Below, in pieces: positions 1 through 64,000 of a stretch of 64,000 nucleotides of DNA; position 1 is the first letter of the stretch, and each line of letters opens with the position of its first letter. The stretch spans positions 22,090,450 through 22,154,449 of the forward strand of contig NC_134029.1 of assembly GCF_964204645.1 (NCBI RefSeq). Direction: 5' to 3'. The notes beneath the pieces are model-generated. The model did not search any database. It saw only the letters and a list, made by a program, of their open reading frames with translations, and was not told the origin of the DNA. This stretch comes from Tubulanus polymorphus. Taxonomy: Eukaryota > Nemertea > Palaeonemertea > Tubulaniformes > Tubulanidae. Position numbers and translations under genes: made by a program.

Positions 1-383
1 AGGGTCGCTATCGCCCAAAATGGGGCCATATCGCACCCAAGAGCCCCATTGGTGACCACTGTGCTTCCATTTTGTTCTTCGTTTCCTATGATTAGAATTT
101 TCTACGGAAATCCCTTTTTTTCATATTCGTCTAAACCTACCGATTGATTTTGTTTATCGGGTTGTTTTAGTAGTATTGTGCACTTGTTGTTAAAAGTGGC
201 TCTGGAATTCAGCTGCCTCTGCGTCCCACTTCACTGAAATGATCTCGTCGATTTTAACATCGTTTTCAATCATGTCTAGATGAGACATCAAACATCGTAC
301 ACTTGATCTCTTTCATCGACGACGACGACGCAACGAAAATTCAATTTAATGCAAACAAAGCGTAAATTGCCAATCTTCGGGAG

Positions 384-423
384 TTAATCCGCGCGGATCC
401 CGTAATATCTACGCGCGGATTAA
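384..423. repeat. Perfect 12-bp inverted repeat with GGATTA motifs
   Basis: TTAATCCGCGCG at 384-395 is repeated as its exact reverse complement at 412-423, separated by 16 bp. The arms contain TAATCC/GGATTA, the core bound by K50 homeodomain proteins (Otx, Pitx, Goosecoid), and a further GGATTAACC follows a few bases on near 431. Function is unknown; it could equally be a chance palindrome in a CpG-rich patch. Confidence 0.5.
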
Positions 424-1837
424 AAACGACCGGATTAACCGATTAGTCGGTGGTAATGAGGTCGAAGATCGTAAGCTTTATCGAACATTACGGAACATTA
501 TCGAACGTCGAAATATCCGCGGGAACAAAAACGAGTTAAACCCCGGGACGATGTCGGGTTCTCTGTTTACTCGTCGGAACGTCGTTTGATAAATGATAAT
601 ATCGGTAAGAAGGGCTGATAGTCGACGTGTGTACGGCGCGCACACGTAAGCTTCATTCAGACGAGTTGACCATCAATAACCCGTAAGAACTTCGTCGTCA
701 TTCTACAGGGATTGGGCCCCGAACGAACGAACGACCCGACGTTCGCGATCTGACGACAGACATTCTTCATTTCGGATATTTTTCAGGCTCGATATTCGAA
801 CGAAATCTCGAGTCGTAATCCGTCGTTGATTCATGGTCGAAATCATCATCCAACCGAAAATTTTCAACGCGATCGATTTATCAGTTATGAAAGAACTGCT
901 TACGTTTTGAATTAATTGCGTCGGATAAATTGAAGTAGGTTGAATTAGAATTGTTTTGGCGCGGAACCTTCGCGAAAAAAATTCATGGGGATTTTTTCTG
1001 GAAAGGATAGAGACGTCCTCTCTGTACGAAGTGTCAATATTGAAAACGGATACGAGATGGATCCACTTAACGAAGCAGGTTACCGTTCAATTTCGCTTCG
1101 GACTTTCGGAGTTGATTTGATCAACGAAATAATGGCCCGGAGTGTCCCTTCGGCCGTTCTATTAGCGACTGTATCGCTTCGGGCGTTTATCAGTTCCGTC
1201 TGCACCGCGCGCGCGTTAAGTTAGCGTCGTATTCACCGAAATCGGGTTTCCTAAGAAACTATCGATGTTCAGCGTAAGAGTTTCTCGTCGGTCAATCTGC
1301 CGTTGAATTTTCATCATTTTTCGAGGACCGACTCTTTTAAATACGCGGCTCAAGTTTGTGTCCATTAGATTCGTTTTGTCTCAGATCAACACCTTATATT
1401 CAATGGTACATCTCAACCTCCTCGATATCTCTACCAGAGAGAGAGAGTGGTTTTTTCTTCTCCTCGAGCCATGAATCACTCCGCCGGATAGCCTGGACGA
1501 CGGTGAGACATTATTAGCCTGCAGCCCTGTCTGTCAACGCTATAGCTAATGGCTTCGTCTTCTTAACAGCTCATCGTCGGCATTCCTCTCGGGAGCGTAT
1601 CTTAAAAACATTTTTCAAATATGAAATATGCATAAGGCATTGAGGCATGTCCTGTTATGCTGCGTGGTAGTGCGGGCTTGTCACACACACACTCACACTA
1701 TGACTGATGTCGTGCACAATTATAGCGATGTATCTTCACAGTCAGATCTTCTTTCGGCAAATAAATAATGAAAAGCCTTTGCTTTTGGTCACTGTCTTAT
1801 CTTTGTCATAAAAAGGCTTTTTGTTTTTCTATGTAGT

Positions 1838-2470
1838 GAGTCTCTGAAATAGAGCTCAGTTCGAAGATTTACACCAAGGCGTAACTCTGATACCCAGTCT
1901 ATGAAATGGAGCCCAGGCTAAGGATTTATACCAAGAGGTAACTCTGGGGCCGTATTGCTAAAAGTTTAACCCTTTCAGTGCGTCTACACCGCAGTGCGGT
2001 TTACAAATCAGTGATGGATTTTGCTAGTACACCGCACTGCGGTGTATTGATTTAATTAGTAATTACTAATTATCTCTATTGAAAGATGGCAGCACCAGTC
2101 AAACATAGTGAAATATCAGTAACTAACGATACACCGCACCGCGGTGTAGACGCACTATAGTGGTATTCTCGTTACTCGACACACTAGGGTGGAATTTTTT
2201 AGAATTTTCAAATTATCTTCAGCACTATAGGGTATTAATTAGTCAGCACGGAAAGGGTTAATAAGCCTAGTTCCTTGCTCATTTGTATGATATCTTTAAT
2301 TTGTTCATAAGATAAAACCTGGTCCAGGTTTTACCCCTGGGGGTTACTGGATCCAATCTATGGACCCTGAGCTAAGCTTGAAGATTCGCACGTACGGGTA
2401 ACTTTGATACTAGTCTTATGAAATCGGGCCCAGGTTATCGATTTACCCGAAAGGGTAAGTTAACTTTCAA
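1838..2470. repeat. Degenerate ~57-bp tandem array split by a MITE
   Basis: Four related units are visible: about 1838-1892, 1893-1948, 2349-2415 and 2416-2470. Each has the form of a 'tctatgaaat' start, a 'gagcccaggct'-like middle and a 'ggtaactctg'-like end. The two pairs are separated by the TTAA-flanked element at 1966-2261 and by some unrelated sequence, so the array probably predates that insertion. No coding potential is evident. Confidence 0.55.
1966..2261. mobile_element. piggyBac-type MITE (TTAA target duplication)
   Basis: A 288 bp element at 1970-2257 is flanked on both sides by TTAA (1966-1969 and 2258-2261). It begins CCCTTTCAGTGC and ends with GCACGGAAAGGG, whose reverse complement CCCTTTCCGTGC differs at one base. 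TTAA duplication plus CCC-starting ends are the hallmarks of piggyBac-family elements. It has no transposase frame, so it is a non-autonomous copy. Inside it the palindrome ACACCGCACTGCGGTGT and variants recur three times. Confidence 0.75.
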
Positions 2471-3520
2471 AGGTTCTATTCACAATCTGCTCTAGGTTTC
2501 ATTTGTAAATTGGACCGGAAAAGATTCCTCGAAAGAAACCTTTAACCGCGGTGGCCGTGTCCAGTTTCTAATTCATACTAAATCCTATTAGATGATGATT
2601 AAGTCGCGTCTTCATCGACGAATCTGAAGAGATTCATTAACGAGACAACGGCGCGATCGAATCGAGAAAGTAGATTCCTCCGACCACCGAGATGATTGTC
2701 GTTTTTCTCATAAACCGGACAATAAACGATTGTAAACGAGTGATTCGTTATCGTCACGGCGATAATGAGAGTTATTATTCATGATCTTTCGACGTTGTTT
2801 TTTTATTTCCAGCGCGCGTATTCCGATCGCGGCACAATTCGGTATTGTCCGCGTTTTTGGCGTCGCGCGATTTATCAGTAAAAACGACTGCGACGTGTAA
2901 ATCATTCATTTCGTGGCCGAATCATCGCGATTATTTATTTATCGGCAATTGCCGAGTTATGACCAACAAAAGGCAGCCGTTTCCCGCGCGCGGCTTTACA
3001 GCGACTTCAGTTTTTATACCGTTTTCTATGAATATCGTTGTCGGCGTTCCGTCGAGAATGTTTTTGTTTGGAAATTGATCGTTGTAATCCGACGTAACCT
3101 CGGCGTTACAATACGGCATTGTTTCAAAACTTCACATTCTATTCTCGAGCGGTTATTAATGGACCTATAGAGGTTAAATCCCAGATAAATGCCCGGTTTT
3201 TACAAATGATTGATTCCCGAAGGTATGAATGAACGCCGCAATTAATACTGCTTTCAATTTCAAAGCATTTTTAACGCCGTGTAGAGATAAGATCGCCATC
3301 AATCTTTCATCGAAATAGATAAGTTCACATCTTTATTTCTAATTTATTGGACACAAAACTTTATCCTAATCTATTTAATCCTAATGACAACTGATGACTC
3401 AAAACATTATTTATCTGTTATGAAAAGCACTCCTGATAAGGTTATAGTTGAGGTTGTGTCTATTGCATTGATTTATTTTTTAAAAAACCTAGATTAAACT
3501 AAAAAATTATTAACCCCTCG

Positions 3521-3870
3521 AAATAACACACATATTTTGCTTAATATTGTCGACAATAGATAATACAATGTAGATTATATATTATATATCATTAAGGATC
3601 AATAAAGTTATTTTGGATTTAAATTGAATTGACCGGCAACCAGTCTAGCCACGATATATTGATGACGTAGTGCACATATCCTCTCAAAAATGATTATCTA
3701 AATCTACCAAAAATAATCATAAAATATGAAGTAAGATTATGAAATATTTGATATATTTGATTACGGTACAAAATGAACGCCAAAATTCACAATTGTAATT
3801 GTTATTTTGAAACGCCAATATTGATGACATAGTGCACATCAACTCACACAGAACCCCTTAGAATAATGCA
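3521..3870. repeat. Dispersed ~350-bp repeat, copy A
   Basis: This stretch matches 58742-59078 in the same orientation over almost its whole length. Shared blocks include the start (aataacaca...ttgcttaatat), the middle (ggcaaccagtc, cgatatattgat, acgtagtgc) and the end (cacaattgtaattg, attttgaaacgccaatattg). The copies differ by many substitutions and small indels, so they are old. No frame is conserved between them, pointing to a non-autonomous transposable element of unknown class. Confidence 0.7.
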
Positions 3871-5726
3871 TTAAAATCGCGTTAAAGATGCTAAATAGAC
3901 GCTAACGTTAAAATCACACTCTATTACGAAAATACATAAACATTATTTTAATGGTTTTAACAGCGTCAAAAAATTGCCATAGTTTTTTCGGTAATGGCTT
4001 TAATTTTCATCGACTTCGTTTGACAAAAAGCGATTCATCAGACGAGCGAGAGAACCAGTGGAATCCGACGTCTATCAATCGAGAATTTTGATGCCGGTAC
4101 GAAAAACCGATTGAAGACGGTTTCCGCGGCGCGAGACAGGAAACGTTCGAGAAACAAGGCCCGATACGTGATTTACTCCGGTCCGGGGGCTTCGATCGGT
4201 AAACAAACTAAACGTTCCGCCGATGTTTATGGCCATACGCAAGGATTATATCCAATTTTCGATTTAATGAAATCTTATTTTGATAAATGTTATGATCGCG
4301 AACATTAACGTTCTCCGAATCAATGATAATGAATGTATTTTATAGGCTAAGTTAATGCGGCGTGCACGTTACCGCAGTTGTATTATCCCCGGCGGTGAGG
4401 TAGTCGCCGTCACTACTGGACGTTAAGAGGTATTTTGATTGAAACGAGGTCAACCTCAACCTGTATTTCGTATTATTCATCTCGCTAGATACAAATTACT
4501 TCGCTAATTATACACGAAAATATTCGACGCCGAAAACGAATCGAATCGCCGGAGTTAATGAACGTAATTTCGCGCGGATTCCTTTGTAAACATTCGTCAT
4601 GCTTAAAACTACATTTTCATCGAAGATTCCCGAGATCGCGAGCTATTTTTCATCGTCGAAATCACTTCGGAAGTTGCTATTTTCAATTTCGATAAGAAAT
4701 GGTTATAGCGTTGTTTATGAACTCGAGTTAAAGCGCCTTAATGCGATGACGAGTCTCCTCAGATGTCAAAGTGCGAGCAGCTAATTGAAGTTAAAGTCAA
4801 GTTTGACTGCCATACCGCCTGTTAACAGTACAGTCTGATGTCATAAACAGCCCACTATTTGTCAATAACGATAGGAAAATGTTTCTGGGTTTGATGTAGC
4901 GCAGAAATATTCTGCATCAAGTGACCACGGACAACATTCAGAAAGACTGTGAATCTTTGACTTGAGGTATAGCAGTTAACCGAAGCAAAAGCCAAGATTG
5001 ACTGGTCATTATGACATCTGATATTACGTGCTACGACATCAGTGCATTACCCCTATAGAGAGCGGAATTCTTTTCAAAACTAGCAGACCATTTGTCAATA
5101 ACGATTGGAAAATGTTTCTGGGTTTGATGTAGTGCACCAATATCCTGGATCAAGTGACCACTTTTTCTAAGAAAATCTTCATCAAACCTTTCCGCACTTA
5201 ACATCTAATATATATCAATAACGCTTCAGGTGAATTTCGCTTTTTTCTCCCGTCGTACGGATTTATTTATTGGTTTATTGTCGATGAATGTATGAAAAAC
5301 GTTTTCTCGTTCGTAATATGTTTCATCGTAGTGAAGATGAATTTGTCGTCGGAGCCATTAAAAACACGAGAATACCGCGCGCTCGCTCGCTCACCGCGCT
5401 CAAACCACGCTCGACTGCCATCAAAACGCATCAAAATTACCATCAATCAAAACCAGCGAACATCATTTATGTTACAAACCGATTAATTTTTCACCCTGAT
5501 TAGAAAAATGGTTAAAATGGTGCAGCAGCGCATTGTGGAAGTGTTCATTGTGAAACGAGAGAGAGGAGTCGTATGTGCACCGGGTGGTGCGATGAATAAT
5601 TCACCGCGATCACAGCCTAATAAATATAAAACACTGTTAATTTTGCTTTCGTTTGATTCATCGTCGCAGAATTGTCAAATATTAATTCATCGTTTCGAGA
5701 CATAATTAAATGAATCAATTATGTCA

Positions 5727-6412
5727 CCTAAAGTACTGTCAATGAAAGTACAGGGTACTGTCAATCAGAAGTACTGTGTAGGGTACTTACTGTCAATGAA
5801 AAATATGGGGTACTGCCAATGAAAAGTGCAGGGTACCATCAATGAAAAATATAAGGTACTGCCAATGAAAAGTTCAGGGTACTATCAATAAAAAGTATGG
5901 GGCACTGTCATTGAAAAGTGCAGGGTACTGTCAATAAAAAGTATGGGGCACTGTCATTGAAAAGTGCAGGGTACTATCAATAAAAAGTATGGGGCACTGT
6001 CATTGAAAAGTGCAGGGTACTGTCAATAAAAAGTATGGGGCACTGTCATTGAAAAGTGCAGGGTACTATCAATAAAAAGTATGGGGCACTGTCATTGAAA
6101 AGTGCAGGGTACTGTCAATAAAAAGTATGGGGCACTGTCATTGAAAAGTGCAGGGTACTGTCAATAAAAAGTATGGGGCACTGTCATTGAAAAGTGCAGG
6201 GTACTATCAATAAAAAGTATGGGGCACTGTCATTGAAAAGTGCAGGGTACTATCAATAAAAAGTATGTGGTACTGTCATTAAAAAGTACGTGGTACTGTC
6301 ATTGAAAAGTGCAGGGTACTATCAATAAAAAGTATGTGGTACTGTCATTAAAAAGTACAGGGTACTATCAATGAAAAGTATGAAGTACTGTTAATGAAAA
6401 GTGCTGTCATTG
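5727..6412. repeat. Minisatellite, 23-bp unit with 46-bp higher-order period
   Basis: The array is built from variants of a ~23 bp unit containing 'gtactgtcaatgaaaa'. Between about 5890 and 6250 two alternating variants form a 46 bp super-unit: the 'tatggggcactgtcattg' form starts at 5896 and recurs every 46 bp (5942, 5988, 6034, 6080, 6126, 6172, 6218). The edges are less regular. It ends about 150 bp before the first recognised TRAP1 exon, so it lies in a TRAP1 intron or promoter. Confidence 0.9.
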
Positions 6413-6562
6413 TAAAACGTTTCCATTTATCTCGCATGTCAAGTACATTAATACTCTGTTCTCTTCAAGAGATGAATCTACTTCACATTTACAGTTTACT
6501 CGATTAAGCATCACTCTCATAAGGAGTTCACGAGCACTAATCTGAATCTCTTCTATTTTCAG

Positions 6563-9500
6563 GTCCCGCCGATAAACATGAATTCCAGGCCGAAACGAAG
6601 AAACTTTTGGACATCGTCGCCCGTTCGCTTTATTCAGAAAAAGAGGTAGCTTGAAATGTTTATTAGATGGGTTTGAATTCGGAATTGACAAACTTAGAAT
6701 AAAAGAATCCTTTACTTTTTCAAGATTATGTCCATGCAATTCATCTAACGGTGATTTTTTCTCCTGAGTGTCTGACTTTTTACTCCCATTATGCCAAACC
6801 AAACTCTCGAGATCTCGAGATCATTGAGGTGTTTCGTTTCTCATCAATTTCATTACATGTACTTTTCGTTTTGCAGGTTTTCATTCGTGAGTTGATATCG
6901 AATTCGAACGACGCCCTCGAAAAACTGAGATACCTACAAATGACCGACAACTCGATCAAAGGCACCGGCGCTCCGTTGGAAATTCATATCAGGACTGACG
7001 ACTCGAAAAAAACATTCACTATTCAGGTATCGTTTGAGACATCAATTGCTAATGAAACGATGACTTGAAATGTTTTAGAAATAAGATATTTACCGTAGGT
7101 AAATAAAAGGAGAGTTTGAGAAAAGTTATTTGAATTCATATCGGTAATTTAAGCAGTAACAAGAGCTCGAAGTACCGGAATAATGACTACTCGGACATTT
7201 ATGTTATACTTGTTCTGAATTTATGAGAGAAATCGCAGAAATAGAGAAAGGTCTTATTGGAATTAACACTGACCCGCGATTTCATGCATGAAAATGTAGA
7301 TATAATTCATGAAATCAGTTTTTGTGTTCGCGGATGATAATGAATCAATCGTGTTATGAATATCGATGAACATCGTCTGACAATATACGAAATACTGATT
7401 GCGACGACCGACCACGCGTCATGTGTTAAGACAATTCCAACTTTCTCTTCTCTCTCTTGTCTCTCTCTCTCTCTTTCTATTTCTCTCGCTCTGTTTGCGT
7501 CGGTAATAATGAAAATTGATTAGACATGATTGAATTTCCAGTCACATGAAGCATTCGGCTCGATTTGACGAAATAAGCAAAACAATCATTGATTCTGATT
7601 AACGGTAGTCTCATTTTCGTGTCGTCGCGACAATTAAAATTTCACTTCTTGGAAGAAGTTTGCAAAAAACTTACAAAAAACACATCCATTCATGAACCAT
7701 TGTATTGCACAGGTGCGGATTCAAGCAGTTTCACAAGCGAGCCTATAACTGTCTTAGAATTAAAGTACCCCTCAGGCCAGTGGCGTCAGGATTAAACTAG
7801 TCGATTCAGTTTTTTTTACTTGGTTGGGCTGTAGGCCCTCTGTCAAAAGGATTTTGAAAGTTTTGTGCCCAGATATTGCCTCTAAGCATTCCGACCTGCT
7901 ACTGGTCAGCGGTCAGCCCCTATTGTTAAGTTTTGCTTTGCTTCTTAGGTACTTCGAGTTTCATCTTCACTACCCTGTTTTCATTGTGATACCATCATGA
8001 TATATATGCCCTGGGGTCAGTTGCACAGTCATGGCTTACACTAAAGACCAGTCTAAAGCCGCGATCATACGGAGGCGATTTGGCGCGGGCCAAATCGGCA
8101 CGGATCAGACTCGGGCCAAATTTAAGATTAAAACAACGTAAGATTAGTCTTAAGATTTAAGACTTGAACCCTTGCAATAGGATACTTCCGACTTACGACT
8201 TTTCTGACATTGTTTCTTTTCGTGCCAGATTTATTCGACTCGTCCGAATAAACGAGTTGTATTTTATATGAATCGTTGTCAATCAGATTCGACCGGTATC
8301 CGGACATTAATCATAACCGTCTTCGCGGGTAAAAACAAATCCAACAATAACCGACGTTTCTATATATGCGTTCGTCGTTAACGATTGACTCGGATGATCT
8401 GGTAATCCTCGACAATGAAACGCAAGACGTTTCTCCGATCGCTTTACGAATAGTATTATCTCGGCCTCTGTTTGACAGGTTTATTAATTGGTCGGCGAGT
8501 TTTCTAATTCCGGCTTTATAATTTCGAGCGTAAGCAATCACTTTCGTCGGACGGATGATGCCGCGAGATAATAAATATCGGACTTATAATTCGTCGGGTT
8601 TGTCACTCAAAAAGACCGGCTAGTAGTTATACAGAGGCGTTGAAGTTATTACAACTCCTAAGACATGACTTATCATATTTGACAGCCGCGAAATCGTCGC
8701 TGATACATTCTCAAACATAACATTTTCGGAAAAAACTCATCGAGATTTTTGCGTTGAAATTTGTATGTATCGTTTTTTTTTTTCAGGACACCGGTGTCGG
8801 AATGACGAAAGCCGAAATGATCGAAAATCTGGGAACGATTGCCAAATCTGGATCAAAGGTTAGTTCGCGTATCGGTTACTCTAGCCCCCGATGAACTTAG
8901 AGAAGAATTCTGTAAATTCGACCGCCGATCACACAGCTATATCTGGACCGTACTTTGATTTCTGATTTCGGAATCAAAACCCCTGTTTTGTTTCCGGCTG
9001 GTCTGGTGGGTGTGTGGGGGACACGGAATCTAATCAAACCAATCAAATAAAAAATAAGAGACAATCTATATTCTAAGATAAAACCACCTATAGATACATA
9101 GCCATGTCATTTTGCTTCTTAAGGGTTAACCTAATAATTCACTATAGCTCTAACTTACTACCACTTCGTGTAACTTTCAAAATAGTGATTTTCACATTCG
9201 TTCCTTAGTCTCGTCATTGTCATGCCTTTTTGCTTTTGAAGGGTTAGCCTTAAACATTCACTTATAAGATCATTTAACTTTGGATTATAATACTGAATAT
9301 CGGAAGCGTAATCGTCTAGATAGTGATTGTTCGTTCTGTATGACTGTCTATGTCCTACATTGGGTCGATGTGAAAATCGTTTAGTCGTGTTTTCAGTACG
9401 ACACGAGTTGAGAACAGCAGCGGCAGCAGCAGCAGCAGCAGCAGCGGTGACGATGACGACATCGTTGAATTGTACATCATCGGCCGCGGCAATCTCCGCG

Positions 9501-12500
9501 AACAATAACTGTCAATGTTGTCCGCCTGCTGATAGTGACTAATGGTCTCTCTCGGGGACGCTGCTTATGAAATTGGGATTACGAATTAGCAATTTTATGC
9601 CGCGACGCCAAGATTTTATTTCTCCATCATAACTATTAGAACCTGTTGCCATATTTTCTACTTAGCCGATATGTAGACGAGTCCGCCTGCGAGATGATAC
9701 TTTCAGGACCTGAAGCGTCTCGGTTTTATCACCCTTAGATAGCGCCAGAAGCTACATTTTCAAAATCATCATTCATGACACTTAGAGTAGAGCTTTCTAG
9801 AAACTCATTCCGATTTGAGAGCCTATACCTTTCAACTGTTTTCATAAAGCTGAGTGGTTTTTCAGCTATATCTCTATAGCTGAAGGCGCTGTTTCTGTTG
9901 TCCTTTCTATAAAGTTGCCACATCAAACCTTGCGTATCAGATTGGGTGGTTATACATCTAAAAGCCGCGGATATTTTAGATGCAGAAACGGTTTACAAAA
10001 AAAATTTCGATCTATATTTGGTGTGATATCGTTTTGAGAATTCATCTAGAAATATCGATTTTTTTATGTAATTGTTTTTAAAAATAAACTCAGAGCGCGA
10101 ACAAACGAAGCTAACGAAGAGACATTTCCGTACTATACATAAGTGTATAGTATGTTTAATAAACTGTGTCGTTGATTATGAGAATCAATAAACATTAAGA
10201 GATGGTTATACTTTTTACGAACTCTTGATCTCATTTGCGACTAGATAATTCACGCGTGCGTAAAACAATCAGACGATCGACGCGAGAATTTTGACGTCGT
10301 ACATGACGACGAATATAATAACTGACCGTTACCGCGTTCAACTGCGTTTCGGACATCGATGCGTTGACATGAAACGAACATCAGATATTTGATTGATTAA
10401 CATCGCGATGCGAGTTGAACGCGTACCCCTAGTGTTTTTAGGAAAATTAATCCGTCAAAAACCGTCGCCAAACCTGTCTTTTTCGGGCCTAGTTTGAATT
10501 ATGCATCGGATATTACGGACAGCCCACACCGTACCTTGAATTTATATCCGGCTTGATGAAATAAGTTGTCAGACTTTATGACAGGGAGCCCTGATTCTCC
10601 ATGATTCTTTAAAAACTCCTTCTAGATGGAAAATGCTTTTGAAGGTGCTTGAAACTCCTTTCATTTTGAGAAAAATGTCATTAAAACTCGTTCAATTTTG
10701 AGAAATAGGTAATTAGATACTTTCAAAGTTGTACATTAGGCTACGTCTAAATCTGTAGGAATACTAGGAACCCGGGCCCAATTAAGTGGGAAAGATTATA
10801 AGAAACCAAGTTGAATGTTTCAAGGATACAAATTTGCTGATAACGAATTAATAGTTTACCAAGGGAAACAGTAGTTTAGGAGTCTACAGTTATTGGGATA
10901 AATGTGATGCAGATGCTTCCAAGAAATTTGAAATTTTCTCCTTCTCCAGCAAAACTCCTTGAAAACTGCTTATATCGCGGAATGACTGATCTGTAGGGAC
11001 TTTTAGGGGGGACGAGTAGGGATTTCTGCTTAATCAATATTTTGTATAATGGATTACATTTCTAGGCATTTATGGATAGTCTAAAAGATTCTGAACCGTC
11101 TGCTGATATGGGTCGAAGTATCATCGGTCAATTCGGTGTCGGGTTCTATTCGACCTTCATGGTCGGCGATAAGGTCACGGTGTATTCCGCGTCCTATAAA
11201 CCGGACAGCCCGTCTATCCAGTTCACCTCTGATGGGTAAGTTCTCTTAAAAACCACCTGAATTTCTAAGTTTGATTCGCGACCTCAGATTTAGGCAATAT
11301 TCGATTGTAGAACCGGTTCGTATGAGGTGACAGAAGCTGACGGTGTTCAGCGAGGAACCAAAATCGTGGTACATCTGAAGGGAGATTGTTACGATTACTG
11401 TAAAGAGGACATCATCAAATGTAAGTTGTTTATCGGTGAAAATAGTATAGAAAATGTATACTTTCTCGATAATTCTAGCGCGTATGAAATATTTCCTGTA
11501 TAAAAATCTTCAACAAACCAAGTTGAAAGAAAATTAGTTTGTATAACTAAGGCAATATTTTCAAAAATAGAACCATGTTATTAAAACGTTTTATACTCGA
11601 TGACCCCTATACGCGAATTTTCGACAAAAGCTCTTAGAATTTCTACTAAATTCTGCGGCGCGCGCGGTAACCGCTTCCGGCTATTGTCATATCGGATTTT
11701 AAAAATTTATCAAATAATTAAAATCACACCTACTGAAACCGACGTAAATCTCCGCACGAATCTCGCTCGTCTGATAAGATGTCGTCGCGTGGACTTTCAA
11801 GTTGAATTACCATCGGTGACGATGTTTAATTGAGAAGCGGTTTCTACGCGTAAACAGTCGACGCGACGTTCGTTCGTTCGTCGTCGTCCTTCGTCTTCGA
11901 TTTAATGCGAAAAACAGTGAAAATATCGGACGACGTTGTATTAAAATCCATTATTAGATTTAATTCCCTCGGCGTTTGAGTTTTGCTGCGGGCTGATGAA
12001 CGGTAGTGATACCGGGTATCAGTCACATTACGCCCGGTGTAAGGACGCTTCCGATTACCGACGTTGTGCCGTGGTTTGTTTTTCGAAGTTTTCACTGCGA
12101 TAATGCAATGATTTATGAATTCATTGATTAATTTATTTCGTTAAACTCGCGGAGCATTTTGACGGAAAGGGATTCGGTTTGATGAGATTTGCGGTTATAT
12201 CTCATGCCGCGACATCGAAATGACAATAGAACGTTCTCTTTGGCTTTTGATAAAATGTTGTCGTTAGATGATATGTTTTTGCACTTCGTGGCATTGCCGA
12301 TCGTACCTGGCCCTTGACATACACGCGACATGACCAGTGTTAGATGATACGGTCTGATGTTTAGTAGTTAGAATAATAGTCCATCGATTGAAACCTGATT
12401 CGCAGCGTTCATCGATTGTTTGGATAACAGTAAGATATTGTATTTCGTATGTTTCATTTTTACTTTACAGCCGTCATTACGAAATACAGTAACTTTGTCG

Positions 12501-15500
12501 GCGCGCCAATTTTTCTGAATGGCAAGAAAATAAACGTCATCGAGGTCAGCGGATTCCTGCTATAGTTTCGATAATTGGGCAATTATCTTTTGAAATGGAA
12601 TTTAGAAAATCATACGGTATATTAATTGTAGGCGTTATGGACGAAGAACCCTCGAGAAGTGACCGAAGAACAACATGAAGAGTTTTATAGATTTATTAGT
12701 AAAGGTTTCGACCGGCCGAGGTATACATTACACTACAAAACAGAAGCTCCCCTCGACATCAAAGCCTTGTTCTATATCCCAGAAACAAAGCCAAGTAAGA
12801 AACATTCTAAAAAGAAGCTATATATATATATATATATGAATATATATATGAATATATATATATATATACCTTTATGAAAACATTGGTCTGAAATGATATG
12901 AATTGTGTAAGAATTTTAACCGCTTTCTTAATTTCATAGCTTTGTTCGACATGGGCCGCGATATTGAAAGCGGTGTCTCCCTCTACAGTCGAAAAATTAT
13001 GATTATGAGCCGAGTGCAGAATGTGCTTCCGAAGTGGATGCGATTCATGAAAGGTAACGAAAAGTTTCCCAAAGTTTATTAAAAATGTTCTAGTTTACTT
13101 GTACCGCGCTTCGAAAGTCTAGATTAAAAGCGCATTTTTTCAACTCTATTTTGAAGGTGTGATTGACAGTGAAGATATACCTCTGAATCTGAGTCGAGAA
13201 TTATTACAAGAGAGTGCCCTGATTAGGTAATTAATGCCCATTTATTAGTCGCATTTTTCTTTCCCGCGTGCAAATATTTTGAGGTGTTCTTTAGTCAATT
13301 CTCTTCCTGTTATTCTTGATTAATCCAATTATCGTTTAATTAACAACTTCCTTCAATGGGCTGAATAACTCCTGCAGATGGCAGTACCTTCTATAATCTG
13401 ATGACACTACTTTCTATTCCGTGTTTGACTCAATCTCCACCTATCAGTCAAAACAAGGACTTCAAACATTTCTCGTCAAATATTCATTCTCTCCGTCCAC
13501 ATCTGCAGATTGCATGTTTTTCTATCAAACAAATTTATTTCTCCAGGAAACTACGAAGTGTATTGACGAGCAAAGTACTCAAGTTTCTTCAAGAACAAGC
13601 TAATAAGGACCCAGAAAAATATTTACAATTTTACGATTCGTTTGGCATATTTTTCCGAGAAGCTGTGGTGACTTCGCATGATCAACCTGAAAGGGTTCGT
13701 GTTGTTATGTCTGGATACTTTTTCTCTTATCTAAGCTGAAAAATAAGTTTTCATTAACCTCTTAGATATTTAGTGAAATAGCTATTTAGATTTTTTCTAT
13801 TGATTAGGAGGAAATTTCTAAACTGTTCCGATATGAGTCTTCTGCACTGCCTAAAGGTACATACACCAGTCTTGAGCAGTACGCCACGCGGATGAAATCA
13901 GGAACAAGAGAGATCTACTTCTTTTCTGCTCCTAGGTAAGTCAATTCTCCAAAAGGACCTTTATTGTAGTGAAGTCCATCTTTAGACTTTGCAGCCAGAA
14001 TTCTCATCATTTCAGTCGTGAATTGGCTGAGACTTCGCCATATTTTGAGTTGATGAAGAAGAAAGAGGCGGAAGTATTGTTCTGTTATGAGCCTTACGAT
14101 GAACTCGTCCTGTTAAATTTAGGCGAGTTCGACCGCAAAAAGCTGATCTCTATCGAGAATGTCGATGGCGATAAAGATGATAAGAATGTTGTCGATGAAA
14201 AAGGTACAAGATTAGAAATTTTTTGTAATCATACAATAGATTTTATGTATTCTAGTTCTATTCATACTTTTAAGAAGTTAAAATAAGTAAAGTTACAATG
14301 TTCCCATAATTCTTTTCCAGATCCGAATAGTTTAAGTTCAGAAGAGGCCGACGGTCTTCAATCATGGCTTAGAGTGATATTGGGTACAAAGGTTAAAGAT
14401 ACTAAAATCACGCATAAGTTGGTAACGCATCCGTGTATCTTAACAATGGAACAGATGAGTGCAGCTCGGCACTTCTTACGCACGACGCTGGCCGATAGAT
14501 CCGAGGAAGAGAAAAATCGTCTTCTGCAACCGATTATGGAAATCAACCCAACGTAAGTACATATAACTTATTGATCGATAAATTTAGTTTTAAGCAAACA
14601 TTCATTCCTATTTTGACAAAAACTCGTGATAGTTATCTAGTGATCGAATTAGGAAAAATGTTATCAGTATTTGCGTTGTCAATTATCTTTTATCGTAGTT
14701 TCTGATACTGATTTCTCGACGACCTATGAACGACAGTTTTTCCTGTTTGTTATTATGGTATTGTTATATCATAAAACAAGAGACCACAGGTTTTCTATAT
14801 TAAGTAATAGTATATTATGGTCGTTGAATATAGCTATGCTTTCGTAATACGGTCGGACTCGCTGCTTCAGACTTCACGATCACATGTATTGATTGATACA
14901 CAGAGTTGTATAATTATTCAGCCAGCATTGATTGTCCGAATGCTGTCCACAGTCTATCTATTTGCTCTCCCGTTGCTCCTAGGATTTCTCATATAATTAG
15001 ATCACCATACAGTGTTCGTACAGTTTGCTGTCATTCTGCCGACATCTTTTCGATTTAACAAAAACTAATTTGCTGATCATCTTTTTCTATATCCATTAAA
15101 TTCTAATTCACTCTCGTGCGATAGTTCGCTTTGGTACGAACTACATTAGAAGGCTTCGATCGAGGTGTTGTTGCAATCAGAACTGCGCATATGATTGAAA
15201 AAATACGTTCACTTTGAAATCGATTTTAATCAAGAGTTATTGTAATAACGGTGAACCATATAGGAATGCACTGTCTGTATATAGGTTGTGACAGCTTGGT
15301 ACCTGTTTACCGAGGACCAATAGACTATTGTGCGAGTAACATTATGGTTATTCATGATCGGTGAAATATGGTTTAAATATTCCATGCGGCTTTTACAAAA
15401 TTCATATCTGAATTTCATGTAGTTTTTCCAAGAGCATGGATTGATTTGTTTCAGTTCAGATATAGCGAAATAGCGTTTCAGACCACAGATGTTTTAGTCA

Positions 15501-15930
15501 TAGATGTCTTTGAACTATCAGTTTATACTGAATCAACATACAACATAGAATCAATCAATGTCTTGTGATTTCAAAAGTTTATCAAGTGTGATAATACTGT
15601 GATTAGGCTATACATTTGATTTTGACACCAAAATTTTAACTTCATGCGTATATTATATTAATTTTTGTTCAGTCATCCAGTCATTAAGAAACTTTACAAG
15701 CTACGGACTACTGATGAAGACTTAGCCAAATTAGTCGCGCTACAGGTATTTTCATTAGAATCATTTATGAGTCGTCTTAAGCACTATTTTATCGGCAAAT
15801 CGTTAAGCTTTTTTCTCTTTTCTAGATCTACGACAACGCTATGATAGCTGCCGGTTTGTTGGATGATCCTAGAGTGATGTTGAACAGGCTCAATGATCTG
15901 CTTATAAAGTCATTAGAGAAAATTGACTAA
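6563..15930 (+). CDS. TRAP1: TRAP1, mitochondrial HSP90 chaperone (5' incomplete)
   Basis: ATP-dependent chaperone of the mitochondrial matrix. Fifteen exons: 6563-6645, 6877-7026, 8787-8858, 11066-11235, 11311-11420, 12471-12544, 12632-12794, 12940-13053, 13157-13226, 13547-13694, 13808-13935, 14016-14203, 14321-14552, 15673-15745, 15826-15930. They join in frame to about 626 codons; the protein matches vertebrate TRAP1 from its [20 protein letters not shown] segment to the C-terminus. Visible GHKL features are the catalytic Glu in [15 protein letters not shown], the DTGVGM nucleotide loop and the [13 protein letters not shown] lid/glycine loop; the middle-domain [11 protein letters not shown] carries the catalytic-loop Arg. 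The C-terminal dimerisation domain ends [15 protein letters not shown]. The mitochondrial presequence, about 75 residues in the family, is not seen; the first exon needs a phase-1 donor upstream. Exon 10 uses an unusual GTTCGT donor. Intron sequence at 7027-8786, 8859-11065, 11421-12470 and 14553-15672 shows no other gene. Confidence 0.95.
9415..9446. repeat. CAG-type microsatellite in a TRAP1 intron
   Basis: About ten CAG/CGG triplets (cagcagcggcagcag and onward) lie in the intron between TRAP1 exons 3 and 4. Apparent poly-Ala frames on either strand here result from the repeat and are not supported as coding. Confidence 0.8.
10582..11002. mobile_element. MITE family 'CAGGGTCCCTAC', copy A
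   Basis: A ~420 bp element in the TRAP1 intron just before exon 4 (11066). It shares blocks with 31158-31539 and 53156-53556: an early 'ttctttaaaaactcctt' block, 'gcttgaaactcctt', and a terminal 'gaatgactgatctgtaggga'. The 5' end is degenerate here (cagggagccctg). No coding frame. The intact ends are best seen in copy B. Confidence 0.7.
12817..12870. repeat. AT dinucleotide microsatellite
   Basis: An interrupted (TA)n tract in the intron after TRAP1 exon 7. Similar TA tracts occur at about 16690, 18355, 36350 and 52238. Confidence 0.85.
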
Positions 15931-18878
15931 TTATACGAACTAATTACACTGGTGCTTACAGGGACATCACGACCTAATCATGATAGGCTGCATGTTGGAC
16001 CAGCAGTAGGCAAACTACTGCTCAACTGATTTCATTTATAATATATAAATGGTTTGTAATATTGGGACAACTGTGACAGGGCAGATTATCATTGAACTCT
16101 TTTTTATCAGTAATATCAGGGTCACTAGTCTAGTGTCTCCGGTCGGACTTAGGAATGATTTCTCAACATCATGAATACCAGCACATTCACATGCTCATTA
16201 TTTATTAGGTTCAGATAAACAAGTCTAGGACTCAAAAGCAGGAAGTTTTCCTTCCTGTAGATACCTAGATATATTCATTGTACTGCACCATCAATTCTGG
16301 ACTTAGTTAATTATGTTCAGTATGCAAGTCATGTCAATGATCAGGTCATATCTTCATTTTATAAATTCACTCATTAATGTCTATGGAATTAAAAGATCGA
16401 TGTCTTTTTTTATTACAAAATATAAATCTTTAAGTTGGTCTCATTTTTTCCTCAAACTGGTTATCTCGGGCTTTTTCTGGCAGTCCGTGTCATTAAGTGC
16501 AGGAAGAGCGATCCATCGAGCCACACAGGGTGAAGTTGATGTACGGTAAAACAATGAACACGAGGACAAAAAATGTTGCGATGACCAGATGATGAACATT
16601 TCGTTTATTGCCATACCATATACAGAGAATATACAGCACATAATATATTTGATAACACGCTAATTTTAACCACTATCAATTACATCTATATAATATATAT
16701 ATATATACAGGTCACACATCACACAAACCACTACTTGTATTAATTCTATACGTGTACACTTCATCTTTCAACCGTCAGCTGCCGATAAACACTTCCGAAA
16801 TTGCAAAGTATCGGCCGCCGCGACCAGCTGTCGTCGTTTGAGTAGGTTCTGGTTTATTTTTACGAATGTGAAGGAGTGTTACAACTTACTAAGGCCGAGT
16901 AACAAATCCGAGAACATTCTGGACTGTGTTTAATGATTCCTAGGCTCGAAGAGATGGCAGCGGCGTCGGAGAGAGAGATAGAGAGCTACGGTAAAGATGA
17001 AGTGTCCGTTCGCGATCTGCTTCGGGAAGTGTGTCACAAAATCGATTATCTTAAAACTGGCATCGAAACGCTATCTTCACCTCCGTGAAAACCTGAGTAC
17101 TGACAGAAAACAGACTTTGTAACGACGCCTTCAGCGAAGAGAAAGCTTTCGTATAACCGTTTCTATTCACTGAGTGACATGATCTCTGAGTAGAACGAAC
17201 GCTTCGGGTTCTTAGTTCATTCTACGATTGATTGCTCTACGACTAAGATTCATACTTAAATACTCTATGAAGATGTTCTTACGCTAGAGAAGTTTCCATT
17301 TTCTTCCGTTAACAGCGAGATAAAACCATAGAAGACAATAATAATATAACATACATATACAACTATGCTGTATTTCCCATATTTTTCAAAGGTTGACCTA
17401 CGACTTCAGATTCTACGATACAGTGATTCACTACTGTCAAATATAGGGGAGGTTCATCCGATATATGTATTATATACATCTTGGTTCATTTTTTGTGGAA
17501 TGCTTTACAACAACATACATTTACTTCATCGAATTCGATCGTAGTGTTTTGGATACAATTTCCTTTCTCAAAAACGGAAAACGTCCTACGCTAGAAAATG
17601 CCCTACCGTGAATATTAAAGCCTGAACTTCGAGAAGAGACCGAATTAATCGTCTCATCTCCGTAAAACATAAACAAATTTTTCAACAATTACAATTTGCA
17701 GCTATGATTCTAGTTACAGTTTTACTTTACAATCACAAATAAAAATCTTCTATCACGCCTTTTCAGAGATAATTTAATAATAATATACTTCATTTGTTTT
17801 TTATTTATATATTTATATAATATGCATATTCTACAGTCTATTTTAGCTTCACATTCAAGGAAAACTTGTTCGTTTCGCAGATTTTACAACAATATAATTG
17901 ACGACGATGTTGTAGACTGACACTACTGAGAAGTCTTTAATTTACGTCACTTCTGGTGGAATTAAATAATCAATCGCCGCAATGAACGTTTATCGTTTCA
18001 TTCTGCAGCCTAAAGCGCACACCTAAACTTCGAATTTCGTTAAGTTTCGAAAACGCTAAATTCAGTAGAACTTAAGGTGAAAATAATCATCGATCAGAGA
18101 CCTACCCTTCGTCGACGAATCGAAAAACATGTCATTAAATTTCGAGAAGCAACACGTACACGCAATGATGGAGACAACAGTAATTAGGTCGGTATGGATT
18201 GATCTTATACTAAATGGTGCATTTAATGACAATTTCATTTATCGTCTTTCGCGCTAACCGAATTTCACATTTGCGCCTAGTCTTGTCAGATTTATAGATT
18301 ACTACAGAAATGATGGGCTGTTTATTTCATTTTTGGTGGTCAGTTATTTACACAATATATATATATATATATACGTATATACATTGCGCGTGATTATAGA
18401 TATTGAGTGGCTTTATATCGGATTGACAGCGCTTACAGCCGAAATGACACTAAGAGCATTAATGGCCAGATGGCCGTCATGGAAATACGATAGCGTGTAG
18501 AGGCTATAACCATATATATAATTTTTTTTCAACCGTTTTTATAGCATTCACTTGTTCCGTCAAAATTTGATCGCAAAATCCATCAGTGGTCGGGTGAACG
18601 TCCCGAATTTTTAATCAACGACCCCGTATTCAATCGTAAATCGAATCACGCATAAATAAATATATATATATTTTTTAAAGAAGCTCCGCTCGTTTTATTT
18701 TTTTTGACAGCGAATCATTTCTGCTCAAATCTGGCCTTCGTTCGATGTCCTCTGTACAACATAATATACACAAACGTCAAGAGGAGTCGTTCGGTCCTCT
18801 CTGTATTATCATTATTTCATTTAAATAAACTTTTCTATTTTCGGTGTGATTCGCGAGCGTGGCCGATGTCCTCGCGGT
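15931..18878. other. Intergenic stretch between TRAP1 and ATP6V0C
   Basis: This contains the 3' UTRs of the two convergent genes. A small hairpin with 8 bp arms (AGCAGTAG/CTACTGCT, 16002-16022) lies in the probable TRAP1 3' UTR. ATP6V0C is on the minus strand and has an AATAAA signal (read as TTTATT at 18694-18699). TA microsatellites occur near 16690 and 18355. Apart from the candidate exon at 16933-17088, I see no gene. Confidence 0.6.
16933..17088 (+). CDS. Candidate small ORF or terminal exon, unknown
   Basis: A 51-codon frame from ATG 16933 to TGA 17088 encodes a hydrophilic, helix-prone peptide (for example VRDLLREVCHKIDYLKTG). A usable splice acceptor (ttcctag) ends at 16943 in the same frame, so this could be the last exon of an unrecognised plus-strand gene as well as a small ORF. 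The codon and amino-acid mix looks more protein-like than its surroundings. I do not recognise the product, found no partner exon between TRAP1 and this point, and cannot exclude chance. Confidence 0.3.
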   Translation: MIPRLEEMAAASEREIESYGKDEVSVRDLLREVCHKIDYLKTGIETLSSPP

Positions 18879-20221
18879 TTATTTCGGCGATTTCGTGGCT
18901 AAAATCAACGCGACGATCAGTCCGTAGAGACCTAATACTTCAGCGAAAATGAGAATAAGGATCATTCCGACGAATAGCCTCGGCTGTTGCGCTGTACCTC
19001 GCACGCCGGCGTCACCTACGATTCCGATAGCGAATCCGGCAGCTACTCCGCTCAATCCTACACTAAGTCCGGCGCCCAAATGTACAAAACTCCTGCAAAT
19101 GAGGAATTCATCGATAAAAATCAAAACTGCTTAAATTTGCAGAGCATAAGAGTTCTTGCAGATCGGGGAATCCAAAACTCCCTGTGACTCTTGACCAAAA
19201 ATTCTTTAATTAATGAAATCATCAGCCATCCCCCAGGGAGTAGCTTCTTATCTGAAAGAGGTTCTCTGTGCCACTTTTCACCAGCAAGAACAAAAAGATA
19301 TACCAAATTATCCCTGACTTTTCCCTGATCTGATCCCCGAGAAACTGAGGTAGCATTTAAGATATGAACTTAAGTAGATACCAAACAATTTATTCTTGGG
19401 GACCCTGAATATTTGACCCAAATGGCTCAAGGAAACAGGAGTAAGAAAGAATCTACTTAAGTCACCTGAGACAGAGATCACTTAGAATGTAACAACTTAC
19501 AGAAATAGTGTGTATTCAGTTGGATCAGCACTAAGAGAATTAGCAATCAACGCAGCTACAACTAAACCATAAATAGCGATAATACCGGCCATAACAACTG
19601 GAATAACGGATTTCATTATAAACTCTGGTCGCATCACCGACATCGTCGCGATACCAGTACCGGATTTAGCTGTTCCGTAAGCGGCGCCAAGGGCTGAAAA
19701 ATATCAAAACAGAAAATATGATTACGTAAAACTTCCAAGTCGACCCTGGGTGTCTGATTGTATTCTACCCTTAAATATATCAAGCACTGCTGGGTAAAGC
19801 TATTTAGAAAGGGAAGATTGTTTACCAAAATTTTTTATTTATATATTTAGATTCTGAAATTATATAAACTGATGAACATGGGTATGATAGATAGATTATG
19901 ATTTATGAAACTCTTTTCGACCTAAGGCTAAAGCCTCAGCTCAATTCATTCCATAGCTCTATTTAGTCTAGCTCTGGTGGAGTAGATTTGTAAAAGGGAC
20001 GAACATCAAAATATTGAGATTGATAATATCATAAATAATCACAGCTGAAATAAATGAATGAGGATACATGATGCCGGATCCGACCGGACCGGGCACGACC
20101 TGTCTTTTCTGTGTGAAGTGAATATTTCATTTTCAATCGACTCACCGCTGAATACTATAGCTGATGTGGCGCCCATTACACCGAAGAAAGGTGTGTATAA
20201 CGGTTGTTCAACGTCTGCCAT
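18879..20221 (-). CDS. ATP6V0C: V-type H+-ATPase 16-kDa proteolipid subunit c
   Basis: Subunit of the membrane c-ring of the vacuolar proton pump, which acidifies lysosomes, endosomes and secretory vesicles. Three exons in transcript order: 20221-20146, 19693-19501, 19092-18879. They join to 160 codons, against about 155 in vertebrates. Visible family blocks are [20 protein letters not shown] (TM1), [19 protein letters not shown] (luminal loop) and the fourth transmembrane helix with [20 protein letters not shown], whose Glu is the proton-carrying carboxylate. [18 protein letters not shown] is the glycine-rich TM3. The start is fixed by [14 protein letters not shown]. It is divergently paired with PWP2. 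The minus-strand poly(A) signal is at 18694-18699. Intron 2 holds a dispersed repeat shared with PWP2. Confidence 0.97.
19141..19325 (-). repeat. Dispersed ~180-bp repeat in ATP6V0C intron
   Basis: Read on the minus strand, this stretch matches 25290-25475 in the last PWP2 intron. Shared blocks are 'agtggcaca' followed by 'ctctttcagataag'-like and 'ccctgggggatggctgatga'-like segments, then 'gaatttt', 'ggattcccc' and 'gatctgcaagaac'. The two copies lie in introns of adjacent genes in opposite genomic orientation. Class is unknown; probably a short non-autonomous element. Confidence 0.65.
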
Positions 20222-20856
20222 TATTCTTAGTTTTTCTGACGCTTCGAATTTAGAAAATTTTCAAAAAGATTTTGACAGCTCGTCGTAGAGGGTAGCGATT
20301 CTAGCGAAAATGGCGAATGAAGGAGGGTCATGTGACAGTGTTCGGATGGCGCATTCTGTAAGCCGCACGTCGATTGGTTAGATTTTTGAGAAAATCGAAT
20401 CAGAAGCCAATCAGCGATCGTTTAATGGAAACGTTTAGCCAAGCTAGATGACCGTGACGTCACCGCGGCAGCTGAGTCACAATTCAATTCAATATACATT
20501 TATTCGCATAAATTTTTACTCGAAAAAACAATTCAGCCAAATTTAAAAGACTATCGAGCATTTGAATGACGGAAATAATCGAATATTCCGTATATGAAAT
20601 AGAAATTTAGGAGATGGAGGAAGATTTCAAACATTTGACCGGTCACATGACTGCCGGCAGTCATATGACTGGTCACATGATATCGTACAAATACACGTGC
20701 ACTTGTTTGGAAAATTTGTAAACGAAAAGTGAAACCAAATCCTCGGGCGTTCCCCACCTAACGATCGGTGTTTAGTCCCTTATCATGATATATATGGTCG
20801 TTTGATAAAAGAAATTTCTCAACTCTTCGTTTCAACGGGTTTTTAACTTCGTCAAA
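20222..20856. promoter_or_regulatory. Divergent ATP6V0C/PWP2 promoter, E-box and CRE cluster
   Basis: 635 bp separate the two start codons. Palindromic or near-palindromic 10-mers of the M-box/CLEAR type occur four times: GTCATGTGAC (20327-20336), GTCACATGAC (20642-20651), GTCATATGAC (20660-20669) and GTCACATGAT (20672-20681). A canonical E-box CACGTG is at 20694-20699. A full CRE (TGACGTCA) lies at 20455-20462 and an AP-1-like TGAGTCA at 20473-20479. CCAAT-type motifs sit near 20375 (reverse) and 20407. In vertebrates V-ATPase genes are driven by TFEB/MITF through GTCACGTGAC and CACATG variants; that this holds here is inference. Confidence 0.6.
20637..20674. repeat. Near-perfect 19-bp-arm palindrome containing E-boxes
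   Basis: Arms 20637-20655 and 20656-20674 abut directly and match at 17 of 19 positions. Each carries a TCAYATGA core (TCACATGA and TCATATGA). The symmetry may reflect paired binding sites for dimeric bHLH-Zip factors, or a DNA cruciform. Confidence 0.7.
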
Positions 20857-23800
20857 ATGAAGTTTTCATACAGGGTTCGTGCACCACAATCAATGCAAAG
20901 CAAATCAAATACATAACATTTATTGAATTCTGTAACTAAACTTCTTGGCAGGCCTATTAGTAGACGAATGAATGAAATCTTCAAACGCCTTTGAAAATCG
21001 GAAATCTCTGAATATAGATTTTGATTTAGTTATGATATAATATCAACTGTTATTAGCCTTAATTGATTAGTTAATTGACCCTATTTAATTAGTTAATTGA
21101 TAACTGGATATAGTTTATCTTGTTTTATAAATTGATATATTACAATTTTGATTACATTTCAGTTTTCAAATCTTCTCGGTACTGTTTATCGTAAAGGGAA
21201 CTTATCATTCTCTCCTGATGGCAACACCGTTATCAGTCCTGTTGGCAACCGCATCAGCTTGTTTGATCTCAAAAAGTAAGCTTTTTTGCTGTTTCATATT
21301 TGAACAAAAATATGGAGAATTTTCATTTGGCTTTTAATTGTCTTGCAGCAATAAATCGGAGACCTTACCAGTGGAGGGTAAAATGAACTTGTCTGCTTTA
21401 GGTTTATCACCAGATGGAAATATACTTATAGCTATAGATGAAGGTAGTGTATATAATCCTATGTTTTAGAGAAATTTGCACGTAAACAGTGCCCTATAAT
21501 GATCTCCTGTGTCTCGATATTCTCATTTGTAGAAGGAGAAGCTATGCTGATAAGTATGATAAGTAAAACTGTCTTGCATTACCATCACTTTCACGGAAGC
21601 GTCAACTCAATATCGTTTAGCCCAAATGGAAAGCAAGTATTCGCACTTTGGGTTCAGAACTAATTTCATAACGCAAAGCTGATACTAATTTTCATTTTTG
21701 CCTTTCAGAAAATTTGCGATAACCAAAAATAAAATAATCCAGATGTTCCACGCTCCTGGAAAAACGAAAGAATTCAATCCTTTTGTACCGTATCGAACGT
21801 TCTACGGAGCTTTCGATGAAACAACCTGCATCGATTGGACAACTGATTCACGGTAATGTATCTATAAATCAATTCGTTGTCTAATAGTATTTTATGTAGG
21901 TCCTAAAACTGTAATTGATTTTGCAGAGTTTTTTGCGTTGGAGGTAAGGATATGAACACTCGTGTTTACGGAGCTCAGCCTTTCCGAAATTTGATAATCT
22001 ACTCTATTGGAGGACACAGCGATGCTATAGTTGGAACATTCTTCGAAGCAGATTCATTAGATGTATCCTTTGGAAAGAAATTCTTTATGAAACCATGTAA
22101 AAATGTAAAAATTATGGTATATTCGATTATTTACATCATTCAAATGCTCGATCGTCTGTAAAAATTTGTTGCTATTTTGCTGTAAAACTCTTTAACTCTC
22201 ATACAGCTGTACACTTTAAGTTCAAATGGACAGTTATGCGTTTGGGAATGCAACACAGACCTCGATGGCTTGTTACCTTTCGAAGAGAAGAAAGTAACGT
22301 CAGATGAGGAAAGTGATCTTGATGATGATGAGAAAAAAGCAGAAAAAGAAAAAGGTATCGGTAGTTAAATGAATGGAATATTGGTATTTTTGTTTAGTTG
22401 AGATTTACTTATTGTTTTGATAATATTCATTTGTTCATTTCAAGCTCTCATGAAAGCTGCACAGGAAAGTAAAGATGAGAAAATACTTTTCAAACGACTT
22501 GCCAAGTAAGTGACATTACTCTCACTTTGATTCTTCTGAAGGAGAACATCTTAGTTGAACTAATGTATTTATATAATGTTGTATAGACATCGCTACAAAG
22601 ACAACAAAAGAGATGGTAGTCAACATACTCAACTGACATGCGCTATGTTTCACAAAAAGTCACATATTTTGGTCGCCGGTTTCGAAGATGGATCTTTCTT
22701 GCTTCATGAAATGCCAGATTTCAACTTGATTCATTCTCTAAGGTAAGAGTTGTTGAAGAAATCGGTTACCGGTACTTTAATCTTAATGTTCATTTGTGAC
22801 TGGGTATTTTCATCCACTTTCAGTATATCCAATCAAATGATCTCATCGATTGCCATCAATACGACTGGTGATTGGATAGCATTAGGATGTTCAGGTCTAG
22901 GGCAACTGTTGGTCTGGGAATGGCAAAGTGAATCCTATGTACTGAAACAGCAAGGCCATTTCAATAATATGACATGTCTAGTCTATTCACCAGATGGTCA
23001 GTACCTAGTGACTGGTGGTGATGATGGAAAAGTATGTGAAATAATTGTCTGCATGCAATTTCTTGAAAATGAATTAATTCCTAACCTGGTTGAATTGATT
23101 ATTTCCTTCTAGGTGAAAGTTTGGAACACTAGTAGTGGATTTTGCTTCGTAACATTTTCTGAACATAATGCCGGTATAACAGGTGTAGCATTTAGTCAAA
23201 GTGGCCAAGTAGTGTTGTCGAGTTCGTTAGATGGTACTGTACGGGCTTTTGATTTGAACAGGTAATATATTTAGGAAGGATGTGTTGCTTAGACTAAGGT
23301 GAAATGAAAAACAACTCAATCCGCTCTGTCTATTTCAGGTACCGTAATTTCCGGACGTTTACTTCACCACAGCCTGTCCAATTCTCCAGTCTTGCTATTG
23401 ATCCTAGTGGAGAAATCGTCTGCGCTGGAGGAATGGATTCTTTTGATATTTTTGTATGGTCACTACAGACTGGACGACTTCTGGATGTAAGATAATTTAT
23501 TATTTGAAAATATTCTTTACTCAACATATTGTATTCATATTTGTAATTTGTATCTTGCATTATTTTCAGATTTTGTCGGGACATGAAGGTCCTGTATCAG
23601 CGGTTGTATTCAGCACTACAAGTTCTATATTAGCCAGCGCTTCTTGGGACAAAACTGTCAAACTTTGGGATGTGTTCGAAAATAAAGGTTCTAAAGAGAC
23701 CTTCAGATTCAATACTGATGGTGAGGAGTGATTGAAAGTGTTTTTATGGCAGTTAAGAGAAAAAACTCCTGAATAAATTGATCATACTAAATTCTATTTC

Positions 23801-25727
23801 AGTGCAAGCATTAGCATATCGTCCTGATGGGAAGGAGATTGCGGTGGGCACATTGGATGCGCAGATATCATTTTGGGATGTACAGAACGGTACTCAAACC
23901 GGATCAATCGAGGGCAGACATGATCTCGGATATACACGAAAAGATACGGACAAAATAACAGCTAAAACTTCATCAGTAAACAAGTTAGTTTCTTTGAATA
24001 AGTTGAAGACTTAGGCAGGTTTCAATTGGTTTCTACGGATTCTAGAATACTCTTCTAGCGTGTTCGCTTGGACCAGGATACACTCTTACCAATTTTGGAA
24101 TCGCGTTATCTGTAAACCTGATTAAAGGCCAGTAGAGTTTGCAATCCAGAATTCCTATTCTTGTTAATTGTAGTATGTTCAAATGAAACTTGCCTTTCTC
24201 TTGGAATTTTTATAGATTGTTCTTTTTATTGATGTTTGAACTTTTTTCTTGCACAGGTCGTTCTCTACTATATCGTACACAGCCGATGGTAAATGTATCC
24301 TGGCTGGTGGACGGTCAAAGAATGTTTGTATTTACTCCGTTGAGGATCAGATGCTTATCAAGAAATTTGAAGTTTCTTGTAATTTATCATTTAATGGAAT
24401 GGAGGTATTTTCTATGGAATCATTTCGGAAGAAGGTCTGGGTTAGAAGGTTTTATATAGAATAAAAAATGTCGCAACTGTTACTTTTATCGTAGGAATAT
24501 CTTGACCGACGAAAAATGACTGAATGGGGTAGCTTAGCTTTAGTGGACTCAGCTGATGGTAAATCTTTATCGCTGCCGGGAGTGAAGAAAGGTGATATGA
24601 GTTCTAGACACTGGAAACCTGAAGTACGAGTTTATGGAGTATCTTTCTCGCCAACTGGTAGGTTTAAAATTAAGTGCTTCGCAAGATTTTATCCTGAATC
24701 AAAACTTGATAGTTTCCATTTATTCTATATTTTAGGTAGGGCCTGGGCATCGACCACTACTGAAGGACTGCTGATCTACTCATTAGACAATAATCTGACA
24801 TTTGATCCATTTGAGCTCGATATCGATATCACCCCAGAGAACGTTAAGGGAACGTTGAAAGATAACAATTACTCTACAGCACTGATGCTCGCATTTCGTC
24901 TCAATGAACAGAATCTGATTCAGCAAGTTCTAGAAACTATTCCATTACAATCAAGTAAGCAAAATAAACCGGTTATATCCCCTTGAGAATTTTGTCTTTC
25001 GGAAAGTGATGTTTATTTTGTCTTCGTAGTTGAGCTCATTTGTCAGTCACTGCCCGACGTCTATGTGGACAAACTATTGGCCCATCTCGGCTCCGCGCTA
25101 GAAACGAGTCCTCATCTTGAGTTCTATATGAACTGGTGTCAGAAATTGCTGTACAATCAAGGATCGAAATTGAAACAGCGATCGCAGTCGGTCATCGCGC
25201 ATTTACGAGCTGTGCAGAAAATCCTCAATCGACGAAAAGAAGACATCGGAAAAATGTAAGTCTCATTATCCCGATAACAGTCATCATCAACTCTCAGTTC
25301 TTACAGATCAGGAAAATCAGGGAATTCCGGATTAATGTTTGTGTTTTTGGTGTCTTCTCGTCCTTGCTAGTGACAAGTGGCACAAGGAATCTCTGAAAAA
25401 GAATCCCCCACTGGGGATATCTAATGATTTAATCAGGGAATTTCGGATTCCCGGATCTGTAAGAACCCATTCTCTCGTATTATTCTCATCTTGTCTATAT
25501 ATGTTCATTGTAGGTGTGATCAGAATCGTTATTCTCTTCAATATTTGATAACACTTTCACAGTTGAAAAATAAACGTAAAGCCGATAGTCAGGCAGCCGA
25601 CCTAGATAAAGAGAACGAAGATAACGAAGGCAATGAGGAAATGGATGAAGATGATAATGACGATGATGTAGCATTGCCTTCTAACTGGGAATCAGATTCA
25701 GATGATGTCGAAACATTAATGACCTGA
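20857..25727 (+). CDS. PWP2: PWP2, WD-repeat component of the SSU processome
   Basis: Subunit of the UtpB complex, needed for 18S rRNA maturation in the nucleolus. Nineteen exons: 20857-20874, 21163-21275, 21349-21443, 21533-21632, 21709-21852, 21927-22062, 22207-22354, 22445-22505, 22587-22742, 22824-23031, 23113-23261, 23339-23486, 23570-23720, 23803-23983, 24257-24404, 24495-24657, 24736-24954, 25030-25255, 25514-25727. They sum to 925 codons against about 919 in human. Diagnostic segments are the start MKFSYRFSNLLGTVYRKG, GQLLVWEWQSESYVLKQQGH, YRNFRTFTSP, LSGHEGPVSA and RKMTEWGSLAL. Two tandem WD40 propellers are followed by the Utp12-type helical domain and an acidic tail. Intron 4 has a GC donor (GCAAGT at 21633); a GT donor would break the frame. 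Exon 1 is only 18 bp. Poly(A) signal AATAAA at 25742. Confidence 0.97.
21633..21638 (+). other. Non-canonical GC splice donor (PWP2 intron 4)
   Basis: The exon ends GGA AA and the intron starts GCAAGT; the acceptor TTTCAG ends at 21708. Joining 21632 to 21709 gives SPNGKKFAITK, exactly the family sequence. The nearby GT at 21637 would add bases and shift the frame. GC-AG introns are a known minority class with consensus AG|GCAAGT. Confidence 0.85.
25290..25475 (+). repeat. Dispersed ~180-bp repeat in last PWP2 intron
   Basis: Partner of the repeat at 19141-19325, in inverted genomic orientation. It also contains its own imperfect inverted ends, with 'gggaattccgga' near 25320 and 'gggaatttcggattcccgga' near 25437. 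This suggests a short element with related terminal motifs. Confidence 0.6.
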
Positions 25728-25874
25728 TGTTATATACTGAAAATAAATATTTGTTTTTAAGAATACATTCTTGAACATTCGTTTTTGTATCGCCGCGAAG
25801 CAAGAGAGAAATAATGCATCATTTTGGATAAATGAGATATTTTTATTCGGAAAATCTATCAAATTATAACTAAA

Positions 25875-28800
25875 CTATTTTCGGCCTTTTTTCTTCGGAT
25901 TTTCAGTTGGAAAAGTCAAAGGAATCTTCAGCGCGGCCACGTACTGTTTTACACCATCGATTGTCGTAGACGTCAGAGTACATCCAAGGCACCTCATGAT
26001 ATGATTCAATCTAAAATTGAACGAGGCCAAAAATTTTGAATATTTGCAAATGGACCACCGGTACATCGGATAAGACATTTCAGCGATTAGATACAAGACC
26101 TGGTGCTTCCTATTCTGAAGTCTTTCTGTAGATCAATCAGCGGTACTTTATATTCATCGAGAAAAAGGCACAACACCAATGCGTATACAAGAATCTTGTT
26201 TTTCACTCGTACTGGAATACTCCTGTTCCAACACAGAGAGAATAATTTTAGTTTTGTTATATTCAGTAGAATATTCTTAAGAGGAATATTATAGGAATTT
26301 AAAGTAGGAATTCATAAGTCCCTCTAAAAAAATTTAAAGGATTTAGTGTGCTTGGAAATTAACTCATAAGTCTTGCCGCAAAACATTTTGAAAGTCTTTT
26401 TGAATTTTTTTTAAGGGCATTTCGGATACTTTAATAGGCACCCTGGATCTGCCCCTAATGTTCCGCTGTATTTAGCAAGAACCAGTGGATTATCGACGCC
26501 TAAATTATTTTTCTCGATTTACCTGATCTTTCTTGTGCCGCTTGGTTGCGAGATGATCGTAAATTTATCATAAAGCTGATTTCTAACGTCATCGGGTACA
26601 TCGGACATTATTTCATCTAAAGTCAAATACAACAGATAGCACCGATACTAACGACGTAAGAATCGACGTGAATTTTCATGTAATTAACAAATTTCCCTCT
26701 TCTTACCGATCTTTTTCATTTCCATTCGGCGTATTTTATACAAACGGATGAGATAAACTAGATACAGTAATCGCCTCGCTTCAATACTTCTTTCTTCTTC
26801 CATCACGGAAAGGACGCTCAAATGACTACACACGTATGATGGGTACCTGAAGAAGAAATTCACCTCTGAATACACCCAGTTAATAAGCAGTCTTTTTTCT
26901 ACCCGACGAACATCGGCGTATTCCTTACTTTTCTTCTCTTAGCCATTCATTAATTTGACCAGAAGGGATGTCCATAAATACATTTTCGGCGTTTTTAAGC
27001 GCTTCAAATTCTGCCGGACTTATTACTAATAATAAATCAAGGATTTAACCCAAAAAAACATGCGTGATTATGTGCACCGCAAAAATATCAGTTGTGTAAA
27101 GGATACTATCGTCGATATTAAAAACATCAGCACGCGATTTCGCTTCTTTATCCATCGGAGGAAATGTGTCGGATTGATCTTGTTCATGAGAACCTATAAT
27201 TTAAAATGCAAAGTCAATGGGGAACCGGTAAACACCAGATGGCGTAACAATACACTCAGAATACATATCGAAAATTACTTTAAGCCTTCCAAATGGAACG
27301 AAATGTTGTCAAACAACTCAAATAGATATAAGATAGATGTTCCCAATGGGTAAAAGTTTTGATGAAAATTGCTTTACTAATGAGAAAAGTTGATTCGAGT
27401 TTAAACGAAATTTAGAAGAAATTGAAGTCGGTAACCGATGGATCCTTCCTGTCTGCCATACATGGAATCGTTGATTGCCACAGTAGGGGAGCCAGTTCAC
27501 CATCGCGTGCAAAGCTTCATAACCGTATATAATACCCAGACATGTCTAGATGTCTTCATGTTGTTACCTGGTGTAGCGGTAAGACTGGTATCGTTGTCGA
27601 CTATATCTGTATTACTCGCTGCTGTACTCATAGCTGTGTCGAGGGCGGTACCCTTAACGGTGTTGCGCTGCCGCGAATTCATCCTCAGACGTTTTTTCCT
27701 GCTACCAAAAACCTCCGTTAAATTATCAACCTGCAACAACCGATACAATATAAAACTTAAGCCGAAATAAATCGCAGCGTCATGTTTAGTAGGTCGATAT
27801 AAGATTTTGACGACCAACCTTTTCCATAAAACTCAATCCATCGTTACCACTTCCACCGACGATGTCCTCGTATTTTTCACCTAAAAAAAATGGAACATTG
27901 ATTGATCTTTCATGTTCGATATATGGACTATCAATCATACCAAACTCTTGTTAATACCTGGCAATCTTGGTATCATATTGAACATATTGGCTTTTACTAT
28001 CTTCATCTTGCCGGTTTTCTTGTCTACAACGCCCACGCAGTACCTTTCGATAAACAAACATTCGATAAAACTTTGATTCTAAAATTTTCTAATTGTTGTC
28101 ACAGTTATAAACGATTTTACTTACTTATTGAGGGATGCATAACATGGAAGATCAGCACCAAAGTTTTTACCGATATAGTGCACGTGTTTCGTTTCAGCAA
28201 CCTATAAATAAAGAAAAGGAAGATGTGGATATTATGCATTATCTTATTCAACGTTATTATGCCACCATCTACAGACATGTTTATGTTAGTTTATGTTTAT
28301 CTTGCTTTACGTCAGTCGGATCTTGGTTTCGGATCTTGGTTTTCCAAGATTAACTTTATTGGATTGTTTATTTAACGTAACAATGGGACCACGGCCTTTG
28401 AAGTGTTGCCTGCACCGATAAGCAGCCAACAGGACTCGAACCCACTTGTTGATCAGCACTGACCATGAATACAACAGCATCACGCCTTATTCCACTGAGC
28501 CACTGAGGCTCAATAACACTATCATAATTAGGTCTACGATAAGGTATTGAAGGGTAATTCTAGGATATGTCAAGACTACATTCAGGGACTTTTCTCCGCT
28601 TAATTATAGAAAACTTACCAAAAGTCTCCTCTTTTTCAGTTTTGGATCATTAGAATTTTTGTATCCAAAGCTTCTGATGAGGATGCGATCCTTAGTTTTT
28701 TCATTAAGTTCACCATTCGTGAACGAGGCTGAAATTATCAGAATCAATAATCAAGTTTTGGAGACAATATAATTTTGATTTAATTGCATTGAATATGCCT

Positions 28801-29000
28801 TGTTGAAGTTCACCATGAAAATTTAAAAGAATAGACAAATTCTAGGCATCTAACGAATGAACTAATAAAAGCTGTGTATAATTGCTATATATCGCTTAAA
28901 TATAGAATGAAATCATGACATACATACCGACATTAACTTCAGTTTTGTCAAAATCAGCCACATCGCACACTAACTTCATCTTCTTCATGGGGGCTGACAT
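25875..29000 (-). CDS. POLR1E: RNA polymerase I subunit RPA49 (PAF53)
   Basis: Pol I-specific subunit that heterodimerises with RPA34/CAST and aids initiation and elongation on rDNA. Twelve exons in transcript order: 29000-28928, 28728-28619, 28201-28125, 28043-27958, 27880-27819, 27730-27568, 27193-27107, 27025-26929, 26846-26707, 26616-26523, 26222-26100, 26010-25875. They total 415 codons, near the human 419. Family matches: FTNGELNEKTKDRIL (dimerisation domain), KHVHYIGKNFGAD, YCVGVVDKKTGKM, LTEVFGSRKKRLRMN, ISPAEFEALKN, then the tandem winged-helix region (DKFTIISQ, KNKILVYALVLCLFLDEYKVPLIDLQKDF, shown in part). The tail is basic (PKKKGRK). The stop lies 147 bp from the PWP2 stop, tail to tail, and the AATAAA (minus) is at 25842-25847. 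Confidence 0.93.
28376..28515 (-). mobile_element. tRNA-derived SINE
   Basis: On the minus strand this has an RNA polymerase III A box (TGGCTCAGTGG, 28502-28492) and a B box (GGGTTCGAGTCC, 28443-28432) with tRNA-like spacing. A non-tRNA body follows, with GGCAACACTTC and GGCCGTGGTCCC. The same body motif recurs on the plus strand at 62043-62067, showing it is dispersed. It sits in POLR1E intron 2, in the sense orientation. Confidence 0.75.
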
Positions 29001-29649
29001 CTTGGATTACTGAGTAGCGAAATGTACCCATTTACAACTGGTTTCTATTGGTAGTTAGTTCGTGCACTTCAAGTACATGTACATAGCTCAAGCTCTTGGA
29101 TTTATTATAAGAAAAGACCCGTCTCAAAAAGGTATTCATTATTTTCATTCATGACATATGTTGTAAATTCTAACAACTTTAAGATGATGATCCTGCTGGA
29201 GTCTGTGATGTGAGTGAGAGACTTTACTTCTTAAAAAGGTGTGAGGGGAAATCAATGACAAAATGTAAGGCTTAGAGGCCTACACTTGTTGTTATTTTTA
29301 CTTCCATTATCGTAAAATTTCATGTTCTTCACTTAAGAATTTTATTTGTTGCTTCGCCTGTATAAGTTTGATTCGCTCAATTTAGATAAAAATGCGAAGG
29401 GCAACTGAACTGTCGTCCCGGCCCTAACCTGCTAATGCGCCATGGCCTCAGCGTCCCTACAACTACAGCCTCATGATATTTTCCCCCTTATTGAAACCAA
29501 AAGAGAAGATTTTCACTTCGATATGCATTTTTGTTAAGTGACCCAATGCCGTTGTATTAGGCCTAGGCTACTAAACCACTCGGGCAACAAATTGCTTTTT
29601 TAATGGGCTATATTTCTTTCAGTTGTCCCCTCATAACCAATCAGAAGTC
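29001..29649. promoter_or_regulatory. Divergent POLR1E/CRAL-TRIO intergenic region
   Basis: 649 bp lie between the two start codons. A pyrimidine-rich acceptor (tatttctttcag) ends at 29622, so the plus-strand gene has a spliced 5' UTR and its promoter lies further left. No clear TATA element or motif cluster was seen. Confidence 0.45.
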
Positions 29650-32600
29650 ATGGCAAATAATGTCTCATCGAAGGAACCATCTGAAGAAGATTTTAAAGAA
29701 TTGAAAGAAAGATGTTTGGTAAGACACGAGCGTATGGAAAGGTGTTTCGATGATTTTCCTTCAGAGTTTTCAGTCAGGACGACAGTAGAATCTCTCCCTC
29801 CGTTGTCAAAAGTGCGACTCCCATAACAGTAGAACCCTTTCTATGAATACACCTTCCAATGCATCAATAATGCGTAAACACAATTTACGCATTCATTCGA
29901 ACAGGCCTACAATAGTGCCACATGGGATGAACAAATAACCAATAGGCCCAATAGAATAAATAGAGTAATTAGATTTTGCCGTTATTTGTATTTGAAAATT
30001 GTAACTACCATCGGGTAGGTAGGGGCGGATCCATAGGCAAATTGCAAAGGACTTTATCACAACCCAAAAAGCACTTTTATGTCCAAACAGGCAATATCAG
30101 GTGCACTCCTGCACTAAAATAAACCAAATATCTTTGTTGACAAAATGAAAAAGGGCACTCAAAAAAATTTGATGGACTTGTACAAGTCTCATAAGTCCCT
30201 GGGCAGGGCCGGACATCACTGATCTCATTGCAGGCCCGGTTGCGTATATGGAGAATATTTTGTTTTCCTTACTGTGATAAGGCCTAGTTTAGGGACGGTT
30301 GTACTGTTATAGTACTGTCATTCTATTACTGATCTACGAGATGCGTTCATCGAATCCCATGTGAAATGAAGCCATTAATTCAGGCTCTAGAAATCAACCA
30401 CTCGAATGATAGACGACTGCTCGCAGAATCAACAGGATACTGCTGCAGCGATTTCCATCGTGGAGCGAAGCAATTTGAATATCTCGTACCCCGGGGAGAG
30501 ACTTTACATCCGTCTATCATTAAAATCGAGCTTTCTAAACATTAACCCCGCTGTTGACATCAATTTCATCGCGATGAATACCGTAAGCGTTTCGAAGCTA
30601 ATTCTCGGCCATCGTTTATTTAGAATATTTTACGTTTCAATTTCAGATTATATTTACAGCTGACCCAACTCAGGTGAGATCAAAATGCTGTTAGATCCAT
30701 TTTCAAAATTGTTAAGTTCGTAAAGTAGCCTATAGTGTACTGTATGCTGGCTATGTTAAATTCTGGAATTCAAATTAGTCATCGGATATTTGTGAAATGC
30801 ACAAAATATTTATTCTAGTAGGTTAACAAGTTTCTCCTCTCGTATATTTGCTGTCGGGATATGACTAGATTTCTATTGTGTTTATACCGATAGGAATTAA
30901 ACGACGCAGCTTTGTGGCGGTTTCTACGAGCATTTCGCACGGCAGACGCGGCGTTCAACGCGATCATCAAATGCAATAACTGGCGTCGAGAGTACGGCGT
31001 CGAAAAAATAGGCCCCGATAACGAATTTATACTCAAAGAGCTTACGTCGCAAAAAATGGTGCTCATTAAAAATAGAGATCTCAAAGGAAGGTCAGTTGAA
31101 TGAAAAAAAAAGAGGAAGAAATTCTAATTTCTAGGAAACTCAACCCAATATCTTATACAGGGTCCCTACGCCTCCTTGATTCCTTAAAAACTCCTTCAAA
31201 ATGATAAATGCTTTTAAAAGTGCTTGAAACTTCTTTTATTTGAACCAAAAATCCTGAGAAATAGGCGATTAGAAACTATCGTCTAGGTTGTAGTTGTACA
31301 GTAGACCACCCCTATATCGATAAAGTTGGGACCAGGATTTTTTTTTTCCCAATTTGGTGGTTACCGGATTAGAAACCAAGTTTAGTAGCGTTAAGGATAA
31401 CAATTTGCAGACAAAACCACACTGAAGGGTTTACTGAGATAAAGAGTACCGATTTAGGAGGAGTCAACAGTTATTGGGATATGAATTTTCTCCTTTGAAA
31501 CTCCTGATATCTATGAATGACTGGTCTGTAGGGACCCTGTTTTAAAGTCGATTTCCCCATGGTTACAATTCTGTTTCATGGATGCAGCTAGATTTTAATT
31601 ATTTATATCACGGATTCAAGACGGTCAGAAATGCCACCGCATAACAACGACTATTAAGTTATTAGGGTTATATGCGTTATATATTACAGCCACCTGCCTG
31701 CGGTGAAGTCGCGTATTTGATTCAATAAAATCTATCATTCCTACATCGATTTCGGTTCGTTGAGTCGTTCGAGCTCGTTACTCGTCTAATTATCCGTCTC
31801 GTTACGATATCTCCTAGACAACTACAATATCTCCACGACAATATTTAAACTACCAGCGTCACAGCGAGATGTCTTCACTCGCGGCCTTTTCAGTCATTGA
31901 TTTTCATTAACCGATTGCTTAGTTATTGAAATTACCTTTTAATCGTAATGATTTTGTTATCGATGGGTTCTTCGATGATTATACTGGTAGTCCCGCATTG
32001 ATTATTGATAGAAATGCCTTAAATGAAAAATCAAATCCCAAATCTCTTTAGATCAAACGATGAATCATTAAATTCGAGATCCCCGAAGCAATTGATTTCA
32101 TATTTCGACATCGATATGACAAAATATTCTCAAGACGTCAAGACATTCTTGTATCATATGTTTGCCTGCTTATCTCGGTCGTAATGTTTTGTTATTTGGC
32201 AGTTTTTGAAATTCGTTTTTCAGACCTGTTATATACATCGCTGCCAGGAAGCACAGTGTTTATGAACGGGATATCAATGAATTCACTAAGTTCATCGTTT
32301 ACATGCTGGTGAGTATATAAGAGATGTTGTTTTGATTTAACCACCGCTGATTTTTCCGGCGTTGTCATTCAATTGATGATCAGTGCTGAGTGCGTTTGAC
32401 AAATAGACATCTGTAACAGTTCACATTTCCTATATTGCGGTTGAAAAATGATCGCATGCTTTGTAATGCGATATTGTGCTTATAAAGCCTTGTGTAGTAA
32501 ACAGCTGTGGATGATTGGACCCTCACAATATAGTAGCTACAAAACATTCATGAAGCTCTCCCTCCCCCCCCCCCTAGCGAGCTTAAAAACTCAATACCGC

Positions 32601-33268
32601 AATATCCTAGATCGAAATGATTTGATGAATTTTTTTTGGTAATTACTATTTTTCAGGAGAACGCGTGTAAACGCTGTTTCGAGGATGTAATCGATAATTT
32701 GTGCATCGTTTTCGATTTGAAAGATTTCAAGATGAGCTGCATGGATTACGAGTTCGTGAAGAATTTGATTTGGTTATTGAGTAAATATTATCCCGAACGA
32801 CTAGGAGTCTGTCTCATTATCAATGCTCCGTTGCTATTCAATGGCTGCTGGAGCGTCATCCGACCTTGGTAGGTTTTGTTCATGCATGTGATCAGGCCGG
32901 ATTCAAATTGCCTAATTAGAGAGCGTGCTCTCTTGATACTAGAGTCACTTCCAGAACCAGTTACAATTCAAAGCGCAATGATTTGACCCGTGCTAAAACT
33001 TGGCTCGTGCCTGGTCTGACATTTTTTGTCGGGCTATTTGGCGTGTATAAAGTTTTTACGGGCTGATCAAATGCTCTTATCTCTCTGTGATCGCGGCTCT
33101 TTTGATATCAATAGGTCACAAATATTTCTTTTCATAAGATGAAGTCAATTTCATGATTTACTTTCACACAGGCTGAACGATGTAACTGCGCGTAAAGTAT
33201 CGTTCGTCAAGAGTGAAATGGAACTTTGTAAATACTTCAACCCGGATATACTACCAACCGATGATTAG
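29650..33268 (+). CDS. Small CRAL-TRIO (SEC14-like) lipid-binding protein
   Basis: Exons: 29650-29772, 30894-31090, 32224-32308, 32657-32868, 33172-33268, giving about 237 codons. The N-terminal CRAL-TRIO-N helix appears as NDAALWRFLRAF; the lipid-binding domain follows with RPVIYIAARKH, LCIVFDLKDFKMSCMDYEF, the YYPERLG motif before a hydrophobic strand (VCLIINAPLLFNGCW) and VIRPWLNDVTARKVSF. It stops straight after the domain, with no GOLD or MSP module. SEC14 relatives bind phosphoinositides, tocopherol or retinoids; the ligand here cannot be read from sequence. Exon 1 could instead end at the in-frame GTAGAA donor after 29784, adding four residues. The exact orthologue is uncertain; the lipid domain resembles the one in MOSPD2 and fungal Sec14-like proteins. 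Two polyadenylation signals lie at 33932 and 33947. Confidence 0.85.
31158..31539. mobile_element. MITE family 'CAGGGTCCCTAC', copy B (intact ends)
   Basis: A 382 bp element in CRAL-TRIO intron 2. It begins CAGGGTCCCTAC and ends GTAGGGACCCTG, a perfect 12 bp terminal inverted repeat. There is no coding frame. The interior matches copies at 10582-11002 and 53156-53556, in the same orientation. Target duplication is unclear, so the superfamily is not assigned. Confidence 0.85.
32945..33055. repeat. Dispersed ~110-bp repeat, copy A
   Basis: This matches 42800-42900: 'cttccagaaccagt' at the start, then 'ttgctaaaa'/'gtgctaaaa', 'tggctcgtgcctggtctgac'-like and 'gggctatttggcgtgta'/'gggccatatttagcctgta'. 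It lies in CRAL-TRIO intron 4. Identity is moderate and the class unknown. Confidence 0.55.
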
Positions 33269-36200
33269 TGATGAATGACGTTCGCAGACTGGATTTTTGA
33301 CGATGCTAAATATTGCTCAGTTCCGTACATAAAATGCTCTAAAACTCAGGATGTCATATCATCAATTATTGACGTCATTGAAGAAGAATACGTAACCTGG
33401 ATACTTCCGATATACTTAGATTTATTTTTGGATGCGACTTATTTTAATATATAACGACTATACGGATCGGTAATGATCCGTAATCAGCTCATAATTACAG
33501 TCATTTCAGACGCTGTTATCGCTTCTGAATTATTGATGACGATGATTGGTCTGTTGTGGTGAATCTCTTTCCGTTTTGTCACGGACTTTTTGTTTTCTTG
33601 TATTTATCAGTAGAATATCAGGTTCACGAAAATTCTGTCATCTGAGTTGGGAAGCTGAATTTCAATTCACTAGATCTCAGTCGGTTTGCATAATCCCCGT
33701 TAAGTATAACCTGGGGGTCAACGCGAAAGCTTCTCACTCATTTCTATAGTTTCTTAATGTTACCATGGTAGTTCGCTCCTGAGCGAAACACGGTGAACAC
33801 CAGTCTATAGAACCAATTTCAAAGAGGGATTGTCGTAATTGAGTCTATGTGTAAATGCATATAGCTATTGTTGTGTACATTACGTACGATATGATATCAA
33901 AACAAAAATACATATCAGTGAGGCAGCTTTAAATAAAATTGTCGAGAATAAATCTACAAAGTCTTGAATAAATAATTCGAATATTTCTAACCAAATGAGA
34001 CGACTGTTTCTACCTTTACCTAGAGTTTGGTGAAATATTTATTCATGACTTCAGTTGAATCAGGTTGAATATGAAGTATATCGGTGTTTGTTTCTTGTTG
34101 TGGGTAGCTGTATAACCGTATCATCACTTAAATTCTGATCTTCAAAAAAATTCCAAATATTACTGTAATACGAAGGCCAGATTATTTTGCTGAATGGAAA
34201 ATGAATAAGGTTTTGAATTTCATTAGAGTTTTGAGTATTAAAGATGGCCGGAAAGACCGAGCAATGTTGTTATTAAAGTAAATCTATTTTAGTCTGTATT
34301 GTCTGACGTAGTGTTTTGTTTTTGAATCGATGTCAATTTCTTTGATATCAAATGATGTTCTACCAAAAAAAAATGCAAGAATGCTTTTATAAATGTAATA
34401 TGCACGTTATGTATGAGAAATGTTGATGCACAATGTTGAATTTTTTAATTCTAATGTTCCCCGAAAGCCTCAGCTTTGATGATTATATCCAGATTTGTTA
34501 GAAAAATCACTGTTGATTGTGATAATTTGAATACAGTTTCTGCTTTAACTTTGAAGGCATTTGAACAATATAAACCTCTATATGTTATGTAATACGCGTA
34601 ACGGCCATTTGCGACGCGAATGATCATAATAGCTGTTACCAACTAACTATTGATTTTAATCGATGATTGTAGTGAAAATGAAAATATTGTTGATATATCA
34701 AATCTATTATTAGATGATGATGTCATGTTTATTGTGTATATTGTTTGATATTTGTTATAGAATGATACCAAAAATTATCAACTATATTTTGGTATCAGTT
34801 GAACTCATCATGCATGTCTCAGTTGCGTTTGTCTTTGACAAATGCCGTCATTTTCATCAATGATTATTTTCACGTTTAAGTTGTTGTTCTAACAGCGACT
34901 CAGGAATGAAACACGGAATGTTTCTGTCTCCTGTCTCCATGTTTCCCTGCACCGTGTGCATTGGGCTTAAAACTTCAGTATATTTGAATTACTTGTTATA
35001 ATGAGGTTCCACAAGAACTAGATCTGAACATGAAGTTATTTTCTTGTGATAACTTACATTCCCTCTGGCAAAAATGTCTCATAAAATCTATTCGATTGTT
35101 TTGTTTTTTATTTTGAAAAATAGTCTATCATTGATAGTTGAATGAAGTTTTTTGTGTGTACTTGTGTAAACTTTTGTTTGTAAAAAAATAACGGATACAT
35201 ATATTAAAATGCTCTAGACTTGAAAAAAGAGGCCTTGCATGAGATCATGCCGCAAAAGAATCTTACATTAAACTGTAAGCCATGTTGTAACAGAATGAAC
35301 TGAGGGTAGAGATTTCTGAATAGTTCGTGAAAAGTTGTTATTGGTTAGCTGTTTGACGTGGGGATTTTGTGACAAGGCATGCAAGGCGTCTTTGTACCGG
35401 ATATGGGTCCTAATGTCATTCTGAACAGCACTTTTGCTGTCATTATCTTCCGTGCATATCACAAAAATACCAGTAAACCAGATACCAGTAAATTCACAGG
35501 TTTTCCGTGGCTTCCATACCGACTTAAAACGACCAATATTGGTTGAGTTCATGAATCCGTCCAATGTTGAAATAGCCTCGGTAACTTATATCTCGGTTCA
35601 TACCAGGCAGTTCCACATCTAAATTTTATTCCAATTTAGTAGTATACAAAATGCGGAGTCAAACTTAATCATTTTCTGAACGCTATAGTGATCATGATCA
35701 ATCAATGTAGATATTATCAAGATTCATTGTTTTTCAAACAAACCAAATTTGAAATCCGTCATTACCTAATATGATATAGGTCTATTCAGTATTTCGTTTG
35801 CTGTTTGAAGGTAAATTTACATCATAGTTTTCTTTCTGGTCATTTTTGCTGTAAGATCAGTTATTATTATTATTATTATTATTATCATCATCATTATTTT
35901 GAAGTCTGATTTCTGATTTAGAGAAGAAATACAGTAAACCTCAACTTGCTTGGACATGGCCTACTTGGACTTTTGACAAACTCGGACAGATACGAAATCA
36001 TTTTTCTGACATCCTTACATATTTTCCTACCCTTACCTCAGACTAATTTTACCGCTCCAACTTAGGCGAGGTTTACTGTACGATCATATACCTTAATGTT
36101 TAGTTAATGATCTTGAATTTCTGTGAAAGTTGTATCTCGTAATAATGTCTCTACTTATCGTGTGCATAGACTTTAAGAAAAAATTCGATGTAATGCACCA

Positions 36201-36693
36201 ATTGTCTCTCTACTTAAAATGAAATATTTATTTATGAAAATGAATTACAGTTATATCATTATTGTCCGGGCATCAATTATATATTATGAAGAATTATAAT
36301 ATGAGTGAAATAGATTTGTACATGTTGTTAATGTCCGTAATAAAAACATACCCTATATATGTATATATATATATATTTCACCCATGTCTTATTTCTTTGT
36401 TTTTGAATATTTGAAAAAGATCTAGAGAGAAAGTTATCATTCTGTCATAGCCTTGTCGTTGTACGGTTTTTCTTTCCGCGTTTAGAAAATAAAAGAAAAG
36501 ATGGATCTATCTAATCAAACGACGAAACCAATACTATTTATTGAATGCAAGCTGCACATCGAATGGTTTTTCAATAAAAAAAACGGCGTTGATTCGAAAG
36601 AGAAATTTTTTTTTCATCGGGTATAGCAAAGCTGTGTGCTATGTATATATATATCTTCTAAATTCAAAGAAAAAATAACTTCATGGAATTTGA
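33269..36693. other. Intergenic stretch, CRAL-TRIO 3' UTR and AT-rich DNA
   Basis: The first ~700 bp are likely the CRAL-TRIO 3' UTR, with AATAAA at 33932-33937 and 33947-33952. Beyond that it is AT-rich with a TTA microsatellite (about 35860-35884) and TA repeats near 36350. I see no gene. Confidence 0.6.
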
Positions 36694-37031
36694 TGAATGT
36701 AAAATTCTGATCTAGATCGATATTAAAATCCATACAGTAAAAGCAACTCACATTTTCATCAATATTCATAAATGATGATAATCTATAATTTCGGCTAATA
36801 GAGATGTTCATATATGTATGAATGTAAAATTCTGATCTAGATCGATATTAAAATCCGTACAGTAAAAGCAACTCACATTTTCATCAATATTCATAAATGA
36901 TGATAATCTATAATTTCGGCTAATAGAGATGTTCATATATGTATGAATGTATAATTCTGATCTAGATCGATATTAAAATCCATACAGTAAAACATATCAT
37001 ATTTTCATCAATATCTATAAATGATGATAAT
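36694..37031. repeat. Tandem repeat, ~125-bp unit, 2.7 copies
   Basis: Units start at 36694, 36820 and 36945, each beginning gaatgt(a/at)aattctgatc. The copies are nearly identical and the third is truncated near 37031. High identity implies a recent duplication. The array ends about 80 bp before the GPCR start codon, so it occupies that gene's probable promoter or 5' UTR. Confidence 0.92.
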
Positions 37032-37109
37032 TAACTGCGTAGATATTTTTCGTCGATATTCTGCTGACGTAAATTAACTGGATCGAAGTCGTAGTTATAC
37101 ATCAACGAA

Positions 37110-38081
37110 ATGATAACTGGAAATTGGACAGAGGCAGATGGGAGTGAGCATAAATCTAGGACCGAAATTCTACTAGTTATGTTGTCTGCGTGGGTCTGCG
37201 GGCCCATATCCATAGTCGGTTTATTGGGCAACATCATTTCGATGATCATCTGGCCCCGAATATCTCATACTTCAAGAGATTTAAGCCAGTATTTAATATC
37301 GCTCGCTTTAGCTGATTCTCTTGCTTTGCTGTGCTCGTGTCTGACGAACTGGCTCCCGTATTCCTTGTCCTACGCCACATCGGGAACGTTCTATTTGGAC
37401 GTTCTGATTTTGCATCCAGCTATTTGTAAATGTATCATGTTTTTAAGCGTAACTTTCAGACTATTTTCGGCTTGGATAATCGTGCTCTATGCCTCTGAAA
37501 GATGTATCGCCATTATTTGGCCGATTTTTAGGTTGCGTTTTTTCGCTACAAAACGCCGAACAAGTTGGTTGTTGATTTCATTTTGTTTCGTATTCATTTT
37601 TTCGATCGATCACTTTTACGTTGTTGATATCATTGCCACGCCACAGTATAAGAGAAATTATTGTGACATGGACGCCATGAAGCTTCCGAATATATACGTG
37701 TTAAAGTTCTATCTTATTTTGAAACTAAGCTTCCTCTTCGTCATTCCGTTGATGGCAATCTCTGGTGGAAATCTGATTGTTTCGATTGCGATCATACGAA
37801 GAATTAAGATAGGGATACGCAAGCAGAGAAAAAGAGAATGGCGTTGCCACTTGAATTTCGTGTTGGTATCATTTTCCTATATAGTTTTGACATTTCCTCT
37901 AGTAATCCTAACACTTGTAGGTGGCGGAAGTAGACCTGCAATGAAACACTGGTATAACTTTACAATTTCATTTTCGTATCTTAATTATGCGAGTAATTTC
38001 ATTATATACGCATGTATTTTTCCAGATTTTAGACGGGAGATTGTAACGCTGTTTCATTGCGGTGACACGTTAAACCAGTAG
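37110..38081 (+). CDS. Intronless class A GPCR, peptide-receptor-like orphan
   Basis: A 323-residue single-exon frame with seven hydrophobic segments. TM1 carries GLLGNII, TM2 SLALADSLALL, and TM3 begins after a Cys (HPAICKC) that can pair with Cys in extracellular loop 2 (NYCDM). The DRY position reads SERCIAI, keeping Arg but with Glu for Asp and Cys for Tyr. TM6 has FPLV without the CWxP motif, and TM7 ends NFIIY rather than NPxxY. N-glycosylation is possible at NWT near the N-terminus. This pattern (NFxxY, E/DR-C) occurs in FMRFamide- and orphan neuropeptide-type receptors expanded in invertebrates; the ligand is unknown. The upstream codons contain no better start. Lack of introns, beside intron-rich neighbours, is typical of such lineage-expanded receptors and may reflect retrocopy origin. 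Confidence 0.88.
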   Translation: MITGNWTEADGSEHKSRTEILLVMLSAWVCGPISIVGLLGNIISMIIWPRISHTSRDLSQYLISLALADSLALLCSCLTNWLPYSLSYATSGTFYLDVLILHPAICKCIMFLSVTFRLFSAWIIVLYASERCIAIIWPIFRLRFFATKRRTSWLLISFCFVFIFSIDHFYVVDIIATPQYKRNYCDMDAMKLPNIYVLKFYLILKLSFLFVIPLMAISGGNLIVSIAIIRRIKIGIRKQRKREWRCHLNFVLVSFSYIVLTFPLVILTLVGGGSRPAMKHWYNFTISFSYLNYASNFIIYACIFPDFRREIVTLFHCGDTLNQ

Positions 38082-39415
38082 ACATAGCTTAACGATAATA
38101 GGGTTAAGTGCTTGTCGAAAATAGCGTGCAACGGAAATATATCTTAAAAGTATTTTTTGTCATTTGTTCTTTGTCGATGGTGTCTAGTTATGAGCAGTTG
38201 ACTTGTTGTGATATTCACGAAAAAATGCCCAGGAAAAGACGAAGGTTTTCGTTCTATAATCACATCTAGTAGCCTATAGTTAGAAAGGACTGTTATTCGG
38301 TTCAATCGGGTGAATTTATAACTTCAGGATCCGCACTTTCTTACGTTGTATTAGAACAGAAAACTGAGTTTTAAGTTTCCTTTTTTAAAAAGTCTTGTTT
38401 CATTGGAAACATCGCCGATGTCTGTTTTTAATGGTTTCAGTGGTCATAGTTCTGCTCAGACTCCAGTGATGCCCAGACTCTGAGCAGAGCTTTGACCAGC
38501 ACTGAAACCATTAAAACGGACAACGATGACTCCAGACTGCCCCCCTTAAAATGCTGATCCGTTCTTAACTCAAGGCGTGTAGCCAGTTTTCCAAGGGCGG
38601 TTCCAAATGTATTCCAAACGGGAAATAACATTTCCACCAAAAGGCATTTGTTCTAGAACAAGCCAACCCAACAGGACCTATGGTTTGTAATATTAAGCAA
38701 AAGTATTGGCACTTTTTAGTTGATTACGCACGTGTTGACATTGCAACTGCTCAACAGTAAAATGCCTGCATCAGTTATCGTTACACTTCATTACGAACGT
38801 GGGTATCTAGATGCATATTTTCTTAAAGCCTACGATTAGAAAATTTGAGCAGATTAAGCCAATTTCACTGCTTTGTAGCATTCCGGACACGTCTAAATCT
38901 TCTTAATCAAAATAGAAAATCGGATGAAACAAATTGGAATCATCAAATAGTGGTTTTAAAGTCTTTACTAAGAGAAAATAAATCATAAAGCGTTGACTGG
39001 GTTTTTACGGTTGAAACGATATTAGCCCGCCACTGTTGCATTGTGTTGAGATAGCAATCTTGACTGTCTAGTGCTGCCCCTATGTATAACGATAGCGGGA
39101 AAAACACGAACTAACAATATTCGCTTGCCAAAGTCATTGAACGGCTGTACTGGACAAACTATTTACCGATTTGCAGGCCGGATTCCAAAAAATTCTCTTG
39201 TATGCTAAATCTGCACTTCTCAACGTATAGAAATATTATACAAGCGCCACCAACTTTCACTTCATCCTGAAGTAGCTCCAATGAGTAGATGCCATTACAA
39301 AATTCCTCGTTTCCGAAGTAAATACAAAAAGAAGACGAAATCGAAAATATTCGACAAACAGCGACATTTATTAAAAGCAATGATAATATTGTACATAATA
39401 CAACATAATTGTACA
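38082..39415. other. Intergenic stretch between GPCR and ALKBH8
   Basis: This holds an inverted repeat at 38424-38517 and the ALKBH8 poly(A) signal (TTTATT on plus, 39367-39372). Nothing else is recognised. Confidence 0.6.
38424..38517. repeat. Inverted repeat (foldback) with ~40-bp arms
   Basis: The left arm begins GTTTTTAATGGTTTCAGTG and the right arm ends CACTGAAACCATTAAAAC. Internal blocks TCTGCTCAGA and TCTGAGCAGA also pair. A transcript from either strand would form a long imperfect hairpin. It could be a degenerate foldback element or a hairpin RNA source. Confidence 0.75.
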
Positions 39416-42400
39416 TTAAATGACTAGATTTTTTTGTATTATAACGCACCAGTTTCCCTTATCGTAATAACTATGAATAACTTCAACGCCTGGAATCGTT
39501 TCGCATAAAGTTTCAAGTTCGCCTTGTCTGAACACGTGATAAAACCGATGAAAAACTGGATTACAATCTCGATCTTCCGACGTTTCGTTACTCGCCGCCG
39601 ATCCAAGCGATAAGCGATTTTTCTGTTTGGCTTTCATGTGCCACGGTACGAGAACGTCCTGTTTTTCGAACGGAGTACGATTGACGTGAATCGGTAACGA
39701 ATCGGACGATTCCGTTTGCGTCGACGTCGAAGCGTTACAGTCTGTCGGTGAATCGGTCTGAGTTGAAGTGCTCGCGAGATGTGAAGTATCAACGACTGTT
39801 TTCTGACTAGTATCGGAATTGTCGGTGTCAGTTTGTTGAGTAAATGCAATATTCTGATTATCATCACAGTTTAAGCCATCGGCGCGACCCTCCGCTTTGT
39901 CATTCGTCGCATCTTTCGCTACTTTGAGGTAGTTTGACTTTTCGTTGTTGAGCTCTTGTTCGAGAGCCCAAACATAAATGAGCGCTTTTCCGCCTTTACA
40001 CAGAATATTCACGATCTCTTGTATCGCGGCCAATCGCCTTTCCTGTCATTTAAAAATAAGAACAATATTTACGGTTATTAACAGATTCATTTACGCAGGC
40101 AAATCAGTTGTCGATCCGGACAAAATCTCCAGACATGGTTTAATCAGAATTTCCCATGTTGTAACACGAGATATTTCTTAGTTCCGGTTCTGCCATCGTT
40201 GCCACTATGAGTTACCTCATAGCTGATCCTTCTAATTCACTGTTTGATATTTGCACAGTGAATTTCAGTGACACAGTTACTGATAGGTTGGCAATATGAA
40301 TGAACTTCTTTCATTCTCAATGCTCATCAGACAATTTTGAAAAACGGCCAACTACATAGAAGTTCCATCGCCAACTTCGGAATAACTTTCATAAGCAATT
40401 GGGATGAAAATTGGTGGCGGCAAACAGTCATGTCGAGACTCTAATGTAAAATTTGAAAGGAGAAATGTCGAACCGGATTTATTAAGTTGTCGAGATAACG
40501 ATTTTAATTTGTTTGTACATTACCTGAGTAGAAAGATGATGTATTACAGCGATACAGATACAAGCGTCGAACACAGGTCTAAGCGGCACCGACAAACAAT
40601 CACATACAAACACGTGGAAATTTCGTTCGCGACAAATTTGAGCCAGATTGATACTGTGATCGTTACCAACCTGAAATTAGACGCAAAAATACTTGAAAAT
40701 AAGGTTAGAATTATTACACGATTGAAAATAGGGAATTTAAAAAAATATTTGCTTACCATACAAATGCGTTTATTTACGCTGAGGTATTTTCCGTTACCGC
40801 AACCGACATCCGTAACGAGAGCACCATCGGGTAAACCTTGCAGGAACTCGGTCACTTTCGGCCACGGTGAATGACGCGTATCGCTGAAGTGACTAGCTAT
40901 ATCATTATATACCTACACATCAAGAAAATACTTAATCAGCAGATTAAGATTAAAAAATATTCCTCGTTTATTGAATTTTGAATTTCATACCTGATGGACG
41001 TGAGTTTTCTCGAGTTCGACGGCTTCTTCATCCGAAGATGGCACGTTCTTTCTGCAGAGATTCGCTTGAGAATCGCAAAACTTAGGAAATTCTGGAAGAT
41101 ACATCGCAGAATGAGCGGAAGGGGTGGATAGGAGAGAGTACTATGGTATATAAGAGCGATCCATAAGAGAATTGTCTAAGACTTTTGATAGAGTCAAATG
41201 ATCGATAAACCCACAACAGGATCACAACTAAAACAAAATTCATTCTCGAAAAATAGTATCAGTATGATCGATTTCATCACTTCAGCCACATGATTGTCTA
41301 ACTTACTGCATGTACACGGCTCCTGTCTAATAACACGGAATGTAAAAGACGTTCTCATTTCTCTTCGGATCAACGTCAAATCTTTCTCGATTTCGCCGGC
41401 CGCATCCGATTCCTTCGACGGTATGATGTCTGATTTACGAGGTGTAATACCGTGCGACCATAAATACCGCGATTCGCCGGACATTATTAAAACACTGCGA
41501 CGCGGTAGAACAACGGGAACGTGGTAACCATTCGGGTGTCGGAAATCCATCACCACCTAAAATGAATTCATTGCTGAAATATCAACTCAAAATTTTCAAT
41601 CATCTTATGCTATCGTACGCAAATGAAATTATAGCAAGATTATTTTCGAGTACTCAGAACTGCCAAACTCAGAAAGATGTCAGTACAATTTTTTGAGTTT
41701 GTCAGTATTTTCTTGAGGTTGTCAGTATTTTTCCCAAGAATAACGCGACACGAAAAAAGCTTCCAGTTCCTGTCCAAAAATGGAATTTCTAGCCAAAAAT
41801 CTAATTGCTTTATTAATTCATAGCCCCATATTACAGTTTATGATTCATAAAGGTCTTATTATACTCGTAATTTAAAGCTTTTATTATATGCTTACCTGAG
41901 CACCGAGACTGAGTGATACGATTCCATCTTCAAATGCTGAATGTGTGTCGATATGGGGAGGGATGCCTAAACAAAACGAATGACACTTCACAATTACAAC
42001 ATTAGTACAACCAGGCTCATTAATGAAATTGGTAGTTAATCGCTTCTTCAGTCATGGCTCGAGGGAATATTAGCCATATTGCCCAATATGGTCTAGAATT
42101 CTCAATGCCTTTTGAAATAAGGTCGTTCATTCTTATAGACACTTGATAGCCCCCAAAACTCTGACAATCTCAGGGAGCCCTCTAAATATTTCAAATTGGC
42201 CTGTTTTTAGAATGCCCTCAATTTTCATTCAATCTAGCCCTCACCCTGAATCCACGCCTGATTTCAACACTCATTCTAATACTGGAAGTGGGGCATTCTT
42301 GCCTCTACTTTGGTCCCCACAAGAGCAACCTTTACACTACCTATTTATGAATGGTAATAACTGTTTGAAGTACAGGATTTTAAGATGGAGATATGAATCA

Positions 42401-45400
42401 TTCATAACAGCTAATGAGAACTCACCTTGTCCAGGTGTGTACTGATTTATGGTCAACTGATTAGGACGATTTTTAATGCAACCGAGCGCCAGTAATCTAT
42501 CAATCAATTCATCGCACTCGCTCGGTATCCCGTCCGGTAATGGGTGATCCTTGTCGATGTTATTCTTGCCGTAGATGAACTCGTAACCGAAGTGCTTCAC
42601 ACGTCTGTGTTTCATACTCCTTTCAACTAAAACAACAATGATTTAAACTGAACAAATTAAAATTGCAATTCTTCTACACGAGATAATTTGGCCTTAGTCG
42701 AACCGGTGTAGATTAAAATTTGACCTGTGCTTAATTAGTGTTCGCACGTAAATGTCTCATTACTGAAATGATATCGAAATGCTGCTATGGCAAATGAGGT
42801 GAGACGCTTCCAGAACCAGTCAACATCTGCACTTGCTAAAAATTGGCATGTGTCTGGTCCGATATTTTACGTTGGGCCATATTTAGCCTGTATCCACCAG
42901 GACCCATTAGACACCAGCGTTAAACCCAGGCCTAATCTGGCACAGGCCAAAAGTGCCTGAATGATCGTGGCCATAATCTTGTTCACTCATCCTATTCCCT
43001 GAATTATGGCATTGATTATGTAATTGCGCATCATATTACCTTTCGCTCCACTGGCTTCGTCAATTAAGGTTTCATCCCACTTAATACAATCTAACAGCCT
43101 CTCTTCATACGCTTCATCCACAAAGTTAGGTTTCAGAATTAGGCCGGGAGGTGATCTTTGGTTCATCCGACACGGTTGAGGAACTGAAAATGAATTAATT
43201 TTCAGCAGGGAAAATATTATCTAGAAACAAACATAATGAAATCAAGATGTACTTCTTATCATCCTACAAGTATAAACTGTCAATATGCATAACTCCCAAC
43301 AAGCTTACTAATGTGGTAAGAAGATATTTACCATTCTCCACGAAAGCTGTATAAAACTTTACTCCACAAATAGAAATCTCTTCAGGGCATTTCAACAGAC
43401 GTCCATTCGTGTGTATGTGAGCTTTTTCAGCTGTTTCTACATCACAGAACGACACAAACGAATACGGTTTTCCGGGTAACATGACGATCGCTTGAATCGC
43501 GCCGAATTTGTGGAACATTCGGTGTAGTTCTTCCCTCTTGACCTGATTTCCGAGACCACCATTGCCGATGTACAAGTTCTGAAAAAGAAACGAAAAGGAT
43601 GGGGAAAGATATATGTTGTTTATGTTGAGAAATGTATGCACGATATTCATTCATTATCTCAAAACAATGACAATTTCATCCATTAAGGGGTAAGCTCTAT
43701 CGTGATTCAATTCACCCATCAAATAAGGGTTCATCGGTTCTCACATTGTTTGGTGGAAAGAGACAACTGATTTAGGATCAGGATTTGGGTACGCATAACT
43801 CAGAGAGGGAATGAGCCAATCCTGGAGGTAATGCAATACCAGACCAAGCGAGAACAAACCCCTGACAGATCATTAGTAGTTCATGCGAGAAACACACAAC
43901 AACTGACATGATGTTATTTGCTCCTCATAAGTATTTGATGTCAGTCATGAAAGATCAACTTTTCTCCATTATCTGTAAATGCTTTCCTTGAAACCTTTAA
44001 TGCTGACAGACAGAAAATTTTATGATCTCGCTAAATTAATCAGTAGAATTCCTTCAGATAATGAGCTGAGATAGACTTGTTTTTGCCATTATAGACGGTG
44101 TTGAAAGACTAGACAACACAGAAATTGACTTCACAAAAACTGTTGATAGAATTCCAGTGTAAGAGGCCTTTGATAAGACTGTTTGAAGGCTTGATCTGGG
44201 GGATCTCATTTTATTTTAAATGTATAACTCCCAGAGGGAGTGAGCCGATCCTGGAGGTACTGCAATACCAGGCCAACTCGTGGCGAAGGCGGAGCAAGCC
44301 CCTGACTCTTCACCTAGTGCCAAAAATCAGTTTAATATCGAAGCTCCCCGATGGGGAGCGTATCAGATATTAAGCTGATAAGAACAGATACTACACTTTG
44401 ATCTTAGCCAATAGGCCGAGAAGCGATACCGTCCAATGTACGCCATTTCATATATTTGTCCAACATTAGATATTTACATTAAGTGCGACAGATGAAAATG
44501 TACGCAGTTTATATCATCCTGAATAGTTTTAATCTTTGATAGAACGTTTGAATGAAAATAGAATTAATTTCTTATATTTCGATATTAAGTTCGAGCTACT
44601 TTAACAGATCTAAATGCATTTAATTGTAGATCTTATTTATTTTCCAAGAAATTTGCCGACTACGAATAGTCATAATGTACTTGAACTCCAAGTAAAACGT
44701 TAGTGAAACGTTCAGCGGACAAAAATACCACCCCTTAGGCGCTTTGTGTAATAGCACACACACGAGTTCAAATCATCATTCAATCTAACCTATCACAGAT
44801 TGAGTAGATCGTGTAAAGCCAATCAAGTCTAGCTTAGTTCACATATGGACGTATAAACTAAGTTTATACGTCCATGGTTCATACTACTATCTGAAGATTA
44901 ACTCGGACTGTTTTGAAATCAAACATTGACTTAAGTTGGAGTTTTCCTCTAGTAGAATAAAGTCAGCTTATTCAGCGTCTTTCTTCGACACTTATGGTTA
45001 TCTAAATCTTGATAAATTTCTATACAGTCTATATCTATTTATCCAGAGTTAAACTAGATAAAATGCCGTGCAATGTTTAGTAATACCAATCGGATGATGT
45101 AATGATGGACCACAGAAAACTGCGCGAGGTGGACACAGATATAGTAAGGCATGCACCAGTTAAACTAGAATGAATCCTGGGAGAAAAATCCCATGCAAGA
45201 ACCAATCTGAATCAGATAGTGGACTGAGACTGACTTGGTTTTCCCATTATAGCAGAGTACAGCATTGGAAGACTAGCCAACACTGAAGTTGACTGAATAA
45301 AACATTCCAGCATTTTCAAGACTATTTGAAGGCTGGATTTTGGGGTTCTCATTTTATTTTCTGCATAACTCCCAGAGGGAGTGAGCCGATCCTGGAGGTA

Positions 45401-46831
45401 CTGCAATACCAGGCCAACTCGTGGCGAAGGCGGAGCAAGCCCCTGACTCTTCACCTAGTGCCAAAAATCAGTTTAATATCGAAGCTCCCCGATGGGGAGC
45501 GTATCAGATATTAAGCTGATAAGAACAGATACTACACTTTGATCTTAGCCAATAGGCCGAGAAGCGATACCGTCCAATGTACGCCATTTGATATATTTGT
45601 CCAACACTAGATATTTACAATAAGTGCGACAGATGAAAATGTACGCAGTTTATATCATCCTGAATAGTTTTAATTTTTGATAGAACGTTTGAATGAAAAT
45701 AGAATTGATTTCTTATATTTCGATATTAAGTTCTAGCTACTTTGATAGATCTAAATGCATTTAATTGTAGATGTTATTTATTTTTGCGAGAAATTTGCCG
45801 ACTACAAATGCATATAATTATCATAATATCAATAATAACCTTCACCTTTGTGGAGCTCGCAAATGTAAATACCACCCATTAGGCGCAACCATTACAATGC
45901 GTGGTTCACACACAGCATGAGCTTAGTGTAAACTATAATAGCCTCTGTACACTAATAATGTTAAAATTATATCAGATGATTTTAGAAGCTATTGACTCAA
46001 TCTTAAATTCAACACAATCAAGACTTAGGCCTAGATGATCAAATAAAGCCATCAATATCTAGTTTAGGCCCTTGTTAGGCCTATACACAATCCTTGTTTT
46101 GAGTCGTAGATTTTACGAGATGTAGCATATTTCACAAAAATGACACTATTAGATTAGCTAATCACAACATTTAGAGCTGAATGCATGATTTAAGCAAATA
46201 TGTGAGGTCATTTTTCAGTATGGATTGGAAAAGTGAAATGAACAACGCCAACCAATGAGTAACGCGCAGAGTGGCCAAGGCTAACCTAATACATGAACCA
46301 TTACAATTACAATTGTAAACATCTATCGCATGGTATTCCTTTTAATGCCTTATGTAATGTTATTTATCAATTAAAGACCAATTACTTAGTAACTGATATC
46401 ACAGCTGGGATAAATCGAGTAGCCCCCCCATCCTCGCACCCCTGCCTAAAAAACATGAAAAAAACTTGCGGTATCATTTGTGCCTAAAACTGAGGAATGA
46501 TTAAAACTTCATCACTTCAGATAGCCTGTGATTGAAAACCTTTTCATAAATTTTTGCGACGCTGTTCCTTTCAAAACTTAATAGATACAATACAGGTGAA
46601 CACGAGGGTCCAGTCAGGTGGTTGTTGTGGAGCTGCAACAACCTCCAAAACCATGGGCGATCTTCTTGCCTTAAAAACCCTTTTATTGTCAGATTCATCA
46701 GTTAATCATATAAGTGTAATAATTCCTACCCTTGTTGAGTGATCTACGGTCATAATCCCGTCGTGTTTCATCAGTATCTTATTAGCTTTTACTTGTTTTT
46801 TCATCATTTTTCGTTCCATTTTACTGAACAT
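39416..46831 (-). CDS. ALKBH8: ALKBH8, tRNA wobble-uridine hydroxylase/methyltransferase
   Basis: Bifunctional enzyme completing mcm5U and (S)-mchm5U at tRNA wobble positions. Ten exons in transcript order: 46831-46730, 43578-43332, 43183-43040, 42626-42426, 41966-41896, 41556-41307, 41091-40991, 40912-40757, 40670-40524, 40042-39416. They total 681 codons; human has 664. Order of domains: basic N-terminal helix ([18 protein letters not shown]), RRM ([13 protein letters not shown] ... KPYSFVSF), AlkB dioxygenase ([13 protein letters not shown]-like block here [13 protein letters not shown], iron ligands in [13 protein letters not shown] and [10 protein letters not shown], Arg-rich RTSFTFR), then SAM methyltransferase with [10 protein letters not shown] and IAVIHHL. 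The last exon holds a Ser/Thr-rich insertion with a repeated STSTQT motif before the conserved PVHVNRTPF-like (here PIHVNRTPF) and GNWCVIIQK end. Head to head with THOC2; intron 1 (3.15 kb) hosts U2 genes. Confidence 0.97.
42800..42900. repeat. Dispersed ~110-bp repeat, copy B
   Basis: Partner of 32945-33055, in an ALKBH8 intron and the same genomic orientation. See copy A for the shared blocks. Confidence 0.55.
43795..43870 (-). pseudogene. U2 snRNA 3' fragment
   Basis: This resembles only the 3' third of the two full U2 copies (stem-loop IV region, read on plus as 'tcctggaggta' and 'tgcaataccag'), with several substitutions. Similarity ends near 43870, so the 5' half with the branch-point site and Sm site is missing. 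It is a truncated, non-functional copy. Confidence 0.8.
44204..44217 (-). terminator. Putative snRNA 3' box, U2 copy A
   Basis: On the minus strand AAAATAAAATGAGA lies about 19 nt past the U2 3' end. The same string occurs at the equivalent place after copy B (about 45346-45360). It resembles the 3' box used by Integrator to form snRNA ends. The assignment rests on position and conservation between two recent duplicates only. Confidence 0.45.
44236..44427 (-). ncRNA. U2 spliceosomal snRNA, copy A
   Basis: About 192 nt starting ATCGCTTCTCGGCC at 44427. The branch-point recognition sequence GTGTAGTATCTG is intact, as are the Sm-type site GATTTTTGG and stem-loop IV with TGGTATTGCAGTACCTCCAG. 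U2 base-pairs to intron branch points in the spliceosome. It lies in intron 1 of ALKBH8, in the same transcriptional direction. U2 normally has its own PSE-driven Pol II promoter, and upstream sequence is conserved with copy B, so independent transcription is likely. Ends are set by homology and may be off by a few bases at 3'. Confidence 0.95.
44428..44665 (-). promoter_or_regulatory. Conserved U2 upstream region (copy A)
   Basis: The ~240 bp upstream of U2 copy A is nearly identical to 45569-45806 upstream of copy B. It should contain the proximal sequence element expected about 50-60 nt upstream of the start. I cannot name the exact PSE without a species consensus. Similarity fades beyond about 44665. 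Confidence 0.55.
44845..44875. repeat. Perfect 15-bp-arm palindrome
   Basis: ATGGACGTATAAACT (44845-44859), one spacer base, then its exact reverse complement (44861-44875). It lies about 420 bp upstream of U2 copy A and is not repeated upstream of copy B. Function unknown. Confidence 0.85.
45377..45568 (-). ncRNA. U2 spliceosomal snRNA, copy B
   Basis: About 192 nt starting at 45568, identical or nearly so to copy A across the RNA. The branch-point recognition site, Sm site and stem-loop IV are intact. The start-to-start distance to copy A is 1141 bp. Homology between the two loci extends on both sides (about 44060-44665 versus 45210-45806), showing a tandem segmental duplication. More flanking than RNA divergence suggests selection or gene conversion on the RNA. 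Confidence 0.95.
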
Positions 46832-47093
46832 CGTGCTGAAATCGATCGAGACGAAATGTTTACGGAGCCACCCTTTTAGCACTACTTATTGCGCACCGAT
46901 ACTGTTCGAACCCCGATATATCTTTAACAGTAAAATTTCAAACACATATTTTTACATGAAAAATAAACCGCTTAATTACGAACATGTATCTACGAATAAT
47001 TTATTAAAATCCTTGAAAAGATATCGCACATTCAGAACCGGAGCCTGCCGTTTAGAGATCCGTGCGAGTCCTCAGGCCTCAGGTACTCACAAA
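46832..47093. promoter_or_regulatory. Divergent ALKBH8/THOC2 promoter
   Basis: Only 262 bp separate the two start codons, so both 5' UTRs and the core promoter(s) are in this interval. The THOC2 half contains a short GC-richer patch (about 47040-47085). I saw no CACGTG, CRE or TATA motif that stands out. Confidence 0.7.
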
Positions 47094-50000
47094 ATGGCGA
47101 CGTTTTGCTTAGGTCAAGAAAGTTTCAAAAATTGGGAAAAATCGGGCAAAGCTGAGTTGTAAGTGATCGCAGCCGATTTATTTGTACACCTCCATAAACA
47201 AATACATGTTCAGCATCAATAGAATGTTAAATTTGAGTTGCTTACGAGTGAAATGTGCGTTTAAAATGTGATTGAATTTCACTGGCATTTTATTATTCTC
47301 ACACACACCACCACATACATATAGTCTCAGTCTCAGTCAGCATCATCATCATCCTGCCTGGAAACCAGCCTCAATCAACGGGGCCCGGTTTCACGATAAA
47401 GTTTAAGCCTACAACGATTACGTTTTAATTGTTGTCTTCATTGAAAACATGAAGTAACCAATGGCAATTACACCAAAAATTTGAGTTTAACTTGTTTGTG
47501 AAACTGGGCCCAGGCTGATTATTCTGCTGGTACACAGGTTGTCGCAGTGATGGTGGAGACGGGTCTGAGAGGCCGGTTGTAGCTCGAGTCCTGGGAATGC
47601 GTTCAGATGCTAATTCAGTCCCTCGCGTTAAAAGTCTGTATCATACAAACAATCGATGATAAAGTTGAGTGATGATGATGATGATGAATTTTTTTACAGT
47701 TTGAAGTCTTGCAAGTTAGCGATAAAAGGTGAAGGAACTGAATCGATTTGGACTGCGACGAAAGAGAAATCATTGAAAAGATGTCTACACGAGGTCTGCT
47801 GGCAAACTATCAAGGGTTCATTGAAGCAAGATCTTGCTGTTTTAGCCCTCAATGAAGTTTCAGTAAGTATATTCTGAAGATTAATGTAACTTTTCTTCAG
47901 ATAAGCTATTATTGAGATTATAATGCCCATAAAAGTCTTGCACAAAAAGAGATATTCTCAGGATTTACAAACTTTGAGGGTCTGTCGTTTATATCACTTT
48001 TGACCAGTCATATAGTATAGTCACACCAAAAAAGCACATTGCTGCTGTGCACAACACAGCAGGATCTGTAGATCAGTCATAGCCTAGAGAATTACGTCTT
48101 CCTTAAGTCCTTTTAGAAGTAATTTTACCCAGGGACACTACATTACTATATTGGGTTCATCAAACATGACCTGAGTCCCAGAATTTAATATTTTAATATT
48201 CTTAATGGTTTGTTAATTCTTTCTCTTTGTAGGACCTGCATCCCGATGTGTCTTCGCTGTTAGCCGACGTATTGTCTTTGATTGGTACGACTGATTTAAA
48301 TTTCTACACATTTTTCTGTGATGTCATCACATGAGGGGTTTCTCGAATGCTAGTTTAGGTGTTTAATATAAAGCGCTGTGAGGTAAGGTTGACAGAGAGA
48401 GAGAGATAGAGAGGGAACGAAACGAAGGAGGTGGTACGCCCGTTCTCTGAAGGTTCGCTTGAATCTGTGCGAATAAGAAAGATGAAGTGGCGCTACTTCA
48501 AGAAGTGTGAGAAGATTCGGAGGTTGCATTAATGTCTTAGTGAAATTTGCTGGGGAAAAGTTGAGTATAATGATGTCTTTTTATGCGAAATCGTTTTGAT
48601 TAGTGGCGCCGGTGTATTTTGATGGAAGTTCCCCCCGCGCCCTTGAGAGCTCTCGGGAGTTGTCTGTTGTCATTTACGTAGCGTTCGGGTAGGCCTATGT
48701 TATCTCTGTCTACGGTGAATGAACTATGCTATTATTCTTGAGAAAGCAATGATTCCCCACTTGAGCAATCACGAAGCGCAAATCTAGACTTTATTTAAGA
48801 AAATTTGAACGCGCGTGTGCTGAAATCAAAAAGTGACTCTTAAGTCTACGCGGCAAAGCTTGAGTTCAAACCCTGTTGTGCTTTTGGAAGAAACTGTTAT
48901 GAGCTAAGTTAGTTCATCGTGGGGCTATGAGCTAAGGGTGACGTCAATGATATCGACTAGCTACTTAGATTAAGCGATCATCCAAGATATCTTGTGAAGA
49001 TGCTAGCTACCGTGTTGAAAGTGGAATAATCCGATGGTCTTCGTGAGTAAATAACGGAGAGGATGGATATCGGTGTAAGCTGATTTGGATTAAAACGTAC
49101 AAGAATGGATATTCGTGTCGTGGATTTGAAATATTGTCGATATTCATATCTCGATTGTGTCGAAATGGAATATAAATCTTTACGTAAATTGCGAAATATG
49201 GATTATTGTGCTGCTGTTCCTTTACACACGGATTTAGGATATTTGTGGTGATCAGTTAATCCGCGATGTGGAATGAATATTAGAATTGAAAGTTAAATCG
49301 ATTTCAAAGTATTAAAAACGATGTTTTGAAATATATTGTTTCTCAGAATTTTAAATTCAAAGTCCAAAAATAAAATACAACATATTTTGTTGAATTGTCT
49401 ATACACCGTGTATATGGTTTAGTTTAAGTCAGTCAGTTAGATCAAGAGTCAACTTCCATTGAGAAGAAATCCTTGAAATCATTTTGGCCATTTCCCCTCG
49501 AGAAAGATCGATAAAAAAGTGAAGTTTATTTAGCACCAGTAAATAAATTGAATTAAAAACCTCTGAAAAACCATCTACCGAGTACGTCCTGGCTTTCGCC
49601 TACTAGCCTTCGTGGTAGCACTTTCGATATGGTCCTATCTCAGATAATCACAGGAGGCTGGTCCAAATTACAATTCTGCTTTGAAAAACTGTAACTGAAA
49701 CGAAATAAAGCAGGTAAAGTGAACTTTGTTCATAGAATTTTGATTCTGAAGAATAAAAAATTTGGGATATGCAAAAAAATAAATATGCACGATTACTGTA
49801 CATTTTGACGCTTAGCTTTAAACTGGGCAATTGTTAATACAGAAAAATGATTGTGTTGATAATTATATCTAGCGAGATATCTATAATATTGATGGAAGAT
49901 TGTACAATTGTGGATGTGTGGCTAATATTTACAGATGTAGAACTTCTATGTAACGATGACAAGTCGCAGAGGGAAAAGTTTATTGCGTTAACTAGAGCCT

Positions 50001-52157
50001 GCATGGTAAGTCGCATACGAAAGTTGCCTATGATGTAATAGATACGATATTCGAGTCACATTTTTCTTCGGATAAGAAAACGACGTACGTACGTACCATA
50101 AAGCTATAGCGCCATCAGTTATGCGCGGCTGGGTCATTTACTTTATCACTTGATTGTCGTTCACATAAAAAAGCTAACTGTGTTGCCAGTTGCTTTGTAC
50201 ATATATATATATCTATGAATTATATTGATTAAGAATATAGAATACCTATTCCATTTGTATTCTGTCCATTTTTGTCTGGTCTATAAATCATGATTTCTGT
50301 CTGGTTTCGTTATTGGATTTGGGAATACAGCAAATGTCAGACGAGTTGTGTAACGTTTCATAATTCATGTACGGCTGTCGATTCGGAGCCGTTTAAAGAC
50401 CATAAACGTCCATTATTTCCGCGTCGATATAAAGACGAGGAAAAGATTATCCACCCGTATTATTCTATCGTTCATTTCCGCGCAGGTTTTTATCTGCGCG
50501 ACTGAAAAGTAGAAAATGGAATCTTTAATCCATCGCTGGCTCGGAGCCTGTTCGATCTTCGATGAAATTCTGATGATAAATTTTCGTTTAAAAGAAAGTA
50601 TAGAAGAATGATGATAAAGCGTCAAATGTCTCGAAGGGATGGGTCTAGGCTTGAGATTGAATGATACCTATTCGAAGATTCCTATGATTTATCGAAAGTT
50701 TAGACCGGTAGATGTCGAAATAACACCTCAGATATTTGGAATGAAGTTTTTCTCGGTTTCAGCCGACAATTCCCGAGTCACTTCTGAAGGAACGACTCGA
50801 CACCGATACGCTCGAACAGGTCGGCCTCGTTCAATCGAAATCAGCTTTTCAGACGAAATACGTCAAAACAAAGACCAGATTATAGTAAGTACGGCGGTTC
50901 TCGGTTCTCACTAGAGTTCGATATAATATTCGCATTTCATCGCGATGTTGATTCTTGATTTTAGCTATAAACAACAGAAATTCAATCTACTCCGCGAAGA
51001 GAATGAAGGCTACGCTAAACTGGTTGCCGAACTCGGTCAGGATTCGACAACAGTCGACAACATCAAATCACTAATCGGTATGTTACTCCTCGAAACCGAT
51101 AAGTACATGCCTTCATAAAACCAAGTTTTCAAAAATCTTATTGATTGATAATTTTTCTGGTTACTTCCTCATATCTTCAGGTTGTTTCGACTTGGATCCG
51201 AACCGTGTATTGGATATTATACTGGAATCGTTCGAATGTCGTCCCGAGTTGGACGCGTTCTTCGTTCCGTTGATCAAATGTTACATCAGCGCTTCGGACG
51301 TCATCTGTCACATGATCGGGCACAAGTTTCACTTTTATCAGGTGAGAGCTGCGAATAACGCGGATTAATGCAATATTGACATATACTGCATATAACGCAC
51401 AATGTGGTAACACATGGTTAGATTGATAGATGGCATATAAATCAAACTGCTATCGACGTACTCAGATACCTGCCTGCAGACACTCGGAGATTTCTTCCTT
51501 TTCCATGTATTCTGCCGATCAGATTATGCGGCAATAGTTTATTGAGTATGATAACATAATGGGATGGTCGAATCTAAATAGATCATTCTGATTTCTCGAT
51601 CGAGGTGTTTTGATAATAAGCGTTTGAAATCGAGAAGCGTTCTTAATAGGCAGCGTATCAGTTAAAAGTTTGTTTGCCTTCATAGTTCGATACTTATACA
51701 ACGTTTTCATATTGAAATAGAGAATTATCCCGTTTATTTGATTTGAATTTTACGTCCCTTACAAATCCACGATACCTGCCTGGAGCGAAACAGTCGATAT
51801 GATTTCGAAATCGAACATCGAAGTACAGATATCGTTGTGTTTGATCGGTTGAATTTACATTTTGCCACACATACTGCATGATAGGTCATTGTTAGTGATA
51901 TTAAAGTGGACGGGGATGCGGTGTTGAATTACATGACAAAGCTGCATGTACTATTTAGATTAGTACTGCTGTATGAATTATTTCCTATTTCTCTGTAATT
52001 TTCAAACGAAACAACCAAAAAATCAAGAAAGACGTTTTGAATTTTCTTTATTTTTACGTAGGAAACACAAGAGTTCCAGACCCCTGCTTCGCTGTATAAA
52101 GTCACAGCCCTTTTGCTTCACCATCGTCTGATAGAATTAGACAGTCTATATCCACAC
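47094..52157 (+). CDS. THOC2: THOC2, THO/TREX subunit (first eight exons only)
   Basis: Scaffold subunit of the THO complex, coupling transcription with mRNA export. Eight exons: 47094-47158, 47700-47862, 48233-48284, 49935-50005, 50763-50884, 50965-51077, 51181-51341, 52062-52157, encoding 281 residues in one frame. Matches to the vertebrate N-terminus include [76 protein letters not shown] and [16 protein letters not shown]. The full protein is about 1,500 residues, so roughly four fifths is missing. The last seen exon ends in phase 0 at a good donor (GTAAGT, 52158), so the gene goes on, but I found no further convincing exon to 64000. Introns 47159-47699, 47863-48232, 48285-49934, 50006-50762 and 51342-52061 show no other gene. 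Confidence 0.93.
47381..47512. mobile_element. Short MITE, GGGCCCGGTTTCAC ends
   Basis: A ~132 bp element in THOC2 intron 1 starts GGGCCCGGTTTCAC and ends GTGAAACTGGGCCC. These are inverted repeats matching at 13 of 14 positions. There is no coding capacity. Elements with such ends are common in invertebrate genomes. Confidence 0.75.
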
Positions 52158-52237
52158 GTAAGTACGACTGACTCAGTACTCATTGTTTCACATATGGTCG
52201 GTGTCGGGTTTTCTCGGGGATCTTTTTATTCTGCTTG

Positions 52238-52286
<49 letters not shown>

Positions 52287-53155
52287 GATAATATGCGGGC
52301 GCGACACTTGTGAGCCGTAATCGATCAATACTGCAGGTCACTAGCCTATTGCTCTTCATAATGTAATGATGAAATAATTTTTTCCTGATTCTATTAATAT
52401 CGAGGTCGGCTTTGTTCGGTCATCAACTGCCACTAACGGTAACTCGCGAGGAGAGTTTTTTCATCTGCGCAGTCGATTCATCATTGCGAGAGTCTCTGTA
52501 CCGATATTGTCAGTCGAAGGAAATCAGACCTTAGCACAATTTCCTGTAAACACAAACACCCGATTACGTATGAGTTTACGTAAAAACCTGATTGATGTGC
52601 GCTGTCCCGGCCGCCCGCAGTTTATTGGTCTCTGACTTCATTTTAACTGTGATTGATCGCGTCTGGAATACGGCCATAAACTACTTTGTTGTCATCATTA
52701 CGAAATTCCGGCAGCGTCAAAAATCTTCTTTAATTTTGACTCGTTTGAAATTTATGAAAAGTCTCTCTACTTATCGGTTCTAAAAAAAAAAAATCCCTTA
52801 CGTGTTAAGAATTAGAGAGGCAAAAACTTAGAGAGAGTATATCATTGGAACAAGTGGTATGCATAAAGTGTTGTTAGTAGGGTTCATTTCGCAAAAAAAA
52901 TGATATAAGATGATAAACTAGATGATGAATCAGTTAGATTGAGTTAAACCTATTTGTGAAATATTGCTGAAGTTGAGTGTTTTGCAGCGGTGTCAAATTT
53001 GATTGATTTAGTGAAGTGTTGATGATGTGTTCAGCTGCTCAGTGACTTCTATTTACAAATGAGGCAAGAGCCCGCTGACTTGATATTGGTTTAATGAAAA
53101 TAGAAGATATTCGCCTCACCAATTATTAGGCCTGTAGCTAGAAACTAGAACTCTC

Positions 53156-53556
53156 ATAGTCCGTACAATGCCTCGATTCCTTAAAAACTCGTCCAAATGG
53201 AAAATACATCTAAAGGGCTTTAAACTCCTTCAATTTGCGATATAGCCTATTAGAAATTTTTGTCTAGTTTGTACTTGTACAGTAAACTACGATTCTGGAA
53301 TGCCTAAAATTGCCAATTTTAGGATTTGTTTTTACCCTTTCAGGTGGTTACCAAATTAGAAACCAAAATTAGGTAGTCATAAAGATAAAAATAACAGAAC
53401 CATTTAATTAACGGTTTACCAAAGTAAATAGTACCAATTTAAGAGGAGTCGACTGTAATCGGGATATGAAAGTGATGCAGACGCCTCCAAGAGATATGAG
53501 ATTTTTCCTTTAAAAACTCCTTATAATACCAGAATGACTGATCTGTAGGGACCCTG
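53156..53556. mobile_element. MITE family 'CAGGGTCCCTAC', copy C
   Basis: A ~400 bp relative of 31158-31539 with a degenerate left end and an intact right end (GTAGGGACCCTG at 53545-53556). Interior blocks 'gattccttaaaaactc', 'ggtggttaccaaattagaaa' and 'gaggagtcgac' match copy B. Confidence 0.75.
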
Positions 53557-54040
53557 ACTCTTTCGAAGATGAAATGAGTGAATTTATTTAAATTACTTCA
53601 GGTCGGAATGTTTAGAAAGTTAATGCAACTACCGGCGCTCTCGTGAGCGGTCGCTGCTCGGTCGAAATGGTCACAATTTCACAGTCGATGGAGCGCGAAC
53701 GCTACGAACAACGTTCGCGGATTATTGAAAATCGTTTGCGGTCGGTTTCTGTTTTATTGCAATCTGTCAGATTTCAGGGTCAGTATCTCGTCGGGGAAAC
53801 GTCGGGTAATCAAGCAGCAGCAGCAGCAGCAGTATCCGTCTCTCTAAGGATATCAAACAAACAAGATTTTCACTTCTAATGAGATTTTAAAAATGCTCTT
53901 CAAATTTAATAGCCAAAATTTCTCAGTAGTAAAAAGTTCGACACCGATCTGGGTTTTTCAAATTAAGAACGCACCATTTGAGCGCAGGCCTGCGTGAAAC
54001 GAAACTTTGCTTTGATATTGCCTGTCGATCGCCACAGTAT

Positions 54041-54120
54041 TGAGTTTTAGCTGGACCAGCGATAACAGCCGATTTAAAAACATGTTTGAACGCACAGTGT
54101 TGATTTGGTCTGTTCCAGGC
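54041..54120. repeat. Short dispersed repeat shared with 63022-63085
   Basis: 'agctggaccag(c/t)gataaca', then 'aacatgt...gaa(c/t)gcacag' and 'ttgatttggtc' occur in both places in the same order. Copy here has an additional ~12 bp. Probably the end of an unclassified element. Confidence 0.55.
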
Positions 54121-54179
54121 TAATTGTGGAACTAAATGTATATGAAAATTCATCAATATGGCAGTCAGCACGTCCTATC

Positions 54180-54396
54180 GTCGGGCGTATCGGTAGCACC
54201 TCCTGCCGCTCGGTGTATCGGTAGCACCTCCTGTCGCTGGGTGTATTGGTAGCACCTCCTGTCGCTGGGTGTATCGGTAGCACCTCCTGTCGCTCGGTGT
54301 ATCGGTAGCACCTCCTGTCGCTGGGTGTATCGGTAGCACCTCCTGTCGCTCGGTGTATCGGTAGCACCTCCTGTCGCTCGGTGTATTGGTAGCTAA
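54180..54396. repeat. Minisatellite, 28-bp unit, ~8 copies
   Basis: The unit contains 'ggtagcacctcctgtcgct' and recurs exactly every 28 bp (tagcacc at 54194, 54222, 54250, 54278, 54306, 54334, 54362, with a partial at 54390). As 28 is not a multiple of three, the minus-strand frame through it cycles and is not evidence of a gene. Confidence 0.93.
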
Positions 54397-54709
54397 TAAT
54401 GATTGTGTTGCACTACGATCACTATTGGAATGTCAATATATGATGTGATACACAGACACTGCTCTCTCTCTCTCTGTTCTCACTCCTCTTCACAGTTATT
54501 AATTATTAGCCATATTTGTATGTACGTGCAATTTATATACACCGAGTAACTGTGAAAAGACGACGAAGTGCGTCTAGTTGTTAGATCTCTTGTTCCGGCG
54601 ATAATGGCAGGAATAATCTATAGCACGTTCGATCAACCACAGTCCCTTATTTAACTGTGACGCCCGCATCATTCACCGAGTCGTACGAAAAACGTTCAAA
54701 TCCAAATAT

Positions 54710-54930
54710 TAGGGTCCCTGCGGTCAGCGAAAGTGCTGGAAGTTCAGGGAATTTAATAATATCTATTCCAGGTCTTTGAAAGTCATGGAATATCAGCTCT
54801 TTAGTAATGATATGTTCATGTTTTCCGGTCGTAATCAAGTATATTTTTAGGCTCGGATATTTTTTCCCCTATGAGTTTCAAAGTCCCAAATTTTGGAAGT
54901 CATGGAATTTTGGTGTTCAGTGTCAGGAAA
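54710..54930. repeat. Dispersed element with 'aagtcatggaat' motifs
   Basis: It opens agggtccctgcgg and contains two copies of 'gaagtcatggaat'-type sequence (near 54781 and 54896). The start resembles the ends of the CAGGGTCCCTAC MITE family, but the interior differs. Class uncertain. Confidence 0.4.
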
Positions 54931-57433
54931 TAACGCAAAGTCATTTGGTAAATTATTTATCGGCTGAACCCTGCGAACGTCGCCGTTACGCGACTTCAAT
55001 TATTGCCTCTTTAATTTCTACGTAGGCGTAGATATCTAGTATAATCTTAATCGCTGGGAAGGGCCACCACCACCACCACCGCGATCAAAGAATTCATGAA
55101 AGAATCAGTTTTTTCCGATCGAAAGATAGTTGAATGGCAAGCAAGCAGGCGCGAGCTGTAAGCCGGAGATATCAACTCCTTTTCATTAGTTGTTTACTCG
55201 ATATAAATGATGGAATAGTAGTAGAGGCACGTCGTGAATTAATAACCACCGACCGTCTGCCCGACCCCCGAGTGATAATCCTTTCTCTCTCATTTCGCTG
55301 TTGCATTAATAAACGGCTAATAGTTTTATGTGATCGTCTTTGATCTTGCCTTAGGGACCGAGTCGGGCAACATCGCGTGGCGTCGATACAATATCTTCAT
55401 TCATCAATTTGTATTGGTCAGTCAGGAATGAGTGCGCAATGTATTGATTTTACTATTACATTGGATTTGCGGAAATTGTCATGTTGCGTTTCATCGAATC
55501 TGCGGCTATCTAATCCTCGACCGCAGCATAAATCGATCGGATGAATAACATCTCGGAAGAAGCCCCCAAACCCCTCGGGCACGTTGTAGCTTGTGCTTGA
55601 CCTTTTTATATCGATGACATTGGCAGCGGTGAATCAATTACGGGGATGAGATTGGCGTGACAAATGTGGAAAATTCTCGAAGTTGAAAAATAGCGGAAAA
55701 ACCTTTACATTTACAAAAATGTGCGAGATTTTGATTGCACTTTTCTGCAGAATGTTTTATAGGCGATGCCTTCGCTTCTTGTCATCACAGCATTATTCAG
55801 CGAGAAACTAGGCAACAGTTTTGCGCCGTTTGTCACAGTTCAAAATGTGAAAATTGCACGATGCACCGATTTCACCCTCGCAATTATTATATATGAAGCA
55901 ATTATTCACTGAATATGAAAAAGTAAATTCATCTTTTATTACTGAATGTTATATAGTATTTATTTTCATACACAAACACGACGTTTTTTTCATTTATAAC
56001 TCTTCGGCTGCTTTGTTTCTCCTCGATGTACAAAGGAAATGATGATCAGCGCCCGGCGAGCGCGTTCCGCGTACATTGTTATCGGTGAATCGTCGTTATA
56101 TCACAAGTGGTGACTTCGTTCACCGGCGTAAATACAGTCGTTATTCGAATCATGAAAAATACTTACATATAAAGCAAAAAATACCTGATTACAAACACGT
56201 ATTTGTGAAACGGTCCTTCTATTTAGGATCCGACGACGTACATCCCAGCTTACGTTATGAAAAGCTATCGAACCTAATTACGCTATATTTCATATTGGTA
56301 TTTTCTGTCACAAATGCGGAACGATCGGAATAAAGCAGGGTTCAACGATAGGACAAATGCAATAAAAATAGAATGCCGCTTATTTTTTCTTTAATTACGG
56401 ATAAAAAGATTCACATAATTATGGCAATATAATCATGCTTAATAAGCTCGTAATTTAAGTGGTTTTTCTATCGGCAGTCAGCGCACATGTTCAGTGGATC
56501 GTACAAAATCTGTGCAATGGCTGCGTTTGAAGGGCTTCATTTCATTACAAATAATACATTAATACATCTATATAGATTTATATGATATTATATTTAATAT
56601 GTCGTACCGATGATATTACGGTGTCTCATGAATTCGTGCTTTCTATTTCCCGAGGAGATATAGAGTCGTTCGATGTAAATTATATTTCAGTTGATTCGAT
56701 TAATTCCCTTTTTGTCATGGATTAGTAGAATCTTTTTCTAGAAATTTCTCCGAGCCGGGCGTATGCGTTCTACTTTCTGGGTTGCATGTTCTACGCTGCT
56801 CTTATCACCGCTGACAATTGCGTCTCACTATTGACCAGTTGCGACGGATCACTTCACCTCACGAGCTATATCGTATTTTTTTCTACATCATATATATTAG
56901 TTTTTCTGTTGATCACCTGCTGAAAGTATGGATTAGTATTAGCAGCTGGATTTGTGGTGGTAGTCATGGTATAACTACTTGCATCAGCTTTAATCACAAC
57001 TTATATACGATTTATAGTTGGTAGGATGTTATCAGATCTCAGATTTTAACTACCGGTAGTTTCATGTTAAGGCGTTTGTCAGATTTCAATAAGTCGTCCC
57101 ATGATTGATGGTGTATAAATTTATTCTCAAGGTTTTTCGACGAAACCGCGACATCAAGAGAAACGAAATTCGAATTGAAAAACTGAGATCCCATCGGTCT
57201 ACGTCAGTCATTGGAAAGATTTCCTCGAATTTTTGGAAAAATAAATAATGTTACCCAACATTCGGAAAATTAAAACCCGCTTTGTACCTATTGTTCGTAT
57301 AGTGCGACAAATCTAGAAGTTTTTCTGCAAAATAATCACTTTTTAATCGAAATATTTCGTGGAAGTAAGAAATATTCCTACGAATTATTTCGACGACTAA
57401 CGCAACGTTTTTTTAAAGCCTATTATCACAAGT

Positions 57434-58674
57434 TTAGACCAAAGTCACTGCGGACCGATGGCGATATCGACAACGCATCAGATTCTGAAAAGCCTTTCGG
57501 AAATCCGGGTTGAAAATACGATAGATGATCGGATTGACCATCGAGCCCGTGTAACCTAACCACTCGAACGCCGTAATCATCTGAGGGGTGATATACACCT
57601 GACACGACTCGCACACGCCACCTATAACGTACGTCGAGAAAAACGGCAAATAGAAAACGACGAAGACGACGAACAGAATGCCGAGTATGTGAACAGCTCG
57701 GCGTCCTTTGTGCACGGATTCCTGAGCGGTGCGGCGCACGCTCGAACGAGTCGAACTCATCTCGTGTCCGGTCGAATCGGACGGCACGCGTTTGATGATC
57801 AGTTTCACCTTACTGCTACGATGCGGGTTCAACGCGTCGGTTCCGTTGCTGCTCGTGCGCGTGATTCGCGCGCGTTTGAATCGGTCGTTCTTCACCGATC
57901 CGTGACTCGAACTGCGACTGTTGCGACTAGTCGTCGAACTGCGGCTGATTTTTCTCTCTTTACTGTTGTTTATTTGTTGTTGTTGTTGTTGTTGTAGCGA
58001 TTGTTGACGGTAGATCGACTGATGTTGATAAACGGTGGTCGTTTTCGTCGAGTCGTACGACGAGGACGTCAACAACGGTCGCGTTTCGTGAACGTTCGTG
58101 CGGCCGTTCGCGACGAGCAGTTGAGTATCTTTCTCCGGCGACGACGCGCCGCAGCTCAGCTGTCTTTGGATAATACTAATTTGCGAATTGCGATGCTGGC
58201 AGGGGGAGCCGCCGGACGATACGAGCGACAGTTCGTTCTCGGACGATTCCGACAGCTCTTTCATTTGTTTCGACGGCGACACGAACGCGAGTTTCGTCTG
58301 TTTTTTCAGCGTGATGATCGTCAGTATGTACGTTACTAACATAATGAACAACGGGAGGTAGAACGATATGACGGTCGCCGAAACGATGAACGTCGTGTTC
58401 GTCGGGCCGCAGCCTTTATACGATCGGATCGGCTTCTCGAACACTAACGTCGATATGAACAGCGGTCCGGCGATGCACAACGCGAGCACCCACACCAGGC
58501 AGATTTTCAACGCGATGTAACATTTTCGCTTCGACTGCCGGTATTTGATCGGGTCTTTCAGCGCGAAATACCGGTCGATCGATATCGTGCACAAGTGTAT
58601 GATCGTCGACGATGTGAATAACACGTCGAGGCTGTACCAACCGAGGCAGACGATTCTATCTACTGGTAAACGAC
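57434..58674 (-). CDS. 5-HT2-like biogenic amine GPCR, 3' exon only
   Basis: One large exon from acceptor TTCTGTAG (exon starts 58674) to TAA 57434, about 413 codons. It begins at the top of TM3 with Cys in RIVCLGW, then SLDVLF with the amine-binding Asp and the intact DRY (ISIDRYFAL). TM5 reads VISFYLPLFIMLVTYILTI, close to 5-HT2 receptors. Loop 3 is very long (about 200 residues), Ser/Arg-rich, with a seven-Gln run. TM6 is GILFVVFVVFYLPFF: Phe-Phe is kept but the toggle Trp is Tyr. A CxxC in loop 3 outside (GVCESC) and TM7 WLGYTGSMVNPIIY with NPxxY also fit 5-HT2. TM1, TM2 and the N-terminus must be on exon(s) to the right; none was found to 64000, so the intron exceeds 5.3 kb. A divergent 5-HT2 paralogue is most likely; another amine receptor is possible. 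Confidence 0.85.
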
Positions 58675-58741
58675 CTACAGAAAATATATACAAAATCATA
58701 CGCGTTAGAATTCGTGAAAATAGAATAAATGATTTCTTGAA

Positions 58742-59078
58742 AAATAACACAGATATATTGCTTAATATCGTCGACGATGAATAATCGATGATATAAATTG
58801 TATGATACGAAGGATCAATAAGAATGAATAAATTTTGGGTATTTGAATATCGATTATTGAATTGAATTTACTGGCAACCAGTCCAGCACCGATATATTGA
58901 TTACGTAGTGCGAATCCTCAAAAAATAATTATTGAAATATATAAAAAATTAAATAGGAGTTATGAAATATTTTAAATTACGAAAATTAGAATTTCGCAAT
59001 TCACAATTGTAATTGCTATTTTGAAACGCCAATATTGATGCACATCGACTCACATAGAACTCCTTAAATAACGCATAA
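58742..59078. repeat. Dispersed ~350-bp repeat, copy B
   Basis: Partner of 3521-3870, same orientation, in the intron next to the amine-receptor exon. See copy A for shared blocks. Confidence 0.7.
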
Positions 59079-60848
59079 TAGGTATCAATGGGCAAAGACA
59101 TTTTTGTACAGTTGTTACGGTGTCAACTCCCATGTGTGGGAAAACAACCTAAAGATACCCATATTATTTGAATACCGGGCAACATTTCTCGGGCATCGGT
59201 GCTGAAAAAATTGCATCTGTTTTTAGTATGTACTCTTATCAAATGTTCACCTTATGAAGTGATGTCTAGTGTCATTAATAGTGTTCCTGTAGTGTTAGAG
59301 TATCAGATATCGGAAACGTAATCAATTCATCAGTCCGACTGTGGTATATACAGCCCCTCTCACAGACCCTGTATTAGTTTTTATTGTATTGAAGAATTGT
59401 CGGGTATTGTTTTTCCTTGAAAACAAATGTTTCGCATCGATGTTTTGGAATGACCCTTTTGACCATCTGTTGATCGCATGCGTTTTATGAGTTGGCATGT
59501 GTCCGATTAGCGGGCGAATGTTTCTCATATCATCGCCGGATGTTGCGTCTGTTGCTATTGATGGCGAGCACGAGAGAGAGAGACAACCTGTCATCGGTTA
59601 CCTTCAGCCGCGGCGGCACGCAGGCAGGCAGGCGGCAGAGATTGCCTCCTCTTCGCCGATGGTGCTCCGTGTCATCATCGATTCCTGGCGCGCGATGCTG
59701 ATGTTCGCTCGTTTAAAGGCCGGCGAAAAGGAATCCATTCAGAACAAATTTGTGTTCATAAATGTTGAATGGCGAGTGCGTGTTTGATCTCGTATGGAGC
59801 GGTATTGACGATCTTTTATTGGCCGTGATGAATATCAACATCTCTTCCCGAGGTTGAGGCGAAACCGACCAATCCTGTCGGAATGTGTGCACCGTAGATA
59901 AATGTGTTTTTTGTTTATGGAAACGCGATAGTCTTCAAGGCGATAATAGACCGCTTTTCTAGCGTTCAGCGCCATTATCTGTAAGCACCACAGGAGAAAT
60001 TCCGTATACTGAATCATGCCGCATTGATCGGCGCTCTCTTATTCCTTGATCTGTCTTATGGAATTAATGGTCGAATCGCCAGTTGAATTCCTCCCACTTC
60101 TCGTCGTGAAAGCATCAAAAAGTCTTCTTGTTCAAAAAGTAGATTCAATATATGACGAGGGTATATCGCATGTGTCAAATGTAAAGCCGAGAATAAAGTA
60201 TAATCAAATAGAAGTAATACGTGATAATGCTGCGCTCGAAATGTTCAGATATTTCAGGCTTCACAATTTCTTTTCTCTCTTTATCAGATCGTTTTTTAAA
60301 GACACTGGCAAAATGTCACGAAGTAACACATAAAATGCGCGCGGTGTAAGATTTCTTCATGTTTCGACGGATGAAAACCTGACTGCCGTCTGCGTTCGAG
60401 TTTCATCGGATCATCTCATAATACATGTACGCAGCCTACTCAGACATGAGTTAGATCATCAAAGATTGTCAGTTCTCGAGAGAAGAGCAGTTCGTAGAAA
60501 ACTCAAGGTTGAAGTTATAATCATCAGACGCATTTCTCGTTTTGTGATCTTCATTTTGATTAAGCGGAGAAGTGGCGTCGTCTTTTTTTTTTCTCGGAAA
60601 GTCGGTCAATCTCGTCATCTCGTCCACAGCAACACGAAACAAGAAACAGAAACGCTGCTAGTTCCTGACATTGTTCCGAAACGTGAAATACGGTTTACTG
60701 AAATATTGTTTCATGTTTTGGACCGTTTTGACATACAGTCGTCACGAGAAAGAGCCTAAAAGTATTTCTGTTCCGTGTTGTAAGTCGCGCTGCCTACACT
60801 AGGCTTTTATCTTGGAGCTTTAATCATGTATCTACATTGAGCGTTGAC

Positions 60849-60868
60849 GATGATGATGATGATGATGA
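60849..60868. repeat. GAT trinucleotide microsatellite
   Basis: About six GAT units, with more GAT units a few bases further on near 60882. Confidence 0.8.
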
Positions 60869-62042
60869 AATATGCAGCTGATGATGATGAAATATGCGTC
60901 CGGATGGATTTGGTTTAGCGGTGTAAAGTTTCAGTACTTATCTTGTTAACGGTCATCGTACATTCGCGTCACATGTCCACTTCCTCTCTTTACCCCCCCC
61001 CCCCGCGACTGCCGCGCTTGTTTAATTGATGTCTTTTTCGTCGAGACATCAAAGAACAGTGGGGGATAATCGAGTTTTCACGTTGCCTCCGACGCTCGCC
61101 GGACCGACTCCGCAACCGTCGTTTTCTTGGAATCGTCGTTTGCGTCGCCGGACAAAAAAGTGCATCATTAATTAACCGTATTCGTTACGTTTTTTTAGTT
61201 CAATAAGGTTAAATGAACGCGCGCTCGGTCGGTCCACGTATAGTTGGTGAAAATGTCTTAGATTTTTCAGACAGCCAGAATTTGATCGGCGGATGAACCG
61301 AGATATGTCTAGGCCCTTAAAACTAACAAGTTGAACACCAGGTAAAAAGATGTGCGTAATATAGAGTCTGGAATGGATTGTTCATCTCGGAATTTAACAT
61401 ACCAGACTGACTGATACAACGAGAATTTGCTGAGAATTTACTGATTCGCTCGGTCAAGTGAAATATGAAACACCTCAATACATCGTGGAACTGAATCCAT
61501 ACGCATGTCGATCTCAGGAAATATGATGTTTTTTTTTTTTAATAATTTGGTTGTGTCTACTTCAACACAGCGTGTTAATCTGAAACCAATTAGTGATAGA
61601 CTGCGCGCACACGCGTGTGTGTGATCGAACTGTTGTGCTTTTCAGAACAAAGTCGATCAATAGGTTTTTTCAGGACGTTTATATTATATGTATCTCCACA
61701 TACATACAGAACTTGTTTGAATGCGTGAAAATGATGTCTACGAGTTCGCATTATCCTTGGAGTGATTACTCCAAGCATTATCGGACTAGAAACATAGACC
61801 AGAAGCTGTCTGTCGTAACGGCGCTAGGAAGGGGCACCTTAAAATAAAGTGAACATGAGCTGAAATGTCCTGCGACGATTTGTTTTCGGATGATTTCTCT
61901 TATACAAGATTGGCATTCGTATGTTGTCAGTTAGTCGCCAGGTGGCGGTGTTTTTCTCTTATGTTCGGATTTTTTTCCTTAAATTCTCCAGGCGCGCTTC
62001 TAAAGCAACAACCTGGAAGAGAGCTGACTGCTTACAGTGTAT

Positions 62043-62067
62043 GGGCAACACTTCAGGCCGTGGTCCC
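62043..62067 (+). mobile_element. SINE body fragment
   Basis: GGGCAACACTTCA then GGCCGTGGTCCC match the non-tRNA body of the minus-strand SINE at 28376-28515. No A or B box is visible to the left, so this is a 5'-truncated or diverged copy; its true limits are unclear. Confidence 0.55.
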
Positions 62068-62292
62068 GTCATGTGGTCATATGAATCAGGTTAAGCCTTG
62101 CTTAAGCCGGATCCAAATTGTGTAAAGCCGAAACAAACTAAAGAGCATTAGATTGAAAAGATGGAAATGGTTGAGATAGAGTTATAGAATTCAGGCGGGA
62201 ATGGATTGTTTCTAACCATCTTCGTCGATTTTGTCTCTATAGTTTTTCGATTTCATTTTTAGTTTAAAACGCGAACAACTATTGATGTTGTC

Positions 62293-62315
62293 GGGGGGGG
62301 GGGGGGGGGGGGGGC
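62293..62315. repeat. Poly-G run
   Basis: An uninterrupted run of about 22 guanines, able to form G-quadruplex structure and prone to length error in sequencing. Confidence 0.85.
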
Positions 62316-64000
62316 TTATAAATCATTCAACTCTCACCAACATTTTATCTCTCGAGAGATAGAGAGATCACGCCCCGTCTTAAGCGGATAACGTGATGAT
62401 GTCATTTAACGACGGTGTCGAATTTCAGATTATTTCTCTTTGAAAGCGCGTGAGTTTCTCTTCTCATCGGCGCCGAGTTTTCTCTCAAATTTCAGAAACA
62501 ATCAATTCATGATCAAACGCGACGAGCAGCCGCGTGCGGTCGATAGTTTCGCTCTTCGGTTTTTACGCGCCCGTGTTTCGGTTGCATTCGACGGGAAATT
62601 CATTTCGATATTCGAATGATAGCCTTGATATTTAGTCGGTATTGAGGCGTGATTGATTTCTAGTCACTGGTTAAACATCAACTCGAATACACGGCGCGAA
62701 AAAAAAGAATTTATGCAGATTTAGGGCTGATCATAGAATTGTGTTGAGAGTAAGTGGATTATGAAGCCTTGTATTGAAATATCAGCTGCATTCACAGATT
62801 GCATTATTTAGAATATTTTAAATCCGTATTTAGAACGGACCAAGCGTTTTTACACTGGTATTGGCCCTGTTCCATTTTAAAACCAGACCTAAAAGAACAA
62901 TCGAGGAGTGTTCTAAATTTTACTAACACCATTTCTGAGAATGAATAGAAACTTTTCTTTTAATTGTCTGTCAATCACGTCGTTGAGTCTAGTCGTTGAG
63001 TCAAGCCATGGAATACGTGGTCTAGCTGGACCAGTGATAACATGTATGAATGCACAGCATTGATTTGGTCCTTTTTAAATGGGTACATTATAACAGACTT
63101 TTAGTGATAGTGTGAGGATGCCAAATTCTGAGGATTGTAAAAAAATATAGGGCTCGACGAAAGCTGCTTAAGTACATCATTATAAGATGAAATGTTTTTC
63201 ATCTGTCGGACGTCAAAAAATCCTGAAGCGACGACGAATATAAGAAGAAATGTGTCTGGCTCTCTGAGAAAAAAAAACCGCGCCGAGAACGACGACGAGG
63301 ATTGAGGCGCGTCGCGAGTGAATGACTTGTCTTTGTGCAACCTGTGTGATGAACTATAATTTCATTAGCGGAAACCGTATAAATCTCTTACTGGTCTTTA
63401 TATGATAATCGTGTATCGGCTTCGGCTCGAAATGTCATCGAACGCCTTTCGTAGATTTTCATTTATAAACTATCAGCAGCCAAGTGGAATTTATGTCGCT
63501 CATAAAACGGTCATCAGTGATTGCTAGATTTGGCTGTATGCGCGAAGCAGGTCTCCTGTTGATTTATTTTGCGGCGGTGGGTGGTTGTTTATTTTTGTCA
63601 GGCGTGATCGCGCTGTCACCCACCGTCACCCACCGGGGAGATGAGGGTGTTCGTTTGTTAACCGTTGATCAAAGATGGATCCGTTTTTTTGTGCAGTCCC
63701 GAGTGGCTGACCGGGGTGATGGTGAAGATAAATCGTTGTCGGACGGCCGCGACTATTTTCTAAATATAGACCACTTTTAACCTTTCGTTTCGTGTGTCTC
63801 GTGTCTAGGAAGTATTTGATAAATTGATGAGGTGGATTAGATTACAGTCGCGAAACTGTGGCCTTTAATAATACCGGCGTTTAGATATATCGAATCAGAT
63901 CGAGATAGTTTTATTGGTGCAATCAAAATGGTTTCATACGTAATATAGATATTTTTCCCGCCCACGTATTCCTCATGTACCGATGACATTTCGGTTTGTT

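Follow-up and report, generated by a model that had tools for sequence, protein, structure and literature searches.

Which factors might act on a promoter shared, head to head, by a V-ATPase gene and a ribosome-biogenesis gene in the nemertean Tubulanus polymorphus? The question was raised by a 64,000-nucleotide stretch (hereafter the window) corresponding to C5:22090450-22154449 of the 268-Mb genome. The ATP6V0C gene, encoding the V-ATPase 16 kDa proteolipid, occupied positions 18879 to 20221 on the minus strand, with three coding exons and a start codon at 20219-20221. Its joined exons matched the V-ATPase 16 kDa proteolipid with an E-value of 2.7e-72, and two of them carried the Pfam ATP-synt_C domain. 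On the plus strand, PWP2/UTP1 (SSU processome) extended from position 20857 to 24986, the latter being the end of the last exon examined rather than of the gene; from its start codon (20857-20859) it reads MKFSYR|FSNLLGTVYRKGN..., and its joined N-terminal exons matched human PWP2 (7mq8; E 3.8e-93). The names and divergent orientation given to both genes in the preliminary description were thus correct. The 635-bp intergenic region between them (20222-20856, no strand) contains the promoters of both genes, and titles and abstracts of the literature naming both genes yielded nothing relevant on a known ATP6V0C/PWP2 shared promoter. A single full-length copy of the region was present in the 268-Mb genome, its only further DNA matches being the quasi-palindrome of the region with itself and, inside a PWP2 intron, a partial inverted copy of 54 bp (window positions 22113-22166 versus 20539-20592 in the promoter, 85% identical).

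The region possessed four TCAYRTGA sites, all of the GTCAYATGAY type. One MITF/TFE-type site, GTCATGTGAC (20327-20336, minus strand, where it reads GTCACATGAC), was located 105 bp upstream of the ATP6V0C ATG and 11 bp from AAAATGGCG, a YY1-like promoter word (20307-20315, plus strand). The three others formed a cluster, separated from the PWP2 ATG by about 175-215 bp and from the ATP6V0C ATG by about 420-460 bp, comprising the MITF/TFE-type site GTCACATGAC (20642-20651, plus strand), GTCATATGAC (20660-20669, no strand), which has a CATATG core with MITF flanks, and the MITF/TFE-type site GTCACATGAT (20672-20681, plus strand). The first two of these together made up a 28-bp palindrome with one mismatched pair (GTCACATGACTGCCGGCAGTCATATGAC). 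A CACGTG (20694-20699; context ATACACGTGCAC, flanks ATA...CAC) was found about 158 bp upstream of the PWP2 ATG, and a palindromic CRE, TGACGTCA (GTGACGTCACCG), at 20455-20462 (no strand). These four 10-mers, the CACGTG and the single TGACGTCA had been named in the preliminary description, and all were present as described. Two CCAAT boxes (ATTGG, 20373-20377; CCAAT, 20407-20411) and a single match to the AP-1-like TGAGTCA (20473-20479, plus strand) were also detected.

That the sites clustered by chance, or came with a transposon as a palindrome without regulatory role, appears extremely improbable. TCAYRTGA occurred four times in the 635-bp region, where its frequency in the rest of the window predicts 0.04 (Poisson 1e-7), the other 63.4 kb containing four further copies; GTCAYATGAY occurred four times in the region and once in the other 63.4 kb (expected 0.01). 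Dinucleotide-preserving shuffling of the 635 bp, repeated 20,000 times, never gave more than two TCAYRTGA or more than one GTCAYATGAY, and three TCAYRTGA were thus reached in none (0/20,000). The motif number was therefore greater than in random DNA, one of the two comparisons on which the preliminary description had staked its proposal. The single CACGTG (expected 0.04) and the single TGACGTCA (expected 0.02) were each only mildly surprising. A short palindromic stretch houses three of the sites, and some paired sites elsewhere in the genome are repeat copies or minisatellites, as would suit an origin in repeats; against this, the region is single-copy and other V-ATPase genes bear the same site at their starts (see below). 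Chance was rejected by the shuffles and the Poisson probability, and a transposon or repeat origin by the single copy, so that this reading is already strongly disfavoured. The region had been chosen by eye out of 64 kb, a choice of which the within-genome replication is independent. Genome-wide, GTCACATGAC occurred 840 times versus 407 for the reversed word, a twofold general excess.

The V-ATPase genes were located through Pfam families or a chimeric protein query modelled on fly N-termini, and their starts were examined afterwards. V0d had GTCATGTGAT at -73 and V1E had GTCACATGAT at -86. In V1C, GTCACGTGAG adjoined AAAATGGCG in a presumed non-coding first exon, the stretch GTCACGTGAGTACAAAATGGCG lying about 450 bp before the ATG with a presumed intermediate intron; a UGT-like gene was recognized by eye upstream of V1C. 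V1D had its site (AATCATGTGACC, about +160) only in intron 1. Overall, three of the four V-ATPase genes with a readable start possessed a site no more than 600 bp upstream of it (P = 2e-4 to 1e-3 under two background rates), a probability that is approximate because the 600-bp limit was picked after the positions had been seen. Start regions were read as sequence for these four genes; V1B, V1G and V0a owe their placement solely to the coordinates of pattern matches, and V1A, V1F, V1H and V0b were outside the survey.

The proximity of the site to AAAATGGCG was a recurrent feature at the genome level, as TCAYRTGA was found within 30 bp of this word at 100 and 58 places, compared to 0 and 1 for the reversed controls. 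The first of these counts corresponds to GTCAYRTGA lying at most 30 bp upstream of AAAATGGCG in the whole genome (100 places versus 0 for the reversed pattern), a contrast that overstates the enrichment, given the rarity of the AAAATGGCG control word and the presence of repeat copies among the listed places. The 100 places included V1B, V1C, the V1G start codon and a hexosaminidase gene. For V1G (C7:19393740-19393766), the site lay just before the ATG, right at the Met-Ala start, this ATG being the V1G start codon according to the protein-match coordinates. For V1B, the listed place (C2:3945750-3945773) was about 2 kb upstream of the first located V1B exon, on the V1B strand. Three V-ATPase genes were thus near listed places versus 0.009 expected (P about 1e-7), although it was V1C and the hexosaminidase that had suggested the pattern.

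A blind search of the genome for two sites at most 30 bp apart returned 41 hits. Ten of these were copies of a single repeat, 14 fell in a minisatellite and one was a double count, which left 16 places. These included ATP6V0C (V0c), the promoter of a GH20 beta-hexosaminidase (Pfam E 2.7e-14; TCATGTGAGTCATGTGAC at L044:3001-3018) and a spot upstream of V0a. The latter paired sites (C6:130825) lay beside AAAATGGCGGCG, 3.2 kb before the first coding exon of V0a, and may correspond to the V0a promoter. The remaining places were repeats, coding sequences, or close to genes not identified as lysosomal. Paired sites therefore held only partly as a general signature of lysosomal genes, several of the 16 being coding or minisatellite (L043, L051, L047 and L042, the last with repeated units). 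Single GTCACATGAC sites were rejected as a lysosome marker: by eye, none of eight loci taken in list order (L001-L008) had an obvious lysosomal gene nearby.

Several repeats bearing these words were observed along the way. Upstream of a ZIP zinc transporter (L047, C6:932307-938349), three GTCACATGAC sites at positions 2921-3044 of the locus lay in GGTCACATGACCTAG-like repeated units, which may represent a minisatellite. A minisatellite of 30-bp units at C5:23616752-23617240 (L026-L039), probably coding, had GTCACATGAC in nearly every unit. On C1:13832394-13837275, GTCACATGAC recurred at intervals of 1627 bp, which points to long units arrayed in tandem, and a dispersed repeat (GTCATATGATAGACCCTTCTATTTCACATTCTCATATGA) with two CATATG sites was present in about ten copies (L013, L014, L016-L018, L020 and others).

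The hexosaminidase locus (L044, C5:1851178-1857195) resembled the ATP6V0C locus in its arrangement, the gene being head-to-head with RPS6 (Pfam E 1.2e-33). The RPS6 ATG was at L044:2934 on the minus strand (exon MK|GTAAA). A gap of 93 bp separated it from the first ATG of the hexosaminidase, at L044:3028, and both MITF-type TCATGTGA sites were inside this gap. Hexosaminidase/RPS6 is thus a second lysosomal/ribosome gene pair sharing a promoter with MITF-type sites, and a new point; two such pairs do not make a rule. Taken together, a CLEAR/M-box site was common to V0d, V1E, V1C, V1G, V1B, V1D (in intron 1) and the hexosaminidase, and probably to V0a (upstream).

The genome encoded a MITF/TFE homologue, split over exons at C3:780418-782076. 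Its joined bHLH-Zip exons had MITF as best PDB match (E 1.6e-38), followed by TFEB (1e-31), with SREBP and USF at about 1e-7 (USF E 3e-7). Another bHLH exon, resembling BMAL/ARNTL (NHSEIEKRRRDKMNMYIGELSTLIPM), was recognized by eye at C11:650421-653576 (L085). Since the same 8-mer was found at most other readable V-ATPase starts and at a lysosomal hydrolase, and since MITF/TFE is encoded, the MITF/TFE-type control of a V-ATPase gene proposed in the preliminary description gained support. Predicted control of ATP6V0C by MITF/TFE (CLEAR, M-box) is accordingly the best reading of the sites and is well supported as far as sequence can indicate. The regulon would be readable from sequence alone because, in this animal, V-ATPase and lysosomal genes are marked by a MITF/TFE element with a CACATG core.

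The CLEAR/dCLEAR V-ATPase regulon is already known from vertebrates and insects; the ATP6V0C instance is new. In insects, the V-ATPase element dCLEAR is TCACATGA/TCATGTGA; it occurs close to the start or within the first intron, and Vha16-1 (V0c) has many copies of it (PMC10452791). This Drosophila Mitf regulon and the T. polymorphus genes have in common the 8-mer, the gene set, a MITF/TFE-type factor, the position of the sites near the start or in intron 1, and several copies at the V0c gene. They differ in that V0c is here head-to-head with PWP2, in another animal, that one copy has a CATATG core, and that the sites often adjoin AAAATGGCG. With the vertebrate CLEAR network (GTCACGTGAC; TFEB/TFE3/MITF), the flanks and the V-ATPase and lysosomal hydrolase targets are shared, whereas the core is here mostly CACATG instead of CACGTG, closer to that of the M-box.

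Sites resembling GTCACGTGAC are bound by USF as well as by the MITF/TFE family. USF or another constitutive bHLH-Zip factor could thus read the sites as housekeeping elements, without nutrient control, and the same words adjoin AAAATGGCG at about 100 places genome-wide, far beyond V-ATPase genes. We consider this improbable given the over-representation of V-ATPase and lysosomal genes at the sites, the presence of a MITF/TFE gene (in a factor search that left out USF) and the insect MITF element, which has a CACATG core with T/A flanks (PMC10452791). Sites bound by MITF bear 5'T and/or 3'A flanks, and the highest ChIP peaks are observed at double sites (PMC7427332).

Concerning the PWP2 side, ribosome-biogenesis genes including PWP2 carry CACGTG across holozoans, with the flanks MAA...YG in fly, and the core promoters of fly ribosome-biogenesis genes lack CACGTG in the opposite flank context, KKY...RMK, to which the CLEAR type belongs (PMC2570694). 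The PWP2-side CACGTG is unlike a MITF site because its nearest flanks are A (before) and C (after), and by these flanks it would be of the Myc/ribosome-biogenesis rather than the MITF type. Its distance from the ATG is within the 600-bp limit of that regulon, and ATACACGTGCA matched the fly extended flank MAACACGTGYG at three of five flank positions. The similarity to the holozoan E(CG) regulon (Myc/Max; PMC2570694) lies in a CACGTG near the start of a gene on the published holozoan list, and the difference in the partly matched extended flank and in the site standing about 158 bp before the ATG.

The triple cluster could, together with the CACGTG, be mainly the bHLH-Zip element of PWP2 (read by Myc/Max, USF or MITF), ATP6V0C using the site at 20327-20336 only. 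The cluster is indeed nearer to the PWP2 ATG than to that of ATP6V0C, the single site at about -105 with its nearby AAAATGGCG resembles the layout of other V-ATPase genes, and CACGTG is a conserved feature of PWP2 (PMC2570694). We nevertheless regard such a division as rather unlikely: TCACATGA with T/A flanks is not a ribosome-biogenesis signature, CLEAR-like-flanked CACGTG being absent from such promoters in fly (PMC2570694), paired sites were also found at the hexosaminidase and upstream of V0a, and insect Vha16-1 (V0c) has many dCLEAR copies too (PMC10452791).

In our preferred reading, the region is quite probably a bidirectional promoter with two separable E-box classes, MITF/TFE sites for ATP6V0C and a Myc/Max-type CACGTG for PWP2. 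The four T/A-flanked TCAYRTGA sites would place ATP6V0C in the MITF/TFE (CLEAR/M-box) regulon. When lysosomes are stressed or TORC1 activity is low, MITF/TFE in its dephosphorylated form would move into the nucleus and bind the four sites, with probable cooperativity at the triple cluster; this binding would raise ATP6V0C together with other V-ATPase genes. The CACGTG with A/C flanks beside PWP2 would act as a Myc/Max-type ribosome-biogenesis element serving that gene. Binding, activation, nutrient response and the gene served by the triple cluster are all predictions of this model. Two further ideas of the preliminary description, an action of the MITF-type sites on PWP2 and opposite nutrient responses of the two genes, are likewise hypotheses.

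More broadly, compact divergent promoters might couple lysosomal and ribosome genes (ATP6V0C/PWP2, hexosaminidase/RPS6) under MITF/TFE sites, one nutrient-sensing factor setting both the growth and breakdown arms, or Myc and MITF/TFE competing for them. We view this as a speculative and unlikely extension. For mammals, MYC and MiT/TFE are reported as opponents at lysosomal genes (PMC6689058). ATP6V0C/PWP2 and hexosaminidase/RPS6 offer simple natural constructs for the action of MITF/TFE versus Myc on a shared promoter.

The palindromic CRE TGACGTCA of the preliminary description was present in the proximal promoter at 20455-20462, the claim for this region resting on one site. CREB/ATF input to V-ATPase genes is possible, as the V1E promoter had TTGACGTCACCG at -197 from the ATG (L071, reverse complement). 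The word TGACGTCACCG was common to the ATP6V0C and V1E promoters, with CCAAT boxes near each.
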